From Candidatus Aminicenantota bacterium (GTDB taxonomy: Bacteria; Acidobacteriota; Aminicenantia; JAMOAD01), in contig JAMOUT010000002.1 of assembly GCA_027061995.1 (NCBI GenBank), positions 1 through 64,000 of the forward strand: a stretch of 64,000 nt of DNA, written 5' to 3'. Below the pieces are notes generated by a model. The model was not told the origin of the DNA and searched no databases. It was given only the letters and a program-made list of their open reading frames with translations. Below are positions 1-64,000 of the stretch, piece by piece (positions within the stretch are counted from its first letter, which is position 1; every line of letters starts with the position of its first letter). The position numbers were made by a program, and so were the translations under genes.

Positions 1-133
1 TAATGATTTTTTTCTGATTAATCCATCTGTTTAACTGAACTCTGATGTATTTAGGGTCCCCCATAGAGGATAAAAATCCTGTATTAAATACAGGGTTGTT
101 CGATGTGATTTTTAACAAGTCAATCCATTTCAT
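1..133 (-). CDS. AbiEi-like type IV antitoxin / winged-helix domain protein, N-terminus only (runs off left edge)
   Basis: Minus-strand translation from ATG at 133: MKWIDLLKITSNNPVFNTGFLSSMGDPKYIRVQLNRWINQKKII..., open to window edge; resembles the N-terminal wHTH of AbiEi-like antitoxins. Not in the supplied ORF list. Confidence 0.5.
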   Translation of the reverse strand, partial: MKWIDLLKITSNNPVFNTGFLSSMGDPKYIRVQLNRWINQKKII

Positions 134-139
134 AGCATA

Positions 140-168
140 ATATTATCATAAATGATAAGTTAATGCAA
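140..168 (-). promoter_or_regulatory. Candidate sigma70 promoter with operator-like inverted repeat (TTATCATAAATGATAA, 143-158)
   Basis: Minus strand TTGCAT-17 bp-TAATAT; perfect 7-bp inverted repeat with 2-bp centre lies in the spacer; -10 ends 6 nt before ATG. Confidence 0.45.
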
Positions 169-245
169 TATAAGAGAGATATATTTAATATTATATATCA
201 AGTAATTAATCGTCAATGGTCTCTGTTTAGAGAATAAGGATTGAC

Positions 246-738
246 TTATCTGTTTTCTATCGCTTTTTTTAAGGATTTTATCTGATTATCTATTTTTTTA
301 TCTAAATTATTTATATTACCGCCTCTTCTTTTTACTCTCCTCAGTCTTGTTTTGAAATTTTTAAGTCTGTTTATAGCCCTTAAAGTTAAATTTCTTACTT
401 TTGATGAAATTTTACTGTCTTTATTTTTATTTTCTTTGTAATAATTAGTTACACATTCGGAAATTATCTGTGTCCAAGGAGAACATACCACTATAGCCGT
501 TCCCCAAGCACCGGGATCAGTATCTTCATAATGGGTCATCGGATTGGTAACTTTTGTTTCTTTACATATACATTGTTCATAATTACAAAAATCAAAATAA
601 CAAGGGATATTCGCTTCTTTGTTTTCTTTAATACATTGTTTATACTTTTGATAACAATCAAAATCAAATCTTTTCTGAGAGAAACTCAGGGAAAGGAAGA
701 AAACCAAAATCATGAAAACAATAGAAACTTTTTATCAT
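246..738 (-). pseudogene. Cys-rich secreted protein, apparently frameshifted at its 5' end (intact ORF 246-713)
   Basis: ORF 155 aa with 8 Cys. GGAGG SD (745-749) and ATG (736-738) lie out of frame; removing one base of the T5 tract at 729-733 gives MIKVSIVFMILVFFLSLSFSQ..., a signal peptide. Confidence 0.5.
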
Positions 739-868
739 AACTTTCCTCCATTAAAAGTAATGTTTACAATATTCCGTATAATATAATTGTTTGATTTTTT
801 AGTAAATAAAATATTGCTTAAAATGATACTCTTATGAAAAATCCGAGGTTTTTTATGATAGTAGATTA

Positions 869-2107
869 TTATATCTCTTTTTCACTTTTGGCTATAACAA
901 GTGCTGCCGCAGCATCTCCGAGGACATTGCTTACTGTTCTCAGCATATCGAGAATCCTGTCAACTCCCAAAATCAGGGCTATCCCTTCAACAGGAACATT
1001 TATTGCTCTTAAAATCATGGCAAGAGTTATGATACCGACTCCGGGAACACCTGCGGTTCCTATTGAGGCAAGGGTAGCGGTTAAAACTATGGTAATCTGT
1101 CCGCTAAGTCCGAGATGAATCCCGTAAACTTGAGCTATGAAAACAGCGGCTACACCTTGATATAAGCCTGTTCCATCCATATTAATGGTGGCTCCGAGAG
1201 GTAAAACAAAGCTTGAGATATATGACGGGACTTTGAATTTTTTTTCAACTGTTTCCATTGTAACGGGTAGGGTTGCGTTGGAGGATGATGTTGAAAAAGC
1301 CAATAGCATAACTTCTCTCATTTTTTTCAGAAACTCTCTTATACTTATTTTACTGAGAAATTTTACAAAGAAAGGCAATATTATAAAAGTATGAATGAAT
1401 AAAGCTAAAATCACCGTTATTGAGTATGTAAACAGAGTAAGAAGAATTTTGTATCCGTATTTACCGATAATAGCCGCAAGAAGGGCGAAAACACCGTAAG
1501 GGGCAAACTTCATTATAATATCAACGACTTTTATACTTACATCACTGACAGAATTAAAAAACTTTAATAGAGGCTCTCCTCTCTCCTTCGGTAGCAGAGT
1601 TAAGGCGATTCCGAATATTATGGCTATGAAGATTACTTGTAACATATTTGCCTTTGTAAATGATTGCACGGGGTTTTTGGGAACTATATTAACGAATGTA
1701 TCGGTAATAGATGTTTTTTCCTTTACTTTATTTATGTTTATTTTATCCGTTTTTACATAATTTTGATAAAGTTGTTGTTTTGTCTCTTTTTTTATATATT
1801 TTCCGGGCTGTAAGATATTAACCGCCAAAAGTCCGATTATTATGGCGATAATTGTTGTGCCGAAATAAAAAAGGAGAGTTTTCGCTCCTATTCTCCCGAG
1901 CTTTCTTATATCTCCGAGGCTTGCTGTTCCTACAAACAGGGAAGAGAACACAAGGGGTAAAACAATCATTGTTATCAGTCTGAGAAAAATATCACCGACA
2001 GGTTGCAATAATACCGCTTTTTCCCCGACTAAGACTCCGAAAAGAACTCCGAATACCAAACCCAATATTATTTTTGTATGAAGCTCCATATTTTTCCAAA
2101 ACTTCAT
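869..2107 (-). CDS. Dicarboxylate/amino acid:cation symporter (DAACS family)
   Basis: 412 aa; MKFWKNMELHTKIILGLVFGVLFGVLVG..., STSSSNATLPVTM and GATINMDGTGLYQG signature motifs. Confidence 0.95.
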   Translation of the reverse strand: MKFWKNMELHTKIILGLVFGVLFGVLVGEKAVLLQPVGDIFLRLITMIVLPLVFSSLFVGTASLGDIRKLGRIGAKTLLFYFGTTIIAIIIGLLAVNILQPGKYIKKETKQQLYQNYVKTDKININKVKEKTSITDTFVNIVPKNPVQSFTKANMLQVIFIAIIFGIALTLLPKERGEPLLKFFNSVSDVSIKVVDIIMKFAPYGVFALLAAIIGKYGYKILLTLFTYSITVILALFIHTFIILPFFVKFLSKISIREFLKKMREVMLLAFSTSSSNATLPVTMETVEKKFKVPSYISSFVLPLGATINMDGTGLYQGVAAVFIAQVYGIHLGLSGQITIVLTATLASIGTAGVPGVGIITLAMILRAINVPVEGIALILGVDRILDMLRTVSNVLGDAAAALVIAKSEKEI

Positions 2108-3048
2108 TCTTTTTCTCCGATATATATTTTTCTCCCGATTCTTCTATCATAATCGGATGCAAAACCATTTCCCGAAAATTTATTTATGATATTATCGAAA
2201 ATATTCATCTGTGAATCTATATAATCGGCAAAATGCAGGGCAAGAGCCTCTCTTGTCATGGGAACCTGATATGAACCGAATTCATAAGAACCATGATGAG
2301 ATATGATAAAATGAGTTAATTGGGTTAATAATTCTTTAGGAAAACCTATTATCTGCTGCGCTTCCTCTTTAACTATTTGAACACCTATTATTATATGTCC
2401 GAGAAGCAAACCCTCTTCTGTTTCCGATTTTTCATTAACATCTTTTATCTCTTTTATCTTACCTATATCATGAAGAAAACCACCCATGACTAATAATTCT
2501 TTGTTTAATGAATATTTTTCTCCGAGAAAAAGAGCTATCTCCACAACCGAGAGAGTATGTTCGAGAAGACCGCCTACATAGCTGTGGTGAATTTTTTTTG
2601 CTCCGGGCCAATTAAGAAATTGGGTTTTATATTTTGTTGATATCCTTTTTATAAGTTCAAGAAGAAAACTGTTGTGAACCTCTTTTTTAAGTATGTTCTC
2701 AAGTTTTTCCCACATTTTTTCGGGAGTTTCCTTTGATGAAGGCAATATATCGGTAGGAGAGATTTCATCTTCAAAAATTTCTCTTATCTCTTTTATTTTC
2801 AACTGTTTATTATTATTGTATGTTTCAACCAAAGCATCAATAAACACTATTTTTCCCTCATTTATTATCTCTGATATTTTTTCCGCATTTTCCCAAATCT
2901 TACCGTTGATTTCCCCTGTTTTATCCTCGAAAGTCAAATCAAGATAATCTTTGCCGGTTCTTGCAGTTCTTTTGCTTTTGTTCTTTAAAACATAATACCA
3001 TTTGACGGAATCACCGGTTTTTAAATCTTTTATATAAGCTTTATCCAT
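2104..3048 (-). CDS. 3'-5' exoribonuclease YhaM-like (OB-fold + HD domain)
   Basis: OB-fold N-terminus (TGEINGKIWENAEKI) and HD domain (HHSYVGGLLEHTLSV ... GGFLHDIGKI). Start set at MDKAYIKDLK, with short overlap to pepT. Confidence 0.9.
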   Translation of the reverse strand: MDKAYIKDLKTGDSVKWYYVLKNKSKRTARTGKDYLDLTFEDKTGEINGKIWENAEKISEIINEGKIVFIDALVETYNNNKQLKIKEIREIFEDEISPTDILPSSKETPEKMWEKLENILKKEVHNSFLLELIKRISTKYKTQFLNWPGAKKIHHSYVGGLLEHTLSVVEIALFLGEKYSLNKELLVMGGFLHDIGKIKEIKDVNEKSETEEGLLLGHIIIGVQIVKEEAQQIIGFPKELLTQLTHFIISHHGSYEFGSYQVPMTREALALHFADYIDSQMNIFDNIINKFSGNGFASDYDRRIGRKIYIGEKE

Positions 3049-4282
3049 TATTTTTTTCAGCCCATAATTTAACGAGGTTAATGATAACATCAACTGCTTT
3101 TTCCATGGATTGATAGCTTATCCATTCCCTTTTGGAGTGAAAATTGTGTCCCCCCGTAAAAAGATTGGGTGTCGGAATCCCTTCAAATGTAAGTTTGGCT
3201 CCGTCTGTTCCGCCTCTTATGGGAGTTCTGATAGGACTTATTCCCGAATTTTCGATAGCTTTTATTGCAAGATTAACAACTTCGGGATTTTGATCCAATA
3301 TCTTTTTCATGTTTCTGTAAGATTCTTTTACCTCCACCGTATATGCTGCTCCGGGGAATTTTTCAACCGATTTTTTAACCAACTCTTCCAACATATCCTC
3401 TTTCTGTTTTAACCCCTCTTCAACAAAATCTCTGATAATAAAAAATATGGTTGTTTCTTCTTCATTTCCCGATACTTCCACAGGATGAATGTAACCCTCT
3501 TTTTTATCTGTTGTTTCGGGGCTCATATCTTTCGGTAAATTCGCAAGAAAATCGCCCGCAATTTTTATTGAATTGACCATCTTTCCTTTTGCATAACCGG
3601 GATGAACATTGATTCCCTTTATCTTTATTATCATTGAGTCAGCATTAAAATTTTCATCTTCTATCTCTCCGTCGGCGCCACCGTCTATGGTATAGGCTAC
3701 TTTTGCTCCGAATTTTTCTTTGTTAAATTTAACTGTTCCTCTGCCGATTTCTTCGTCAGGGGTAAAAGCTATTCTTATTTCCGGTCTTTTTATCTCGGGG
3801 TGTTCGATGAGATATTTAACCGCTTCCATTATTTCCGAAACTCCGGCTTTATCATCTCCTCCGAGAAGAGTTGTTCCGTCCGAAGTTATAATATCTTCCC
3901 CTATATGTTTTTTAAGTTCTTCATCCTCTTTTATCACCACTGTTTTATCTCCGGGGAGAACAATATCCCCTCCCTGATAATTTTTGTTGACAATGGGGTT
4001 TACATTTTTTCCGGATACAGCCGGAGCCGTATCAAGGTGAGATATTAAGCCGATTGTTTGTTTATTATTATCCATGTTTGAAGGAAGGGTGGCATAAACA
4101 TAACAGAATTCATCAACCTCAACATTTTTCAGCCCCATATCTTTTAACTCTTTCTCCAATATTTCAGCCAAATCAAACTGTTTTTTTGTTGATGGTGTTG
4201 ATTCGCTTTTTTCATCAGATTGAGTATCAACCTTTACATAGGATAAAAATCTTTCCAATAAAGTTTCATATTTATTTGACAT
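3041..4282 (-). CDS. pepT: Peptidase T (tripeptide aminopeptidase, M20 family)
   Basis: 413 aa; GLISHLDTAPAVSG, TLLGGDDKAG, FTPDEEIGRG, IRGGTDGAKL, FTGGHNFHSKREW. Confidence 0.95.
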   Translation of the reverse strand: MSNKYETLLERFLSYVKVDTQSDEKSESTPSTKKQFDLAEILEKELKDMGLKNVEVDEFCYVYATLPSNMDNNKQTIGLISHLDTAPAVSGKNVNPIVNKNYQGGDIVLPGDKTVVIKEDEELKKHIGEDIITSDGTTLLGGDDKAGVSEIMEAVKYLIEHPEIKRPEIRIAFTPDEEIGRGTVKFNKEKFGAKVAYTIDGGADGEIEDENFNADSMIIKIKGINVHPGYAKGKMVNSIKIAGDFLANLPKDMSPETTDKKEGYIHPVEVSGNEEETTIFFIIRDFVEEGLKQKEDMLEELVKKSVEKFPGAAYTVEVKESYRNMKKILDQNPEVVNLAIKAIENSGISPIRTPIRGGTDGAKLTFEGIPTPNLFTGGHNFHSKREWISYQSMEKAVDVIINLVKLWAEKNNG

Positions 4283-4291
4283 TATTACCTC

Positions 4292-4792
4292 CTATAATTC
4301 TTTTAATTGTTCCTGACAATCTCTGTTTTGCTCTTTTATCTTTTGTATTATATGTTTTACAGCTTTAATTAAAGGGAAAAAATTCTCTTCTATTGATTTC
4401 GGGCTTCCTGGAAGATTTATGATTAGGGTTTTTCCCGATAGTCCTGCTACTGCTCTTGAAATGGATGCCATGGGTGTTTTTTTTAATCCGTTAGCAACCA
4501 TTGCATATTCAAAACCGGTAATCCTTTTATCTATAAATTCCAATGATACATCGGGTGTTATATCCCTGTCCGTTATCCCGGTTCCACCCGAGGTTATTAT
4601 AAAATCAAAGTTATTTATATTATTGGTAAATTCTTTCCTTAGAATATCCTTGTCATCGGGAATAATGATTTTCTCCTTGACGGCAAAGCCCTCATTGATT
4701 AAAAACTCTTTTAGTATCTCACCGCTTTTGTCCACTCTTTCTCCTCTCGAACCTTTATCACTAAGGACAATCACTAAAGTTTTTATCATCAC
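4292..4792 (-). CDS. MogA/MoaB-family molybdenum cofactor biosynthesis protein
   Basis: LSDKGSRGERVDKSG, FIITSGGTGITDRDITPDV, INLPGSPKSIEENF. Confidence 0.9.
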   Translation of the reverse strand: MMIKTLVIVLSDKGSRGERVDKSGEILKEFLINEGFAVKEKIIIPDDKDILRKEFTNNINNFDFIITSGGTGITDRDITPDVSLEFIDKRITGFEYAMVANGLKKTPMASISRAVAGLSGKTLIINLPGSPKSIEENFFPLIKAVKHIIQKIKEQNRDCQEQLKEL

Positions 4793-5012
4793 AAAATTTA
4801 TAATATTTGGGAAGTGATGTCAAGTAAAATATTTTTGAAACGGATTGATTTTAAAAGACTGATAATTAATATAGGATATCCGTTCGGATGATTTATTTTA
4901 TGATTTATAATCCGAGAGAACATAGGATTTTAACCTTTTATTATTTATAATGGACTGATTTTCACTATTTTGATTCGGTTTTCTTATTCTCATAAAAAAT
5001 TATATATCATTG

Positions 5013-5041
5013 TTGACAATCTTGCTGAAAATAGTTATAAA
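5013..5041 (+). promoter_or_regulatory. Sigma70-type promoter upstream of tusE-like gene
   Basis: TTGACA (5013-5018), 17 bp, TATAAA (5036-5041), then AAGGAGGA before ATG 5070. Confidence 0.75.
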
Positions 5042-5069
5042 TAAATATATTATTAACAAGGAGGATTAG

Positions 5070-5384
5070 ATGATTAAAGAATTAAACGGAAAAAAGTATG
5101 AACTTAGCGATGATGGTTATTTAAAGGATTGGAAACAATGGGATGAAGATATTGCAAAAGCATTTGCCGAAGAGCTCGGAATAGGTGAACTAAATGAAAA
5201 TCATTGGAAGGTTATTAATTATTTAAGGGATTATTATGAAAAGAATGAAGTTTCTCCGAGTCTCAGAAAAATTACAAAAGAGAGTGGGGTGTCCACAAAA
5301 GAGATGTATTCGCTCTTTCCGAACGGACCTGCAAAAAAGGCTGCCAAGATTGCCGGTTTGACAAAACCCAAAGGTTGTATTTAG
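5070..5384 (+). CDS. TusE/DsrC-family sulfur relay protein
   Basis: 104 aa; DEDIAKAFAEELGI, NHWKVINYLRDYYEK, C-terminal GLTKPKGCI with conserved penultimate Cys; the upstream Cys of DsrC is Ala. Confidence 0.9.
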   Translation: MIKELNGKKYELSDDGYLKDWKQWDEDIAKAFAEELGIGELNENHWKVINYLRDYYEKNEVSPSLRKITKESGVSTKEMYSLFPNGPAKKAAKIAGLTKPKGCI

Positions 5385-5395
5385 GAGTAATTATA

Positions 5396-5875
5396 ATGGA
5401 AAATCAAAATTATGAGCCCATTAAAAAAGTTTCGATTATTATCTCAAAAGGTTCGCTTGTTGATGTATATCCCGGGCTAATTATGGCTAATGGTGCGAGA
5501 ATGGAGGGGATAGAAGCAAGTTTGTTTTTTACTTTTTTCGGACTTGATGCAATCATAGATAAAAGAATGGATAAACTTAAAGTCCCCACCGTGGGAAATC
5601 CCGCAATGCATATGGCGAGCATATTGGGGATTATTCCGGGAATGTCCGCTATTGCAACGATGATGATGAAGAGAGAGATGGAAAAGCTTGATATACCCCC
5701 CGTCAGAGAGTTTATAGAGATGATTCATGATGCGGGAGCAAAACTTTATGCGTGCAAAGCCACTGTTGATATGTTTCATTTAACTGAGAAAGATTTTTGC
5801 GAACAGGTTGACGGAGTTCTTACAGTGGGAGAATTTTATGAAATATCTGCGGGAGCTCAGATAATATACACATAA
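5396..5875 (+). CDS. DsrE/DsrF-like (DsrE2) family protein
   Basis: SIIISKGSLVDVYPGLIMANGARMEG, FTFFGLDAI, KLYACKATVDMF (conserved Cys). Start set at MENQNYEP. Confidence 0.85.
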   Translation: MENQNYEPIKKVSIIISKGSLVDVYPGLIMANGARMEGIEASLFFTFFGLDAIIDKRMDKLKVPTVGNPAMHMASILGIIPGMSAIATMMMKREMEKLDIPPVREFIEMIHDAGAKLYACKATVDMFHLTEKDFCEQVDGVLTVGEFYEISAGAQIIYT

Positions 5876-5886
5876 TAGGAATAAAA

Positions 5887-5999
5887 TTATTTTTTATCCC
5901 TTTCTATAATAAGCTCCGCTACTTTTTGCCCGATAAAAGCATACCTTTGGATATGGTTATTTCATCAAGTTTCATGTTTTTCTCCTTTTGTTTGCTCAT
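5887..5999 (-). pseudogene. Short frame-disrupted CDS downstream of nifU
   Basis: Good SD then MSKQKEKNMKLDEITISKGMLLSGKK*; the +1 frame continues as ...YAFIGQKVAELIIERDKK*. Confidence 0.35.
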
Positions 6000-6000
6000 C

Positions 6001-6387
6001 TTATCCCTCCTTTTTATCCTTTTTTTTAAAATAATCCTCAATAGCCGCTTTTATTCCTTCCTCAGCTAATAGAGAACAATGCATTTTAACGGTCGGAAGT
6101 CCGTCAAGAGCTTCTGCAACCGCTTTATTTGTAATTTTCAGAGCTTCATCTATAGGTTTGTTCAATACCATTTGAGTAACTTTTGATGATGTGGCTATAG
6201 CTGCAACGCAACCGAAAGTTTTAAATTTTACATCAGTAAGTATTCCGTCTCTCACTTTAATATATATCCACATCATATCTCCGCATGTGGGATTACCCAC
6301 TTGTCCTATTCCGTCAGCATCTTTTATTTCACCCATATTTTTAGGGTTTCTAAACTCCTCAATAACTTTTTCACTATAATCAAGCAT
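6001..6387 (-). CDS. nifU: NifU/IscU-like Fe-S scaffold protein
   Basis: DYSEKVIEEFRNPKNMGEI, GNPTCGDMMWIYIKV, FKTFGCVAAIATSS, HCSLLAEEGI: three scaffold Cys retained. Confidence 0.95.
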   Translation of the reverse strand: MLDYSEKVIEEFRNPKNMGEIKDADGIGQVGNPTCGDMMWIYIKVRDGILTDVKFKTFGCVAAIATSSKVTQMVLNKPIDEALKITNKAVAEALDGLPTVKMHCSLLAEEGIKAAIEDYFKKKDKKEG

Positions 6388-6412
6388 TTTAACCTCCCAT
6401 AAATATTGTTAA

Positions 6413-7621
6413 TTAATTCGGCTCCACTTCATATCCGGCTTTATTTATTGCGTTAACAATCATACGATAATCGGTATCACCGTCAACAAAAACCATCTTT
6501 GTCTTTAAATCTATTACAACATCCGTAACACCATTCAATTTATTAATACTCTCTTTAATGGCATCAACGCAACCCATACATTGAAGCCCGGAGACTTTTA
6601 ATTTAAACTTCATTTTTTTCTCCTTTTTTGATTTTATTCTTATTTGAGGCAAAAAGATTATTAAAAGTAATAAAACCGATGAAAAAATCTTAATCCATAC
6701 AGGGATGAATTTTCCCCCTCCGGAAAGTATGGAGCTATTATCACCGGCTATTCTCCATATATAATCAAAAATTAATCCTGAGGCGGTTGATATGATTACA
6801 ATCATAAAAAGATAGAGAGCGGCGAATTTTTTTCCGAGTTCTTTATATACGAAAGTTATTGTTACTGTATTCGTAGCGGGTCCTGCGATAAGAAAAGCGA
6901 GAGCGGCTCCGGGGTTAAGCCCTTTCCAAATCATGGCGGCTGCAATTGGAATTGAACCTGTGGCGCAAACATAGAGAGGTATGGAGATTAAAAGCATAAT
7001 AGGGTAGGATATCCAGGGATTTGAAAGATATCTCATGAAAAAATCCGATGGTATGATAGCAGTGATTGCTCCTCCGAGTAAAACACCGATTATAAGCCAT
7101 TTTCCTATCTCTTTGGGAAGATAAAAGAAACCATAGTTAATAATCTCCAAAACTCCCCCTTTCTTCCCTTTTTTAGGTGCACTCGTTTCAATAATTTCCC
7201 CCTTATCTTTAATAAACAAAGCGGAACCTCCGAGTAAAAGTCCTCCGATTAAAGCTGCAAGAGGTCTGAAAACAGCAAATAAAATTCCGAGAAAAGCATA
7301 AGTGGCAAAAATGGAATCAATACCGGTTGTAGGAGTTGAAAAAAGAAAAGCGAGAACAGATGGTTTTTTTGCGCCATCCCGTTTTAAAGAAGCTGCTATC
7401 GGGATAACTCCGCATGAACAGACGGGTAAAGGAATACCGAATAAAACAGATTTGATAACCGATGAAATATTTCCTTTACCAAGATGTTTTACTATTAAAT
7501 CTTTTCCTACAAACACATGAAGAATACCGGCAAATAAAAATCCCAAAAAGAGAAAAGGGGAAACATCAAGAAGTAATAACCAAGATTCCTTTAAAATTTT
7601 TACTAAAATATTAAAAATCAT
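6413..7621 (-). CDS. SO_0444-type permease with C-terminal HMA metal-binding domain
   Basis: FGIPLPVCSCGVIPIAASLKRDGAKKPSVLAFLFSTPTTG, LAFLIAGPATNTVT; C-terminal KVSGLQCMGCVDAIKESI (CxxC). Confidence 0.88.
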   Translation of the reverse strand: MIFNILVKILKESWLLLLDVSPFLFLGFLFAGILHVFVGKDLIVKHLGKGNISSVIKSVLFGIPLPVCSCGVIPIAASLKRDGAKKPSVLAFLFSTPTTGIDSIFATYAFLGILFAVFRPLAALIGGLLLGGSALFIKDKGEIIETSAPKKGKKGGVLEIINYGFFYLPKEIGKWLIIGVLLGGAITAIIPSDFFMRYLSNPWISYPIMLLISIPLYVCATGSIPIAAAMIWKGLNPGAALAFLIAGPATNTVTITFVYKELGKKFAALYLFMIVIISTASGLIFDYIWRIAGDNSSILSGGGKFIPVWIKIFSSVLLLLIIFLPQIRIKSKKEKKMKFKLKVSGLQCMGCVDAIKESINKLNGVTDVVIDLKTKMVFVDGDTDYRMIVNAINKAGYEVEPN

Positions 7622-8529
7622 ATATTCACCATCCTTTCGAGAGAATTTCTTGCGGAATTTATAATACTTTCAGAAATAAAAATCTCATATCTTTCATTAA
7701 AAAGCGAATTATATATATCTTTTAAACTTGTTTTTTTCATATTAAAACAGAGCTTAGGTTCTCCGAGAGAATAAAAATCTTTCTCGGGATTCTCTTTATT
7801 GAGACGATATATTAATCCTGATTCCGTTCCTATGATAAATCTTTTTTTATCGGATTCCGCAGCTCTTTTTAAAATTCCCGATGTTGACAAAACGAAGTCC
7901 GCTTCTTTTAAAACTTCTGGTGGAGATTCCGGATGAATAAGAATCTCCGCATCAGGATATTTTTCTTTCATTCTTAAAACTTCATATTTATTAAATCTAT
8001 TATGGACATAACAAAATCCGTCATAAGGAATAATCTCCTTTTTCGTATGAAGAGAAACCCAATTGGCAAGATTTTTATCAGGTAAAAAAACCACTCTTTT
8101 TTGTTTTAAAGAGTTGACAATTTTGATTGCATTCGAAGATGTGCAGCAAATATCAACTACGGATTTTACTTTGGCATTTGTATTAACATAAGCTACGAAA
8201 GCGGCATCAGGATACTCTTCTCTGAGTTTCCTTACATCATCCGATGATATTTGATCAGCCATAGGGCAGCCTGCATCTTTAACGGGGAGAAGAATTTTTT
8301 TATCGGGAGAGAGAATCTTAGCGGTTTCCGCCATAAATCTGACTCCTGCGAAAACTATAATTGAAGCGCCCGATTTTTTCGCTATCTTTGAAAGTTCAAG
8401 AGAATCTCCGACAAAATCCGCAATTTCCTGAACTTCCGGTAATTGATAATTATGGGCGATTATTATAGCATTTTTATCCTTTTTTAATTTTGATAAGGTT
8501 TCTTTTGTGCTTTTCATCTTTTCCCCCAT
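7618..8529 (-). CDS. nadA: Quinolinate synthase
   Basis: IIAHNYQLPEVQEIADFVGDSLELS, three cluster Cys (GCPMADQ, ICCTSSNA, KLCFNMKK). Confidence 0.95.
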   Translation of the reverse strand: MGEKMKSTKETLSKLKKDKNAIIIAHNYQLPEVQEIADFVGDSLELSKIAKKSGASIIVFAGVRFMAETAKILSPDKKILLPVKDAGCPMADQISSDDVRKLREEYPDAAFVAYVNTNAKVKSVVDICCTSSNAIKIVNSLKQKRVVFLPDKNLANWVSLHTKKEIIPYDGFCYVHNRFNKYEVLRMKEKYPDAEILIHPESPPEVLKEADFVLSTSGILKRAAESDKKRFIIGTESGLIYRLNKENPEKDFYSLGEPKLCFNMKKTSLKDIYNSLFNERYEIFISESIINSARNSLERMVNI

Positions 8530-9677
8530 AAAGGTGAGATTGATCTCAATTTTTCAACGATAGGAGGTAAAACTTCAATCACTTTATCAATATCTTTATA
8601 ATTATTGTATTTCCCGAGACTAAACCTTAAACTTCCGTGGGCGTGTTCAATTGGCACTCCGACAGCAAGAAGAACATGGGAGGGGTCAAGTGAGCCTGAT
8701 GCGCAGGCTGAACCGGAGGAAACAGAGATTCCTTCAAAATCAAGAAAAGTTAACATCCCTTCACCCTCAATATATTTTATGGCTATATTAAGAGTATTAT
8801 AAAGTCTATTTGAAGGATGCCCGTTTATAATTATTTCGGGAATCCTTTTTATAAGCTCATTCTCTAATTTATCCCTTAAAGGTTTGATTTTATCTTTTTC
8901 TTCTCCCATCTCTTCCATTGCAATCTCAGCTGCTTTTCCCGCACCAACGATTCCTGCAATATTTTCGGTTCCGGCTCTTTTACCTCTCTCCTGCATCCCC
9001 CCGTGTAAAAGAGACTCAATCCTAAGCATCTTCCTTATATAAAGAGCACCCACACCTTTCGGGCCGTAAAATTTATGAGCTGACAGTGAAAGAAGATCAA
9101 CTCCCAAATCATTTACATTAATTGGAATTTTACCGACAGCTTGAACAGCATCAGTATGAAAAATCACCCCTTTTTCTCTGGTTATTTCGGATATCTCTTT
9201 AATGGGTTCCATAGTTCCTATCTCATTATTAGCATACATAATAGAGACAAGAATTGTGTCATCTCTTATGGTTTTTCTTACGGAATCAGGATTAACAATA
9301 CCGTATCTGTCAACAGGAAGGTATGTAACATCAAACCCTATTTTTTCCAAAAATTTACATGTATGCAGCACTGCATGATGCTCTATTGATGAAGTAATAA
9401 GGTGTTTTCCTTTTTTCATCAAAGAAAATGCGATTCCTTTTATAGCATGATTGTCAGACTCACTTCCGCCTCCCGTAAAAATTATCTCTTTCGGTGCGGC
9501 TCCGATAAGAGTTGCCAATTTCTCCCTTGAATCTTCTATTGCTTTTTTTGTTATTTTTGATTTTTGATAAAGAGAGGATGGATTATGAAACCTGTCGGAT
9601 AAAAATGGTGCCATAGCTTCCGTAACTCTCGGGTCAATAGGTGTGGTGGCATTATAATCAAGATATATCTCTCTCAT
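8514..9677 (-). CDS. nifS: Cysteine desulfurase (NifS/IscS family)
   Basis: YLDYNATTPIDPRV, FTGGGSESDNHAIKG, SLSAHKFYGPKGVGALY, SVSSGSACASGSLDPSHVL. Confidence 0.95.
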   Translation of the reverse strand: MREIYLDYNATTPIDPRVTEAMAPFLSDRFHNPSSLYQKSKITKKAIEDSREKLATLIGAAPKEIIFTGGGSESDNHAIKGIAFSLMKKGKHLITSSIEHHAVLHTCKFLEKIGFDVTYLPVDRYGIVNPDSVRKTIRDDTILVSIMYANNEIGTMEPIKEISEITREKGVIFHTDAVQAVGKIPINVNDLGVDLLSLSAHKFYGPKGVGALYIRKMLRIESLLHGGMQERGKRAGTENIAGIVGAGKAAEIAMEEMGEEKDKIKPLRDKLENELIKRIPEIIINGHPSNRLYNTLNIAIKYIEGEGMLTFLDFEGISVSSGSACASGSLDPSHVLLAVGVPIEHAHGSLRFSLGKYNNYKDIDKVIEVLPPIVEKLRSISPLWGKR

Positions 9678-9731
9678 TATAACCTCCGTATAAATTAATA
9701 ATATGAATAATATTTTTATTTTCCATGCTAA

Positions 9732-9760
9732 AATATAACTAATTTAATTATAATTGTCAA
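9732..9760 (-). promoter_or_regulatory. Candidate promoter of nifS operon
   Basis: Minus strand TTGACA-17 bp-TATATT; TTGACAATTATAA block shared with the rrf2 promoter. Confidence 0.65.
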
Positions 9761-9845
9761 ACTGTTTTAAAAATTTTAATATTAGATTTATTATTAGAAA
9801 TAATTTCCATTTGAATAATGAAATATTTGATATATAAAGGGTTCT

Positions 9846-10238
9846 TTAAAGGTTTGAAATATCTTTAACAGACCATTTGTCCAAATATTCCAAAAGAGTG
9901 TTTCTTAAACCAAGCCAAAATTTTCTCATTTTACAAATATTGCTGAAAGGGCAAACTTTTGGTTCTTCAAGGCAAGGAACAAGATCAAGAGTTTCATGTA
10001 TATCAGCGATATCTTTAATTGAAATATTGTTAGGATTTTTTAATAATTTATATCCCCCTTTTGCACCTCTAACACTTTTTATCAAACCTTTTTTCTCAAG
10101 ATCATTTGCCAAGACTCTCAGATACATAGGGGATACATCAATCTCTTTTGCAATATCATTTGTGCTCATTATCTCTTTTTTTTCACTGAGAAGAACCAAC
10201 ATTCTCGCAGCATATCTTAATTTTGTTGAAATTTTCAT
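9846..10238 (-). CDS. Rrf2-family transcriptional regulator with Fe-S ligand cysteines
   Basis: MKISTKLRYAARMLVLLSE, YLRVLANDLEKKGLIKSVRGAKGGYKL, CLEEPKVCPFSNIC (C-X6-C-X5-C). Confidence 0.93.
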   Translation of the reverse strand: MKISTKLRYAARMLVLLSEKKEIMSTNDIAKEIDVSPMYLRVLANDLEKKGLIKSVRGAKGGYKLLKNPNNISIKDIADIHETLDLVPCLEEPKVCPFSNICKMRKFWLGLRNTLLEYLDKWSVKDISNL

Positions 10239-10243
10239 AAATA

Positions 10244-10272
10244 ATTATGATTAATATACTTATAATTGTCAA
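10244..10272 (-). promoter_or_regulatory. Candidate promoter of rrf2 (possible leaderless transcript)
   Basis: Minus strand TTGACA-17 bp-CATAAT ending about 5 nt before the rrf2 ATG; no Shine-Dalgarno. Confidence 0.55.
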
Positions 10273-10313
10273 GTAATCTTGTTGTCTTTTAAAAAATTAC
10301 TTGAAATTTGAAA

Positions 10314-10682
10314 TTATTTTATAATTTTTCCGAAAGGTAAAAGAGCGACTCTTGCAAGCTTGAAATGTTGCATACCGAAAGGGATTCCCACTATTGTAAT
10401 TGAGAATAGGATACCCCAAAAAAAGTGGTGAATGGCTAACCATATCCCTCCGAGAATTATCCATAAAATATTCATTATTATCGATAAACATCCTGTTCCC
10501 GAGTCTACATTTATTATCTCTTTTCCGAATGGCCATAATGCTATGTATGACATCTTGAAAATTTGAATGCCGAAAGGGATTCCTATTATCGTAAGACACA
10601 TTAAAACACCTGAAATCATATAATGCAGGAAAAGAAAAAAACCTCCGAATACAACCCAAATAATGTTTCCTATTATTTTCAT
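10314..10682 (-). CDS. YccF domain-containing inner membrane protein
   Basis: Two copies of GIPFGxQxFKxxxxALxPFGK plus hydrophobic segments. Confidence 0.88.
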   Translation of the reverse strand: MKIIGNIIWVVFGGFFLFLHYMISGVLMCLTIIGIPFGIQIFKMSYIALWPFGKEIINVDSGTGCLSIIMNILWIILGGIWLAIHHFFWGILFSITIVGIPFGMQHFKLARVALLPFGKIIK

Positions 10683-10810
10683 TTTATCTCCTTAATATTG
10701 TTCATATATTATAAACGAAAAAAAAATGATATTGTTCTAATTTAATATTTAAAAAGGAACTTTATTAATTAATTTTCGTTTGTATTATATATTAAATAGG
10801 AGGTTTAATT

Positions 10811-11557
10811 ATGAAAAACAAATTATTATTATTTATTTTATTGATTGTTGTATTAACGATTACAGTATTTTCCGCAAATTATGAGAAAAAGTTTTACAAG
10901 GAGGTCCCAATTGATTCCATCAAAAACTTTAAATTTCAAAATGTTAACGGACCGATTGTTATTGAACCCTCAAAAACGGGGAAGATTGTGGTCGATGCCA
11001 TTATAAAGGGGAAAAACAAATATAATGTTGAAAAAACTAATATTGATATATCAAAAAGCTTTAAAACTCTTTCTGTTGAGGTGAATTTGCCTCATAAATC
11101 TAAAGTAAATGTCGCATTTTACCTTAAACTTCCCGAAACCTTAAATGTAAAAGTATCATCCGTAAATGGTAAGATAAGTTCCGAAGGAAATTACAAGTTC
11201 TTTTCATATACTACCGTAAACGGAAGAATAATTGTAAATAATGACATTGGAGCAGGTAAAATAAAAACAGTCAACGGCAGTTCGGAAATACATACTACAA
11301 AAAGATTAACAGGTAATCTATATGTATCAACTGTAAACGGTAGTGTCCGGGTATATCTCGGCAGAGCTGATAATTTAAGTGTTGAAGCTAAAACCATAAA
11401 TGGTTCGGTTAAAATAGAACATCCCGATTTAAAAGTTACAGGCAAAAAATCTTTTTTCCCGTTTTTTCCGGGAAAAGTAAAAGGGGAAGGGAAGAATCCC
11501 GAGTATAAATTATCGGTTTCAACAATTAATGGTTCAATAAGAATTTTAAATGAATAG
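10811..11557 (+). CDS. DUF4097-like beta-repeat exported protein
   Basis: N-terminal signal; ~7 copies of (S/T)(V/I)NG(S/K/R)(I/V). SD AGGAGG. Confidence 0.8.
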   Translation: MKNKLLLFILLIVVLTITVFSANYEKKFYKEVPIDSIKNFKFQNVNGPIVIEPSKTGKIVVDAIIKGKNKYNVEKTNIDISKSFKTLSVEVNLPHKSKVNVAFYLKLPETLNVKVSSVNGKISSEGNYKFFSYTTVNGRIIVNNDIGAGKIKTVNGSSEIHTTKRLTGNLYVSTVNGSVRVYLGRADNLSVEAKTINGSVKIEHPDLKVTGKKSFFPFFPGKVKGEGKNPEYKLSVSTINGSIRILNE

Positions 11558-11605
11558 AAAAAACTAAAAAACTCGAAAGGATGTTTCGAGATTAAACTCC
11601 ATGGA

Positions 11606-11631
11606 TATAGGGGTGATTAATCACCCCTATA
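11606..11631. terminator. 26-bp perfect palindrome between convergent genes; possible bidirectional terminator
   Basis: TATAGGGGTGATTAATCACCCCTATA; preceded by CTCGAAA-ggatg-TTTCGAG hairpin (11572-11590). No adjacent T-tract. Confidence 0.5.
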
Positions 11632-11642
11632 CTCTAACAACT

Positions 11643-12299
11643 CTATTGTAAAGCCATTATTTGATTATTTGCGATTTTACCGAAAATTGAATAAGGATAC
11701 TTTTCCTTAAGTTGCGTCCAAATTTTTCGAGCTGAATCAAACTCTCTTTTTGCTTCATAAGATTTTGCAATATAATATAAAATTATATCCCCCGGAAATT
11801 CGGTTTTATCGGTTAATTCATTTTGAATTTTTCCTCTGTAAAGATTTAAAATATCATCATATTTTTTCTTAGCATAATCTATCTGTATTTTTATTAATTG
11901 AGATTTTTTATAATTGAAGTCTCCGTTACTTTTACTTATATTCTTAATTATTTTTTCAGCTTTATCATATTCCCCTTTTTCAAGATATTTTTCTGAGAGT
12001 GTTAAAAGTCCGTAAACGGGGAGTTTTCCTTTTTTTGAAAGATCTATTATTGTGGCGTAATCTTTATCCGAAAGATTATTTTTTTTCAAAAGAGTCATTA
12101 TTTTGTTTAATATTTTATTCTCTTTTTTTATCTTAATTGAATTATATGTTTGAGCACCTACGATTATTAATAAAATCATTAGAAGACCCATCCCGACATA
12201 TATGGAAATTTTTTTGTGATCTTTAATAAAATCAATACCGCTTTTAAATACTTCCATAATTTGATCTTCTTTGATTTCGTGTCTCTCTTTGCTTTTCAT
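11643..12299 (-). CDS. TPR/YfgM-like membrane-anchored protein
   Basis: N-terminal TM anchor (ISIYVGMGLLMILLIIVGAQTY) after a short charged segment; TPR-like C-terminus. Start set at MKSKERHE. Confidence 0.6.
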   Translation of the reverse strand: MKSKERHEIKEDQIMEVFKSGIDFIKDHKKISIYVGMGLLMILLIIVGAQTYNSIKIKKENKILNKIMTLLKKNNLSDKDYATIIDLSKKGKLPVYGLLTLSEKYLEKGEYDKAEKIIKNISKSNGDFNYKKSQLIKIQIDYAKKKYDDILNLYRGKIQNELTDKTEFPGDIILYYIAKSYEAKREFDSARKIWTQLKEKYPYSIFGKIANNQIMALQ

Positions 12300-12475
12300 T
12301 ATCATATCTCCTTTAATTATTTCAAGAATCATATAATATCATTGTTTTACCCGCCTTTCAAGGAAATTAAAACTATTATATTGATGCGATTTTGTTCGGA
12401 TTAAAAGTGCTAATAAATTTTTTACCTTGATTTTTTAAAAAAAATATATATATTTTTAATATAGAGGCTAATTTG

Positions 12476-15400
12476 ATGAGCAAGATTGAAAAAAATTTCA
12501 ACATAATTTTTTTAAATTGTGAAGATAATGATATTGTTAAGATAAAAAAAGATTTTATAAAATTAAACAAAAAATTAATTTTTTTGAAAACAGTAGAAGA
12601 ACTTCTGAATGAGATAAAAAAAGGAAAAACATCTGTTATAATTTTAAATGATAAATTGCCAAAATTATTTGAAATAATAAAGAAAATTAACAGAAGAAAC
12701 AATATTATGGGAATTTTACCGGTTCTTGATAAATATGATTCTGATAAAATTCTTAAAATTACAAAAGTAGGGGTTATGGATTATGTTGTCAAAGATAATA
12801 AATACTATATTGATATATTGTATGAGAAGATTAAAAATCTATATGATTATAATAAAAAAACTGGTAAAACTAACAAATCAATAAATAATTTGCAAAAGGA
12901 TATGAATAATTTTAAGAATATGTTTATGAATCATCTGGCTATTATGCTACTTATAGACCCAAAGACAGGTTCTATTGTGAATGCAAATAAATCCGCCGAA
13001 AAATTTTACGGATGGTCTATTGATCAATTAAAACGGATGAAGATACAGGATATTAATATTATTTCCTCTAATGAGGGTAAGAAAAAATTAGAATCATTAA
13101 AAACAGGAGAAAAAAATCATTCTGTTTTTTATCATAGATGTGTGGATAATTCAGTAAGAGAGGTTAAAGTTTTAAATAGTTTAATAAATATTGACGGAGA
13201 AGAATACATTCATTCGATTGTCTATGATTATGATATAGCATATGAAAATAGATATGATGAGAAAATATTAAGGAAAACCAAAAATTCTCATAGTAAGAAA
13301 AATAGCTTGCTAAAATCAATAATCAATGTTTACGGAAATTTCTACATATTTTCCATTGATAGAAAATATAGGTTCACTTTTTTTACCAAGAATTTTGAAA
13401 ATATGATTAAAAGGGATTATAAATATTCTATAAATGTGGGGATGAACATACTTGATATTATCAGAGATCCAAAGAAGAAGAAAAAAATAAAGAAAAATTT
13501 TGACAGAGCTTTAAAAGGGGAGGAATTTGTATATGTTGAACAATACAACATAAAGAAAAGCGAAGATACTTTTTGGGAGATAACATTTTCTCCAATATAT
13601 AATGAAAAGAATAAGATAAGCGGTATAACCGTATTTTTTATGGATATAACAAAAAGGATGTTAGCCGAAAAAGCTTTGGTCGAAAGTGAGACAAGATACA
13701 AATCAATATTCGTCAATGATAAAATGATAATGATAATCGTTGATTTTAAAACACAGAGGATAATTGATGTTAGCCCGGGAGCTGAAAAATTTTACGGATG
13801 GAGTAAAGATGAATTCACCAAGCTTAAAATCTCTTTTATTAATACCTTAGGAGAGAAAGAAACCAGAAAAAGAATGATGAAATTGAGAAAAGAAAAAGTA
13901 AACAGACTTGAATTTATTCACAGAAAGAAAGATGGGTCGATATGCGAAGTTGAAATCATTAGGGGAGATATAAAGATTGGTAAACAAGATGTTTTTTATC
14001 TTATTATAAATGATATAAGTGAGAGAAAAAAAGCGGAAAAAGCTCTGATGGAAAATGAGAGAAAGTTAAGAGCAATTACAAATTCCGCGAGAGATGCGAT
14101 TGTTATGATTAATAATAAAGACGAGATTATGTTCTGGAATCCCGCCGCTGAAAAAACATTTGGCTACAAACTTGAAGAAACCGTAGGAAAAAAATTACAT
14201 AGTTTCATAGTTCCCAATAAATATCACAAAGCTTTTCAAAAAGGATTTAGAGCATTCACTAAGACAGGCAAAGGAAATGCAATTGATAAGATTTCTGAAA
14301 TAACCGCCCTAAGGAAAAACGGTGAAGAATTTTCGGTATCACTATCAGTATCGGCGGTTTTGATTGACGACAAATGGCATGCCGTGGGAATAATAAGAGA
14401 TGTAAGCAAGGAGAAAAAATCCGAAGAGGAGCTAAGAAAAAGCAGAGAAATTTATAGATTAATAACTGAAAATACGGCAGATACCATTACTGTATTTGAC
14501 TTGAACTTGAATTATCTTTATATAAGTCCTTCCGTAAAAAAAACATTGGGATATACCCCCGAAGAACTATCAGAAAAAAATCTTGAAGAAATAATAATTC
14601 CCGAAGATCTTAAAATGCTAAAAAAAGTTCTTTCCGAAGAAATTGTATTAGAAAATATCGGTAGAGTTTCTAAAAATAAGAGTAAAGTGTTAGAGATAAG
14701 AGAGATAAGAAAAGACGGAGTAATGGTATGGACTGAAAGCACGGTATCCTTTTTAATGGACTCAAATAACAAACCTATCGGAATATTATCCGTTTCAAGA
14801 GATATAACAGAGAGGAAAAAAGCGGAAGAAGCTTTGAAAGAGAGTGAAAAATATAATAAGATATTATTTCATGATTCTCATATTCCACTTGTTGTTATGG
14901 ATTCAACAACATATGAATTTCTTGATTGCAATATGTCAGCGGTTAAAATATACGGATTTAAAAAAAGGGAGGATGTTTTAGGGAAAACTCCCGCGGATGT
15001 ATCTACTAAAACTCAATATAATGGCAAATCATCAAAGAAAATTGCAGCTGAATTAATAAAAGAAGCATTAAAAAAAGAGAGAATAATATTTGAATGGAGA
15101 CATAAAAGGCCGAACGGCGAAGTTTGGGATGGTGAAGTTCAATTAATGAGTTTTAAATATAAAGGTAAAAAACTATTACAATTCAGTCTTCTTGATATAA
15201 CAGAAAGAAAAAAGATGCAACGGAAATTAAGAGAGAGTGAATCAAAATATAGAGCTGCTTTTCAAACGAGCCCTGATGCTTTGGCAATAACGACGATGCA
15301 AGGAGATTATATCGATGTTAATAATGGTTTTACTAATATTACAGGATATGCGAGAGATGAGATCATAGGTAAAAATACAGATGATTTGAGGATTTGGAAA

Positions 15401-17470
15401 AATAAGCAAAATAGAAAAAGATTCTTAAAAATATTAAAAGAAAAAGGATTTGTAGATAATTATGAGGCTAAGTTCAGGACAAAAGACGGAAGAATATTAA
15501 TAGGTTTAATGTCTGCTAAATTGATATATTTTAATAATACACCAAGGCTATTGACTATTACAAGAGATATAACCGATAGGAAAAACATGGAAGAAGCTTT
15601 AAAAGAGAGTGAATCAAAATACAGGATAGCATTCCAAACAAGTCCCGATGCATTAACAATAACATCATTGGATGGATATTTTATTGATGTAAATGATGGC
15701 TTTATAAAAGGTTTGGAATATGCGAGAGAAGAGATTATCGGTAAACATGCAAAAGAATTAAATATATGGAAAAATATGGATGATATGGAAAAATATTTGA
15801 AATCATTAAGAGAAAAGGGATTCGTGGATAATTTAGAAGCTGAATTTTTAAGTAAGAAAGGTAAAACAATCACAGGTTTGATGTCAAGCAGAATATTGAA
15901 ATTTAATAACCAACTACGGGTGATATCTATTATAAGAAATATTACGGACAGGAAAAAAATAGAGCAAGCGATTGAAATGGAGAGAGAAAGATTAATTGTT
16001 ACTTTAAGAAGTATAGGTGATGGTGTTATAACAACCGATATAAAGGGTAGAATTATTCTTATGAATAAAGTTGCGGAAAAATTAACGGGCTGGAGTCAAA
16101 AAGAGGCAAAAGGCAAGGAGTTAAAAAAAGTTTTTAATATAATTAATGAGCATACCGGAAAGAGGATAAACGATCCTGTTAAAAAAGTTCTAAATTCGGG
16201 GAGAATTATAGAGATTCCTGCGCACTCAATATTGGTGTCAAGAGATGGAAGTAAAATTGTTATAGCTGACAGTGGAGCTCCCATAAAGGATAAAAACAGT
16301 AATACAATAGGTGTGGTTCTCGTTTTCAGAGATGTAACCGAAAAACAAAAACTTTTGGAAGCGAGTCAAAAAAATCAAAAATTGGAAGCACTCGGAATAC
16401 TTGCCGGTGGAATTGCTCATGATTTTAATAATCTCTTAACAGGGATATACGGTTATATTGATATGTCATACAGAAGATCTGAAGATGATTTAGTGTCAAA
16501 ATATCTGAAAAAAACAATATCAACAATAGATAAAGCGAGAAATTTAACTCAACAACTTCTGACTTTTTCAAAAGGGGGAGCTCCGGTTAAAAAAGTAGAT
16601 TATCTTTTTCCTTTTATAGAAGAGACAGTGAAATTCATTTTAAGCGGCTCTAATATAAATGTGGAATATGATATAGCAAAAAATTTATGGAGTTGTGAAT
16701 ATGATAAAAATCAGATAGGTCAAGTTATAGATAATATGATTATAAATGCTAAACAAGCGATGCCCTCCGGGGGAATAATTAAAATAAAAGCTGAAAATAT
16801 CTCAATAGTAGAGAATAAAATAGGGATTCTTGAAAAAGGGAATTATATCAAAATCTCAATAGAGGACAATGGTATTGGTATTCCGAGTAAAGTTATTTCC
16901 CATATATTTGATCCGTTTTTTACAACAAAGGAAGAGGGACATGGGTTGGGTCTTGCAACATGTTATTCAATAATAAACAGACACGGAGGAGAGATATTGG
17001 TTGAATCCGAACAAGAACGAGGAACCGTATTTCATATATATCTTCCGGCTTCCCAAAAAACCGTCCGAAAAGTTCAAAAAACCGAATTTGAAAAACATAA
17101 GGGGAAAGGGGATATATTAATTATGGATGATGATGAAATTCTGAGAGATACATTGAAGAATATGCTTGAGGAATGCGGTTATAATGTAATAACAACAACA
17201 AAAGGGGAAGAGGTTATAGAGTATTTAACAAATAATAATAAAATAAAATTAAGAGCGATAATTTTGGATTTAACCATAACAGGGGGGATGGGAGGAAAAG
17301 AAACAATTCAAGAAATAAGGAAAACATATAAAAAAATACCTGTTTTTGTAGCAAGCGGTTATGCTTCCGATCCTATTCTCGCATACCCTGAAAAATATGG
17401 TTTTACTGCAAGTATAGGAAAACCTTTTCTTCTATCGGAATTATCCCAATTATTAATAAAACATTTATAA
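12476..17470 (+). CDS. Giant hybrid sensor histidine kinase: degenerate receiver, ~9 PAS domains, HisKA/HATPase, C-terminal receiver
   Basis: Repeated PAS/PAC units (xSExxYR ... DITERKKAE), GILAGGIAHDFNNLLTGIYGYID, N/G boxes, C-terminal receiver DILIMDDDEIL...IILDLT. Confidence 0.95.
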   Translation: MSKIEKNFNIIFLNCEDNDIVKIKKDFIKLNKKLIFLKTVEELLNEIKKGKTSVIILNDKLPKLFEIIKKINRRNNIMGILPVLDKYDSDKILKITKVGVMDYVVKDNKYYIDILYEKIKNLYDYNKKTGKTNKSINNLQKDMNNFKNMFMNHLAIMLLIDPKTGSIVNANKSAEKFYGWSIDQLKRMKIQDINIISSNEGKKKLESLKTGEKNHSVFYHRCVDNSVREVKVLNSLINIDGEEYIHSIVYDYDIAYENRYDEKILRKTKNSHSKKNSLLKSIINVYGNFYIFSIDRKYRFTFFTKNFENMIKRDYKYSINVGMNILDIIRDPKKKKKIKKNFDRALKGEEFVYVEQYNIKKSEDTFWEITFSPIYNEKNKISGITVFFMDITKRMLAEKALVESETRYKSIFVNDKMIMIIVDFKTQRIIDVSPGAEKFYGWSKDEFTKLKISFINTLGEKETRKRMMKLRKEKVNRLEFIHRKKDGSICEVEIIRGDIKIGKQDVFYLIINDISERKKAEKALMENERKLRAITNSARDAIVMINNKDEIMFWNPAAEKTFGYKLEETVGKKLHSFIVPNKYHKAFQKGFRAFTKTGKGNAIDKISEITALRKNGEEFSVSLSVSAVLIDDKWHAVGIIRDVSKEKKSEEELRKSREIYRLITENTADTITVFDLNLNYLYISPSVKKTLGYTPEELSEKNLEEIIIPEDLKMLKKVLSEEIVLENIGRVSKNKSKVLEIREIRKDGVMVWTESTVSFLMDSNNKPIGILSVSRDITERKKAEEALKESEKYNKILFHDSHIPLVVMDSTTYEFLDCNMSAVKIYGFKKREDVLGKTPADVSTKTQYNGKSSKKIAAELIKEALKKERIIFEWRHKRPNGEVWDGEVQLMSFKYKGKKLLQFSLLDITERKKMQRKLRESESKYRAAFQTSPDALAITTMQGDYIDVNNGFTNITGYARDEIIGKNTDDLRIWKNKQNRKRFLKILKEKGFVDNYEAKFRTKDGRILIGLMSAKLIYFNNTPRLLTITRDITDRKNMEEALKESESKYRIAFQTSPDALTITSLDGYFIDVNDGFIKGLEYAREEIIGKHAKELNIWKNMDDMEKYLKSLREKGFVDNLEAEFLSKKGKTITGLMSSRILKFNNQLRVISIIRNITDRKKIEQAIEMERERLIVTLRSIGDGVITTDIKGRIILMNKVAEKLTGWSQKEAKGKELKKVFNIINEHTGKRINDPVKKVLNSGRIIEIPAHSILVSRDGSKIVIADSGAPIKDKNSNTIGVVLVFRDVTEKQKLLEASQKNQKLEALGILAGGIAHDFNNLLTGIYGYIDMSYRRSEDDLVSKYLKKTISTIDKARNLTQQLLTFSKGGAPVKKVDYLFPFIEETVKFILSGSNINVEYDIAKNLWSCEYDKNQIGQVIDNMIINAKQAMPSGGIIKIKAENISIVENKIGILEKGNYIKISIEDNGIGIPSKVISHIFDPFFTTKEEGHGLGLATCYSIINRHGGEILVESEQERGTVFHIYLPASQKTVRKVQKTEFEKHKGKGDILIMDDDEILRDTLKNMLEECGYNVITTTKGEEVIEYLTNNNKIKLRAIILDLTITGGMGGKETIQEIRKTYKKIPVFVASGYASDPILAYPEKYGFTASIGKPFLLSELSQLLIKHL

Positions 17471-17567
17471 AGTAAATCACAATTGTTTATTTTATAATTA
17501 AAACTAATTATTTGCTTTTTTAAATCTCATCAATAAGATATAATAAATATTTAAAAAGGAAAAGATA

Positions 17568-18023
17568 ATGGCATATTTTATAGATGGAAATAATCTTATA
17601 GGATCAATAAAAAAAGAAAAGGTCGGTAAACCTGAGGCAAGATACTGGATTTTGCATTATATTAACAAATTTCAGAAAAAAAGAAGAAGTAAGGTAATAC
17701 TTTTTTTTGATGGTCCTAAGGACTATGACTTGATAAATATAAGTGGAAATATTGAAGTGGTTTTTTCAGTAGAGAGAGAGGCTGATTTATTAATTAAGGA
17801 AAAGATTAAAAGGATAAGATACAGAAAAGATCTTTTTGTTATAACAGCGGATAATGAGATAATATCGTATGCAAGAAGAAAAGGGGCAAAAATTATTAAA
17901 CCGAGAAGATTTTATAATTATATGATTAGATTTATAAAAAAAGGTGATGAAAATATAAAACCCGAAGAAAATTTAACGGAGGATGAGATAAAATTATGGG
18001 AAAATCTATTCAAGAAAAAATAG
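17568..18023 (+). CDS. NYN domain (YacP-like) putative nuclease
   Basis: MAYFIDGNNLIGSI, VILFFDGPKDYD, LFVITADNEIISYARRKGAKII. Confidence 0.85.
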   Translation: MAYFIDGNNLIGSIKKEKVGKPEARYWILHYINKFQKKRRSKVILFFDGPKDYDLINISGNIEVVFSVEREADLLIKEKIKRIRYRKDLFVITADNEIISYARRKGAKIIKPRRFYNYMIRFIKKGDENIKPEENLTEDEIKLWENLFKKK

Positions 18024-18799
18024 GGATTATGGGAGCGGGCAATCTCGGAACTTCCATGGCTCTTTCATTGGTTAAAACAGGTTTTTCCGTTATCTTTCAT
18101 TCGTCCCATTATAAGAATGATATTTTAAATATTAAAAACGAGAGTAATACGGATAAATTTTTATCGGAATCGAATACTGTTTTTATAGCGGTGAAAGATA
18201 AAGATATAAAATCTAAAGTGGATATAATAAAAAATCATAATGTCAAAGGGAAAATCATAATCCATTTTTCAGGTTATCATTCTTCTGATATATTATCAGA
18301 ATTAAAAGACAGAGGTGGAATTATCGGAAGCTTCCATCCTATTTTCAGTTTTCCTCAAAAGAATATTGATTTAACAAAAATATCGGAAGCAGGAGAGTTA
18401 TATGGTTCATACGAAGGTGATAACATCGGGATGGATAGAGTTAAAGAGATTTTCGGTAAAATAGGTTTTAATGTTTTTGAGATATCCAAAGATGATAAAC
18501 ATTTATATCACTTATCTCTGACCTTAATCTCAAATTACCCTTTTTATATAGTTGAATTAGGGAAACTAATGTTTGATAAAACGGATATTGATACTGATAA
18601 AACAAAATTATTAAATGATTTTTTACGAATTGCAACTGAAAATTATATAAATTCAGGTAAAATCAGCGGGCCTCTTTCAAGAGGAGATTATGAGTTAATT
18701 GAATCTGAAATTAAAGATATTAAATATAAAAAGTTGAAGAAACTAATTGATGATTTAATTAAACTATCAAAAAGAATAAAAGAGGAGGGTAAAACTTGA
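17996..18799 (+). CDS. Rossmann-like / DUF2520-type oxidoreductase-like protein
   Basis: KIGIMGAGNLGTSMALSLVKTGF, HFSGYHSSDILSELKDRGGIIGSFHPIFSF. Confidence 0.85.
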   Translation: MGKSIQEKIGIMGAGNLGTSMALSLVKTGFSVIFHSSHYKNDILNIKNESNTDKFLSESNTVFIAVKDKDIKSKVDIIKNHNVKGKIIIHFSGYHSSDILSELKDRGGIIGSFHPIFSFPQKNIDLTKISEAGELYGSYEGDNIGMDRVKEIFGKIGFNVFEISKDDKHLYHLSLTLISNYPFYIVELGKLMFDKTDIDTDKTKLLNDFLRIATENYINSGKISGPLSRGDYELIESEIKDIKYKKLKKLIDDLIKLSKRIKEEGKT

Positions 18800-19488
18800 C
18801 GGAATTAAAAGACCGAATTTTTGTCGCTCTTGATGTATCAGAAGAGAGATTTTATAAAATAACTGATAATTTGAAAACAGCCACCCATTTTAAAATAGGT
18901 TTTCCTTTGTTTTTGAAAATAGGTCGAGATGGAATTGCTAAATTAAAGGGTAGGGGAGCAAAAATATTTCTTGATTTTAAATTTTTTGATATTCCCAATA
19001 CCATGAGTGAATCCGCAAAATCAATTATAGAACTCGGTGCTGATTTTTTCACTGTTCACCTAATGTCCTCGGAGTCTCATCTGAAAAAAGTCGTTGAAAC
19101 AGTTAAAGAGTTTTCAAACGGAAAAACAAAAATACTCGGAGTTTCGGTTTTAACCTCATGGACAAATGATAATTTAATGCAAATAGGGATAAAAGAGAAA
19201 ACCGAGAAGCAGGTATTAAAATTAGCTGAATTAGGGTTAAAAGCAGGGATAGACGGTATAGTTTCATCACCTATTGAACTTGGCTTCTTAAAATCAAAAT
19301 TCGGTGATAGTTTGACTTTAGTTACTCCCGGAATAAGGCCCTCATGGAGTGAAAAAGATGATCAGAAAAGGACTATGGGATTTCATGAAGCGATTGAAAA
19401 AGGGGCTGATTTTGTTGTTATAGGAAGACCTATCACCAGAAATGATAATCCTGAAGAGGCTTTTAATAAAATTCTAAGAGAGGGGTGA
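18796..19488 (+). CDS. pyrF: Orotidine 5'-phosphate decarboxylase
   Basis: FVALDVSEERF, IFLDFKFFDIPNT, VTPGIRPSW, GADFVVIGRPIT. Confidence 0.95.
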   Translation: MTELKDRIFVALDVSEERFYKITDNLKTATHFKIGFPLFLKIGRDGIAKLKGRGAKIFLDFKFFDIPNTMSESAKSIIELGADFFTVHLMSSESHLKKVVETVKEFSNGKTKILGVSVLTSWTNDNLMQIGIKEKTEKQVLKLAELGLKAGIDGIVSSPIELGFLKSKFGDSLTLVTPGIRPSWSEKDDQKRTMGFHEAIEKGADFVVIGRPITRNDNPEEAFNKILREG

Positions 19489-20420
19489 TGAAAAGGAAAC
19501 TATTTACACTTATAAAAATTCTGTTTAGTATTATTATTATATCCTATATATTAATTTATCGGGTATCTTTAAATGAAATAATTGGAATAATTTCAAAATC
19601 AAATCTCTGGATATTATTGCTATCCTTTTCACTCCATGCTTTTGGCATATATATAAGTGCGGTAAGGTGGAATATAATAATAAAAACACAGGATGATATA
19701 GAAAAAACACCCGGAGTATTCAATCTTATGAAATATTATCTTGTTGCAAGCTATTTCAATCTTTTTCTTCCCACAAGGTTCGGAGGGGATGTCTCAAGAA
19801 TAATAGATACTAAGGAGAATGCAAAAACATACACAAAATCCACTATTATAGTTTTAACCGAAAGATTAAACGGTCTTGGGATTTTGTTTTTATTTTCCCT
19901 GGTATCATCAGTATATTATATTTTGAATGGAAATTCAGGATATATTTTTAAATTGGGGTTAATTATAGGATTATTAGGTTTTTTTGGAACATTGTTCATA
20001 TTTTCCCCTTTATTAGAGCTGTTTCTTAAATTATTCGGCTTTTTACCCCGAAAAATATATGATAAATTAATGGATATTTCAAAAGCGATAAAATCATCAA
20101 GGAAAAAGTTGTTTGAAATAACCCTATTATCTCTCATTTTACAATTGAATGTAATTATCCACTATTATCTTATAGGGTTGGCTTTAAATATTGATATTAG
20201 TTTTATAAAATACTTTGCATTCATACCTATGGTTTTAATTATTTTAATAATACCACTGTCCATTAATGGAATCGGATTAAGAGATGTAACATTGATAGAG
20301 ATTTTTAAGCAATTTTCAATTCCTGCGACTTTTGCCGTTGCTTTTTCAACAATTGATCTTGTTTTTATGATAATCTTGGGAATCATTGGTGGTTTGATTT
20401 TTAGTTTAAGAAAAAGATGA
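19488..20420 (+). CDS. UPF0104 / lysylphosphatidylglycerol synthase TM-region-like protein
   Basis: Multi-TM; SAVRWNIII, FNLFLPTRFGGDVSRI, NGIGLRDVTLIEIF. Confidence 0.85.
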   Translation: MKRKLFTLIKILFSIIIISYILIYRVSLNEIIGIISKSNLWILLLSFSLHAFGIYISAVRWNIIIKTQDDIEKTPGVFNLMKYYLVASYFNLFLPTRFGGDVSRIIDTKENAKTYTKSTIIVLTERLNGLGILFLFSLVSSVYYILNGNSGYIFKLGLIIGLLGFFGTLFIFSPLLELFLKLFGFLPRKIYDKLMDISKAIKSSRKKLFEITLLSLILQLNVIIHYYLIGLALNIDISFIKYFAFIPMVLIILIIPLSINGIGLRDVTLIEIFKQFSIPATFAVAFSTIDLVFMIILGIIGGLIFSLRKR

Positions 20421-21571
20421 AAATTAAAAATATAATTCTCTTGTTTTTTATTATTTTATTGTCTTTCTCATGGAAAACCAACGGAGAAGTTGATAAAACG
20501 AAAAAATTAAAGGAAGATATAAACAGAATTAATAAAAAGATAGATAATCTTTTAAAAAAAGAGAAAGATTTTTCCGTTGAGATAGAGAAAATCGATTATA
20601 AGATTCTAAAAACGGAAAAAGAGATAAAAATTATTCAAAACTCTTTATTCAGATTAAGAAAGAGTATAAGAGAACAAGAGCTTAAAATAAACTCCATTGA
20701 ATTTGAGATTGCTAAAAAGAGAAACAATTTAAAAAAAGTTATTGAGCTTATGTATGAAAACCGAAACCTAAAAGATATAGAGATATATTTTTCAGGCAAA
20801 GACATATTAACCATAATGGAAAATATTAATTATCTGAGAATCATCTCTGATAAAATATTTAACCAATATAATGAATATCGAAGCCTTGTTAAACAATTTA
20901 AAAAGGAAAAAGAAAAACTTAAATTAAAAGAGTCGGAAAAAAACAAAATATTGACGAGAAGAAAAAAAACATGGACTAAATTTTATAATCTGAAAAATGA
21001 GAAAGAAAGGAAAGTAAGAAGAATACTAAATAAAAAAGTTGAATATTTAAGAGTATTAAAGATAAAAAAACGGGAATTGGAAAAGCTCGGGGTTATAATA
21101 AAAAACAGAAGCAGAATAAAGACCCCTTATTTCTCTAATTTAAATAGTTTACGATACTATAAAGGGAGATTATCTTGGCCGATAAGAGGTAAAATCATTG
21201 AAAGATTTGGAATAAAACGGCATCCGAAGTATAATATAAAACTAAAACAAAACGGGATAGAGATTATGCCATACAGAAATGATGAAAAAGTAAGAACAAT
21301 ATATGATGGAATGGTTGTTTTTTCCGATTATGTCCGATCTTACGGAGATACCATAATAATAGAGCATCCCGGAAAATATTACACCCTTTATTCACATTTA
21401 AAGGAAAGATTCGTTTTTTCCGGAAATCGTGTAAATAAAGGGGATATTATAGGTATCGTAGGTAAAACCGGACTTAGAGATAAGGTTTCATTATATTTTT
21501 CGCTGAGGAAAGGGGTATCACCTTTAAATCCGTTGAAATGGCTTAAAAGAAAAAAGAGGAGAAGGAGATGA
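20417..21571 (+). CDS. EnvC-like coiled-coil protein with degenerate LytM (M23) domain
   Basis: Signal, long coiled coil, C-terminal LytM fold (WPIRGKIIERFGIKRHP...IYDGMVVFSD...LYSHLKE...GDIIGIVGKTG) lacking HxGxD and HLH ligands. Confidence 0.85.
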   Translation: MKIKNIILLFFIILLSFSWKTNGEVDKTKKLKEDINRINKKIDNLLKKEKDFSVEIEKIDYKILKTEKEIKIIQNSLFRLRKSIREQELKINSIEFEIAKKRNNLKKVIELMYENRNLKDIEIYFSGKDILTIMENINYLRIISDKIFNQYNEYRSLVKQFKKEKEKLKLKESEKNKILTRRKKTWTKFYNLKNEKERKVRRILNKKVEYLRVLKIKKRELEKLGVIIKNRSRIKTPYFSNLNSLRYYKGRLSWPIRGKIIERFGIKRHPKYNIKLKQNGIEIMPYRNDEKVRTIYDGMVVFSDYVRSYGDTIIIEHPGKYYTLYSHLKERFVFSGNRVNKGDIIGIVGKTGLRDKVSLYFSLRKGVSPLNPLKWLKRKKRRRR

Positions 21572-22659
21572 AAAAAAATATTTTGTATTACGGTGCTTTT
21601 CTCTTTATCATAGGTTTTGCACTGTTTTTTACTTTTAAGAAGAACTCTCTGTTTCATAAAAAAGAGATATATAATGGAATAGAACTTGTAGCGAAAGCGG
21701 CTGCAATAATAAAAAAGAATTATGTTGATGAAGTATCTCCCGAAAAAATTTTCAATGGAGCATTAATGAATATGGGAGCTTCATTGGATTATTTCAGCAC
21801 ATTTTTAACTGGAAAAGAGGCGAAAAAAATAAATAATACAAAGAATTTAGGCTGGCCCGGAATTAAATTCATAAAAAAATACGGGTTTCCTATCGTAACG
21901 CTTGTTTACCCCCGATTAATGGATAAAATAAAAACAGGGGATATTATTAAGATTATTAATGGTAAATCAACCTATGGCATCCCTTATCTTAATGTTAAAT
22001 ATATGCTTATGGGACAAACGGATAAACCGATTAACATTGTTTTACTAAGAGGGGAAGACAGGAAAAGAGTTAAAATTAAACTTTTGCCTCTTAAAAAAGG
22101 ATTTGAATCAAAAGATATTAATGATAAATGGACAATAATAAAACCATATATAATAAGAGATAATAATGATTATATCGGTATTGAGAAAATTATTAAAAAT
22201 TCAAATAAAAATATAATACTTGATTTAAGAGAACTATATTATATAAACAATAGTGAATCATTCAAACTTGCAAAACTTTTCCTTAAAAAGGATATAACAA
22301 TAAAATTCAAACTTAATAATTCTGACAAGGAGATTAAAGTAACTTCAGTGCCAAATAATAATTTAAACGATAAGAAAATATTCGTTTTGACCGATTATCA
22401 AACTTTTGAAGAAGCGGAAATAATCGCATTTGTTTTAAAATCCGATGGAGCTGTTATTGTCGGAGAAAAAACTTTAGGATTATCAGGATTATTGTATCCT
22501 CTTAAATATAAAGATGGTTCGGAATTTCTATTATTATCCGGAATTATTAAAGAGCTGTATAAAAAAGGGGTAACTCCGGATATTAAACTTACAAAAAATG
22601 ATTTTAAAAAATTTGAATTTAATCCGGAGAAATATATAAATGGCAAAAAGAAACTTTAG
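21568..22659 (+). CDS. S41/C-terminal-processing protease-like protein, predicted inactive
   Basis: PDZ-like region and FVLTDYQTFEEAEIIAFVLKSDGAVIVGEKTLGLSGLL aligned to CTP ...SASASEI...GEKTFGKGSVQ; Ser, Lys and Gln replaced. Confidence 0.8.
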   Translation: MKKNILYYGAFLFIIGFALFFTFKKNSLFHKKEIYNGIELVAKAAAIIKKNYVDEVSPEKIFNGALMNMGASLDYFSTFLTGKEAKKINNTKNLGWPGIKFIKKYGFPIVTLVYPRLMDKIKTGDIIKIINGKSTYGIPYLNVKYMLMGQTDKPINIVLLRGEDRKRVKIKLLPLKKGFESKDINDKWTIIKPYIIRDNNDYIGIEKIIKNSNKNIILDLRELYYINNSESFKLAKLFLKKDITIKFKLNNSDKEIKVTSVPNNNLNDKKIFVLTDYQTFEEAEIIAFVLKSDGAVIVGEKTLGLSGLLYPLKYKDGSEFLLLSGIIKELYKKGVTPDIKLTKNDFKKFEFNPEKYINGKKKL

Positions 22660-23773
22660 AAAAAAGAAGAAAAATGATAAATTTTTCGCTTATATGACAC
22701 TTGTTATAGTTATAATTTCAATTTTAATCATTACTTATCTACTTGTTAAATACAGTAAACCGCAAGTGAAAAAACAAAAGGTTAAAAAAATTGTAAAAAC
22801 ACGAAAGCACTCTGAGGAAATAATATTTTATGCGAGGACATTCGTGGAAGATTTCCTGTTTTTAAGTAACATCAGTTTTTCGGAGTTTTCAAGAAAAGGA
22901 TACACTGAATTCAGGATAAAAATAAAAGATAAGGATTATAAGATAATCAAAAGCAAATTTGAGATTTATACCAAAAGAAGGGGATTTATCCTTAAAATAA
23001 AAAAAATAAACGATAAAAAATATGATTGGTTATTATTTAAAAACGAAAAATTAAAGATAGAGATAATTGTTTACATAGTTAAAACAAAGATAATAAAGAC
23101 AAATAAAAAATCAAAAGTATCGATAATTATAGATGATATAGGAAATAACAGATTTTCTATAGATGAATTGTCAAAATTAAACTATAAAATAGCTTTTTCA
23201 ATTTTACCTGACTCACCCTTTAGAAATTACGGTAGGGAGATGGGTAAAAAATATAAAAAACAGATTATGCTTCACCTCCCTTTGGAACCCATTAAATCAA
23301 ACGGATATAAACTAAATTTAAACGGATTTTTATTAGTATCAATGAGAGATGAAATCATTAAAAATTACACCGAAGAGTATATCTCCATGGTTCCCGAAGC
23401 TGTAGGTGTAAACAATCATACGGGTTCATTGTTTACAACAAGAGCTGATAAAATGAGGATAGTTCTGTCCGTTATAAAGAAAAACAGATTATTTTTTATC
23501 GATAGTAAAACAACAGCGAAAACAATCGGATATAAACTTGCAAAAAAGATGAAAATACCGACAGGAATAAGAGATATATTTCTTGACGGAGATAATGAAA
23601 AAATAACAATATTGAACTTCCGGCATCTTTTCTCAATAGCAAAAGAAAAAGGAGCCGCCATAGGAATAGGACATCCTAAAACAGAGACAATAAAAGTTAT
23701 GATGGAAAGAGTTGAAAAATTGGCAAAAAAATATAATATAGAATTGGTTTATCCTTCAAAATTAGTAAGATGA
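22640..23773 (+). CDS. Divergent polysaccharide deacetylase (YibQ-like)
   Basis: N-terminal TM; SIIIDDIGNN, MLHLPLEP, GVNNHTGSLFTT, FFIDSKTT, GIGHP. Confidence 0.9.
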   Translation: MAKRNFRKKKKNDKFFAYMTLVIVIISILIITYLLVKYSKPQVKKQKVKKIVKTRKHSEEIIFYARTFVEDFLFLSNISFSEFSRKGYTEFRIKIKDKDYKIIKSKFEIYTKRRGFILKIKKINDKKYDWLLFKNEKLKIEIIVYIVKTKIIKTNKKSKVSIIIDDIGNNRFSIDELSKLNYKIAFSILPDSPFRNYGREMGKKYKKQIMLHLPLEPIKSNGYKLNLNGFLLVSMRDEIIKNYTEEYISMVPEAVGVNNHTGSLFTTRADKMRIVLSVIKKNRLFFIDSKTTAKTIGYKLAKKMKIPTGIRDIFLDGDNEKITILNFRHLFSIAKEKGAAIGIGHPKTETIKVMMERVEKLAKKYNIELVYPSKLVR

Positions 23774-24747
23774 TAATTTTATTATGGGCAGAAGGCGGTA
23801 AAAATATAGGCTCCGGTCATCTAAACAGAGTTACGGATATTTATAATCTGTTAAAAGGGGATTATAATGTTAAAATTTACGCATTAGAGGGTGATAGTAT
23901 GGAGTTTTACAAAAAAACAGGTATAGATATATTTGAAATAAAAAATCTACATAAAAACGATTATATCCTTGTTTCCGATTTAAGATACCCTGAAATATAC
24001 TCTGAATTATTAAAAGATCTTTCCGAAAATTCATATAAACATATTTCCATAAATGATATGGGGCTTGCACAAAGGGATGCCGATATTATAGTGGACGGAC
24101 ACATTAAGCATTTTAAAGAGTATAAAATAAACTCTTCCACCGATTATTACATGGGACCCGAGTATTTTATGTTAAAAACAAAGTTCAGGCATTTTAATAA
24201 AGTTAATAGAAAACTTCGTAAAAAAGGGAAAAAAATATATCTGACTCTCGGCGGATGGAGTAGGGTGGAGGATTTGCGATATTTTTCTGAAATACTTTTA
24301 AGAAACGGGTTTAAAATAACTTTAAGTTGGGGGTTCGGCAAAACAAACAGGGAAAGAAGATTATTCAGGAAACAATATCCCTCGATAAAAATAATAACAG
24401 AAAAAAGATATATACCGAGAAAATATTATGAAACTGATATTACAATCGCAGCCGGAGGAATCTCATACTATGAAGCCGCATCAACAGGCTCTCCGATTAT
24501 CATGTTTTACAAAGATAAATTTCAAAATTTTATCGTTGAAAGTTTAATTGAAAAAGGATACGGAATTTCTGCAGGAGAGCTTTCATCTTTTAATAAGACC
24601 GATTTTCTCAAATTGTTAGATAATTATAAATATGATTATGAATTAAGAAAAAACCACTCACTCACCGGAAAACAAATTGTTGACGGGTTGGGTATATACA
24701 GATTTAAAAAAATAATAGATAATATCATATTATCTGTTAACAAATAG
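23770..24747 (+). CDS. PseG-like glycosyltransferase/sugar-nucleotide hydrolase fold protein
   Basis: LWAEGGKNIGSGHLNR, GPEYFMLKTKF, LTLGGWSRVEDLRY, ITIAAGGISYYEAASTGSP. Confidence 0.8.
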   Translation: MIILLWAEGGKNIGSGHLNRVTDIYNLLKGDYNVKIYALEGDSMEFYKKTGIDIFEIKNLHKNDYILVSDLRYPEIYSELLKDLSENSYKHISINDMGLAQRDADIIVDGHIKHFKEYKINSSTDYYMGPEYFMLKTKFRHFNKVNRKLRKKGKKIYLTLGGWSRVEDLRYFSEILLRNGFKITLSWGFGKTNRERRLFRKQYPSIKIITEKRYIPRKYYETDITIAAGGISYYEAASTGSPIIMFYKDKFQNFIVESLIEKGYGISAGELSSFNKTDFLKLLDNYKYDYELRKNHSLTGKQIVDGLGIYRFKKIIDNIILSVNK

Positions 24748-24834
24748 TTAAGATCAAACTTATTTCAAAAAATAATCGGAGATGCTTTGATTAATTTTTA
24801 AGGACACATTGTAAAAAATAATCATTCTTGATTT

Positions 24835-25617
24835 ATGAATGGTTTTTTGTTATTTATATATATGTTTTTTAAGAAAAAGATATTTCTTATTATTATTTTG
24901 TTGATACCTTTGTTTATTTTTAGTAATAATTCAGAAAATGATAAGGAAAAGCAAAAAAAGAGTTGGAATGCTTCCACTTATCTCTCTTTTTCATTATCAA
25001 AAGGTAATAGTGAGGGAAGAACATATTCGGGGCAAGCTCATTTCAATTATAATGTGAAATATTATGCACTGGGAATTGCATATGAACAGTATTACGGCAA
25101 AAACAAAGATATAGTTAACATAAACAAAGGTAAAGCCCTGTTAACTTTTAACAGAACAATAAAAAACAGGTTGAATGTGAGTTCATCATTCATATATGAA
25201 TATGATAGGATAGCATCACTTGCATACAGGTTCAATTATGGACTCGGCTTGAGTTATTCAAACAGGGATAATCTAAATAATATTTTAATTTTAACATCAA
25301 ATTTAATATATGAGATAACACATTATAACTCTAATATAAAAGAGGATAAAAAGAGTTTTAGATTTTTATTATTAGCCCAATCAAAATTTAAAATAGCTAA
25401 CAATTCCTTATGGGAATCCTCGTTTTCATATACCCCGAATATATCTAACCCCCATATTGATTATAGATTAGAACTAAAATCATCGGTTAAATTTCTTATT
25501 AATTTTCCTCTATGGTTTAAATTTTCAATTCTAAATCAATATAATAATAATCCTCCTTCGGAAAAAATAAGAAAAAATGATTTTACAATGGTTACCGGAA
25601 TAGAAGTTACCATTTAG
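24835..25617 (+). CDS. DUF481-like outer-membrane beta-barrel protein
   Basis: N-terminal signal, KSWNASTYLSFSLSKGNSEGRTYSGQAHFNY, alternating barrel strands. Confidence 0.75.
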   Translation: MNGFLLFIYMFFKKKIFLIIILLIPLFIFSNNSENDKEKQKKSWNASTYLSFSLSKGNSEGRTYSGQAHFNYNVKYYALGIAYEQYYGKNKDIVNINKGKALLTFNRTIKNRLNVSSSFIYEYDRIASLAYRFNYGLGLSYSNRDNLNNILILTSNLIYEITHYNSNIKEDKKSFRFLLLAQSKFKIANNSLWESSFSYTPNISNPHIDYRLELKSSVKFLINFPLWFKFSILNQYNNNPPSEKIRKNDFTMVTGIEVTI

Positions 25618-25664
25618 AATAAACAATATCTTTTTTATGTTCGTATAATATTTAGGAGGTTTTA

Positions 25665-27368
25665 ATGAGTAGAAAAGTAGCAATAATAATTATTTTAACA
25701 ATGGTTTTCCTATTTGTTCTTGCATCTGTTTTATTTTACAATTTTATCGGAACAAATAAAGTCAGAGTCAATAAAAACAGTTATCTTGTTCTTCCAATTT
25801 CCGGAAGCATAAAAGAGTATTCAACCAAAAAACCTTTTCTAAAAAACAATCCGCAGTTAACTATATGGGGAATATATAATGCCGTGAGAAGAGCGAAATA
25901 TGATAATAGAATCAATGGAATAATACTAAAACTTTCAACTCCCGTAATCGGTATGGGCAAAATAGATGAGATTATGGATATCCTCAAGGATTTTAAAACT
26001 TCGGGCAAAAAGATATACGCTTATCTTGAATACGGCTCAATGAAAGATTATTATATGGCAACAATCGCCGATAAAATATTTATGATTCCAACCGGAACCC
26101 TTATATTAAACGGTTATTCATTTGAGGTTATGTTTTATAAGGGATTATTGGAAAAATTGGGAATAAAAGCTAATCTTCTTCATATCGGTAAATATAAAAC
26201 ATATTCAAATATATTTACAAAAGATAAAATGACTCCCGCACATAAAGAATTCATGCAAGATATTTTAAAACAATACATAGACAGATATTTGACAGTAGTG
26301 TCAAAAAATAGAGGACTGAACAGAGAAGATGTTTCAAGATTGATAGATCACGGATTATTCACTTCAAAACAAGCACTTGACTATAGATTAATTGATAAAA
26401 TCGGCTATTTTGATGAATTAAAATCGGATATAAATAAACATAGTTCCAAATTGATTATTAAAAATAAAATCAGTCTTATAAACTATTTTGATTATTCTAA
26501 AAATTATTCTGTAAGAAAAGATTATAATAATGTAGCAATTATATTTGCGATGGGACAAATACAGGGTGGTGAAAGTGGTCATAACCCTTTATTCGGTGAA
26601 ACAATGGGTTCATACACAATAATTCGCTCCATTAGAAAAGCTAAAAAAGACAGATCAATAAAAGCGATAATTCTTAGAATCAATTCTCCGGGAGGGTCCG
26701 GTGTAGCTTCCGATAAAATACTTAGAGAGCTTATCCTTGCTTCAAAACAAAAACCAGTGATAGTTTCAATGAGTGATCTTGCAGCATCAGGTGGTTATTG
26801 GATTTCAATGGCGGCAAAAGAGATTATTGCTCAACCTTTGACTCTAACTGGCTCAATTGGTGTTGTTGCCGGAAAATTCAGTTTAAAGGGATTGTATAAG
26901 AAATTAGGACTTACTATCGATAGGGTGGAGTATGGAAAATATGCACGAATTTTCTCATCATCCGATGATTTTACAGAAGAAGAGAAGCAACTTCTTTTCA
27001 ATAATATCACCACATTCTATAACAATTTTTTAAAAGTGGTAGCAAAAGGGAGAAAAATGAAAGTATCTGATGTTGATGCCATAGGACGGGGTAGGGTATG
27101 GACGGGAGATTCCGCATTAAAACTGAAACTTGTTGATAAAATCGGCGGTCTTTCAACAGCCATAAAAGAGGTTAAGAGGATTACAAAATTAAAAAATCTC
27201 GGGATAATTACTTATCCGAAAAAAAGATCTTTCTTATCAGAATTTGGAATCACTTCCGATATCATAAGTAAATTTACAAAATTAAATAAAATAAAAACAT
27301 TATTTCCTTATAAAAATTATGAGCCTCTTACCATAATGGATTTTATCCCGGTTTTATCAGATAATTAA
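25665..27368 (+). CDS. sppA: Signal peptide peptidase SppA, 67K type
   Basis: Tandem domains; Lys in HIGKYKTYSNIF and Ser in SDLAASGGYWIS retained. Confidence 0.93.
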   Translation: MSRKVAIIIILTMVFLFVLASVLFYNFIGTNKVRVNKNSYLVLPISGSIKEYSTKKPFLKNNPQLTIWGIYNAVRRAKYDNRINGIILKLSTPVIGMGKIDEIMDILKDFKTSGKKIYAYLEYGSMKDYYMATIADKIFMIPTGTLILNGYSFEVMFYKGLLEKLGIKANLLHIGKYKTYSNIFTKDKMTPAHKEFMQDILKQYIDRYLTVVSKNRGLNREDVSRLIDHGLFTSKQALDYRLIDKIGYFDELKSDINKHSSKLIIKNKISLINYFDYSKNYSVRKDYNNVAIIFAMGQIQGGESGHNPLFGETMGSYTIIRSIRKAKKDRSIKAIILRINSPGGSGVASDKILRELILASKQKPVIVSMSDLAASGGYWISMAAKEIIAQPLTLTGSIGVVAGKFSLKGLYKKLGLTIDRVEYGKYARIFSSSDDFTEEEKQLLFNNITTFYNNFLKVVAKGRKMKVSDVDAIGRGRVWTGDSALKLKLVDKIGGLSTAIKEVKRITKLKNLGIITYPKKRSFLSEFGITSDIISKFTKLNKIKTLFPYKNYEPLTIMDFIPVLSDN

Positions 27369-27369
27369 G

Positions 27370-27972
27370 ATGATTAATATTAAAACAATAATTAATAACG
27401 GATTGCAGGTAAACACCTATATACTTTATGAAAAAGATAAAGCTGTGATAATTGATCCGGGTATTGATTCTCATAAAGTTATTGAGTTTTTAATTAATAA
27501 TGATTTAAAACCTATTATGATATTATTAACTCATGCTCATTATGATCATATAGAGGGACTTCCCAATATTCTTAAAAATTATGATATAACATTTAAATTA
27601 CATAAAAATGATGAGGAATTGTATTATCATAAGGATAATACGGGGATAAATATATTTAATAAGCCCAAAATAACAGATTATCTTAATGATAAATCAATTA
27701 AATTATTCACAACCCCTATTGAAATAATACATACTCCGGGACATACTCAGGGAAGTGTATGTTTTTATTTTTACCCTTATTTAATATCGGGTGATACCCT
27801 TTTTTACGGCTCCATAGGGAGAACGGATCTACCCGGAGGTGATTTTGAACAATTGATAGAATCAATTAAAAATAAACTGCTTATTCTTCCTGATGAAGTC
27901 AAGGTTTTGCCCGGACATTCGGAAAGCACAACAATTGAGTTTGAAAGGGAGAATAATCCGTTTTTGCAATGA
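27370..27972 (+). CDS. MBL-fold metallo-hydrolase (glyoxalase II-like)
   Basis: LTHAHYDHIEG, HTPGHTQGSVCFY, LISGDTLF, VLPGHSESTTI. Confidence 0.93.
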   Translation: MINIKTIINNGLQVNTYILYEKDKAVIIDPGIDSHKVIEFLINNDLKPIMILLTHAHYDHIEGLPNILKNYDITFKLHKNDEELYYHKDNTGINIFNKPKITDYLNDKSIKLFTTPIEIIHTPGHTQGSVCFYFYPYLISGDTLFYGSIGRTDLPGGDFEQLIESIKNKLLILPDEVKVLPGHSESTTIEFERENNPFLQ

Positions 27973-28850
27973 AAACAGAAGATATTTTAAAGGAATATAT
28001 CATATATCTTAGCTATGAAAGGGGATTATCAAAGAATACGGTTGAATCATATAAGAGAGATTTGATAAAGTTTTTTAGTATTGTTGATAAAAATTATGAT
28101 GAGATTGAGGAGAAAGATATCTCCGATTTTATGATGAAGGTCATATCGGACGGGATAAGTTATAGATCTTTGGCAAGACACTTATCGGCACTAAAATCAT
28201 TTTATAAATATCTTGTATATGCGGGAAGGTTAAAAGATTATCCATTATCATTTATAAATCAGCCAAAATTATGGAAAAATCTTCCCGAATACCTTACTTC
28301 ATCGGAAGTTGAATCTCTTTTAAAATTACCTGATATTAAAAAACCTATCGGTATCAGAGATAAAGCTATACTTGAATTAATGTATGCTACGGGGATAAGA
28401 GTTTCCGAACTTATTAATCTGACAATTGATAAATTAAACCTTGATATGAGTTTTATTACTGTCGTAGGAAAAGGGAATAAAGAAAGGATTATCCCTTTCG
28501 GGGAATCCGCTAAAGAATGGATTGAAAGATATATGGAAGAGGGTAGGGGTAAAATTTTAAAGGATAAACAATCCCGTTTTCTCTTCTTAAATCCTTCGGG
28601 TAAAGGCTTATCAAGGCAAGGTATATGGAAAATGATTAAAAAATACGGAAGAATAATAGGGATAGAAGATAAAATAAAACCTCATATATTAAGACATTCC
28701 TTTGCAACACATCTTATTGAAAAAGGGGCAAGTCTCCGATTTGTTCAGATTCTTCTCGGACACTCTCAAATAAGCACGACAGAGATATACACATTTATTT
28801 CAAAAGAGAGAATGAAAAAAATCTATGATAAATTTCATCCGAGGGCATAA
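27969..28850 (+). CDS. xerD: Tyrosine recombinase XerC/XerD family
   Basis: ATGIRVSELINL, VGKGNKERIIPF, HILRHSFATHLIEKGASLRFVQILLGHSQISTTEIYTF. Confidence 0.92.
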   Translation: MKTEDILKEYIIYLSYERGLSKNTVESYKRDLIKFFSIVDKNYDEIEEKDISDFMMKVISDGISYRSLARHLSALKSFYKYLVYAGRLKDYPLSFINQPKLWKNLPEYLTSSEVESLLKLPDIKKPIGIRDKAILELMYATGIRVSELINLTIDKLNLDMSFITVVGKGNKERIIPFGESAKEWIERYMEEGRGKILKDKQSRFLFLNPSGKGLSRQGIWKMIKKYGRIIGIEDKIKPHILRHSFATHLIEKGASLRFVQILLGHSQISTTEIYTFISKERMKKIYDKFHPRA

Positions 28851-28860
28851 TTTTATTGTT

Positions 28861-28894
28861 AATGTCGGAATATTTTTTTTGTCGGCACGCCGAC
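28861..28894. repeat. Nested inverted repeat downstream of xerD
   Basis: AATGTCGG ... CCGACATT enclosing TGTCGGC-ac-GCCGACA; two alternative pairings. Confidence 0.6.
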
Positions 28895-29166
28895 ATTCGG
28901 AAGTAATTCAACTTTGAGCCCAAGAAGCTGCCTTAGAGATTTTAAAGTTCTTCAATGCTTTTAGCTTCTTTTTGCAAAAGCTTTATGGCTTCAATAGCTC
29001 TATAGCCCCAAGGGCTGCCTTCGATGCTCGGATGCTTTAAGCTTTTGGCTTATAATCTCCTGTTTTGAATCTAATTATTTTGCTCATAGGTCAAATTATT
29101 AGCTAACTTTTTTGCCTATAGGACAAATAATTTGATTTTATATTGTTTATCATATAAAATATAAAC

Positions 29167-30345
29167 ATGATAAAGGAGAGATATTTAACAAATTTTATTC
29201 TTGAAGATTTAAAGGATAAAATGGTTTTTATCGGTGGTCCCCGCCAAGTGGGTAAAACGACATTTGCAAAAAGTCTTATCTCATCTCATTTTACAAATAC
29301 GGAATATTTTAATTGGGATTTTAGAGAGGACAGATTAAAGATTATCAATATGAATTTTAATGAAGATAATGAACTTCTGATTTTTGATGAATTACATAAA
29401 TACAAAAATTGGAAAAATTATATCAAAGGACTTTACGATAAATTAAAAGATAATTATAAATTCATTGTAACGGGAAGCGCAAGGTTGGATCTTTATAGAA
29501 GGGGAGGGGATTCATTACAGGGAAGATATCATTATTGGAGACTTTTCCCGTTTTCATTATTAGAATTATCGGGAATAATTCATGAAAAAGAGATTAAACC
29601 TTTTAATAAATTAATATTTAATAACACTGATAATAGTGAATATTTTAATATTTTATCAAATTTCGGGGGGTTTCCGGAGCCTTTGTTAAAACAGAATAAA
29701 AGAACTTTGAGAAGATGGCATTATGAAAAACTTGAAAGATTATTCAGAGAAGATATAAGGGATATTGAAAATATAAGAGATATAAATTCAATGAAAATAT
29801 TATCGGATATTCTTCCTTTTAAAGTCGGGTCTTTATTATCAATAAACTCCTTATGCAATGAACTTGAATTAGGATACAAAGCTGTATCTAATTGGTTAAT
29901 AATTCTTGAAAACTTTTATTATATTTTTAGAATTTATCCATATACATCAAAAATAATAAGGTCTTTAAAGAAAGAGCCGAAATTATATTTATGGGATTGG
30001 TCTGAAATAGAGGATGAAGCAATTAGGTTTGAAAATATGATAGCGATGCATTTGTATAAATTCGTGAGTTTTTTAAAAGATTATGAAGGTTATAAAGCTG
30101 AACTTTTATATTTAAGAAATGTTGATAAAAAAGAGGTCGATTTTATAATTACAATTAATCATAAACCTTGGTTTAGTGTTGAAGCAAAGCTTAATAAAAC
30201 AAATATATCATCAAATATTCACTATTTTAAAGATAGATTAAATATACCTTTTAATTATCAAGTAATTAAAAAGAATGATATTGATTATACAAATGACGAT
30301 GTCAGAGTTATTTCCGCAAACAAATTTCTTTCCGGTTTAATATAA
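29167..30345 (+). CDS. AAA ATPase with DUF4143 C-terminal domain
   Basis: FIGGPRQVGKTTFAKSL, LLIFDELHKYKNWKNYIKGLYD, FIVTGSARLDLYRRGGDSLQGRYHYWRLFPFSLLEL, KEVDFII. Confidence 0.92.
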   Translation: MIKERYLTNFILEDLKDKMVFIGGPRQVGKTTFAKSLISSHFTNTEYFNWDFREDRLKIINMNFNEDNELLIFDELHKYKNWKNYIKGLYDKLKDNYKFIVTGSARLDLYRRGGDSLQGRYHYWRLFPFSLLELSGIIHEKEIKPFNKLIFNNTDNSEYFNILSNFGGFPEPLLKQNKRTLRRWHYEKLERLFREDIRDIENIRDINSMKILSDILPFKVGSLLSINSLCNELELGYKAVSNWLIILENFYYIFRIYPYTSKIIRSLKKEPKLYLWDWSEIEDEAIRFENMIAMHLYKFVSFLKDYEGYKAELLYLRNVDKKEVDFIITINHKPWFSVEAKLNKTNISSNIHYFKDRLNIPFNYQVIKKNDIDYTNDDVRVISANKFLSGLI

Positions 30346-30352
30346 TAATATC

Positions 30353-30928
30353 CTATTTTTTAATAATAAACTTAATATTTTTCTTATAAAATTTTCCTGC
30401 ATACAGATCATTTATTGTTATCTCATAAGTATATTCACCGGAGGGTAGGGAAGCGATATTTGATATTCTGTTTGTTATATAGAATGGGATTGATGGGGTA
30501 ATAAATGATTTATCCATAATTACCCAATCCTTTCTTTCGAATTGTGTTTTACCCTTTGAATCAACGATTTTAGCATCCTGAGATACCTTAATTTTATAAT
30601 AATTTCCGTCTTTTATAATTTTATATCCTACAGGCTCAATATACAATCTTAATGTATCACCTTTAGTATAAACATTATTATCTGTTCTAACATATTTTCC
30701 GAATCCGTTTTCACTATCGATAAAAGTAACGACTTTAATTCCGAATGGATAAGAATTCTTAATCAATAGTATTGCATCATTAAGATATTCCAATGCTTTA
30801 TCTTTTTTCCCTTGTTTCACATATTTTTCAGCCTGTTTTATTTTAAGCACGATAGTTTTGTCGGAAGAAAAAGAGATAACGGGAAAGATAAAAAAAAATA
30901 TAATTATTAATGATATGATTTTTTTCAT
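30353..30928 (-). CDS. Hypothetical secreted protein
   Basis: Signal MKKIISLIIIFFFIFPVISFSS; TPR-like short motif; SD before M. No family recognised. Confidence 0.65.
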   Translation of the reverse strand: MKKIISLIIIFFFIFPVISFSSDKTIVLKIKQAEKYVKQGKKDKALEYLNDAILLIKNSYPFGIKVVTFIDSENGFGKYVRTDNNVYTKGDTLRLYIEPVGYKIIKDGNYYKIKVSQDAKIVDSKGKTQFERKDWVIMDKSFITPSIPFYITNRISNIASLPSGEYTYEITINDLYAGKFYKKNIKFIIKK

Positions 30929-31005
30929 TGTAAAAGCCTCCTTTTTTATACAATGTATCAAAAGTTTACATAATATATATTATGCGAACATAGTATAATA
31001 TTTTT

Positions 31006-31317
31006 TTATTCTTCCACGGTTAGCTTCAAACCCTTAATCAATGACAGTGCGAGATTCATTATTAAGGCTCCTATCAATCCTCCTATAAACCCCATAATAG
31101 CAAAAAATATAGGAAAAAATATAATTCCGAATATCCCGAAAGCAGCACCGAAATTAATTCCTGAACCATTTCCGAATGAACTTGCAATTCCAGTTCCAAC
31201 AGCTGATATCAATAGAAAAATAACTCCGTAGAACAATCCGAATAAACCGTAGGCAACTGCGGTTAATGTTCCGAAACCGACAGGATCAATGTTTGTTAAT
31301 TTTAATTCTTTTTTCAT
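31006..31317 (-). CDS. Small membrane protein (possibly DUF3566-like)
   Basis: GGAGGTATTAC SD before MKKELKLTNIDPVGFG; two long hydrophobic segments. Confidence 0.65.
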   Translation of the reverse strand: MKKELKLTNIDPVGFGTLTAVAYGLFGLFYGVIFLLISAVGTGIASSFGNGSGINFGAAFGIFGIIFFPIFFAIMGFIGGLIGALIMNLALSLIKGLKLTVEE

Positions 31318-31608
31318 GTAATACCTCCTATAAGAAGCAACAAAGCTTAAAGCAAAGAGCTTCATAGATTTTTTAAAGACATCGGCAACCAAAGTTGCGT
31401 GCTTTATTAATATTCTTCTTTATACAATATTAGAGAAAAATTTGCAAGGTATCCAAAAAATACCAAAAAGCTTGAAGTAATGGCAATTCTTGATATTTTT
31501 TAACCATTATTTGTAAGACCGGTATAATCAAGTCATAATATAATAATAAATAATTCGATTTATTTATATAAACCTAAATGAATAACATTAATAATTAAAT
31601 TATTTAAT

Positions 31609-31640
31609 TCCTATAAAATGTATAGGATTTATGATATAAT
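31609..31640 (+). promoter_or_regulatory. Operator-like inverted repeat plus -10 upstream of SBP-fusion gene
   Basis: TCCTATA-AAATG-TATAGGA (31609-31627) followed by TATAAT (31635-31640). Confidence 0.5.
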
Positions 31641-31669
31641 AATTTAAAAATTAATATAAGGAGTTTAAA

Positions 31670-33397
31670 ATGGTTATACTATCTAATACAAAATTAAAGG
31701 ATGCATTGAAAGAATATCCTGAATTAGAGGAATATCTTATTAATTTATCGCCGAAATTTAAAAAGCTAAAAAATCCGATGATTAAAAAGGTTATTGGTAA
31801 ATGGGCTTCATTTAATGATATTGCCAGGGTTGGTAATTTGTCAATTTGTGAATTATTACATGGTGTTAATAAGCAAATAGGAAAAGAGAAAGAGCTTTTT
31901 GAATCAGCTCCATCATGCATAAAGATGAAAACATCGGAAAAAGAATCAAAACAAAAAAACATGAAAAAAGATGAACCTGAGTGGGTAAAAAAAGCAGATC
32001 AGATAATAATTCTTGATGTGAGGGAGAGAGATGATTTCTTTTTCTCTGAAATATTGAATAATATAAAAAAATTAAATGACAATCAAATATTAATGGTTAT
32101 AAACAATTTTTACCCCTCCCCTCTTATCAATGTTTTTGATGAGGATAAGATTGAGTATTATTATTTAAATGAAAATAAAAATATTCATAAATTATATGTA
32201 AAAAAACCAAATAAGATAAAGAATGTTAATAATTGGCATGATATAAAGGATACTTTTGAAGAGATGGATTTAAGAGGATGGAGAGAAGACCCATTTTCAA
32301 CATTAATAAAAAAAGCTAATGAAATATCTCAAGGAGAGGGTTTTAAGATAATTCAATATTTTAAACCTACGCCACTAATTAACATGATTGAGCCTTTGGG
32401 ATTTGAAACATTAGTTGAAAAAAAATCTCCGATTGAACATCATGTATATTTTTATAAAAAATTAGCGGATAATAAAAAAGGGAAAAAATATTCTTCGGAT
32501 GGCAGAATACCTCTTGTAATACAATCGGCAACACCTGTTGTATATCCGATAATAATGAGAATACTTCAATCAAAAAAATTAATGGATAAGATTCGATTGG
32601 AAGAGCTTAAAATATGGGATAAAACAGAAAAGCATCTCGGATGGATTATAAACGGGAATGCTGATATAAGTTTTTCAGCTGTTGCGGCAGTGGCAAAAAT
32701 ATATCAGAAAGGTCTTGATATAAAGATGAAAGCTGTAACAGTGTGGGATAATTTTTATCTTTTGACAAGAGGTTATAAAGCTGAGAATTTCGGTGATTTA
32801 AAAAATCATAAAATATATCTCCCGTTAATTCAAGCCGCCCCACCCTATGCAATAACAAAGTATTTGATGGATAAAACCGGATATAATTATAATGATTTTG
32901 AATTTGTATTCGGAGAGCCGTTCGGAAGACCTGAAGAGATTAAAGATATGTTAGTTTCGGGAGAGATAGATACAGCTCTTTTGAGAGAGCCTGAGGCAAG
33001 TTTTGCAATTTATGAAGGAAACGGCGAAATTGTCGAATCATTAGCGTATAAAAATATTTGGGAGAAACTTTATCCAGAAAAAGGGAATCTTCCTAATGCG
33101 GGGGTTTTGTTCAAAGGGGAGATAATAAGAAAATATCCTGAAATAGTCGAAATCTTTTTACAAGAGACTAAAAAAGCGATTGAATGGGTAAATGAAAACA
33201 GGGATGAATCCGCAAACACAATTTATGATATTATGGGAAAACAACCTGAAGCGGCAAAACTATTTTTATCAAGGGTAAAACTAAAATATGTTGATTCAAC
33301 CGATGCAATAGAAGACATAACCCATTATATAAATGTTCTTAATAAATCCGGATACGGTAAAAAGGATTTCGGTGAATTAAAAGAGTTATTTATATAA
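31670..33397 (+). CDS. DUF1858 + 2x DUF2249-like + NMT1/nitrate-type substrate-binding domain fusion, no signal peptide
   Basis: LKDALKEYPELEEYLINLSPKFKKLKNP; ILDVRERDDFFFSEILNNI and MDLRGWREDPFSTLI; C-terminal periplasmic-binding-like domain. Confidence 0.8.
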   Translation: MVILSNTKLKDALKEYPELEEYLINLSPKFKKLKNPMIKKVIGKWASFNDIARVGNLSICELLHGVNKQIGKEKELFESAPSCIKMKTSEKESKQKNMKKDEPEWVKKADQIIILDVRERDDFFFSEILNNIKKLNDNQILMVINNFYPSPLINVFDEDKIEYYYLNENKNIHKLYVKKPNKIKNVNNWHDIKDTFEEMDLRGWREDPFSTLIKKANEISQGEGFKIIQYFKPTPLINMIEPLGFETLVEKKSPIEHHVYFYKKLADNKKGKKYSSDGRIPLVIQSATPVVYPIIMRILQSKKLMDKIRLEELKIWDKTEKHLGWIINGNADISFSAVAAVAKIYQKGLDIKMKAVTVWDNFYLLTRGYKAENFGDLKNHKIYLPLIQAAPPYAITKYLMDKTGYNYNDFEFVFGEPFGRPEEIKDMLVSGEIDTALLREPEASFAIYEGNGEIVESLAYKNIWEKLYPEKGNLPNAGVLFKGEIIRKYPEIVEIFLQETKKAIEWVNENRDESANTIYDIMGKQPEAAKLFLSRVKLKYVDSTDAIEDITHYINVLNKSGYGKKDFGELKELFI

Positions 33398-33403
33398 AAT
33401 AAG

Positions 33404-36400
33404 CTAACTATTGTTTGATCTGTTCTTTTTATATTTTTTTGTTTTAATATTTTCAGAATCATTATAAATTAAGGATTCGACATCTTTTTCTTGAATAACT
33501 ATTTTTAATTCATCATTGTCCATTATAAATAATATATCCTTAATATTATCATCTTTATTTAATTTATAATCGGCTATCCTAAGTAATATCTCATCCTGTA
33601 TCACCCTTAATATCTCTCTCGCTCCATACTCTTCCGAAAAACCTTTATTTGCAATATATTCAACAGCATCATCATTAAGGGTGATTTTTATATTCTCATT
33701 AATCAGTGTTTTATTAAGTTCCTCGATTTTCTGCTCGACAATCTCTTTCATGACACTAATATCAAGGGGATTAAAAAACAAAATTGAATCAACCCTATTT
33801 AAAAACTCGGGTTTAAAAAATTTTTTCATCTCATTTTCAAGCTCTGTTTTTGTTACTTTTTTATCTCCCAATTTCTTTGAGAATCCGACATCAATCTTTG
33901 AAAAGAGTGAAGTTCCTATATTTGATGTCATTATTATAATGGATTTATCAAAATAAGCTTTTTTCCCTCTCGCATCGGTTAAAACACCCGAATCAAAAAC
34001 CTGAAGAAATATATTTATAAGCTGAGGATGTGCTTTTTCAATCTCATCAAGGAGAACCACTCTATAAGGGTCTTTTTTCATCTCGTCTGTTAATTGATTT
34101 TGATCATAATATCCTACATATCCGGGAGCAGCACCTATCAATCTTGAAAAAGTGAACTCCTCCATATATTCGGACATATCAAATCTAAGAAGTTTTTTCT
34201 CGTCACCGTAAAGCTCTTTAGCAAGAATTTTTGCAAGTTCGGTTTTACCCACTCCGGTAGGTCCTATGAAAAGGAATATTCCGTCAGGTTTTGATGATTT
34301 GATTTTCAGCCCCATCCTTGCGGGTAATAGTGTTTTTACTAATGCTTTTATAACTATTTCCTGCCCTTTTATACTTCTTGAAAGATTTTCTTCCAAAGAT
34401 TTTAATTTGTCCTTCAATTGAACGGAAACCGATGAAAGTTCCACACCTCTGCTATCGGCAATTATTTTAAGAAAATCGGTTTCAGATACAATATTATTAT
34501 CTCTATTGCCATTCATAAGATCATAATTAACTTTTGAGCATGCTCTATCAAGAAGTTCTATAGCTTTATCCGGAAGCATTTTATCTCTGAAAAATTGTTT
34601 AATAAGTGGCAAATACTTAACTATGTTATCCATGTCAATTTGAACGCTATGATACTTTTCAAATTCGGAAGCTTTTAGTTTTAAGATGATCGAATTTTCT
34701 TCATCTGAAAGTTCATTTATTGTAACAGTCTGAAACAATCTTCCGAATACGGGAACTTTTGATATTGCACTAATATAATTATCATGATTTGTAACTGCAA
34801 TGATTCTTATATTATCCTCTTCAAGAAAAGGTTTTATCAATGAGGGGAAATCCATTGTGCTACTTTTTGATGTATCGCTTGAAATAAGAAAATTAAGATC
34901 ATCAATAAAAAGAATCGCTTTTTCATCTTTTATCTTTGTTAGAATCTGTTGTATTTTTTCCTCAAGCTGCCCTCTGTATTTAGTGCCTGAAAATGTTAAT
35001 CCGACATTCAATTCATAGACAGGCAACTCTTTAATATTATCGGGAACATCCTCATTTAAAATTTTATTTACAACATTATGGACAACCGATGTTTTCCCGA
35101 CACCGGGTTCTCCCACAATTAAAACACTATTTTTCTTCATGCAATTGAGTATATATAATATCTCCTCGGTTTCACGATTTCTCCCTATAATAACGGGAGA
35201 TATTCTTTCAACTTTATCTTTCAGGTTAATGAGTTCCTTTTCAATATTCTTGTATTGCATCTTTTTCTTTTTTATAACGGATTCCATTAATCTATCAATT
35301 TTACCGATAATTTCCGTTGAAAAAACAATCTTCTTCAATTTCTTTGATATTGTCCCGAGTTTTGCCAAATCACCATTATTGAGATATATGGAAAAAAGAT
35401 TAAAATAAGGATAATAAAAATCCGGCGAGTGTTCTATTAAATTTTCAAAAAGATTTTTCGCTTTTATTTCATTACCTATCTTCTGATAAGAGTCCGCTAT
35501 ATAATATTCCAAAAGGCTGTGGAAATCATCATAAACCTTATTGGAATATTTATAATTTGAGATATCGCTTATCAATGAAACAAAATCCTTATTTGCAAGA
35601 TCCTTTTTAATTTTAATAAGACTATTAAAAATGCTAACAAATTCTTTATTATATTCATCATAAATAAATTCATTTAATTGTTCGGATAAAAGAAAATTTT
35701 CAAAATATTCCAAGAATTTATTTTTTATGGCATCATTTTTAATATTTATGATTTTTCCATCTTCATCCATATAATCACACAAGGAACCAATTCCGGAATT
35801 CCAAAAATATATTTTATCATTAATAAAGATAACAAAAGGGAAAAGATCAATAAAAATTCCAGAGGATACGGAATAGAGAAAAGTGTGATCTTTGCTTATT
35901 AATGGCAAAAAATTATCCCATAATTTACCATCCTTTTTATCATAGATTATTCTTAAATTTAGAATATTAAATAAAAAGGAGAAGAATAATTCAAAAGATT
36001 TCAGGAAATCGGTTTTAATAATTTTAAGATGAGTTTCATCCATAGAGAGGAAAACAGGTTTGATATATATGGTTGTTTTTGAAAAAAGCGAAAAATATTT
36101 TTTTCTTTGCTCGATATTATTAAATAATGAAGATGGAAAATTCTGGATAATATAACTGTGAATATTTAAAATCGTATCATCATTTTTCATGGAATAATCT
36201 TTATCAAGTAATTCATTAATTTCATTATAAGCGATTTTCTTATCCATAAGTTCTTTTAAAAAAGCGAAATTAATAAATTTAATATGTGTTAAAAATAGTT
36301 TGTATAAATCTTTAAAATCAAGGTTTTTTAAACTAATCTCCTTTAAAAACATGGAGGGGATTAATAAGTCGGAGGGTTGATTATTTTTTTTAAAAATTCC

Positions 36401-36409
36401 TATACCCAT
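33404..36409 (-). CDS. ClpA/ClpC-like double AAA+ unfoldase with non-Clp_N N-terminus
   Basis: D1 GEPGVGKTSVVHN, KYRGQLEEK; D2 GPTGVGKTELAKILAKELYG, PGYVGY, VVLLDEIEKAHP, KFFKPEFLNRVD, VGF loop. ~400-aa N-terminal region not Clp_N. Confidence 0.9.
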   Translation of the reverse strand: MGIGIFKKNNQPSDLLIPSMFLKEISLKNLDFKDLYKLFLTHIKFINFAFLKELMDKKIAYNEINELLDKDYSMKNDDTILNIHSYIIQNFPSSLFNNIEQRKKYFSLFSKTTIYIKPVFLSMDETHLKIIKTDFLKSFELFFSFLFNILNLRIIYDKKDGKLWDNFLPLISKDHTFLYSVSSGIFIDLFPFVIFINDKIYFWNSGIGSLCDYMDEDGKIINIKNDAIKNKFLEYFENFLLSEQLNEFIYDEYNKEFVSIFNSLIKIKKDLANKDFVSLISDISNYKYSNKVYDDFHSLLEYYIADSYQKIGNEIKAKNLFENLIEHSPDFYYPYFNLFSIYLNNGDLAKLGTISKKLKKIVFSTEIIGKIDRLMESVIKKKKMQYKNIEKELINLKDKVERISPVIIGRNRETEEILYILNCMKKNSVLIVGEPGVGKTSVVHNVVNKILNEDVPDNIKELPVYELNVGLTFSGTKYRGQLEEKIQQILTKIKDEKAILFIDDLNFLISSDTSKSSTMDFPSLIKPFLEEDNIRIIAVTNHDNYISAISKVPVFGRLFQTVTINELSDEENSIILKLKASEFEKYHSVQIDMDNIVKYLPLIKQFFRDKMLPDKAIELLDRACSKVNYDLMNGNRDNNIVSETDFLKIIADSRGVELSSVSVQLKDKLKSLEENLSRSIKGQEIVIKALVKTLLPARMGLKIKSSKPDGIFLFIGPTGVGKTELAKILAKELYGDEKKLLRFDMSEYMEEFTFSRLIGAAPGYVGYYDQNQLTDEMKKDPYRVVLLDEIEKAHPQLINIFLQVFDSGVLTDARGKKAYFDKSIIIMTSNIGTSLFSKIDVGFSKKLGDKKVTKTELENEMKKFFKPEFLNRVDSILFFNPLDISVMKEIVEQKIEELNKTLINENIKITLNDDAVEYIANKGFSEEYGAREILRVIQDEILLRIADYKLNKDDNIKDILFIMDNDELKIVIQEKDVESLIYNDSENIKTKKYKKNRSNNS

Positions 36410-36410
36410 T

Positions 36411-37649
36411 TTATTTTAATAAGTGAACAACAATGCCTGAGCGGAGTTTTGGCTCGAACCATGTGGATTTGGGAGGCATAATTTTATTGGCATCAGCAAC
36501 TTTCATAAGATCCTCCATTGATGTGGGAAACATTGAAAAGGCGACAGCGAATTCACCATTGTCAACAAGTGATTGAAGATAATCGGTTCCTCTGATTCCA
36601 CCTACAAAATCAATCCTTTTGTCTTTTCTAACATTTTTAATACCGAGAATAGGATCTATTATATTATTTTGAATAATCGAGACATCAAGACTTTCAACAG
36701 GATCATTCTTATCAAAAATACCGGATTTGGGAACAAGTTTATACCATTTCTTATTCAGATACATCATTATATTATTTTTTGAAGAAGGCTCTTTTTTATC
36801 TGTTATTTCATAATCAAATTTTTCCCCTACCCTATTTAAAAAGTCTCCTTCTTCAAGTCCGTTAAGGTCTTTAATAACCCTGTTATAAGCCATAATATTC
36901 ATTTGATTATGAGGGAAAATAACAGTTAAAAAGAAATTGTATTCTTCATCCCCCGTATGATTGGGATTTGCTTCCATTTTATATTTCCTAACCCTTGTAG
37001 CTGCAGCTGATCTATGATGACCGTCCGCCACATAAAGATAAGGGATTTTAACAAATTCCTTTTCAATATTATCAATTATGGAATCATCAGTAACAACCCA
37101 AAATATGTGCTCTACACCATCTTCGGATGAAAAATGGTATTCAGGCTCATTCATTGATACATCCGAAAGAATATTATCCAAGGTTTTATCACTTTTATAG
37201 ACAAGAAAGACAGGACCTGCCTGTGCATCAAGAGATAAAATATGTTTTGTTCTATCAATCTCTTTATCCTCTCTTGTTAATTCATGCTTCTTAATAATCC
37301 CTTTTTCATAATCATCAACTGATGAAACAGCTACAAATCCTATTTGAACATGCTCCCCCATTATCTGTTTGTATATATAAAATGCTTTTTTCTTTTCCTG
37401 AAAAAGATAACCTTTTTTAATAAACTCATAAAAATTATCATGAGCTTTTTGATAAACTTTTTCATCATAAAGATCTGTTCCTACCGGAAGATCAACTTCA
37501 GGTTTGATAATATGCAAAAAACTATACGGATTTCCTTTAACCATTTCTCTCGCTTCTTCGGACGAAAGGACATCATACGGTGGAGATACGATTTTTTTAA
37601 CTAACTCTTTTTTTGGTCTTACTCCTTTAAATGATTTTACTATAGCCAT
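36411..37649 (-). CDS. DUF1015 family protein
   Basis: FKGVRPKKELVKKIVSPPYDVLSSEEAREM, YVADGHHRSAAATRV. Confidence 0.92.
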   Translation of the reverse strand: MAIVKSFKGVRPKKELVKKIVSPPYDVLSSEEAREMVKGNPYSFLHIIKPEVDLPVGTDLYDEKVYQKAHDNFYEFIKKGYLFQEKKKAFYIYKQIMGEHVQIGFVAVSSVDDYEKGIIKKHELTREDKEIDRTKHILSLDAQAGPVFLVYKSDKTLDNILSDVSMNEPEYHFSSEDGVEHIFWVVTDDSIIDNIEKEFVKIPYLYVADGHHRSAAATRVRKYKMEANPNHTGDEEYNFFLTVIFPHNQMNIMAYNRVIKDLNGLEEGDFLNRVGEKFDYEITDKKEPSSKNNIMMYLNKKWYKLVPKSGIFDKNDPVESLDVSIIQNNIIDPILGIKNVRKDKRIDFVGGIRGTDYLQSLVDNGEFAVAFSMFPTSMEDLMKVADANKIMPPKSTWFEPKLRSGIVVHLLK

Positions 37650-37885
37650 TATAATTCCTCCAATAAATTATTATATAATATAAGATTTTATCAATTAATA
37701 ATATTAAATTCAAGCTAACGCTATCATCCCCTAAAAATCGAATAAAGAGGTTCAGGATATTGGAAAATCAGCTAAAACATGGTTACTTCACTCTTTTGGA
37801 TATATTTATCATATATTTTCCTGTTTATTCTCATAATTTCTCACTCATTATTTTCCTGTTTTTTATCAATTTTCATTTATCATCA

Positions 37886-38938
37886 TTAATAATTCATTGA
37901 AAAAAGATGAAAATTATCTTCATAGCCTCCGATGATATTAAGTGAATTATTAAATATTTTTAAAAACAGGGAATATCCGATAGGTTTGTTATTATATTTA
38001 GGTTGTATTCTTTTTAAGAATTTACCATGCGAGCTGAACTCAAGAATTGTTGTCGGGAATTCATTTTTAGAATCAGCCGTAATAAGATAATATATATTAC
38101 CGTCATTATCAATATCAAAACCACTACAAAATCTTAGTAAATTAATGATACTATCATTTGCAAAATTATCAATCCAATCTTTTTTATATTCCTTAACTCT
38201 TTTCATTAATACATCAATCTCATTTAAACCCTTATTTCTGAGATCTTTCCACAAAATCTCTTTTTTGGTTTTTAAATTATAAACAAATATCAATGGATAA
38301 TAATCAAAGGCTCCGTATAATAGATTACCTTTGACAGCAAATTTAACGGAATTAAATTTAACATAACCCAAATGACTTTTTGTATCCAAAAGTTTTCCTA
38401 TTTTATCCAATTTTTTACCTTTTTCCGAAAAAATCGTTATTAATTTTCTTTTTTTCTCTTTTTTTGTATATCTTACATTTAAAAATAAAATACCGGATTT
38501 TACAAAAACACCGGATATTTCATCCGAATCTTTAATCTTAAAATAATTTACAATATTACCTGCTTTATCTATTTGAAAAATGTGTTTATAATCCTCGTTT
38601 ACGGTATAAAACTTGTCCGAGTCAAATGATAAGATTCGGGGTGTAAAAGATAGGTTATTTTTCGTTTTTAAATCTTTTATCTCTTTAACATATTTTGAAT
38701 CATAAGAGAATCCGAAAATTCTGTTTCTATATGAATCCGAGATATAAATAAAATCCTTTGTTAAAACAACAGAATTATAATTAGGAGATAAATTTGATTG
38801 ATCCCAATATTTAATAATACTTGAAAAATCAAATTTATCTTGCCAAATCTCTTTGTCTTGACTAAAACTAATACTGAATAATATAGTTAATACTGACAAA
38901 AAGACAAAAAATCTAATCGACTTGTTATTGCTTGTCAT
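37886..38938 (-). CDS. Secreted six-bladed beta-propeller-like protein
   Basis: Signal peptide FFVFLSVLTILFSISFSQ; IYISDSYRNRIFGFS, FDIDNDGNIYYL-type repeats. Confidence 0.6.
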   Translation of the reverse strand: MTSNNKSIRFFVFLSVLTILFSISFSQDKEIWQDKFDFSSIIKYWDQSNLSPNYNSVVLTKDFIYISDSYRNRIFGFSYDSKYVKEIKDLKTKNNLSFTPRILSFDSDKFYTVNEDYKHIFQIDKAGNIVNYFKIKDSDEISGVFVKSGILFLNVRYTKKEKKRKLITIFSEKGKKLDKIGKLLDTKSHLGYVKFNSVKFAVKGNLLYGAFDYYPLIFVYNLKTKKEILWKDLRNKGLNEIDVLMKRVKEYKKDWIDNFANDSIINLLRFCSGFDIDNDGNIYYLITADSKNEFPTTILEFSSHGKFLKRIQPKYNNKPIGYSLFLKIFNNSLNIIGGYEDNFHLFSMNY

Positions 38939-38963
38939 TATGATACTCCTAATATTGATATTT

Positions 38964-38986
38964 TAAATTTAGACAGACTAAATTTA
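38964..38986. promoter_or_regulatory. Perfect inverted repeat (operator candidate)
   Basis: TAAATTTAG-acaga-CTAAATTTA, 26 bp upstream of the 37886-38938 start codon. Confidence 0.5.
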
Positions 38987-39106
38987 TCATTATATAATAG
39001 TGTATAACAAATAAAAAAAAAATCAATAGTTTTAACCTATTTTCTTTTATTTTCATGTTTAATTTTCTTCGCTTTTTACATAAATTTAACTGTGTTAAAA
39101 TGAAAA

Positions 39107-40204
39107 ATGAATAGATTTATTATTTTAATTTACTTTTTTATTGTTTTAATTATATACACTCTCATGAATATATTTGTCTATCTGCAAATCTCCAAAATAT
39201 TTAATTTCTCTTATGATGATAAAAAATATTTGCTTATCATTCTAATCATATGTGAATTAAGTTTTATTCTTTGGGAAATAATGAGAAAATTTTATCATTT
39301 GGCAATTTTAAATCTTATTGAATATTTTTATCTTGGTATTATATCAATATCCTTTAGTGTTTTATTAGTATTTTATTTTATAACCGAGTTATTTCCTGAA
39401 AATGTAAGAATGCTGAATATCATATCATTCATTATAATTTTTATTCTAATATTAATCTCAATATATAATGGGTTAAAAATACCTATGGTAAAGAATATTA
39501 ATATCCGCTATGAGAATCTACCTGAAATTCTTGAAAATTTTACGATAGTTCAATTATCAGATCTTCACCTTGGTGATTTTGCTTCAAAAAAAAGGATTAA
39601 CGAAATTATAGATAAAACAAACGAATTAAAGGCTGATATAGTAGTAATCACCGGTGATTTAATTGACAGGGATGTTTGCAAAATAGATAATATATGCACC
39701 CCTTTTTTAGAATTAAAAACAAAATACGGTATTTTTGCAGTATCGGGAAATCATGATATTTATACCGGATATAAATTGTTTTTATCTTGGGCTAAAGATA
39801 ATAATATAAAAGTTTTAGATAATGATTTGATACAATTAAACGATGATTTGGAAATAGCGGGAATAAAGGATAATGAATACAACAGTATTTTTCGTGATAA
39901 TAAAATAAAAAAAATATTTAATAATTTTTCCAATAAAAAATTCACGATATTTTTGTCTCACAGACCTACAAATTTTAAAATTGTCTCAGAAAACGGGGTA
40001 AATTTACAATTGAGCGGGCATACTCACAAAGGACAAATTCCTCCGATCAATATACTTATATATCTGCTTTATAAATATCCTTACGGTTTATACAAGCTGA
40101 ATAATTCATATATTTATACAACTTCAGGAACCGAAACTTGGGGACCTCCCATGAGACTTTTTTCTCGGAATGAAATTGTTAAAATAATATTACAAAAAGG
40201 GTGA
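39107..40204 (+). CDS. Membrane-anchored metallophosphoesterase (YkuE-like)
   Basis: N-terminal TM helices; VQLSDLHLGDF, VITGDLIDRD, VSGNHDIY, LSGHTHKGQI. Confidence 0.92.
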   Translation: MNRFIILIYFFIVLIIYTLMNIFVYLQISKIFNFSYDDKKYLLIILIICELSFILWEIMRKFYHLAILNLIEYFYLGIISISFSVLLVFYFITELFPENVRMLNIISFIIIFILILISIYNGLKIPMVKNINIRYENLPEILENFTIVQLSDLHLGDFASKKRINEIIDKTNELKADIVVITGDLIDRDVCKIDNICTPFLELKTKYGIFAVSGNHDIYTGYKLFLSWAKDNNIKVLDNDLIQLNDDLEIAGIKDNEYNSIFRDNKIKKIFNNFSNKKFTIFLSHRPTNFKIVSENGVNLQLSGHTHKGQIPPINILIYLLYKYPYGLYKLNNSYIYTTSGTETWGPPMRLFSRNEIVKIILQKG

Positions 40205-40209
40205 GAATC

Positions 40210-40416
40210 ATGAAAATAAAAATATTCGGATTGGAAAAACGGAAAAGTGACGGAGTTGCCCCTGTGTTGTCTCATATTATTGCCGGAAATTCTGTTAAAA
40301 AATTAAAATATGTTGATAAAGATATCGGGATAAGATATATCTTTCTTTTGTTAATACACATAGAGAATAAACCTTATATGATTTTATTAATAAAACTTGA
40401 TATAATTAAAAAATGA
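40210..40416 (+). CDS. Small uncharacterised protein, translationally coupled to NtrB-like kinase
   Basis: MKIKIFGLEKRKSDGVAP...; stop overlaps next start as ATGA. Confidence 0.5.
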   Translation: MKIKIFGLEKRKSDGVAPVLSHIIAGNSVKKLKYVDKDIGIRYIFLLLIHIENKPYMILLIKLDIIKK

Positions 40417-41591
40417 ATGATAAAAGCGAGGAATTAAAACTTTTAAAAGAGGCTTTTAACAAATTTGTCAAAGCTTCGGATGAATTAAAATCATCATACA
40501 TATCATTAAAAGAGAGAGCGATAAAACTTGAAAATGAGCTGAAAATCGTAAATAATAAACTTAAAATCAGCCTTGAAGAAAAGGAATATCTATACTCATA
40601 TCTTAAAAATATTATAGAAAGTATAAATGTAGCGATTATTATTGTTGATAATTCAAACAAAATTTCCCTATATAATAAATCGGCAAAACAGCTTTTCCCT
40701 AAGATCAAAAAAGGGATTGCAGAAAAATGCTTATTAAAAACAAAATTTTCAGATATATTTAAAACATCAATAGAAAATAACAAAGAGTTTGAGAAAGAAG
40801 TGAAAACAGATGATTCCGAATATTATCTTTTCTCTTTCGGAAAATTAAAGAATAAAAAACAACGGATTGGTAAATTTTTCATGATAAAAGATATAAGTTT
40901 TATAAAAAAACTTGAAGCCGAGGTCGGGAGAAATACAAGACTTAAAGCTATGGGAGAGATGGCTGCCGAACTTTCGCATGAGATAAGAAATCCTCTCGGA
41001 TCAATTGAGCTTTATGCCTCAATGCTTGAAGAAGATTTAAAAAAAATGAACTATGACACTAATTATCTCTCTTTTATAAGAGAGGAGATAAAAAAACTTA
41101 ATTCTCTCGTTTCAAACATACTTCTTTTCACAAGAGAACTCAAACCCAATAAAAGAATGGTAAATCTCGAAATATTTTTTAATAATATAAAAAATTTCAT
41201 AAAACCCATGATAGAAACGGAAGGGATTAATTTTAGGTTAAATATAAATGAAAAACAGGCTTTTTTGGATTCCGATCTTTTTGAAAGGGTATTTTTGAAT
41301 CTCATCTTAAATTCAATAAATGCTCTGTCAGAAGTGAAAAATCCCAAAATAGAAATAAGCAGTTTAAAAGAAGAAAACGGTTGCGTTTTTATTGTCGAAG
41401 ATAATGGAACGGGTATTAAAAAAGAGTTAATTGATAAAATATTTAATCCGTTTTTCACTACAAAAGCGAAGGGCAGCGGTTTGGGACTCAGTGTTATATA
41501 CAGAATAGTCCAAGCTCACGGGGGTGATATAACCATTGAAAGCAAAGAGAAAAAGTTTACAAGAGTTATAATCGGATTAAAGGAGGTGTAA
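40413..41591 (+). CDS. PAS-containing NtrB/AtoS-like sensor histidine kinase
   Basis: MAAELSHEIRNPLGSIELYASML, N box NLILNSINAL, GLGLSVIYRIVQAHGG. Confidence 0.93.
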   Translation: MNDKSEELKLLKEAFNKFVKASDELKSSYISLKERAIKLENELKIVNNKLKISLEEKEYLYSYLKNIIESINVAIIIVDNSNKISLYNKSAKQLFPKIKKGIAEKCLLKTKFSDIFKTSIENNKEFEKEVKTDDSEYYLFSFGKLKNKKQRIGKFFMIKDISFIKKLEAEVGRNTRLKAMGEMAAELSHEIRNPLGSIELYASMLEEDLKKMNYDTNYLSFIREEIKKLNSLVSNILLFTRELKPNKRMVNLEIFFNNIKNFIKPMIETEGINFRLNINEKQAFLDSDLFERVFLNLILNSINALSEVKNPKIEISSLKEENGCVFIVEDNGTGIKKELIDKIFNPFFTTKAKGSGLGLSVIYRIVQAHGGDITIESKEKKFTRVIIGLKEV

Positions 41592-41592
41592 G

Positions 41593-42918
41593 ATGATTAA
41601 AGATATTCTGATAGTTGATGATGAAATAAATATGGCAAAAGCCATGGGGGAAGCTTTGAAAAGAGTTAATTTTGTCGTTGATATTGTATATTCGGCGGAA
41701 GAAGCCTTGAATAATTTTGAGAAAAACATATATAAAATGGTTGTAAGTGATGTTAGGATGGATAATATAAACGGAAAAGAGCTTTTAAAAAAAATAAAAA
41801 GAATATCACCAAAAACAATTGTAATCCTTGTATCGGCTTACGGAACAATAGAAGATGCGGTTGAAATAATGAAAGAGGGAGCATCCGATTTTATTGTAAA
41901 ACCATTTTCAGCTGAAGAATTGCAAAAAAAAGTTAAGACTTATTTTCCTTCCGATTTCAGAATCCTTAAATTCAATGAGATTATTTATAAAAGCCAAAAA
42001 ATGGGAAAAATCATAAAAATCGGCGAAAAAGCGGCAAAAACCTCGGCTCCTGTTCTGATTCAAGGTGAAAGCGGAACGGGGAAAGAACTTTTGGCTAAAA
42101 AAATTCACAAAAACAGTAATAGAAAGGATTTTCCATATATTGCGATAAATTGTGCAGCCATTCCTGAAAATCTTCTTGAATCAGAATTATTCGGTTATGA
42201 AAAAGGGGCTTTTACGGGAGCTACAAATTCAAAACCAGGTAAATTCGAACTTGCCCACAAAGGGACACTTGTTCTTGATGAGATAAGTGAACTTCACCCT
42301 ACCCTACAATCAAAATTATTAAGAGTTTTACAGGAAAAAGAGGTTGACAGACTCGGTGGTGTCAAACCCATTCCGGTCGATATCAGATTAATATCGATAA
42401 CAAACAAGGATATAGAATCTCTTGTTAAAAAAGGGGATTTTAGAGAAGATCTATATTTTAGAATAAATGTGGTTCCCATAAGGATTCCCCCTTTAAGAGA
42501 GAGAAAAGAGGATTTAACCTATCTTTCTAACTATTTTCTGAATGTTTTCAGAGAGGAAGCCGGGAAAAAAGCTCTTAAAATATCAAAAAGCACAATGGAT
42601 TTAATTATGAATTACAATTGGCCGGGAAATGTCAGAGAACTCCAAAATGTGATTCAAAGGGCTGTAATATTTGCGGAAGGGGATAAAATAGAACCTTCCG
42701 ATCTTTTTCTGACAGAATCAAAACTTAATTTGGAACTTCCCGATGAACTAATGAGTCTTCAGGAGATGGAAAAAAAGATGATTATATATTCTCTTAAAAA
42801 AACAAACGGTAATAGAAAAAATACGGCTGAAATTCTCGGAATTTCCGAAAGAACACTAAGAAATAAAATCAAAGAATACGAGTTAACTGTAAAAGATATA
42901 GTGTCCGGGAATTATTAA
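41593..42918 (+). CDS. Sigma-54-dependent response regulator (NtrC family)
   Basis: Receiver MVVSDVRMDNING; GESGTGKELLAK, GAFTGA loop, Fis-type HTH NRKNTAEILGISERTLRNKIKEY. Confidence 0.95.
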   Translation: MIKDILIVDDEINMAKAMGEALKRVNFVVDIVYSAEEALNNFEKNIYKMVVSDVRMDNINGKELLKKIKRISPKTIVILVSAYGTIEDAVEIMKEGASDFIVKPFSAEELQKKVKTYFPSDFRILKFNEIIYKSQKMGKIIKIGEKAAKTSAPVLIQGESGTGKELLAKKIHKNSNRKDFPYIAINCAAIPENLLESELFGYEKGAFTGATNSKPGKFELAHKGTLVLDEISELHPTLQSKLLRVLQEKEVDRLGGVKPIPVDIRLISITNKDIESLVKKGDFREDLYFRINVVPIRIPPLRERKEDLTYLSNYFLNVFREEAGKKALKISKSTMDLIMNYNWPGNVRELQNVIQRAVIFAEGDKIEPSDLFLTESKLNLELPDELMSLQEMEKKMIIYSLKKTNGNRKNTAEILGISERTLRNKIKEYELTVKDIVSGNY

Positions 42919-43280
42919 CTGATAAAATTCCGTAAATCCATAAACTTGATTAAAATCTTAAGGCGGTAACTTGAAATTTCTTCTTTACTTTTCACGATTG
43001 TTATTATAAATTCTATTCCCTGTTAATTATAAATTCGGGCGTAAAATTCTCTCGTTATGCTCGCTTCTTCTTTCTCAATTCTAAATTCAAATGACTGAAA
43101 CAAGGACTTAGGTTTTATATTTTTTTTAAATATTAATCATATTTCCATCGAAAATTATTTATCAAATAATAATGAATTATCATTAATATAAAAAAATTCC
43201 ACCTTGTCTTTTAAACTATTTTAATGTTTTTAATATTTACATACGGAAATAAAGTTAATAAAGAATAATAGTAATCATAT

Positions 43281-43709
43281 TTATAATTTTTTGTTTTTCT
43301 TGGAATAATTAATTAAATCAAGGATTAGTTTAACCTCACCCTCGGGAATATCAAGCCCTTTTGATATCTCCTCTACGGATAACCCTTGATTATAAAGGAG
43401 AAGGACTTTTTTTGTTTTCTCATAATCAGGTTTTTCTATATGAAGCTTTTTCTCCTCTTCCAACAATTTTTTATAGGATTTTTCCATTTTTTTAATCAAT
43501 TCTTTTGATTTTTTTTCATTCAGACTCAAATCCGAAATAAATTTATCACTCCATTTTTTTGCTTCTTCAATCAATTTTTTAAACTCATCCTTTGATTTTG
43601 TTACTATATTTTTGAATTTTCCGAGTGAGTTCGTTCTTATGATTAAATATATAAAAATGGAAAAAAATACAATATCAATAATTATTTGAATAATAATAAA
43701 AGTTCTCAT
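43281..43709 (-). CDS. DUF2802/DUF6115-like membrane coiled-coil/HTH protein
   Basis: N-terminal TM, coiled coil, C-terminal VLLLYNQGLSVEEISKGLDIPEGEVKLILDL; last gene of the flagellar operon. Confidence 0.7.
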   Translation of the reverse strand: MRTFIIIQIIIDIVFFSIFIYLIIRTNSLGKFKNIVTKSKDEFKKLIEEAKKWSDKFISDLSLNEKKSKELIKKMEKSYKKLLEEEKKLHIEKPDYEKTKKVLLLYNQGLSVEEISKGLDIPEGEVKLILDLINYSKKNKKL

Positions 43710-43716
43710 TAATAAA

Positions 43717-44814
43717 CTAACCCCGAACTATTTTATCAAGTGTTGAAGCAATATCTTTAATATCTAAAATATAGTCTGCTATTCCCGCATCAACAACAGC
43801 TTTAGGCATACCGTAAACAACACAACTCGCTTCATTCTGAGCTATGATTACCGCCTTGTTTTTCCTTTTTATTTCGACAAAACCATCTTTTCCGTCACTT
43901 CCCATTCCCGTTAACATCACACCGATAACCTGACCTTTGTATGTTTCCGAAACAGATTTTGCCATAACAGATACCGATGGTTTATATATGGCATTTTTCG
44001 GTTCTTCCGATATTATCACTTCAGGTAAACCTACTGAATATCTTTTAAGATACATGTGTTTTCCGCCGGGAGTAATTAAAACAGTCCCTTTTTCCACCTT
44101 ATCCCCCGTAGTAGCTTCTTTTACCGTTATTTTCGATAATCTGTTCATTCTTTCTGCGAATGTTCCGGTAAATGCCGCTGGCATATGTTGTGAAATAATT
44201 ATTCCCGAGGGGAAATCCTCCGGAAGCTTTGGTAAAATATTATTTAATGCATTAGGTCCTCCCGTGGATGAACCGAGAACAACCAATTCTATAGGTTCCT
44301 TGACCTCTGTTTTATCAACAACCATTGTCTTTTGAGGTTTTACCTCTTTCTTTTCCAATGGTTTATTTTCTCTCCTTCTCTTTCCTAAGAAAGGAAATCC
44401 GTAAATTCTTTTTTTCCTTGCTATATTTTCTATCTTCGGAATTAAATCATCTTTAATCGCTTTAATATTAGCATTAAAATCTTTCATCTGTTTCGGAAAA
44501 AATTCCACCGCCCCCTTTTCCAAAGCTTCAAATGTAATCTCCGCATCCTCTGTTGTAAGAGAGCTCACCATAATCACAGGAGTGGGATTTTCTTTCATAA
44601 TTTTCTCAAGTGCTGTCAAACCATCCATAACAGGCATATTTATATCAAGAGTTATAACATCGGGTTTTAATTCTCCCGCCATTTCAACAGCTTCACTTCC
44701 GTTTTTCCCTTCACCTATAACTTCTATTTTGCCACTGTCATTTAATATCTTACTCATGATTTTTCTCATGAAGCCCGAGTCATCAACTATTAAAACCTTA
44801 ACTTTATCAACCAT
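43717..44814 (-). CDS. cheB: Chemotaxis response regulator protein-glutamate methylesterase
   Basis: Receiver LDINMPVMDG; LGSSTGGPNAL, ISQHMPAAFTGTFAERM, GMGSDGKDG. Confidence 0.95.
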   Translation of the reverse strand: MVDKVKVLIVDDSGFMRKIMSKILNDSGKIEVIGEGKNGSEAVEMAGELKPDVITLDINMPVMDGLTALEKIMKENPTPVIMVSSLTTEDAEITFEALEKGAVEFFPKQMKDFNANIKAIKDDLIPKIENIARKKRIYGFPFLGKRRRENKPLEKKEVKPQKTMVVDKTEVKEPIELVVLGSSTGGPNALNNILPKLPEDFPSGIIISQHMPAAFTGTFAERMNRLSKITVKEATTGDKVEKGTVLITPGGKHMYLKRYSVGLPEVIISEEPKNAIYKPSVSVMAKSVSETYKGQVIGVMLTGMGSDGKDGFVEIKRKNKAVIIAQNEASCVVYGMPKAVVDAGIADYILDIKDIASTLDKIVRG

Positions 44815-45691
44815 TCTTCCCCTCCGACGCAATATTAAGAATCTCCTCTATTCTCTCTTTTAAATCCATCATTTCAAAAGTAAAATATTCCTCATCTATT
44901 TCGGTCAATTTTCTGTTTTTTTCACACATAATTTTCCAAAACCTATTTTCTTTTACTATTAGAGGTTTATATTCCCACGGGAAATTGTATCCTATCTGTT
45001 TTGAAAAAAGATTTGAAAAACCCACTACTGCAACAATAAGCCTGTTTTTCATATCATTATCTAAATCATGATGATACCTTATAGCTTCCTGTATATTCAA
45101 AGGCATCACCCATTTTTTTGCAACTTCATACCCGAATTCACTATGATTTAATCCGAAAACCTCTTTCTCAATCTCTACATAATCTCTCTCCTCTTTTGTA
45201 GCCAATGATACTACTTTATTATATTCATCGGGAAAAAACTGATTCATTAATATTTTACCTACATCATGTAATAATGCGGCCGTATAAACCTCCTCCGGAT
45301 TTACTAATTTAAATTTTTTGGCAAGATATTTTGCGATACATGCGGTTGCCGTTGAATGATGCCAAAAAAGAATTCTGTCAAAAGATTTTCCCCCCACTTC
45401 CAAAGGAAACATCTTTATTATACACATGGATATAACAACATTTTTTATGGTATCCATCCCGAGTAATGAAACAGCTTGCCCTATGGTTTTAATCTCCAAA
45501 CCACGATTATAATAAGGGGAATTAGATAGCTTGAGAATTTTCGTTGCCAAAATAGGATCTTTTTCTATAAAAACACCAATCCCTTTGATGGATACTTTTG
45601 GATTTTGAACAAGCTTTAAAAATTCTATAGCTCCCTTCGGGAAGGCAGGGACATCTTTTAATTTTTCTAATAATACTCTTATTTTATCCAT
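44807..45691 (-). CDS. HDOD domain protein
   Basis: KLSNSPYYNRGLEIKTIGQAVSLLGMDTIKN, AALLHDVGKILMNQF. Confidence 0.92.
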   Translation of the reverse strand: MDKIRVLLEKLKDVPAFPKGAIEFLKLVQNPKVSIKGIGVFIEKDPILATKILKLSNSPYYNRGLEIKTIGQAVSLLGMDTIKNVVISMCIIKMFPLEVGGKSFDRILFWHHSTATACIAKYLAKKFKLVNPEEVYTAALLHDVGKILMNQFFPDEYNKVVSLATKEERDYVEIEKEVFGLNHSEFGYEVAKKWVMPLNIQEAIRYHHDLDNDMKNRLIVAVVGFSNLFSKQIGYNFPWEYKPLIVKENRFWKIMCEKNRKLTEIDEEYFTFEMMDLKERIEEILNIASEGKNG

Positions 45692-46521
45692 TAAAAAACT
45701 TCCATCTCTTCCTTTATTTTATCGATATTTTCATCGTTTATCCGTATTAACTGATCTTTTGATATATTAAGAATATTAAGTGCCGGTGTCTCAGGTGAGA
45801 TATCAAAATTCTTATAAAAGCCGAATCCATTATAATTACTTAATTTATCAGCAAGATTAACTACAGCTGTTTCCTGAATGAATTCCGAAGCAAGGGGGGG
45901 ATTATGATGATAAAATACAACATTTTTTAATCTTTCACCAAGATTCCATTCCTGAACCAAAAATAATCCAACAGCAGCGTGAGTAAACCCGAGAACCTTT
46001 TTCTCTATCTCTTCAAAACTAATTCCCGTCATCATAACCTCGTCCATAATAGGTTTATATGTATCGGGAATGTTTTTATTTAAAACAACTTTTCCTATAT
46101 CATGTAAAAGACCTGCTACAAACATCTCTTCTGCATTATATATATTCAGTTTTTCGGTAATTATCTTTGATATTAATGCCACTGACACAGAATGTCTCCA
46201 AAGAAGGATATCGTATTTGTCTCCCTTCTGCATAAATTTTTTAGTGGAAAGCGCTATTATTAATGACTTAAGATTTACAAATCCGAGATAATTTACAGCT
46301 TGTCTGATTGAGATAACCTCTTTTCTTAAACCATAATACGGAGAATTAACTATTTTCAATATATCAACCGTAAGAGCCTGCTCCATTTTTATTAATTCAA
46401 CAAGATCACCGACTTTTGTATCGGGATTATTAAGCATTTGTATTAATTTGATGGAAATTTGTGGCAATGGAGGCAAAGAGCCTATGGTTTTAATTATGTC
46501 TTTTATATCAATTTCAATCAT
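45691..46521 (-). CDS. HDOD domain protein
   Basis: KIVNSPYYGLRKEVISIRQAVNYLGFVNLKSL, AGLLHDIGKVVLNK. Start set at MIEIDIKD. Confidence 0.92.
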   Translation of the reverse strand: MIEIDIKDIIKTIGSLPPLPQISIKLIQMLNNPDTKVGDLVELIKMEQALTVDILKIVNSPYYGLRKEVISIRQAVNYLGFVNLKSLIIALSTKKFMQKGDKYDILLWRHSVSVALISKIITEKLNIYNAEEMFVAGLLHDIGKVVLNKNIPDTYKPIMDEVMMTGISFEEIEKKVLGFTHAAVGLFLVQEWNLGERLKNVVFYHHNPPLASEFIQETAVVNLADKLSNYNGFGFYKNFDISPETPALNILNISKDQLIRINDENIDKIKEEMEVF

Positions 46522-47338
46522 TTTTTTTCTCCTCCTTTTTATAAAATATAACTTGCGGATAATGAACAATCTTAAATTTATTATTAACAGAAAATATGGA
46601 TTCGCTTTTACCCAGCATTAGTATTCCATTGTTTGAAAGTCCGTTATAATATATATCAAGAGCTTTTTTCTTGCTTTCGCTGTCAAAATAAATCAGAACA
46701 TTTCTACTTAGTATTAATTCACTATCTTCAATCAATCCCTTAAATTGTTCATCTAATATATTCATCTTATAAAATTTTAACATATTTTTTATCTCACTTG
46801 CAATAATATAATGATTATTTTCCTTATTAAAATATTTATCTATTATATTCTTTGGAGTTACTCTTAATGAAAACTCTCTGTATTCCCCTTTTTTCGCTCT
46901 ATCTATCATGGAAGAATCAATATCTATACCTATTATCTCTATTCTATTATTAATATAAGGATATTTCTCTTTAATTAATATTGCAAGAGAGTAAGGTTCT
47001 TCGCCCGAAGAACATGCAGAGGAGATTATTTTTATATTTTGCTTATCCTTTATTTGTTTAGAGAAAATTTTATCCAAATATGTTTCCAAATAATTTAACT
47101 CCCTGAAAAAATATGTTTCATTAATGGTCATCTCATTCAAAAGATTCTGAAACTCTTCTCTATCCCTGTTAATCAGATTGAAATAATTTTCAATATTATT
47201 ATTTTTAATATATTCCATTCTTTTTAATAACTTTATTTTTAGAAATTCAAATCGAGATTCCCCGAAATACAAACCACTTCTTTCATATAATATTTTATGA
47301 AATTTCTTTAAATCACTGTAATCTACATTATGTATCAA
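46514..47338 (-). CDS. cheR: Chemotaxis protein methyltransferase
   Basis: INETYFFRELNYLETYLDKIF, IISSACSSGEEPYSLAILI, LILSRNVLIYFD. Confidence 0.95.
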   Translation of the reverse strand: MIHNVDYSDLKKFHKILYERSGLYFGESRFEFLKIKLLKRMEYIKNNNIENYFNLINRDREEFQNLLNEMTINETYFFRELNYLETYLDKIFSKQIKDKQNIKIISSACSSGEEPYSLAILIKEKYPYINNRIEIIGIDIDSSMIDRAKKGEYREFSLRVTPKNIIDKYFNKENNHYIIASEIKNMLKFYKMNILDEQFKGLIEDSELILSRNVLIYFDSESKKKALDIYYNGLSNNGILMLGKSESIFSVNNKFKIVHYPQVIFYKKEEKKND

Positions 47339-47357
47339 TACTCTTTAACCTCTCCTT

Positions 47358-48242
47358 TTATCCTAATGATTTGATTCTTTCCTCCTTGCTCACTATTTCG
47401 GTTATTCTTAATGCAAAATTAGATTCTACCACAACTACCTCCCCTCTTGCAATAAGTTTGTTATTTACCAAAAGTTCGACAGGCTCATCAACGATTTTAT
47501 CAAGTTGAATTATAGAGCCTATCCCGAGCTTTAATATGTTTTTCAGATACATTGAAGTTTTTCCTATTCTAACTATTATCGGAAGATCAACATCAAAAAG
47601 CATGCTCAGCTTTGAGTCCATGGATTCTCCTGAAAAATTAGTTTGTTTTGAAACAGAACTTTTTTTGCTCGGTGAGACTGATGAAGAAGAGTTGTTTTTC
47701 TCTTTCCCTTCCAAATATAGCATAATCTCCGGAGACAAAACAAAGACGAATTTTCCCTTTTTCTGTTCAATATCAATACTACTATCAATAAAGAATATAT
47801 CATCCGACTTAATTGTATCATAAATTTCACCGACATCAAGCTCTTTTATATTCGCTTGATTAAAACCGAAAGATTTTCCCGATGCCTCTTTTAAACCGAG
47901 GGCTAATGAACTTGATACCTGATTCATTGTTTCACTTAAAGCGTCTATATCTTCATCATTAATCTCGTCTTTTTCCTCTTCAACACCAACCATTAAATTA
48001 GCAATTAATCCTGCCAATTTTTTGTCAAAAAGCAAATATACTCTTCCTTTACTCTCTTTTTGTTCAATTTCAGCCAATACAATTTTTCGATTTTCTGTAA
48101 ATTTGTTTACTACAATATCTTTTGTAGCCTCTTCAAATTCACCAACTTCAACTTTAATCTCTTTTCCGAGAAGCATAGTTAAAACCGAAACAATAGATTC
48201 TTTTAAGTTTTGTTTTAAATAATTGTTTATGGCTTCATTCAT
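47358..48242 (-). CDS. fliY: FliY-type flagellar switch protein (CheC-like + SpoA)
   Basis: CheC-like ALSETMNQ motif; C-terminal SpoA domain LSMLFDVDLPIIVRIGKTSMYLKNILKLGIGSIIQLDK. Confidence 0.88.
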   Translation of the reverse strand: MNEAINNYLKQNLKESIVSVLTMLLGKEIKVEVGEFEEATKDIVVNKFTENRKIVLAEIEQKESKGRVYLLFDKKLAGLIANLMVGVEEEKDEINDEDIDALSETMNQVSSSLALGLKEASGKSFGFNQANIKELDVGEIYDTIKSDDIFFIDSSIDIEQKKGKFVFVLSPEIMLYLEGKEKNNSSSSVSPSKKSSVSKQTNFSGESMDSKLSMLFDVDLPIIVRIGKTSMYLKNILKLGIGSIIQLDKIVDEPVELLVNNKLIARGEVVVVESNFALRITEIVSKEERIKSLG

Positions 48243-49239
48243 TATCCAACCTCTTTATTATTGATTTTATTTTTACTCCCCTTTTACCGTCAATCTCAAT
48301 TAAATCCCCTTTAAATTTAGGTTTATCAGAGACAACAAGCATAGGATTTAAAAAATTTTGTTTTTCCAACATAATAAGATCCCCTTCCTCCAAATCTAAT
48401 ATATCTTTAAATGTAAGTTGCTGCCCTTTTATGTCCACAAACATATTAAACATTGCATTCTTTAAAACTTCACCTACTTTTTCAACTTCATTTTCCGATA
48501 CTTTTCTCTTTCCAGTGTACCAATCCTGAGAAAACTTATTTGAAATAGGTTCAAGAACAATAGAAGGGATACAAAAATTTACCATTCCGGAAGATGCTCC
48601 CATCTTAATCTCAAAAATTATGAGAACTATCCCCTCATTAGGAGCAACAATTTGAATTAATTGCGGAGATGTTTCCTGAGTTGATATCTTGATATCCAGG
48701 TCTATTATCTGTTTCCACACCTCTTTCATATCCCTTAACATAAGATCCAAAACACCATTCATCAGATTCATCTCTATTTCGGTGATGGTTCTTGATATCC
48801 CCTCCTGAGGAGCTCCGGCTCCACCAAGTAATTTATCCAAAAGAGGAAAAACAATCGAAGGATTCATCTCTATTATGGCGTTTCCTTCAAGGGGAAACAT
48901 TGATATAGCATTAAAAAAAGTGGGATCAGGTAAAGATAAAATAAACTCGGCATATGTAAGCTGTTCAACAGATACAAGATTCACTTCGATTAAAGCTCTT
49001 AAATATGCGGAAAGGGAAGATGAAAAGTTTCTCGCAAATCTATCGTGCAAATAATGGATGGATCTTATCTGATCCTTTGAAATTCTATCGGGTCTTCTGA
49101 AATTATATATCGTAACTTTTTTTATCTCATCATCTGTTCTTACCTCGGATGGAACTTTCTCAACACTGCTTACACTTTCCTCATCTGATAACGAGTTTAA
49201 AAGAGCATCGACCTCTTCCTGAGATAAAATTTTAGCCAT
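48235..49239 (-). CDS. fliM: Flagellar motor switch protein FliM
   Basis: ILSQEEVDALLNSL, YNFRRPDRISKDQIRSIHYLHDRFARNFSSSLS. Confidence 0.96.
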   Translation of the reverse strand: MAKILSQEEVDALLNSLSDEESVSSVEKVPSEVRTDDEIKKVTIYNFRRPDRISKDQIRSIHYLHDRFARNFSSSLSAYLRALIEVNLVSVEQLTYAEFILSLPDPTFFNAISMFPLEGNAIIEMNPSIVFPLLDKLLGGAGAPQEGISRTITEIEMNLMNGVLDLMLRDMKEVWKQIIDLDIKISTQETSPQLIQIVAPNEGIVLIIFEIKMGASSGMVNFCIPSIVLEPISNKFSQDWYTGKRKVSENEVEKVGEVLKNAMFNMFVDIKGQQLTFKDILDLEEGDLIMLEKQNFLNPMLVVSDKPKFKGDLIEIDGKRGVKIKSIIKRLDNE

Positions 49240-49975
49240 TTCTACCTCCTTTCATATTCTTTATGGTATAAAATTCATCTATTTTTCCCTTTAATCTTAT
49301 TATAGCCTGACTTCTGAGTTGAGATACTCGCGATTCGGTTATATTCATTATCTTCCCTATCTCTTTTTGGTTTAGGTCTTCATAATAATATAATGTTATA
49401 AGTAATTTCTCCCTTTCTGGAAGGTCTCTGACAGCCTCTGTTAAAACTCTTTTCAATTCATCCAAGAGCATCTCTTCACCGGGTGAAACAGTTTTCTCAT
49501 CTCTTAAATAATATAAAACTAATTCGCCGTTCGTGTTATCACCCGTATCTCTATGATTATTAAATGATATGATTTTATCTCCTCTATAATTGTATAATAA
49601 TTCCCTGAACTTTTTTATATCAATATTAAGATATTCAGCCACATCTTCGTCCGTAGGTGGAACACCTTTTTCTCTTTCCAAATCAAGGTATGCTTTCTCT
49701 ATCTCTTTTTTTCTTTGTCTTGCCGATCGGGGTAATAGATCTAATTTTCGCAATTCATCAAGTATGGCACCCCTTATCCTGATAGGAGCATAATATTCAA
49801 ACTTAATACCCATTTTCTCATCATATTTATCAATAGCATCTATCAAACCTATTATTCCGGAATTTATAAGATCATCCAATTCCACACTTTTCGGTATATT
49901 TGAATGGATTTTCATTGCAATTGTTTTCACCATAGGAAGATATTGTAATATATTATTTCTATCCTTTTTTTCCAT
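49232..49975 (-). CDS. fliA: FliA/WhiG-type sigma-28 factor
   Basis: SVELDDLINSGIIGLIDAIDKYD, YAPIRIRGAILDELRKLDLLPRSARQ, YYYEDLNQKEIGKIMNITESRVSQL. Confidence 0.96.
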   Translation of the reverse strand: MEKKDRNNILQYLPMVKTIAMKIHSNIPKSVELDDLINSGIIGLIDAIDKYDEKMGIKFEYYAPIRIRGAILDELRKLDLLPRSARQRKKEIEKAYLDLEREKGVPPTDEDVAEYLNIDIKKFRELLYNYRGDKIISFNNHRDTGDNTNGELVLYYLRDEKTVSPGEEMLLDELKRVLTEAVRDLPEREKLLITLYYYEDLNQKEIGKIMNITESRVSQLRSQAIIRLKGKIDEFYTIKNMKGGRNG

Positions 49976-50843
49976 CTGTTTTAAAGTTTATCATTTTTTT
50001 CCAACTTTCATAACTATCTCCGGTTTTATTGTTCCAAGATAATCTGTTTAGTAAAATTCGAGCAAGATTATTAAATGCAGCACTAATTTTACTTTCAGGA
50101 AAAGATTCTACAACAGGTTTTTGATTTCTAACAGCCTCGGCCACCCTTTTATCAAACGGCAAAAATCCCATAAGATTAAGATCCTTACCGAGAAACCTAT
50201 CGGCAACATTATTTATTTGATCAAAAACAGCTTTTCCCTCGTCCATATTACTAACACTGTTCACAACAATGGAAATCGGTTTTGCAGGATCATACCCGGT
50301 AATGACTTTTATAATGGCATAAGCATCTACAATAGAAGTTGGCTCGGAATTAACAATAATAATTATATCCTCGGACATTAATAAAAAACTTAAAACAAGA
50401 TCCGATATGCCTGCGGCTGTATCTATAAGTAATATATCGGTAAAATCCTCTATCTTTGAAATCTCGCTTAATAATTTTTCCTCTTGTAAAGAATCAAGAT
50501 TTGTTATCTCCTGTATTCCCGACGAAGCGGGAACAATCTTTATACCTTGTGGTCCTTCGACAATAATATCCTCTATGCCTAAATCATCTTTAACAATATC
50601 AACTATATTATGTTCGGGAGTAAGACCTAAAAGTATATCAATATTAGCCAAACCAAGATCAGCATCAAAAACAGTTACCTTTTTCTTTTTCTTTTGCAAT
50701 GCTATCGCAAGATTAACAACAGTGTTTGTCTTTCCGACCCCCCCTTTTCCGGAGGTTATCGCTATCTTTTTCATCCCTCGTTGATTATTCCTCCTAATGT
50801 TGATATTTTTTTTAAGTTTTCTTAATGTTTCAGCTTGATCCAT
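49959..50843 (-). CDS. flhG: MinD-like ATPase FlhG
   Basis: N-terminal MDQAETLRKL motif; IAITSGKGGVGKTNTVVNLA. Confidence 0.95.
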   Translation of the reverse strand: MDQAETLRKLKKNINIRRNNQRGMKKIAITSGKGGVGKTNTVVNLAIALQKKKKKVTVFDADLGLANIDILLGLTPEHNIVDIVKDDLGIEDIIVEGPQGIKIVPASSGIQEITNLDSLQEEKLLSEISKIEDFTDILLIDTAAGISDLVLSFLLMSEDIIIIVNSEPTSIVDAYAIIKVITGYDPAKPISIVVNSVSNMDEGKAVFDQINNVADRFLGKDLNLMGFLPFDKRVAEAVRNQKPVVESFPESKISAAFNNLARILLNRLSWNNKTGDSYESWKKMINFKTDGKKG

Positions 50844-51978
50844 TTTTAATACTCCTTAATAATAAATTTGTTAATTTTTGTGAAGATGCAATCTCTATAT
50901 CCTCGGGAACTTTTTGACCGGTTGTCCAGAATGAAAGACTTTTTTTACTGTTAATAATCGTATTAAAAACATTCCCATAATTGAAAGTTTCATCCATTTT
51001 TGTGAATATTATAGAGGTCGGATTTAATATTTTGTAAAGCTCCATAATTTTTAAAAGATCGATAGATTTTGTTGTGGCTGATAGAACTAACAATTTTTCG
51101 ACCCCTTTTATATCAAGAAATTCAGCATCTCTTAATAGAGAATCTTTATCCGGTTTTCTGCCGGTGGTATCTATAAAAATCAAATCATAATCGGCAAACA
51201 TTTTCAAATACTTTTTAAGCTCATCTTTATCGTTTGCAAGAGCAAAAGGAATACCTATCAGAGAAGCGTAGGTTTTAAGTTGTTCCTGAGCTCCTATTCT
51301 GTAATTATCAACACTGATGAGTGCAACTTTCTTTTGTTCTCCCAGATAATAATTGGCTGACAATTTTGCTATTGTTGTTGTTTTCCCCACACCCGTGGGA
51401 CCTACAAAAGCAATTATCTGTTTTCTACTGCCATCTATAACCTTAACATCCGGCAAAGCGCTGTAAACAGTTTTCCAAAGAAAAGATTTTAAATAATCAT
51501 AATTATCCCGATATTTTATGGGAATCTGATAATCCATTATCTTAACTATCTTATTAGCAATAGATTCACTCACTCCTTCATTTAAAAGATATCTGTATAT
51601 ATCGTAAAATTTACCGCTGAAATCAAAATTATCCGATTTATGAAATGATTTTTTTATTAACTCTTTAATATCTTTAATCTCCTCTTTCAACGGCTCTATA
51701 TTCAACTCTTGTGTGCGAAACTCATCAACCATTTTAACAATATTTGCCAATTCTTTAATTTTTTTACCCTCATCATCTTTTATTTTCACAATTGCGGGTG
51801 AAGTTCTGAAAGGTGGATATGCTGATTCTCTTTCAACAGCTGCAATTATCTCTATCCATTTTTCCCCTTTTTCAGTAATTTGTTTATCGGAAAGGATAAA
51901 AGCATCCTCTCCCATCTCCTCTTTTATCCTCTCCATAGCTTCTTTAATACTTTTAACTTTAAATTTTTTTATCTGCAT
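50830..51978 (-). CDS. flhF: Flagellar SRP-type GTPase FlhF
   Basis: FVGPTGVGKTTTIAKLSANY, ISVDNYRIGAQEQLKTYA, IDTTGRKPDKDS. Confidence 0.96.
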   Translation of the reverse strand: MQIKKFKVKSIKEAMERIKEEMGEDAFILSDKQITEKGEKWIEIIAAVERESAYPPFRTSPAIVKIKDDEGKKIKELANIVKMVDEFRTQELNIEPLKEEIKDIKELIKKSFHKSDNFDFSGKFYDIYRYLLNEGVSESIANKIVKIMDYQIPIKYRDNYDYLKSFLWKTVYSALPDVKVIDGSRKQIIAFVGPTGVGKTTTIAKLSANYYLGEQKKVALISVDNYRIGAQEQLKTYASLIGIPFALANDKDELKKYLKMFADYDLIFIDTTGRKPDKDSLLRDAEFLDIKGVEKLLVLSATTKSIDLLKIMELYKILNPTSIIFTKMDETFNYGNVFNTIINSKKSLSFWTTGQKVPEDIEIASSQKLTNLLLRSIKNGSS

Positions 51979-51979
51979 T

Positions 51980-54052
51980 TTATACGACTCCTAATGAGAT
52001 TACTTTTATGTTTGAAGGGATTTCAGCTGCCGAGAGAATGACAAGATTGGGAATCGCTCTTTCCGTAATTTTTCTAAGATGCACTCTGACATCCGGTGAA
52101 GTTAAAATTATCGGCTGAACTTTTAATCCCGATTTTCCAATTGCTGTTTTTATCCTGTTTATTATCTCCTGCGCTGTTTCAGGTGATAAAAACAATTGTT
52201 CGAATCCCTGGGATTTATCTATACTTTTTTGAATTATCTCCTCTATATCCTGGTTAAGCACAAGAGCGGGTAATTCATTGTTTTGTGTTAAATATGGCAT
52301 GACCAAAGATCTTGCAAGAGATTGTCTTACAAGTTCTGTTAGTTGAGTTAAATCCCGAACAGAAGGAGCATAATCGGCAAGTGTTTCAAGGATTGTAAGC
52401 ATATCTCTTATTGAAACATGCTCTTTCAAAAGATTTTGTAAAACTTTATGAATTTGCCCCACACTTAATACCTTAGGGGTAAGTTCTTCAACCACCTTGG
52501 GATAATTTTCCCCTACCATATCTATCAACTTTTGTGTATCCTGCCTGGTTATTATCTCAGAGGCATATTGTTTTATTATCTCTTTCATATGGGTTGATAT
52601 AACAGTCGAAGGGTCAACAACAGTATAACCGAGAAATTGAACCTGCTCTCTGTTTTTTTCCTCAATCCAATAAGCTTCAAGATCAAAGGCGGGGTCTTTT
52701 GTTTCTATCCCTTTTATTTTCTCTTTGGCATTTCCCGGATTTATCGCAAGAAGAAGATTAGGATATACTTCCCCTTTTGTTACAGGGATATTTTTAACAA
52801 GTATCTGATACTCTTTCGGAGCCAATTTCAGATTATCTTTTATCCTTATTGAAGGAACTATTATTCCGAGTTCAATAGCAATCTGTTTTCTTGTTGTTTT
52901 AATTCTTTTCAACAAAGGAGCATCATTTGCCCTGTCAACAAGAGGTATTAGAGAATATCCTACTTCAATGCCGAGGATATCAACTCTGAGAAGTTTTTCT
53001 ATCCTCTCCGGAGCGGGAATAGCTTTCCTTTTCTCCATCTCCTCTTTTACCTGTATCGCCTCTTTTGTCTGTTTCTCTTTATATAATCTGTAAGCAAGAT
53101 ATCCGAACAAACCTGAAATAATAAAGAAAGGAATTTTAGGTAATCCCGGGACCAGCCCCAATAAAAAGAGTGTCCCTGCACCAAATGCCATAGGTTTTAT
53201 ATTAAAAAATATCTGTTTTGTCATGTCCGAGCCGAGATTTGAATCAGCTGCAGCTCTTGTTGCTACAAGACCTCCTGATATCGCTATTAGAAGAGATGGT
53301 AGAGCTGAAACAAGCCCGTCACCTACGGTTAGTATCGTGTATGTTTTAAGAGCTTCCGAAGCTGACATCCCTTTTTGTAAAATTCCTATTAAAAGTCCCC
53401 CTATAATGTTTATGAAAGTGATAATAATGGAAACAAGAGCTTCCCTTGATGTAAATCTTATCGCACCATCCATTGCCCCGTAAAATTCAGCTTCTTTTCT
53501 TATCTCTGCCCTTCTCTCTTTTGCTTCATCTTCCGTAATTAATCCCGAATTCAAATCAGCATCAATGCTAAGTTGTTTTCCGGGCATGGCATCCAATGTA
53601 AACCTTGCTGAAACTTCACTCGCCCTAACGGCTCCATGAGCAACAACCATAAATTGTATTGCAATGATAACAATAAATACAATTATACCAACCACATAAT
53701 TTCCACCTACAACGAATTTTCCGAAGGCGGCGATAACATGTCCCGCAGCTGTTATACCCTGATCACCTCGTAAAAGAATCAATCTTGTGGTCGAGATATT
53801 AAGAGCCAACCTGTAAAGTGTTGCTATAAGCAATAAAGAGGGAAAAACAGAAAATGACACAGGTTCGGTTAAATAAGCTGTTATCATTATGATGGAAACC
53901 GCAAGTGTTATATTTATTGATAGAAAAATATCAAGTAATGCGGGGGGCAATGGAACAAGGATTAAAATAAGAATGGCAATAATAAGAATCGGAGCTACAA
54001 TATGAGCTTTTTTTAATAAAAAATTGTCAAGAGTAAGTGTTCCTGCCGGCAT
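51980..54052 (-). CDS. flhA: Flagellar export protein FlhA
   Basis: 690 aa; PSLLLIATLYRLALNISTTRLIL, FTLDAMPGKQLSIDADLN. Confidence 0.97.
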   Translation of the reverse strand: MPAGTLTLDNFLLKKAHIVAPILIIAILILILVPLPPALLDIFLSINITLAVSIIMITAYLTEPVSFSVFPSLLLIATLYRLALNISTTRLILLRGDQGITAAGHVIAAFGKFVVGGNYVVGIIVFIVIIAIQFMVVAHGAVRASEVSARFTLDAMPGKQLSIDADLNSGLITEDEAKERRAEIRKEAEFYGAMDGAIRFTSREALVSIIITFINIIGGLLIGILQKGMSASEALKTYTILTVGDGLVSALPSLLIAISGGLVATRAAADSNLGSDMTKQIFFNIKPMAFGAGTLFLLGLVPGLPKIPFFIISGLFGYLAYRLYKEKQTKEAIQVKEEMEKRKAIPAPERIEKLLRVDILGIEVGYSLIPLVDRANDAPLLKRIKTTRKQIAIELGIIVPSIRIKDNLKLAPKEYQILVKNIPVTKGEVYPNLLLAINPGNAKEKIKGIETKDPAFDLEAYWIEEKNREQVQFLGYTVVDPSTVISTHMKEIIKQYASEIITRQDTQKLIDMVGENYPKVVEELTPKVLSVGQIHKVLQNLLKEHVSIRDMLTILETLADYAPSVRDLTQLTELVRQSLARSLVMPYLTQNNELPALVLNQDIEEIIQKSIDKSQGFEQLFLSPETAQEIINRIKTAIGKSGLKVQPIILTSPDVRVHLRKITERAIPNLVILSAAEIPSNIKVISLGVV

Positions 54053-55119
54053 TAAAGTCTCCTCTTTTTTAACTTATATACATATGCCAATACTTCGGCA
54101 ACAGCTTGGTATAATTCAACGGTTATTGTCTCATTAATTTCTACATCCTTATAAATCCGCCTTGCAAGTGGAGGATTTTCAACTATCGGAACACTGTTTT
54201 CCTTTGCCACCTGTTTAATTTTAAGTGCTATATAATCAACTCCCTTTGCAACAAGTTCAGGTGCCTTCATACTTGATTTATCATATTTTAGGGCAACCGC
54301 AAAATGTGTAGGATTTGTTATGACCACATCAGCCTTAGGAACCTCCTGCATCATCCTTTTCATGGCATAACCAAATTGTATGTTTCTGATTCTACCTTTT
54401 ATCTGAGGATCTCCCTCATATTGTTTAAACTCCTCTTTTATCTCTTTTTTACTCATTTTTAAATTTTCAATATAATCATATTTTTGATACAGATAATCAA
54501 AGATAGACAAAAACATTATAAATAATGCAACCTTAAATGTTATTGCAAATGCAATGCTTCCGATGATTTTTAAAATAATTATAAGCGGGTTTCTCGTTAT
54601 AAACATTATTTTTTCAAAATTTCCGCTGATTGTTGAAAAAGCAATCCACGCTATAATAGAAACCTTAATAAAATTTTTTATTAATTCTACAATCGTTCCT
54701 CTTGATATAAGAACTTTTTTAATCCCTTTAACAGGATTCAATCTACCGAAATTCAATGATAATTTTTTAAATTTTATAAAAAATCCTCCCTGCGGAATAG
54801 TAGTTATAAAAGAGATCATTATAAACAATGCTGTTATCGGAATTAATATTGATACATATGTCATCAAACCGTTTCTCATTACGAAAATAAAATTAGTTGA
54901 ATTTAATCTCATACTTCCTGCCAAACCATAATAAAAAACAAAAGAGTCCTTTATTTTATTACCGATAAACGGAAGATAATATATCATCATCAAAGATATG
55001 GTTAACAGTATCACCCCCTCACTTATCTCTTTTGATCTCGGAACATTTCCCTCATCCTTGGCTTTTTTTAATCTCCATTGCGTAGGTTTTTCCGTCTTGC
55101 TCGACTTATCTTCCGGCAT
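54052..55119 (-). CDS. flhB: Flagellar export protein FlhB
   Basis: SSKTEKPTQWRLKKAKDEGNVPRSKEI; autocleavage motif ITNPTHFAVALKYD. Confidence 0.97.
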   Translation of the reverse strand: MPEDKSSKTEKPTQWRLKKAKDEGNVPRSKEISEGVILLTISLMMIYYLPFIGNKIKDSFVFYYGLAGSMRLNSTNFIFVMRNGLMTYVSILIPITALFIMISFITTIPQGGFFIKFKKLSLNFGRLNPVKGIKKVLISRGTIVELIKNFIKVSIIAWIAFSTISGNFEKIMFITRNPLIIILKIIGSIAFAITFKVALFIMFLSIFDYLYQKYDYIENLKMSKKEIKEEFKQYEGDPQIKGRIRNIQFGYAMKRMMQEVPKADVVITNPTHFAVALKYDKSSMKAPELVAKGVDYIALKIKQVAKENSVPIVENPPLARRIYKDVEINETITVELYQAVAEVLAYVYKLKKRRL

Positions 55120-55122
55120 CTT

Positions 55123-55893
55123 TTACCTCATTAAAAAATAATTTGATACAACTGTAGGGATATCCCTAACTCCGTTTTTCCATAAACCGAACGAGATTGA
55201 GAATATGAATGAGAGAGCAATCAAACCGAGAGCTATTTTGAGTGGAAACCCAACAAAAATTATCTGAATCTTAGGGGAAACTTTACCTATTAATCCGAGC
55301 GTAATATCAACGGCGATAACAGTTGCTATACCAGGGGCACCTATCTTTATTGCCGTTAAAAATACTTTTTTTATTAAAAACACTATATAATTCAAACTTC
55401 CTATCTTTACCACAAAAACACCCGGAGGTATATATTTGAAACTTTCTTTCATAGCCCATATAAAATAATAGTGTCCGTTTATAGCTATAAAGATAGTGGT
55501 TGCAAGGAGTAATGAAAAAATGGTTAAAATATTATTATTAACATTACTCATGGGATCCACCATAGAAGCCATTGTAAATCCAATCTGAAATCCCAGAACT
55601 TCACCCATAATAATAATACTCATGAATATTAGATTTACAATAAACCCTAACATATAACCCGCTAATATCTCCTTTATAAAACATATTGATAACATAAACA
55701 TATTAGATGGGATTATCCAAGTTTTAAATCCGACAAACGGAAAAATCACTACCGCTATAAGCATTGAAAACATTAATTTGGATTTATTCGGAATAGATGG
55801 ACTTGAAAAAATGGAAATAGCTGCTAAAAAAGCCGTTATTCTCACCATCACAAGAAAAAATTGTTTCCAATAAAACATATTTAAAAGTTCCAT
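55123..55893 (-). CDS. fliR: Flagellar export protein FliR
   Basis: Position between fliQ and flhB; FKEILAGYMLGFIVNLIF, QIGFTMASMVDPMSN. Confidence 0.95.
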   Translation of the reverse strand: MELLNMFYWKQFFLVMVRITAFLAAISIFSSPSIPNKSKLMFSMLIAVVIFPFVGFKTWIIPSNMFMLSICFIKEILAGYMLGFIVNLIFMSIIIMGEVLGFQIGFTMASMVDPMSNVNNNILTIFSLLLATTIFIAINGHYYFIWAMKESFKYIPPGVFVVKIGSLNYIVFLIKKVFLTAIKIGAPGIATVIAVDITLGLIGKVSPKIQIIFVGFPLKIALGLIALSFIFSISFGLWKNGVRDIPTVVSNYFLMR

Positions 55894-56166
55894 CTACCCT
55901 CTTATGAAATAAGGGATATTTTTCAGCAAATAATGGACAAGAGAGATAAGTTTATTAAGCATCCATGGCATCGTAAAAAAAAACACAACTATTGCACCGA
56001 GAACCTTAGGTGCGAAATTCAGAGTTGCATCTGAAATGGATGTCGCAGCCTGAAAAATACTTATAAATAACCCTATTAATAATGAAATGATTAATATAGG
56101 AGCCGAAACTAATATTGCGGTCCAAATCGCTTGCTTAGCTATCGCTAATATCAATGCTTCACTCAT
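55894..56166 (-). CDS. fliQ: Flagellar export protein FliQ
   Basis: 90 aa, LISLLIGLFISIFQAATSISDATLNFAPK. Confidence 0.96.
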   Translation of the reverse strand: MSEALILAIAKQAIWTAILVSAPILIISLLIGLFISIFQAATSISDATLNFAPKVLGAIVVFFFTMPWMLNKLISLVHYLLKNIPYFIRG

Positions 56167-56167
56167 A

Positions 56168-56911
56168 TTATCCTCCGAAACTCTTTACCAATGCCCCTAC
56201 AAGCAAAGTCCAACCATCCGCCATAATAAAAAGTATAATTTTAAACGGAAGAGAAACCATAACAGGGGGGAGAAAAATCATCCCCAATGAAACAAGAATG
56301 GATGCAACAACCACATCAATTATCAAAAAAGGGATATATAGTAAAAAACCTATCTCGAATCCTGTTTTTATCTCACTTAAAATATATGCCGGAATAAGAG
56401 TTGTCATTTGAACTGCATCTCTGTTCTTAGGAGGAGCGGATTTGGATAAAGAGATAATAAATTTCAGATCTTTTTCCCTCGTTTGCCTAAGCATATACTT
56501 TTTCAGTGGGATACCCGCTTTTTGAACAGCTTGTATCTCATTAATTTTCCCGCTTTCATAGGGAACAATAGCCTGACTATATATATTATTGAATGTGGGG
56601 GTCATTATGAAAACGGTTAAAAAAAGAGACAATCCCACTATAACCTGACTCGGAGGCATCTCTCTCGCTCCAAGCGCTTGTTTTAAAAAATAAAAAGTTA
56701 TAAGTATTCTTGTAAAAGAGGTTAAAATCACAAAAAGTGTTGGCAATAGGGAGAGAAAGGTCAACAAAACTGCGATTTTTACAGGCAATGACCATGAATT
56801 AACCCCTTTTACATTAATTGTGAAAGAGGGATTATCAGCGGGTGGGGCTGCCCATATATTAGCCGATAATAATAGAATAATTATAATAAGAATAATTTTT
56901 TGTTTTTTCAT
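56168..56911 (-). CDS. fliP: Flagellar export protein FliP
   Basis: LPTLFVILTSFTRILITFYFLKQALG, PPSQVIVGLSLFLTVFIM. Confidence 0.97.
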   Translation of the reverse strand: MKKQKIILIIIILLLSANIWAAPPADNPSFTINVKGVNSWSLPVKIAVLLTFLSLLPTLFVILTSFTRILITFYFLKQALGAREMPPSQVIVGLSLFLTVFIMTPTFNNIYSQAIVPYESGKINEIQAVQKAGIPLKKYMLRQTREKDLKFIISLSKSAPPKNRDAVQMTTLIPAYILSEIKTGFEIGFLLYIPFLIIDVVVASILVSLGMIFLPPVMVSLPFKIILFIMADGWTLLVGALVKSFGG

Positions 56912-57279
56912 TTTTCAACCGATTTAACCTCTTTTAATTTTTCCTTGAATATGTTGAAAAAACTCCCGCTTTTCTCATTATGCTTGCTGTTTACACTTTC
57001 TTCATTCAATTCCAATGATTTGATATAATTAACCGTTTGAGGAGTTACTCCCAATAAAATTGTTTCCTTGTCTATTTTAACTATATAAAGATATCTCCTT
57101 TCCCCGAGAGGATATCGGGATATTATTTTAATCATACTTGAATTCAGCAAGCCTCCGTTTTTCATGTTTACTTTTTTCATAATATAGCTTAAAAGAAAAA
57201 TAAGCCCGAGTATGAAAAGCAAAGCTAAAAAAACTTTAAAAGAGGAGTATGAAAAATTTTGTCCGTTTATCTGCTGCAT
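56908..57279 (-). CDS. fliO: FliO-like protein
   Basis: Single TM + SH3-like RYPLGERRYLYIVKIDKETILLGVT; position upstream of fliP. Confidence 0.85.
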   Translation of the reverse strand: MQQINGQNFSYSSFKVFLALLFILGLIFLLSYIMKKVNMKNGGLLNSSMIKIISRYPLGERRYLYIVKIDKETILLGVTPQTVNYIKSLELNEESVNSKHNEKSGSFFNIFKEKLKEVKSVEK

Positions 57280-57593
57280 CAGATCTCCCTCGGATCATAT
57301 ACATCTGTTATTCTAATACCGAAAGTGCTTTCTATAACGGTTATTTCACCTTTACCGAAATAGCTTCCGTTAATATAAATATCAACGCTTTCACCCGCCG
57401 ATTTATTAAGTCTAATAACGGAACCTATTTGAAGATTTAGAAATTCCTTAACAGACATCAACTTTCTGCCGAGATCAACTTCAATATCAGCTCTTAAATC
57501 AATGAAATTTTCCCAATCTTTAATAATCTTTTTAAAAGCGGGAAGAGATTCAATCTCTTTTCCCACATCATCAATGTTTGAAATATCAACCAT
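57279..57593 (-). CDS. fliN: Flagellar switch protein FliN (SpoA domain)
   Basis: ADIEVDLGRKLMSVKEFLNLQIGSVIRLNKSAGESVDIYINGSYFGKGEITVIES. Confidence 0.92.
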   Translation of the reverse strand: MVDISNIDDVGKEIESLPAFKKIIKDWENFIDLRADIEVDLGRKLMSVKEFLNLQIGSVIRLNKSAGESVDIYINGSYFGKGEITVIESTFGIRITDVYDPREI

Positions 57594-57604
57594 TTTTTAC
57601 CTCT

Positions 57605-58219
57605 CTATTGAATTACAAAATCAATAAAATAACAGTTTGTAATAATATCCTCTCCGAATTCTTTATTTAACACCTCATTCACCTTAGCAATAATCTCTTG
57701 CTTTAAAGATAGTTTTCCCGATACTGTTTTTAACTCTTCAAAAGTTTTAGAACTTAAAATCAAAAAAATCACATCTCTGATCTTCGGAATCAATAGCTCA
57801 TTTGTCCTAATCTTATCTTCATACTCTTTTTTACTTAACTCGAGTTTTAACATAACTTTCATATATCTTCTTCCTATAGGATCATTCAGATTAACTATGA
57901 ATTCATTTAAGGATAAAATCCCTTTTTGAGTCTCACCATTATCCTTGGCAAGGTCAGTTTCATCTTCACCGGTTGTTTCTTTTGCAGAGGTATTATCCTG
58001 AGCATCTGTCTTTTGAGTTGTATCACCACTTTTAACAACCTTGTTTTCCCCGTTCTTTACATCCGTTTTCTCAACAGGTGGTTGCTTAGGTGCAAGAAAA
58101 AATTTATAAACGGCAATTCCTCCTCCGAATGATAACAAAACTATGATTATCACCATGATTAAAGAAATCCCTTTCTTACCCTCTTTTTCTCCCAAATCAA
58201 TTTTTTCTTCTTCTCCCAT
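57605..58219 (-). CDS. fliL: FliL-like basal body protein
   Basis: Single TM, linker, GILSLNEFIVNLNDPIGRRYMKVMLKLEL. Confidence 0.92.
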   Translation of the reverse strand: MGEEEKIDLGEKEGKKGISLIMVIIIVLLSFGGGIAVYKFFLAPKQPPVEKTDVKNGENKVVKSGDTTQKTDAQDNTSAKETTGEDETDLAKDNGETQKGILSLNEFIVNLNDPIGRRYMKVMLKLELSKKEYEDKIRTNELLIPKIRDVIFLILSSKTFEELKTVSGKLSLKQEIIAKVNEVLNKEFGEDIITNCYFIDFVIQ

Positions 58220-58900
58220 TTAAATCCTCCTTAAATATATTGTTATTTCAACTCTTCTGTTTTTACTTCTGTTCTCGGGAGTTGTCTCGGGATACAACGG
58301 ATTTGAAGAACCATAACCCGCAACAGCCATATTGCTTGTATCAACTCCCGCATTTTTAAAATAATTAAGAACAGCAACAGCTCTTTTTATGGATAAAAGT
58401 TCATTGTCTATTTTTTTTGATACTGTATTATCAGTATGTCCTTCAATTACGATGGAAGTATTATACTGTTTTAAAATCCCGGCTATTTTCTCAAGAACCT
58501 TATATGACGAGGGTAATAGTTTATATTGATTGACATGAAATAACAGTTTTTCACCGATTATCAAGGTTAATTTTTGATATCCAGAATATAATCTCACCTC
58601 ACCCGATCCTTTATAATTATTGTAAAGTTCCCCCAAATTATCAATGAGTTTTATCTCTTTTTCCGTAAGCCTGACGATAGGAACTCCGGGTATAGGGGTA
58701 AAATTTATATTTTCTGAAGGATAATCATTTGATTTATTGATATTTACATTTAACATATTTTTAAATAATCTGTATCCTTCGGGTGTAATATTAGAGATGC
58801 CGAAAAGCATTACAAAAAAAGTTAAAAGCAATGTTGACACATCGGAAAAAGTAAGCATCCACTTAGTTTCAACACTTTTCGTAAACATCCTTTTTTTCAT
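58220..58900 (-). CDS. motB: Stator protein MotB (active-type)
   Basis: TM WMLTFSDVSTLLLTFFVMLFG with ion-binding Asp; OmpA domain IEGHTDN ... NRRVEI. Confidence 0.95.
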   Translation of the reverse strand: MKKRMFTKSVETKWMLTFSDVSTLLLTFFVMLFGISNITPEGYRLFKNMLNVNINKSNDYPSENINFTPIPGVPIVRLTEKEIKLIDNLGELYNNYKGSGEVRLYSGYQKLTLIIGEKLLFHVNQYKLLPSSYKVLEKIAGILKQYNTSIVIEGHTDNTVSKKIDNELLSIKRAVAVLNYFKNAGVDTSNMAVAGYGSSNPLYPETTPENRSKNRRVEITIYLRRI

Positions 58901-59569
58901 TTAATCCTCATCTACAAATTTTATCTTCAGAAAAGAGCTTTCTTTATCATCTTCAAGATTGCCGTATCCCATTATAACCATCTTCTTTTGTTCCACACCT
59001 TGCTGTTTGAAAAATTTATAAACAGTTAAAGCTTTTAGTGCGGCAAATTCATAACTGTTAATATTACCGCTCTCTTTCTGATTTGAAAATCCCTCTATAT
59101 AAATATAATAAGGGAGATATTTAGCAAGATAACCTATCTTAACAAGTTCTATATAAGCCTTGGGATTGATAGCTGTTTTTCCTTTCTCAAAGATGGTTTT
59201 CGTCGGAAAACTTAATGATGCTCCGTTATCTCCAACTCTTACTCCCAATTTTATTAAATCGGCATCATTTAAATATTCCTCCATCTTTTTCTTGGTTAAA
59301 CCTTTTTCCCTCAGTTCTTTTATTATAACAGCCAAGTTATCCCCCTCCCCTGTATCAAGAATGGATATTTTTCCCCTTCCTTTCCCTTTTTTGAAAACAA
59401 GAGATTGTTTATAGGATTTTTGGAAAGCTTTCATTTTTTTCATTGTTTTTATGGTATAAGATGAAAGAGAGATGAAAAAAGTCAGAACAATTAAAATCAT
59501 GGAGATATAAAGTGGAAGCCATCTGTTTTTTTTACTATTTGTTTTATTTTTTATTTTTCTCTTTATCAT
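58901..59569 (-). CDS. MotB-like paralogue lacking ion-binding Asp and PG-binding residues
   Basis: TM WLPLYISMILIVLTFFISL aligns to MotB with Asp to Ser; degenerate OmpA domain IEGFSNQ ... SSFLKIKF. Confidence 0.8.
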   Translation of the reverse strand: MIKRKIKNKTNSKKNRWLPLYISMILIVLTFFISLSSYTIKTMKKMKAFQKSYKQSLVFKKGKGRGKISILDTGEGDNLAVIIKELREKGLTKKKMEEYLNDADLIKLGVRVGDNGASLSFPTKTIFEKGKTAINPKAYIELVKIGYLAKYLPYYIYIEGFSNQKESGNINSYEFAALKALTVYKFFKQQGVEQKKMVIMGYGNLEDDKESSFLKIKFVDED

Positions 59570-60342
59570 AAAGAACCTTCTCTAAGATATCTTTCCCTTA
59601 TATTTGTCGGCAGAAAGGAGACAAGTTTTTGCTCCACAACTCTCGGTATATCACCTTGCTGAACGGTTAATAAGCCATTCATAATCATCTGTTTTTTAAG
59701 AATTTCAAAATTTGATCTCTCTTTTAATTTACCGGCAATGGGGAGAAAAACCACATTAGCAAGAATAGCTCCGTAAAAAGTTGTAACAAGTGCTATGGAC
59801 ATTGCAGGTCCTATTTTGGAGGGACTATCAAGAGATTTAAGCATTAAAATCAGACCTATCAGAGTTCCTATCATTCCGAAAGCTGGAGCATAATTACCCA
59901 TGGCCTCAAATAATTCGTAACCTATTCTATGCCTCTCGGAAAGATAATCAATCTCATTTTCCAAAACCTCTTTTATAGTAATCGGATCAATTCCGTCAAC
60001 TATCATCCTCAATCCTTCCGCAAGAAAAGTATCCTCTTCATCATCTATATATTTTTCAAGTGCAAGAAGCCCGTCTCTTCTTGAGACTCTCGAAAACTCA
60101 ACAATCCGAGGAACAATGTCGATAAGTTCATCAGCGGAATAGAAAAAGGCGTTTTTAACAACTTTAAACACTTTAAGAATATCTTTAAGCTGATAATTAA
60201 CAAGAACGGCTCCGAAAGTTCCACCGAGAACTATCAATATGGATTGCCAATTAAAAAACACATTAAGATTACCTTGAGATGCTATGGCAATCACAACCAA
60301 ACCGAAAGAAGTTACAATTCCGAGTAAAGTCGTTAAATCCAA
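59566..60342 (-). CDS. motA: Stator protein MotA/PomA
   Basis: SRRDGLLALEKY, YAPAFGMIGTLIGLILML, SIALVTTFYGAILAN; TTG start after GGAGG. Confidence 0.96.
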   Translation of the reverse strand: MDLTTLLGIVTSFGLVVIAIASQGNLNVFFNWQSILIVLGGTFGAVLVNYQLKDILKVFKVVKNAFFYSADELIDIVPRIVEFSRVSRRDGLLALEKYIDDEEDTFLAEGLRMIVDGIDPITIKEVLENEIDYLSERHRIGYELFEAMGNYAPAFGMIGTLIGLILMLKSLDSPSKIGPAMSIALVTTFYGAILANVVFLPIAGKLKERSNFEILKKQMIMNGLLTVQQGDIPRVVEQKLVSFLPTNIRERYLREGSL

Positions 60343-60365
60343 TTTAAACCTCCGAAAACTTTAAT

Positions 60366-60381
60366 ATCAATTTTCATGCCA
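60366..60381 (-). promoter_or_regulatory. Candidate sigma-54 promoter of motA operon
   Basis: Minus strand TGGCATGAAAATTGAT vs TGGCAYGNNNNTTGCW; single mismatch (C to A) in the -12 GC. Confidence 0.5.
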
Positions 60382-60422
60382 TGACCACACCTTTATATTA
60401 CCATTATTCAATGATTCTTCAG

Positions 60423-60476
60423 GTCAAAATATTGACATCTTCATCACCATCAAAACTATTAAGTCAAAATATTGAG
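60423..60476. repeat. Two copies of GTCAA-AATA-TTGA(C/G), 40 bp apart
   Basis: 60423-60436 GTCAAAATATTGAC and 60463-60476 GTCAAAATATTGAG; upstream of motA. Confidence 0.6.
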
Positions 60477-60644
60477 CATTACAAAATCATCTTTATTCAG
60501 AGATGTTCTTTTTATATTCATTACCCATATAATTATTTAAACAGATTTCTTTAATTCAATCTTTATGACTCTTGACCAAACATTTCCCTTGTGTTTTAAT
60601 AATATATTAAAGAATTATTGTTATAACTTATTTAACGGAGGTTA

Positions 60645-61058
60645 ATGATTTCAAAACTTATTATTGAGCTAAAAAAAGAACATCTGCTTATTAAAAAAAC
60701 ATTCAACAAAATAAAAGATTTTAATATTAAAGCTGATAAAAGGAAACTTCTGTTCAAAGATGCAAAACAATTCTTATCTTCACATATTAAAAAAGAGGAT
60801 GAATTTTTGTATCCCCTTTTATGGAAAAAAGCGGAAATAGATAATAATCTCAAACATACCCTTGAACTTTGTATGGATGATATGAATAATATTGCACAAG
60901 AGGTTCAGAATTTTTTTAGTAAATATGAAGATAAGGAATTCGGAGATGAGTTTTATTCCGAATTAGGCAAACTTTGTGCCGATATATCACAAAGAATTAT
61001 TTATGAAGAAGAAGTTATATATGAAAAATATGAAGAGATAATTACTGATAAAAAATAG
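60645..61058 (+). CDS. Hemerythrin HHE-domain protein
   Basis: ELKKEHLLIKKTF, FLSSHIKKEDEFLYPLL. Confidence 0.85.
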   Translation: MISKLIIELKKEHLLIKKTFNKIKDFNIKADKRKLLFKDAKQFLSSHIKKEDEFLYPLLWKKAEIDNNLKHTLELCMDDMNNIAQEVQNFFSKYEDKEFGDEFYSELGKLCADISQRIIYEEEVIYEKYEEIITDKK

Positions 61059-61104
61059 AGTGTATTGTTTGATCTATTCACAAACTTTAAAAACAGGTGA
61101 TAAA

Positions 61105-61704
61105 ATGAATGAATTAATTATGATACCTTGGTTAATTGATAAAACACAATTTAAAGGTATCAGAAAACAGGAGATATTAAAAGCAAAATATTTTCAAAAA
61201 GGGGATAAAACCATTGTTTTTGATTTTCTCGGATATTCCCATTCTCTATCCATTCTTGAAGCTTTTAAAAATAAAGGGAAAGAATTTTCAAAAATAATTT
61301 TCTTCGGAGCCGCCTCTTTTATGGGGGATTTTAAAACGGGTGATATCGTTTTTCCGAAATCAAACTTTATATTTTTAAGATACGAAGACAGGGTTTCAAA
61401 CACGATTGAAACAGATAAAAATATTTCAACTTATATAAAAAAACACTTTACAAATATATCCGCGGACTCCATGACAATTGATTATGCGGGATATTTCCCA
61501 ACCAAGGAACTTTCAATGCTTAAAAAATATTCCACGCTTTTTATAGAGATGGAATACGGGTTCATTCTCAGATGGGTAATTAAAGAGGATATAAATCTAA
61601 TCCCCATATATATTTTAACGGATAAATGGGGAGAGAAACCCGTAATTAATGATAATATAAAGGACCCTTTTAATAATACACTTAAAATTATTTTGGAGGC
61701 TTAA
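61105..61704 (+). CDS. Divergent nucleoside-phosphorylase-superfamily-like protein
   Basis: IIFFGAASFMGDFKTGDIVFPK and TLFIEMEYGFILRW resemble PNP/UDP phosphorylase motifs. Start set at MNELIMIP. Confidence 0.5.
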   Translation: MNELIMIPWLIDKTQFKGIRKQEILKAKYFQKGDKTIVFDFLGYSHSLSILEAFKNKGKEFSKIIFFGAASFMGDFKTGDIVFPKSNFIFLRYEDRVSNTIETDKNISTYIKKHFTNISADSMTIDYAGYFPTKELSMLKKYSTLFIEMEYGFILRWVIKEDINLIPIYILTDKWGEKPVINDNIKDPFNNTLKIILEA

Positions 61705-62685
61705 ATGAAAAGAAAAGTATTACTTACAAGAGCTTTTCAGGAAAAACCCATTAAAGAGTTAGAATCAAAATTTGATCTTGAAATAGGAAGCTATGAAAGA
61801 AATCTTACAAAAGATGAGATTATCGATAAAATTCAGGATAAAGAGGGGATAATATCCCTTCTTGCCGACCCGATTGATAAAGAGGTTATGAATAGCGGTA
61901 AAAATCTGAAAATAATAGCTAATTATGCTGTCGGTTATAATAATATTGATGTTGAATACGCTTTACAAAAGGGGATTTATATAACCCACACCCCCGATGT
62001 TTTAACAGAAGCTACCGCTGATATCGCTTTTGCATTGCTTTTAAGCGTTGCAAGAAGAATTATAGAAGCAAACAGATTTACTGTCGGGGGAAAATTCAAA
62101 GGGTGGGAACCGAATTTAATGTTAGGTGTTGAAATTTTCGGTAAAAAACTCGGAATAATAGGAATGGGAAGAATAGGAAAAGCTTTTGCAAGAAGAGCAA
62201 AAGGATTCGGTCTTGATATTTACTATTATTCAAGAAACAGAATACCGGAAGAAGAGGAGAAAAAATTCGGAGCAAAATTCATGGGATTGGATGAACTTTT
62301 AAAAATATCGGATTTTATCTCAATACATACCCCGCTAACAAAAGAAACCCGTCACCTCTTAAACAAAGAAAAACTCGATTTGCTAAAAAAGAGTGCGATT
62401 TTGATTAATACGGGGAGGGGACCGATAGTTGATGAAGAGTATCTTATTAAACTTTTAAAAGATAATAAAATATTCGGTGCGGGATTTGATGTATATGAAA
62501 AAGAGCCTTTCATACCCGAAGCATTAAAAAAACTTGATAATGTCGTTATTTTGCCCCATATAGGCTCGGCTACAATAGAAACAAGGGAAAAAATGGCTTT
62601 TATGTGCATAAATTCAATAGAGCATTTTTTCAATGGGAAAACACCTGAAAATCTTATTCCCGAATGGAAAAACAAACTCAAATAA
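61705..62685 (+). CDS. 2-hydroxyacid (glycerate/glyoxylate reductase-like) dehydrogenase
   Basis: LGIIGMGRIGKAFARRAKGF, INTGRGPIVDEEYLI, VILPHIGSATIETREKM. Confidence 0.95.
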   Translation: MKRKVLLTRAFQEKPIKELESKFDLEIGSYERNLTKDEIIDKIQDKEGIISLLADPIDKEVMNSGKNLKIIANYAVGYNNIDVEYALQKGIYITHTPDVLTEATADIAFALLLSVARRIIEANRFTVGGKFKGWEPNLMLGVEIFGKKLGIIGMGRIGKAFARRAKGFGLDIYYYSRNRIPEEEEKKFGAKFMGLDELLKISDFISIHTPLTKETRHLLNKEKLDLLKKSAILINTGRGPIVDEEYLIKLLKDNKIFGAGFDVYEKEPFIPEALKKLDNVVILPHIGSATIETREKMAFMCINSIEHFFNGKTPENLIPEWKNKLK

Positions 62686-62686
62686 G

Positions 62687-63301
62687 ATGTCCGAGATTAT
62701 AAGTATAAATTCACCTGAAATTATTGAAAAAACAAAAGAATTTATAGAAAAAGGGGATATTGTTTGTATTCCTACGGATACCATATACGGACTCTCCGTA
62801 AATAGTTTTGACAAAAATTCATTAATAAAATTAAAACGACTAAAACAAAGGGAGGAGCCTTTCCTACTTTTAACCGACAGCTTGAATAAGATTATCGGAC
62901 TTATTAATTATATCAACCCTGTTTTCCATAAATTAAAAGCTAACGGGTTAATTCCCGGACCTTTGACACTACTTTTTAAAGTAAGGGTGAACATAGATGA
63001 TATAACTTCAGAGAGAGGAACCATAGCGGTCAGAATTCCGAAATCCGATTTTCTGCAAAAACTTTTATCTTCAATAAATTTTCCCATAGTTTCAACAAGT
63101 GCGAACTTAAAAGGGATGACACCGGCAAAAACAATAGAAGAAGCTCACAATTATCTTAAAGAAGATGTTAAGCTTTATGTTGATGCGGGAAAGCTTGACG
63201 GACCACCTTCGACAATAATAGATATATCCGATGAAAATATAAGATACATTCGAGAGGGTGGAATAAAATTCAAGAAAATAAAACAAATCATTGACAACTG
63301 A
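62687..63301 (+). CDS. L-threonylcarbamoyladenylate synthase (Sua5/YrdC/TsaC)
   Basis: VCIPTDTIYGLSV, KRLKQREEPF, GPLTLLFKV, TSANLKGMTP. Start set at ATG 62687. Confidence 0.94.
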   Translation: MSEIISINSPEIIEKTKEFIEKGDIVCIPTDTIYGLSVNSFDKNSLIKLKRLKQREEPFLLLTDSLNKIIGLINYINPVFHKLKANGLIPGPLTLLFKVRVNIDDITSERGTIAVRIPKSDFLQKLLSSINFPIVSTSANLKGMTPAKTIEEAHNYLKEDVKLYVDAGKLDGPPSTIIDISDENIRYIREGGIKFKKIKQIIDN

Positions 63302-63341
63302 AAAATAATTTATTATATTAAAAGATTTAAAAGGAGGTATC

Positions 63342-63887
63342 ATGAAAAAAGTCTTATCATTTTTTTTAATCGTTTTTATTGCTGTATTTTTTTATTCTTG
63401 TAAAAAGAATAAGATTAAAACGATTCCAAAACCTAAAAAACAAGAAACAAAAATCGAAAAAGTGCAGGAAGAGGTACCTAAATTAAAAGTTGAAAAACTA
63501 TCGGAAGAGGAGATTTTTAACAAAAAATCCATAGAAGAATTAAATAAAGAGCAAGTTCTTAAAATAGTTTTCTTTGATTTTGATAAAGCGAATATCAGAG
63601 ATGATATGATTCCGGTTATAGAAGAAAACGCCGACTGGTTGAAAAAACATCCGACCGTGAAAATTCTTATAGAAGGACATTGCGATGAGAGAGGAACCGT
63701 TGAATATAACCTTGCTCTCGGAGAGAAAAGAGCTAAAGCGGTTAAAGAATATCTTATTTCTTCAGGAGTTTCTCCCGGTATAATAACAATCATCTCTTAC
63801 GGAAAATCAAAACCTCTTGACCCTGCACATAATGAGGCTGCCTGGTCAAAAAACAGAAGAGCGGAATTAAAAATCATAGAAAAATAG
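63342..63887 (+). CDS. pal: Peptidoglycan-associated lipoprotein (Pal/OmpA)
   Basis: Lipobox-like FFYSCKKN; VFFDFDKANIRDD, IEGHCDERGTVEYNLALGEKRAKAVKEYL, NRRAEL. Confidence 0.92.
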   Translation: MKKVLSFFLIVFIAVFFYSCKKNKIKTIPKPKKQETKIEKVQEEVPKLKVEKLSEEEIFNKKSIEELNKEQVLKIVFFDFDKANIRDDMIPVIEENADWLKKHPTVKILIEGHCDERGTVEYNLALGEKRAKAVKEYLISSGVSPGIITIISYGKSKPLDPAHNEAAWSKNRRAELKIIEK

Positions 63888-63903
63888 TTTTATAAAAAAT
63901 ATA

Positions 63904-64000
63904 ATGAAAAAAAACATAATATCTCTAATAATTGTATTGTCTTTATCTTTATCACTCACGGCAAAATCAAAAGAGTATAAACAGATAAACGGCAAATTAT
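63904..64000 (+). CDS. Start of an exported protein, truncated by window edge
   Basis: ATG 63904: MKKNIISLIIVLSLSLSLTAKSKEYKQINGKL...; signal peptide. Confidence 0.6.
   Translation, partial: MKKNIISLIIVLSLSLSLTAKSKEYKQINGKL

Follow-up and report, generated by a model that had tools for sequence, protein, structure and literature searches.

The nearest known systems to the locus described here are the motA-motB1-motB2 operon of Aquifex aeolicus and the AglRQS gliding motor of Myxococcus. In Aquifex, one motA gene is followed by two motB genes whose products have TM/N-terminal regions that are 97% identical and differ at one residue, and chimeras of either MotB powered E. coli motors (PMC4525482), indicating that both B subunits carry a working ion site. 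AglRQS combines one A-type with two B-type genes, and the conserved Asp is present in AglQ as well as in AglS (PMC9389320). A stator is usually described as one A and one B subunit, and models of the 5:2 rotary motor assume two identical B subunits whose Asp residues take turns. In that cycle ten ions are coupled per turn by alternation between two Asp sites, and a five-ion motor has been held to need 'an entirely new model' (PMC9389320). A MotB without the ion-binding Asp has been made artificially in B. subtilis, where MotB D24A co-expressed with wild-type MotB is dominant-negative for motility (PMC3963450). The part of a MotAB diversity survey considered here inferred B subunits by their proximity to A subunits and makes no mention of Asp-less B paralogues (PMC12505986), and we found no earlier description of a natural Asp-less MotB paralogue in the open-access literature.

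The motA-motB*-motB locus

The window is a stretch of 64,000 nt from a metagenome-assembled genome of Aminicenantia (Acidobacteriota), and all positions refer to the numbering of this whole stretch. A flagellar and chemotaxis cluster lies on its minus strand, in the gene order motA, motB*, motB, fliL, fliN, fliO and onward. The motA gene (59566..60342, minus strand) has a TTG start and encodes a MotA/PomA-like stator A subunit of 258 aa; it shares a 4-nt overlap with the gene that we call motB* (58901..59569, minus strand), whose 222-aa product is an Asp-less MotB paralogue predicted to be defective in wall binding. The following gene, motB (58220..58900, minus strand), encodes a canonical MotB of 226 aa with Asp20, GHTD and NRRVEI, and fliL (57605..58219, minus strand) lies directly 3′ of it. 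An earlier note on this DNA had described tandem MotB genes here, and both its coordinates and its peptides were correct when the translations were rechecked.

The same cluster continues on the minus strand with the export and switch genes fliN-fliO-fliP-fliQ-fliR-flhB-flhA (51980..57593), among which fliP, fliQ, fliR and flhB were assigned from sequence only, and then with flhF, a ParA-type flhG-like gene, a sigma factor gene, fliM, a FliY/FliN-like gene, cheR, two genes for HDOD proteins and cheB (43717..51978). Two FliN-type proteins are encoded in the cluster, a 294-aa FliY/FliN-like protein after fliM (47361-48242) and a 104-aa FliN after fliL (57282-57593). The tandem HDOD-domain pair separates cheR from cheB (44807-46569), and a similar pair follows cheR in another locus (L038).

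Judged by profile and fold comparisons, MotB* is a full-length MotB homologue, from the TM helix (residues 17-37) through a plug and linker region (38-105) to the OmpA-like domain (106-218). The profile of the MotB* family aligns with residues 13-225 of the solved MotB chain 6ysf (E 2.5e-18), and profile-profile comparison (hhalign) with the family of the neighbouring MotB gave a probability of 99.55% over 186 columns. MotB* and MotB of the same operon are only about 22% identical. MotB* scored above the cut-off for Pfam OmpA (37.2 bits) and below it for Pfam MotB_plug (19.4 bits, cut-off 24), and the NCBIfam MotB models gave this copy at most 48.6 bits against cut-offs of at least 250. The predicted periplasmic fold has H. 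pylori MotB as its best Foldseek match (E 1.7e-9); the AF2 model has a mean pLDDT of 66, with low confidence outside the TM helix and the OmpA-like domain. The MotB-type W, the LTFF motif and the plug-region Phe are retained, the latter being invariant in both proteins (F49 in MotB*, F46 in MotB; MAFFT alignment).

Residues of the ion site and of wall binding

Like MotB, PomB and MotS, MotB* has a single N-terminal TM helix with W...LTFF, a plug Phe, a linker, an OmpA-like domain and a motA neighbour, but it differs from them in an invariant Ser in place of the ion-binding Asp and in the absence of the GHTD, N and NRR residues. Where MotB reads WMLTFSDVSTLLLTFF, IEGHTDN and NRRVEI, MotB* reads WLPLYISMILIVLTFF, IEGFSNQ and SSFLKIKF. 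Ser23 aligns without a gap with the ion-binding Asp of MotB by three methods (MAFFT, profile-profile, and profile against 6ysf), as the earlier note had read it, and a frame or start error masking an Asp is thereby ruled out. All nine MotB* sequences that we recovered have Ser at this site, while each of the 43 other MotBs of our phylum set has Asp (43/43), so that on these alignments the Ser is more than a chance substitution. Herein lies the difference from the systems above: the Aquifex operon likewise holds one motA and two motB genes, but both of its B subunits are functional, whereas a TM Asp in both B subunits is a trait absent here. AglRQS shares the arrangement of one A-type and two B-type genes, but its B subunits both bear the Asp and its motor serves gliding and not the flagellum. 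The B. subtilis D24A mutant resembles MotB* in being a MotB without the ion-binding Asp that is produced alongside a normal one, but it is artificial and dominant-negative, whereas MotB* is a natural and long-retained paralogue.

The residues of wall binding are largely gone as well. Compared with the 43 phylum MotBs, the columns of H155, T156, D157, N166, R215 and R216 are conserved in none of the nine MotB* sequences and that of N214 in one of nine, and we infer from this loss that MotB* no longer binds the wall. The earlier note had both signatures lost, and this held for these residues; the Arg of LSxxRA (MotB R173 column), however, is present in 7/9 MotB* sequences, with Lys in the copy of the window, so that the wall-binding groove is stripped but not wholly erased. 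Structural positions are kept (W14 8/9, F29 9/9, F121 9/9, G154 8/9, A174 9/9, G195 8/9), in agreement with the MotB-type fold that the note had proposed, and a further set of residues is invariant and specific to MotB* (P153, Y154, Y184, F187, K196 and F218).

An OmpA-like fold kept with its own invariant residues after the loss of wall binding could point to a separate protein, anchored in the inner membrane outside the MotA pore, that serves as a periplasmic scaffold or assembly factor and whose OmpA-like domain would build a ring or dock stators in a role like that of Vibrio MotX/MotY or of the C. jejuni scaffold. OmpA-like proteins do act in motor scaffolds elsewhere (PMC9093738). MotY of the Vibrio MotX/MotY T ring is itself an OmpA-like domain protein of the stator region, but the MotB* profile matched proteins of MotB type and no MotY. 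MotY is not known to have a MotB-like TM helix. The retention of the MotB-type W, LTFF and plug Phe speaks against such a scaffold, to which we return below.

Distribution, selection and origin

A profile search found motB* in 9 of 142 Aminicenantia genomes, which belong to five genera and two families and are all flagellated. Full-score FliG_N matches occurred only in these nine genomes and in one other (G484, 79% complete), in whose assembly a profile search found no motB* and no operonic motB; there the MotB profile matched other OmpA-type proteins, one of which we read as Pal-like and one as coming from another stator. We therefore rejected G484 as a counterexample, and most simply its operon is missing from the assembly. 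Hence every flagellated Aminicenantia genome in which the operon is visible in the assembly carries motB*. Four weak FliG_N matches in another family (f7) fall in ORFs of some 458 aa, which probably encode MgtE-like transporters.

The motB*-motB pair occurs in 9/9 loci and the order motA-motB*-motB in 8/9, with motA upstream wherever the contig reaches; the gene order and the loss of the ion relay with the operon position kept, both put forward in the earlier note, thus extend to the relatives. The two genes overlap or abut in all nine (-4 nt in seven, -1 and 0 in the others), so that the stretch just 5′ of the motB start falls within motB*. The motA/motB* junction is a 4-nt overlap in one family and a gap of 97-136 nt in the second. 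The other Acidobacteriota flagellar loci that we inspected showed no second B gene beside motB and had Asp in every MotB; we thus rejected motB* as a general feature of the phylum, the loci elsewhere in it having a single Asp-bearing motB beside motA. When 84,980 species genomes were scanned with a single degenerate TM pattern, an approach that is weak for distant relatives, 313 stretches were returned, of which only 7 were relatives, all in Aminicenantes/Acidobacteriota records, and a search of plasmids found none.

The frames of motB* are intact in the nine genomes, with no internal stops. In the two closest genome pairs, to which the estimates are limited by saturation of dS in wider pairs, dN/dS was 0.115 and 0.19-0.20 for motB* and 0.09-0.10 and 0.22 for motB. 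The gene is under purifying selection and is not decaying, and we rejected it as a pseudogene on the basis of the intact frames and of dN/dS values of 0.12-0.20. The earlier note had named retention of the Asp in homologues and decay of the gene in relatives as observations that would speak against it, and we found neither; its term pseudo-stator fits MotB* as a residue-dead paralogue but not as a decaying gene. A relic duplicate without function would agree with the loss of catalytic residues and with the long branch of the copy in one genome (G002), but intactness in 9/9 genomes of two families, the low dN/dS values and the invariant residues, including the Ser, make it very improbable.

In our tree, MotB* forms one clade (100/99) and the operonic MotB another (98/93), and each is split into the same two families. 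Since both clades divide into the same two groups, the duplication and the loss of the Asp most likely predate the split of these families, the two genes having been co-inherited since; the MotB* clade sits on a long branch, which leaves its exact sister group unsure. The G002 copy (L037:2726-3388) has a long branch of its own (1.78) and has lost even conserved Gly residues of the OmpA core that are kept by the other MotB* proteins, a case of faster evolution in one genus. Elsewhere in the Acidobacteriota, a family (f31; L103, L104, L110) has a MotB whose TM sequence, TFADLM(V/I)QLMAFFA, is unusual and which also lies on a long branch.

A possible heteromeric stator

We propose, with a probability of about 0.5, that MotB* is a selected, residue-dead paralogue whose partner within the MotA5 ring is MotB. 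The TM helix of MotB* would supply the second of the two helices of the axle, and its OmpA-like domain would serve as a structural partner or dock on another periplasmic part. More tentatively, the product would be a natural MotA5-MotB-MotB* stator with one ion-carrying Asp and one peptidoglycan anchor in place of two, passing about half the ions per turn. A two-site turnstile with one Asp would work in 72-degree cycles, with lower torque and about 5 ions for each turn; otherwise the cycle would be a modified one. Insertion of MotB* in the MotA pore, its pairing with MotB and the halved ion count are steps that we infer from the comparisons below.

Mean pairwise identity among the MotB* proteins is 0.62 in the TM helix, against 0.41 in the OmpA domain and 0.38 elsewhere. 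The TM helix is thus the best-conserved part, as it is in MotB (0.68, and 0.45 in the OmpA domain) and unlike in FliL of the same operon, whose anchor helix (0.42) is less conserved than its periplasmic domain (0.55). This pattern fits a MotB* helix that is buried in protein and not in lipid. A scaffold outside the pore would account for the loss of wall binding but not for the conservation of the helix, and the constant overlap or abutment of motB* with motB also counts against it; we regard it as unlikely. A helix conserved for contact with a different membrane protein would, however, look identical.

The overlap or abutment with motB in 9/9 loci, together with the motA overlap in one family, suggests coupled 1:1 translation of MotB* with MotB, though the gap of 97-136 nt between motA and motB* in the second family counts against the pairing. 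The MotA of the operon retains the conserved TM3/TM4 and TT residues. We favour pairing with MotB because it covers the helix conservation, the overlap with motB and the MotA residues with the least assumption, and the first two of these appear to favour it over a loose scaffold. Heterodimers, a brake and a scaffold part had all been raised in the earlier note, whose interpretation is supported in part.

MotB* could also form MotA5-MotB*2 units that do not conduct, or poison mixed units, and so serve as a brake or a decoy or limit the number of stators. This reading draws on the dominant-negative effect of the Asp-to-Ala MotB in B. subtilis (PMC3963450) and accounts for the loss of the Asp but not for the fixed coupling to motB, since a gene on the same transcript and with apparently coupled translation is better suited to a fixed partner; units without wall binding, moreover, could not hold the rotor well. 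We consider it quite improbable. The same effect of D24A beside wild-type MotB (PMC3963450) weighs against the pairing with MotB, as it means that a partner lacking the Asp, unless adapted, poisons an ordinary stator. The standard turnstile, which swaps protonation between two sites and takes 10 ions per turn, is a second difficulty for the pairing, and the low confidence of the MotB* model outside its TM helix and OmpA-like domain is a third.

If MotB* works in the ring, this lineage has overcome the dominant-negative effect of an Asp-less MotB, and MotA5-MotB-MotB* would either be a case from nature that contradicts the two-site turnstile or show its cycle at work with a single site. An Asp-less B subunit kept beside a normal one since before the split of the families would be a natural experiment on the question of five or ten ions. 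The lineage also bears on the formation of B-subunit heterodimers, which is at issue for AglRQS as well, and MotB* points to a specialisation of subunits within the stator.

In every motB* genome there is at least one additional stator B gene with the Asp, so that the motB* stator could serve as a second, specialised gear. In one genome (G000, contig C34:~15600-17100, L042) we observed another complete motA-motB pair, which has the Asp, GHTD and NRR and adjoins a CRP/FHA-like gene. An additional stator B gene of a different type is present in G056 and G485, with an A subunit of 285 aa in G056.
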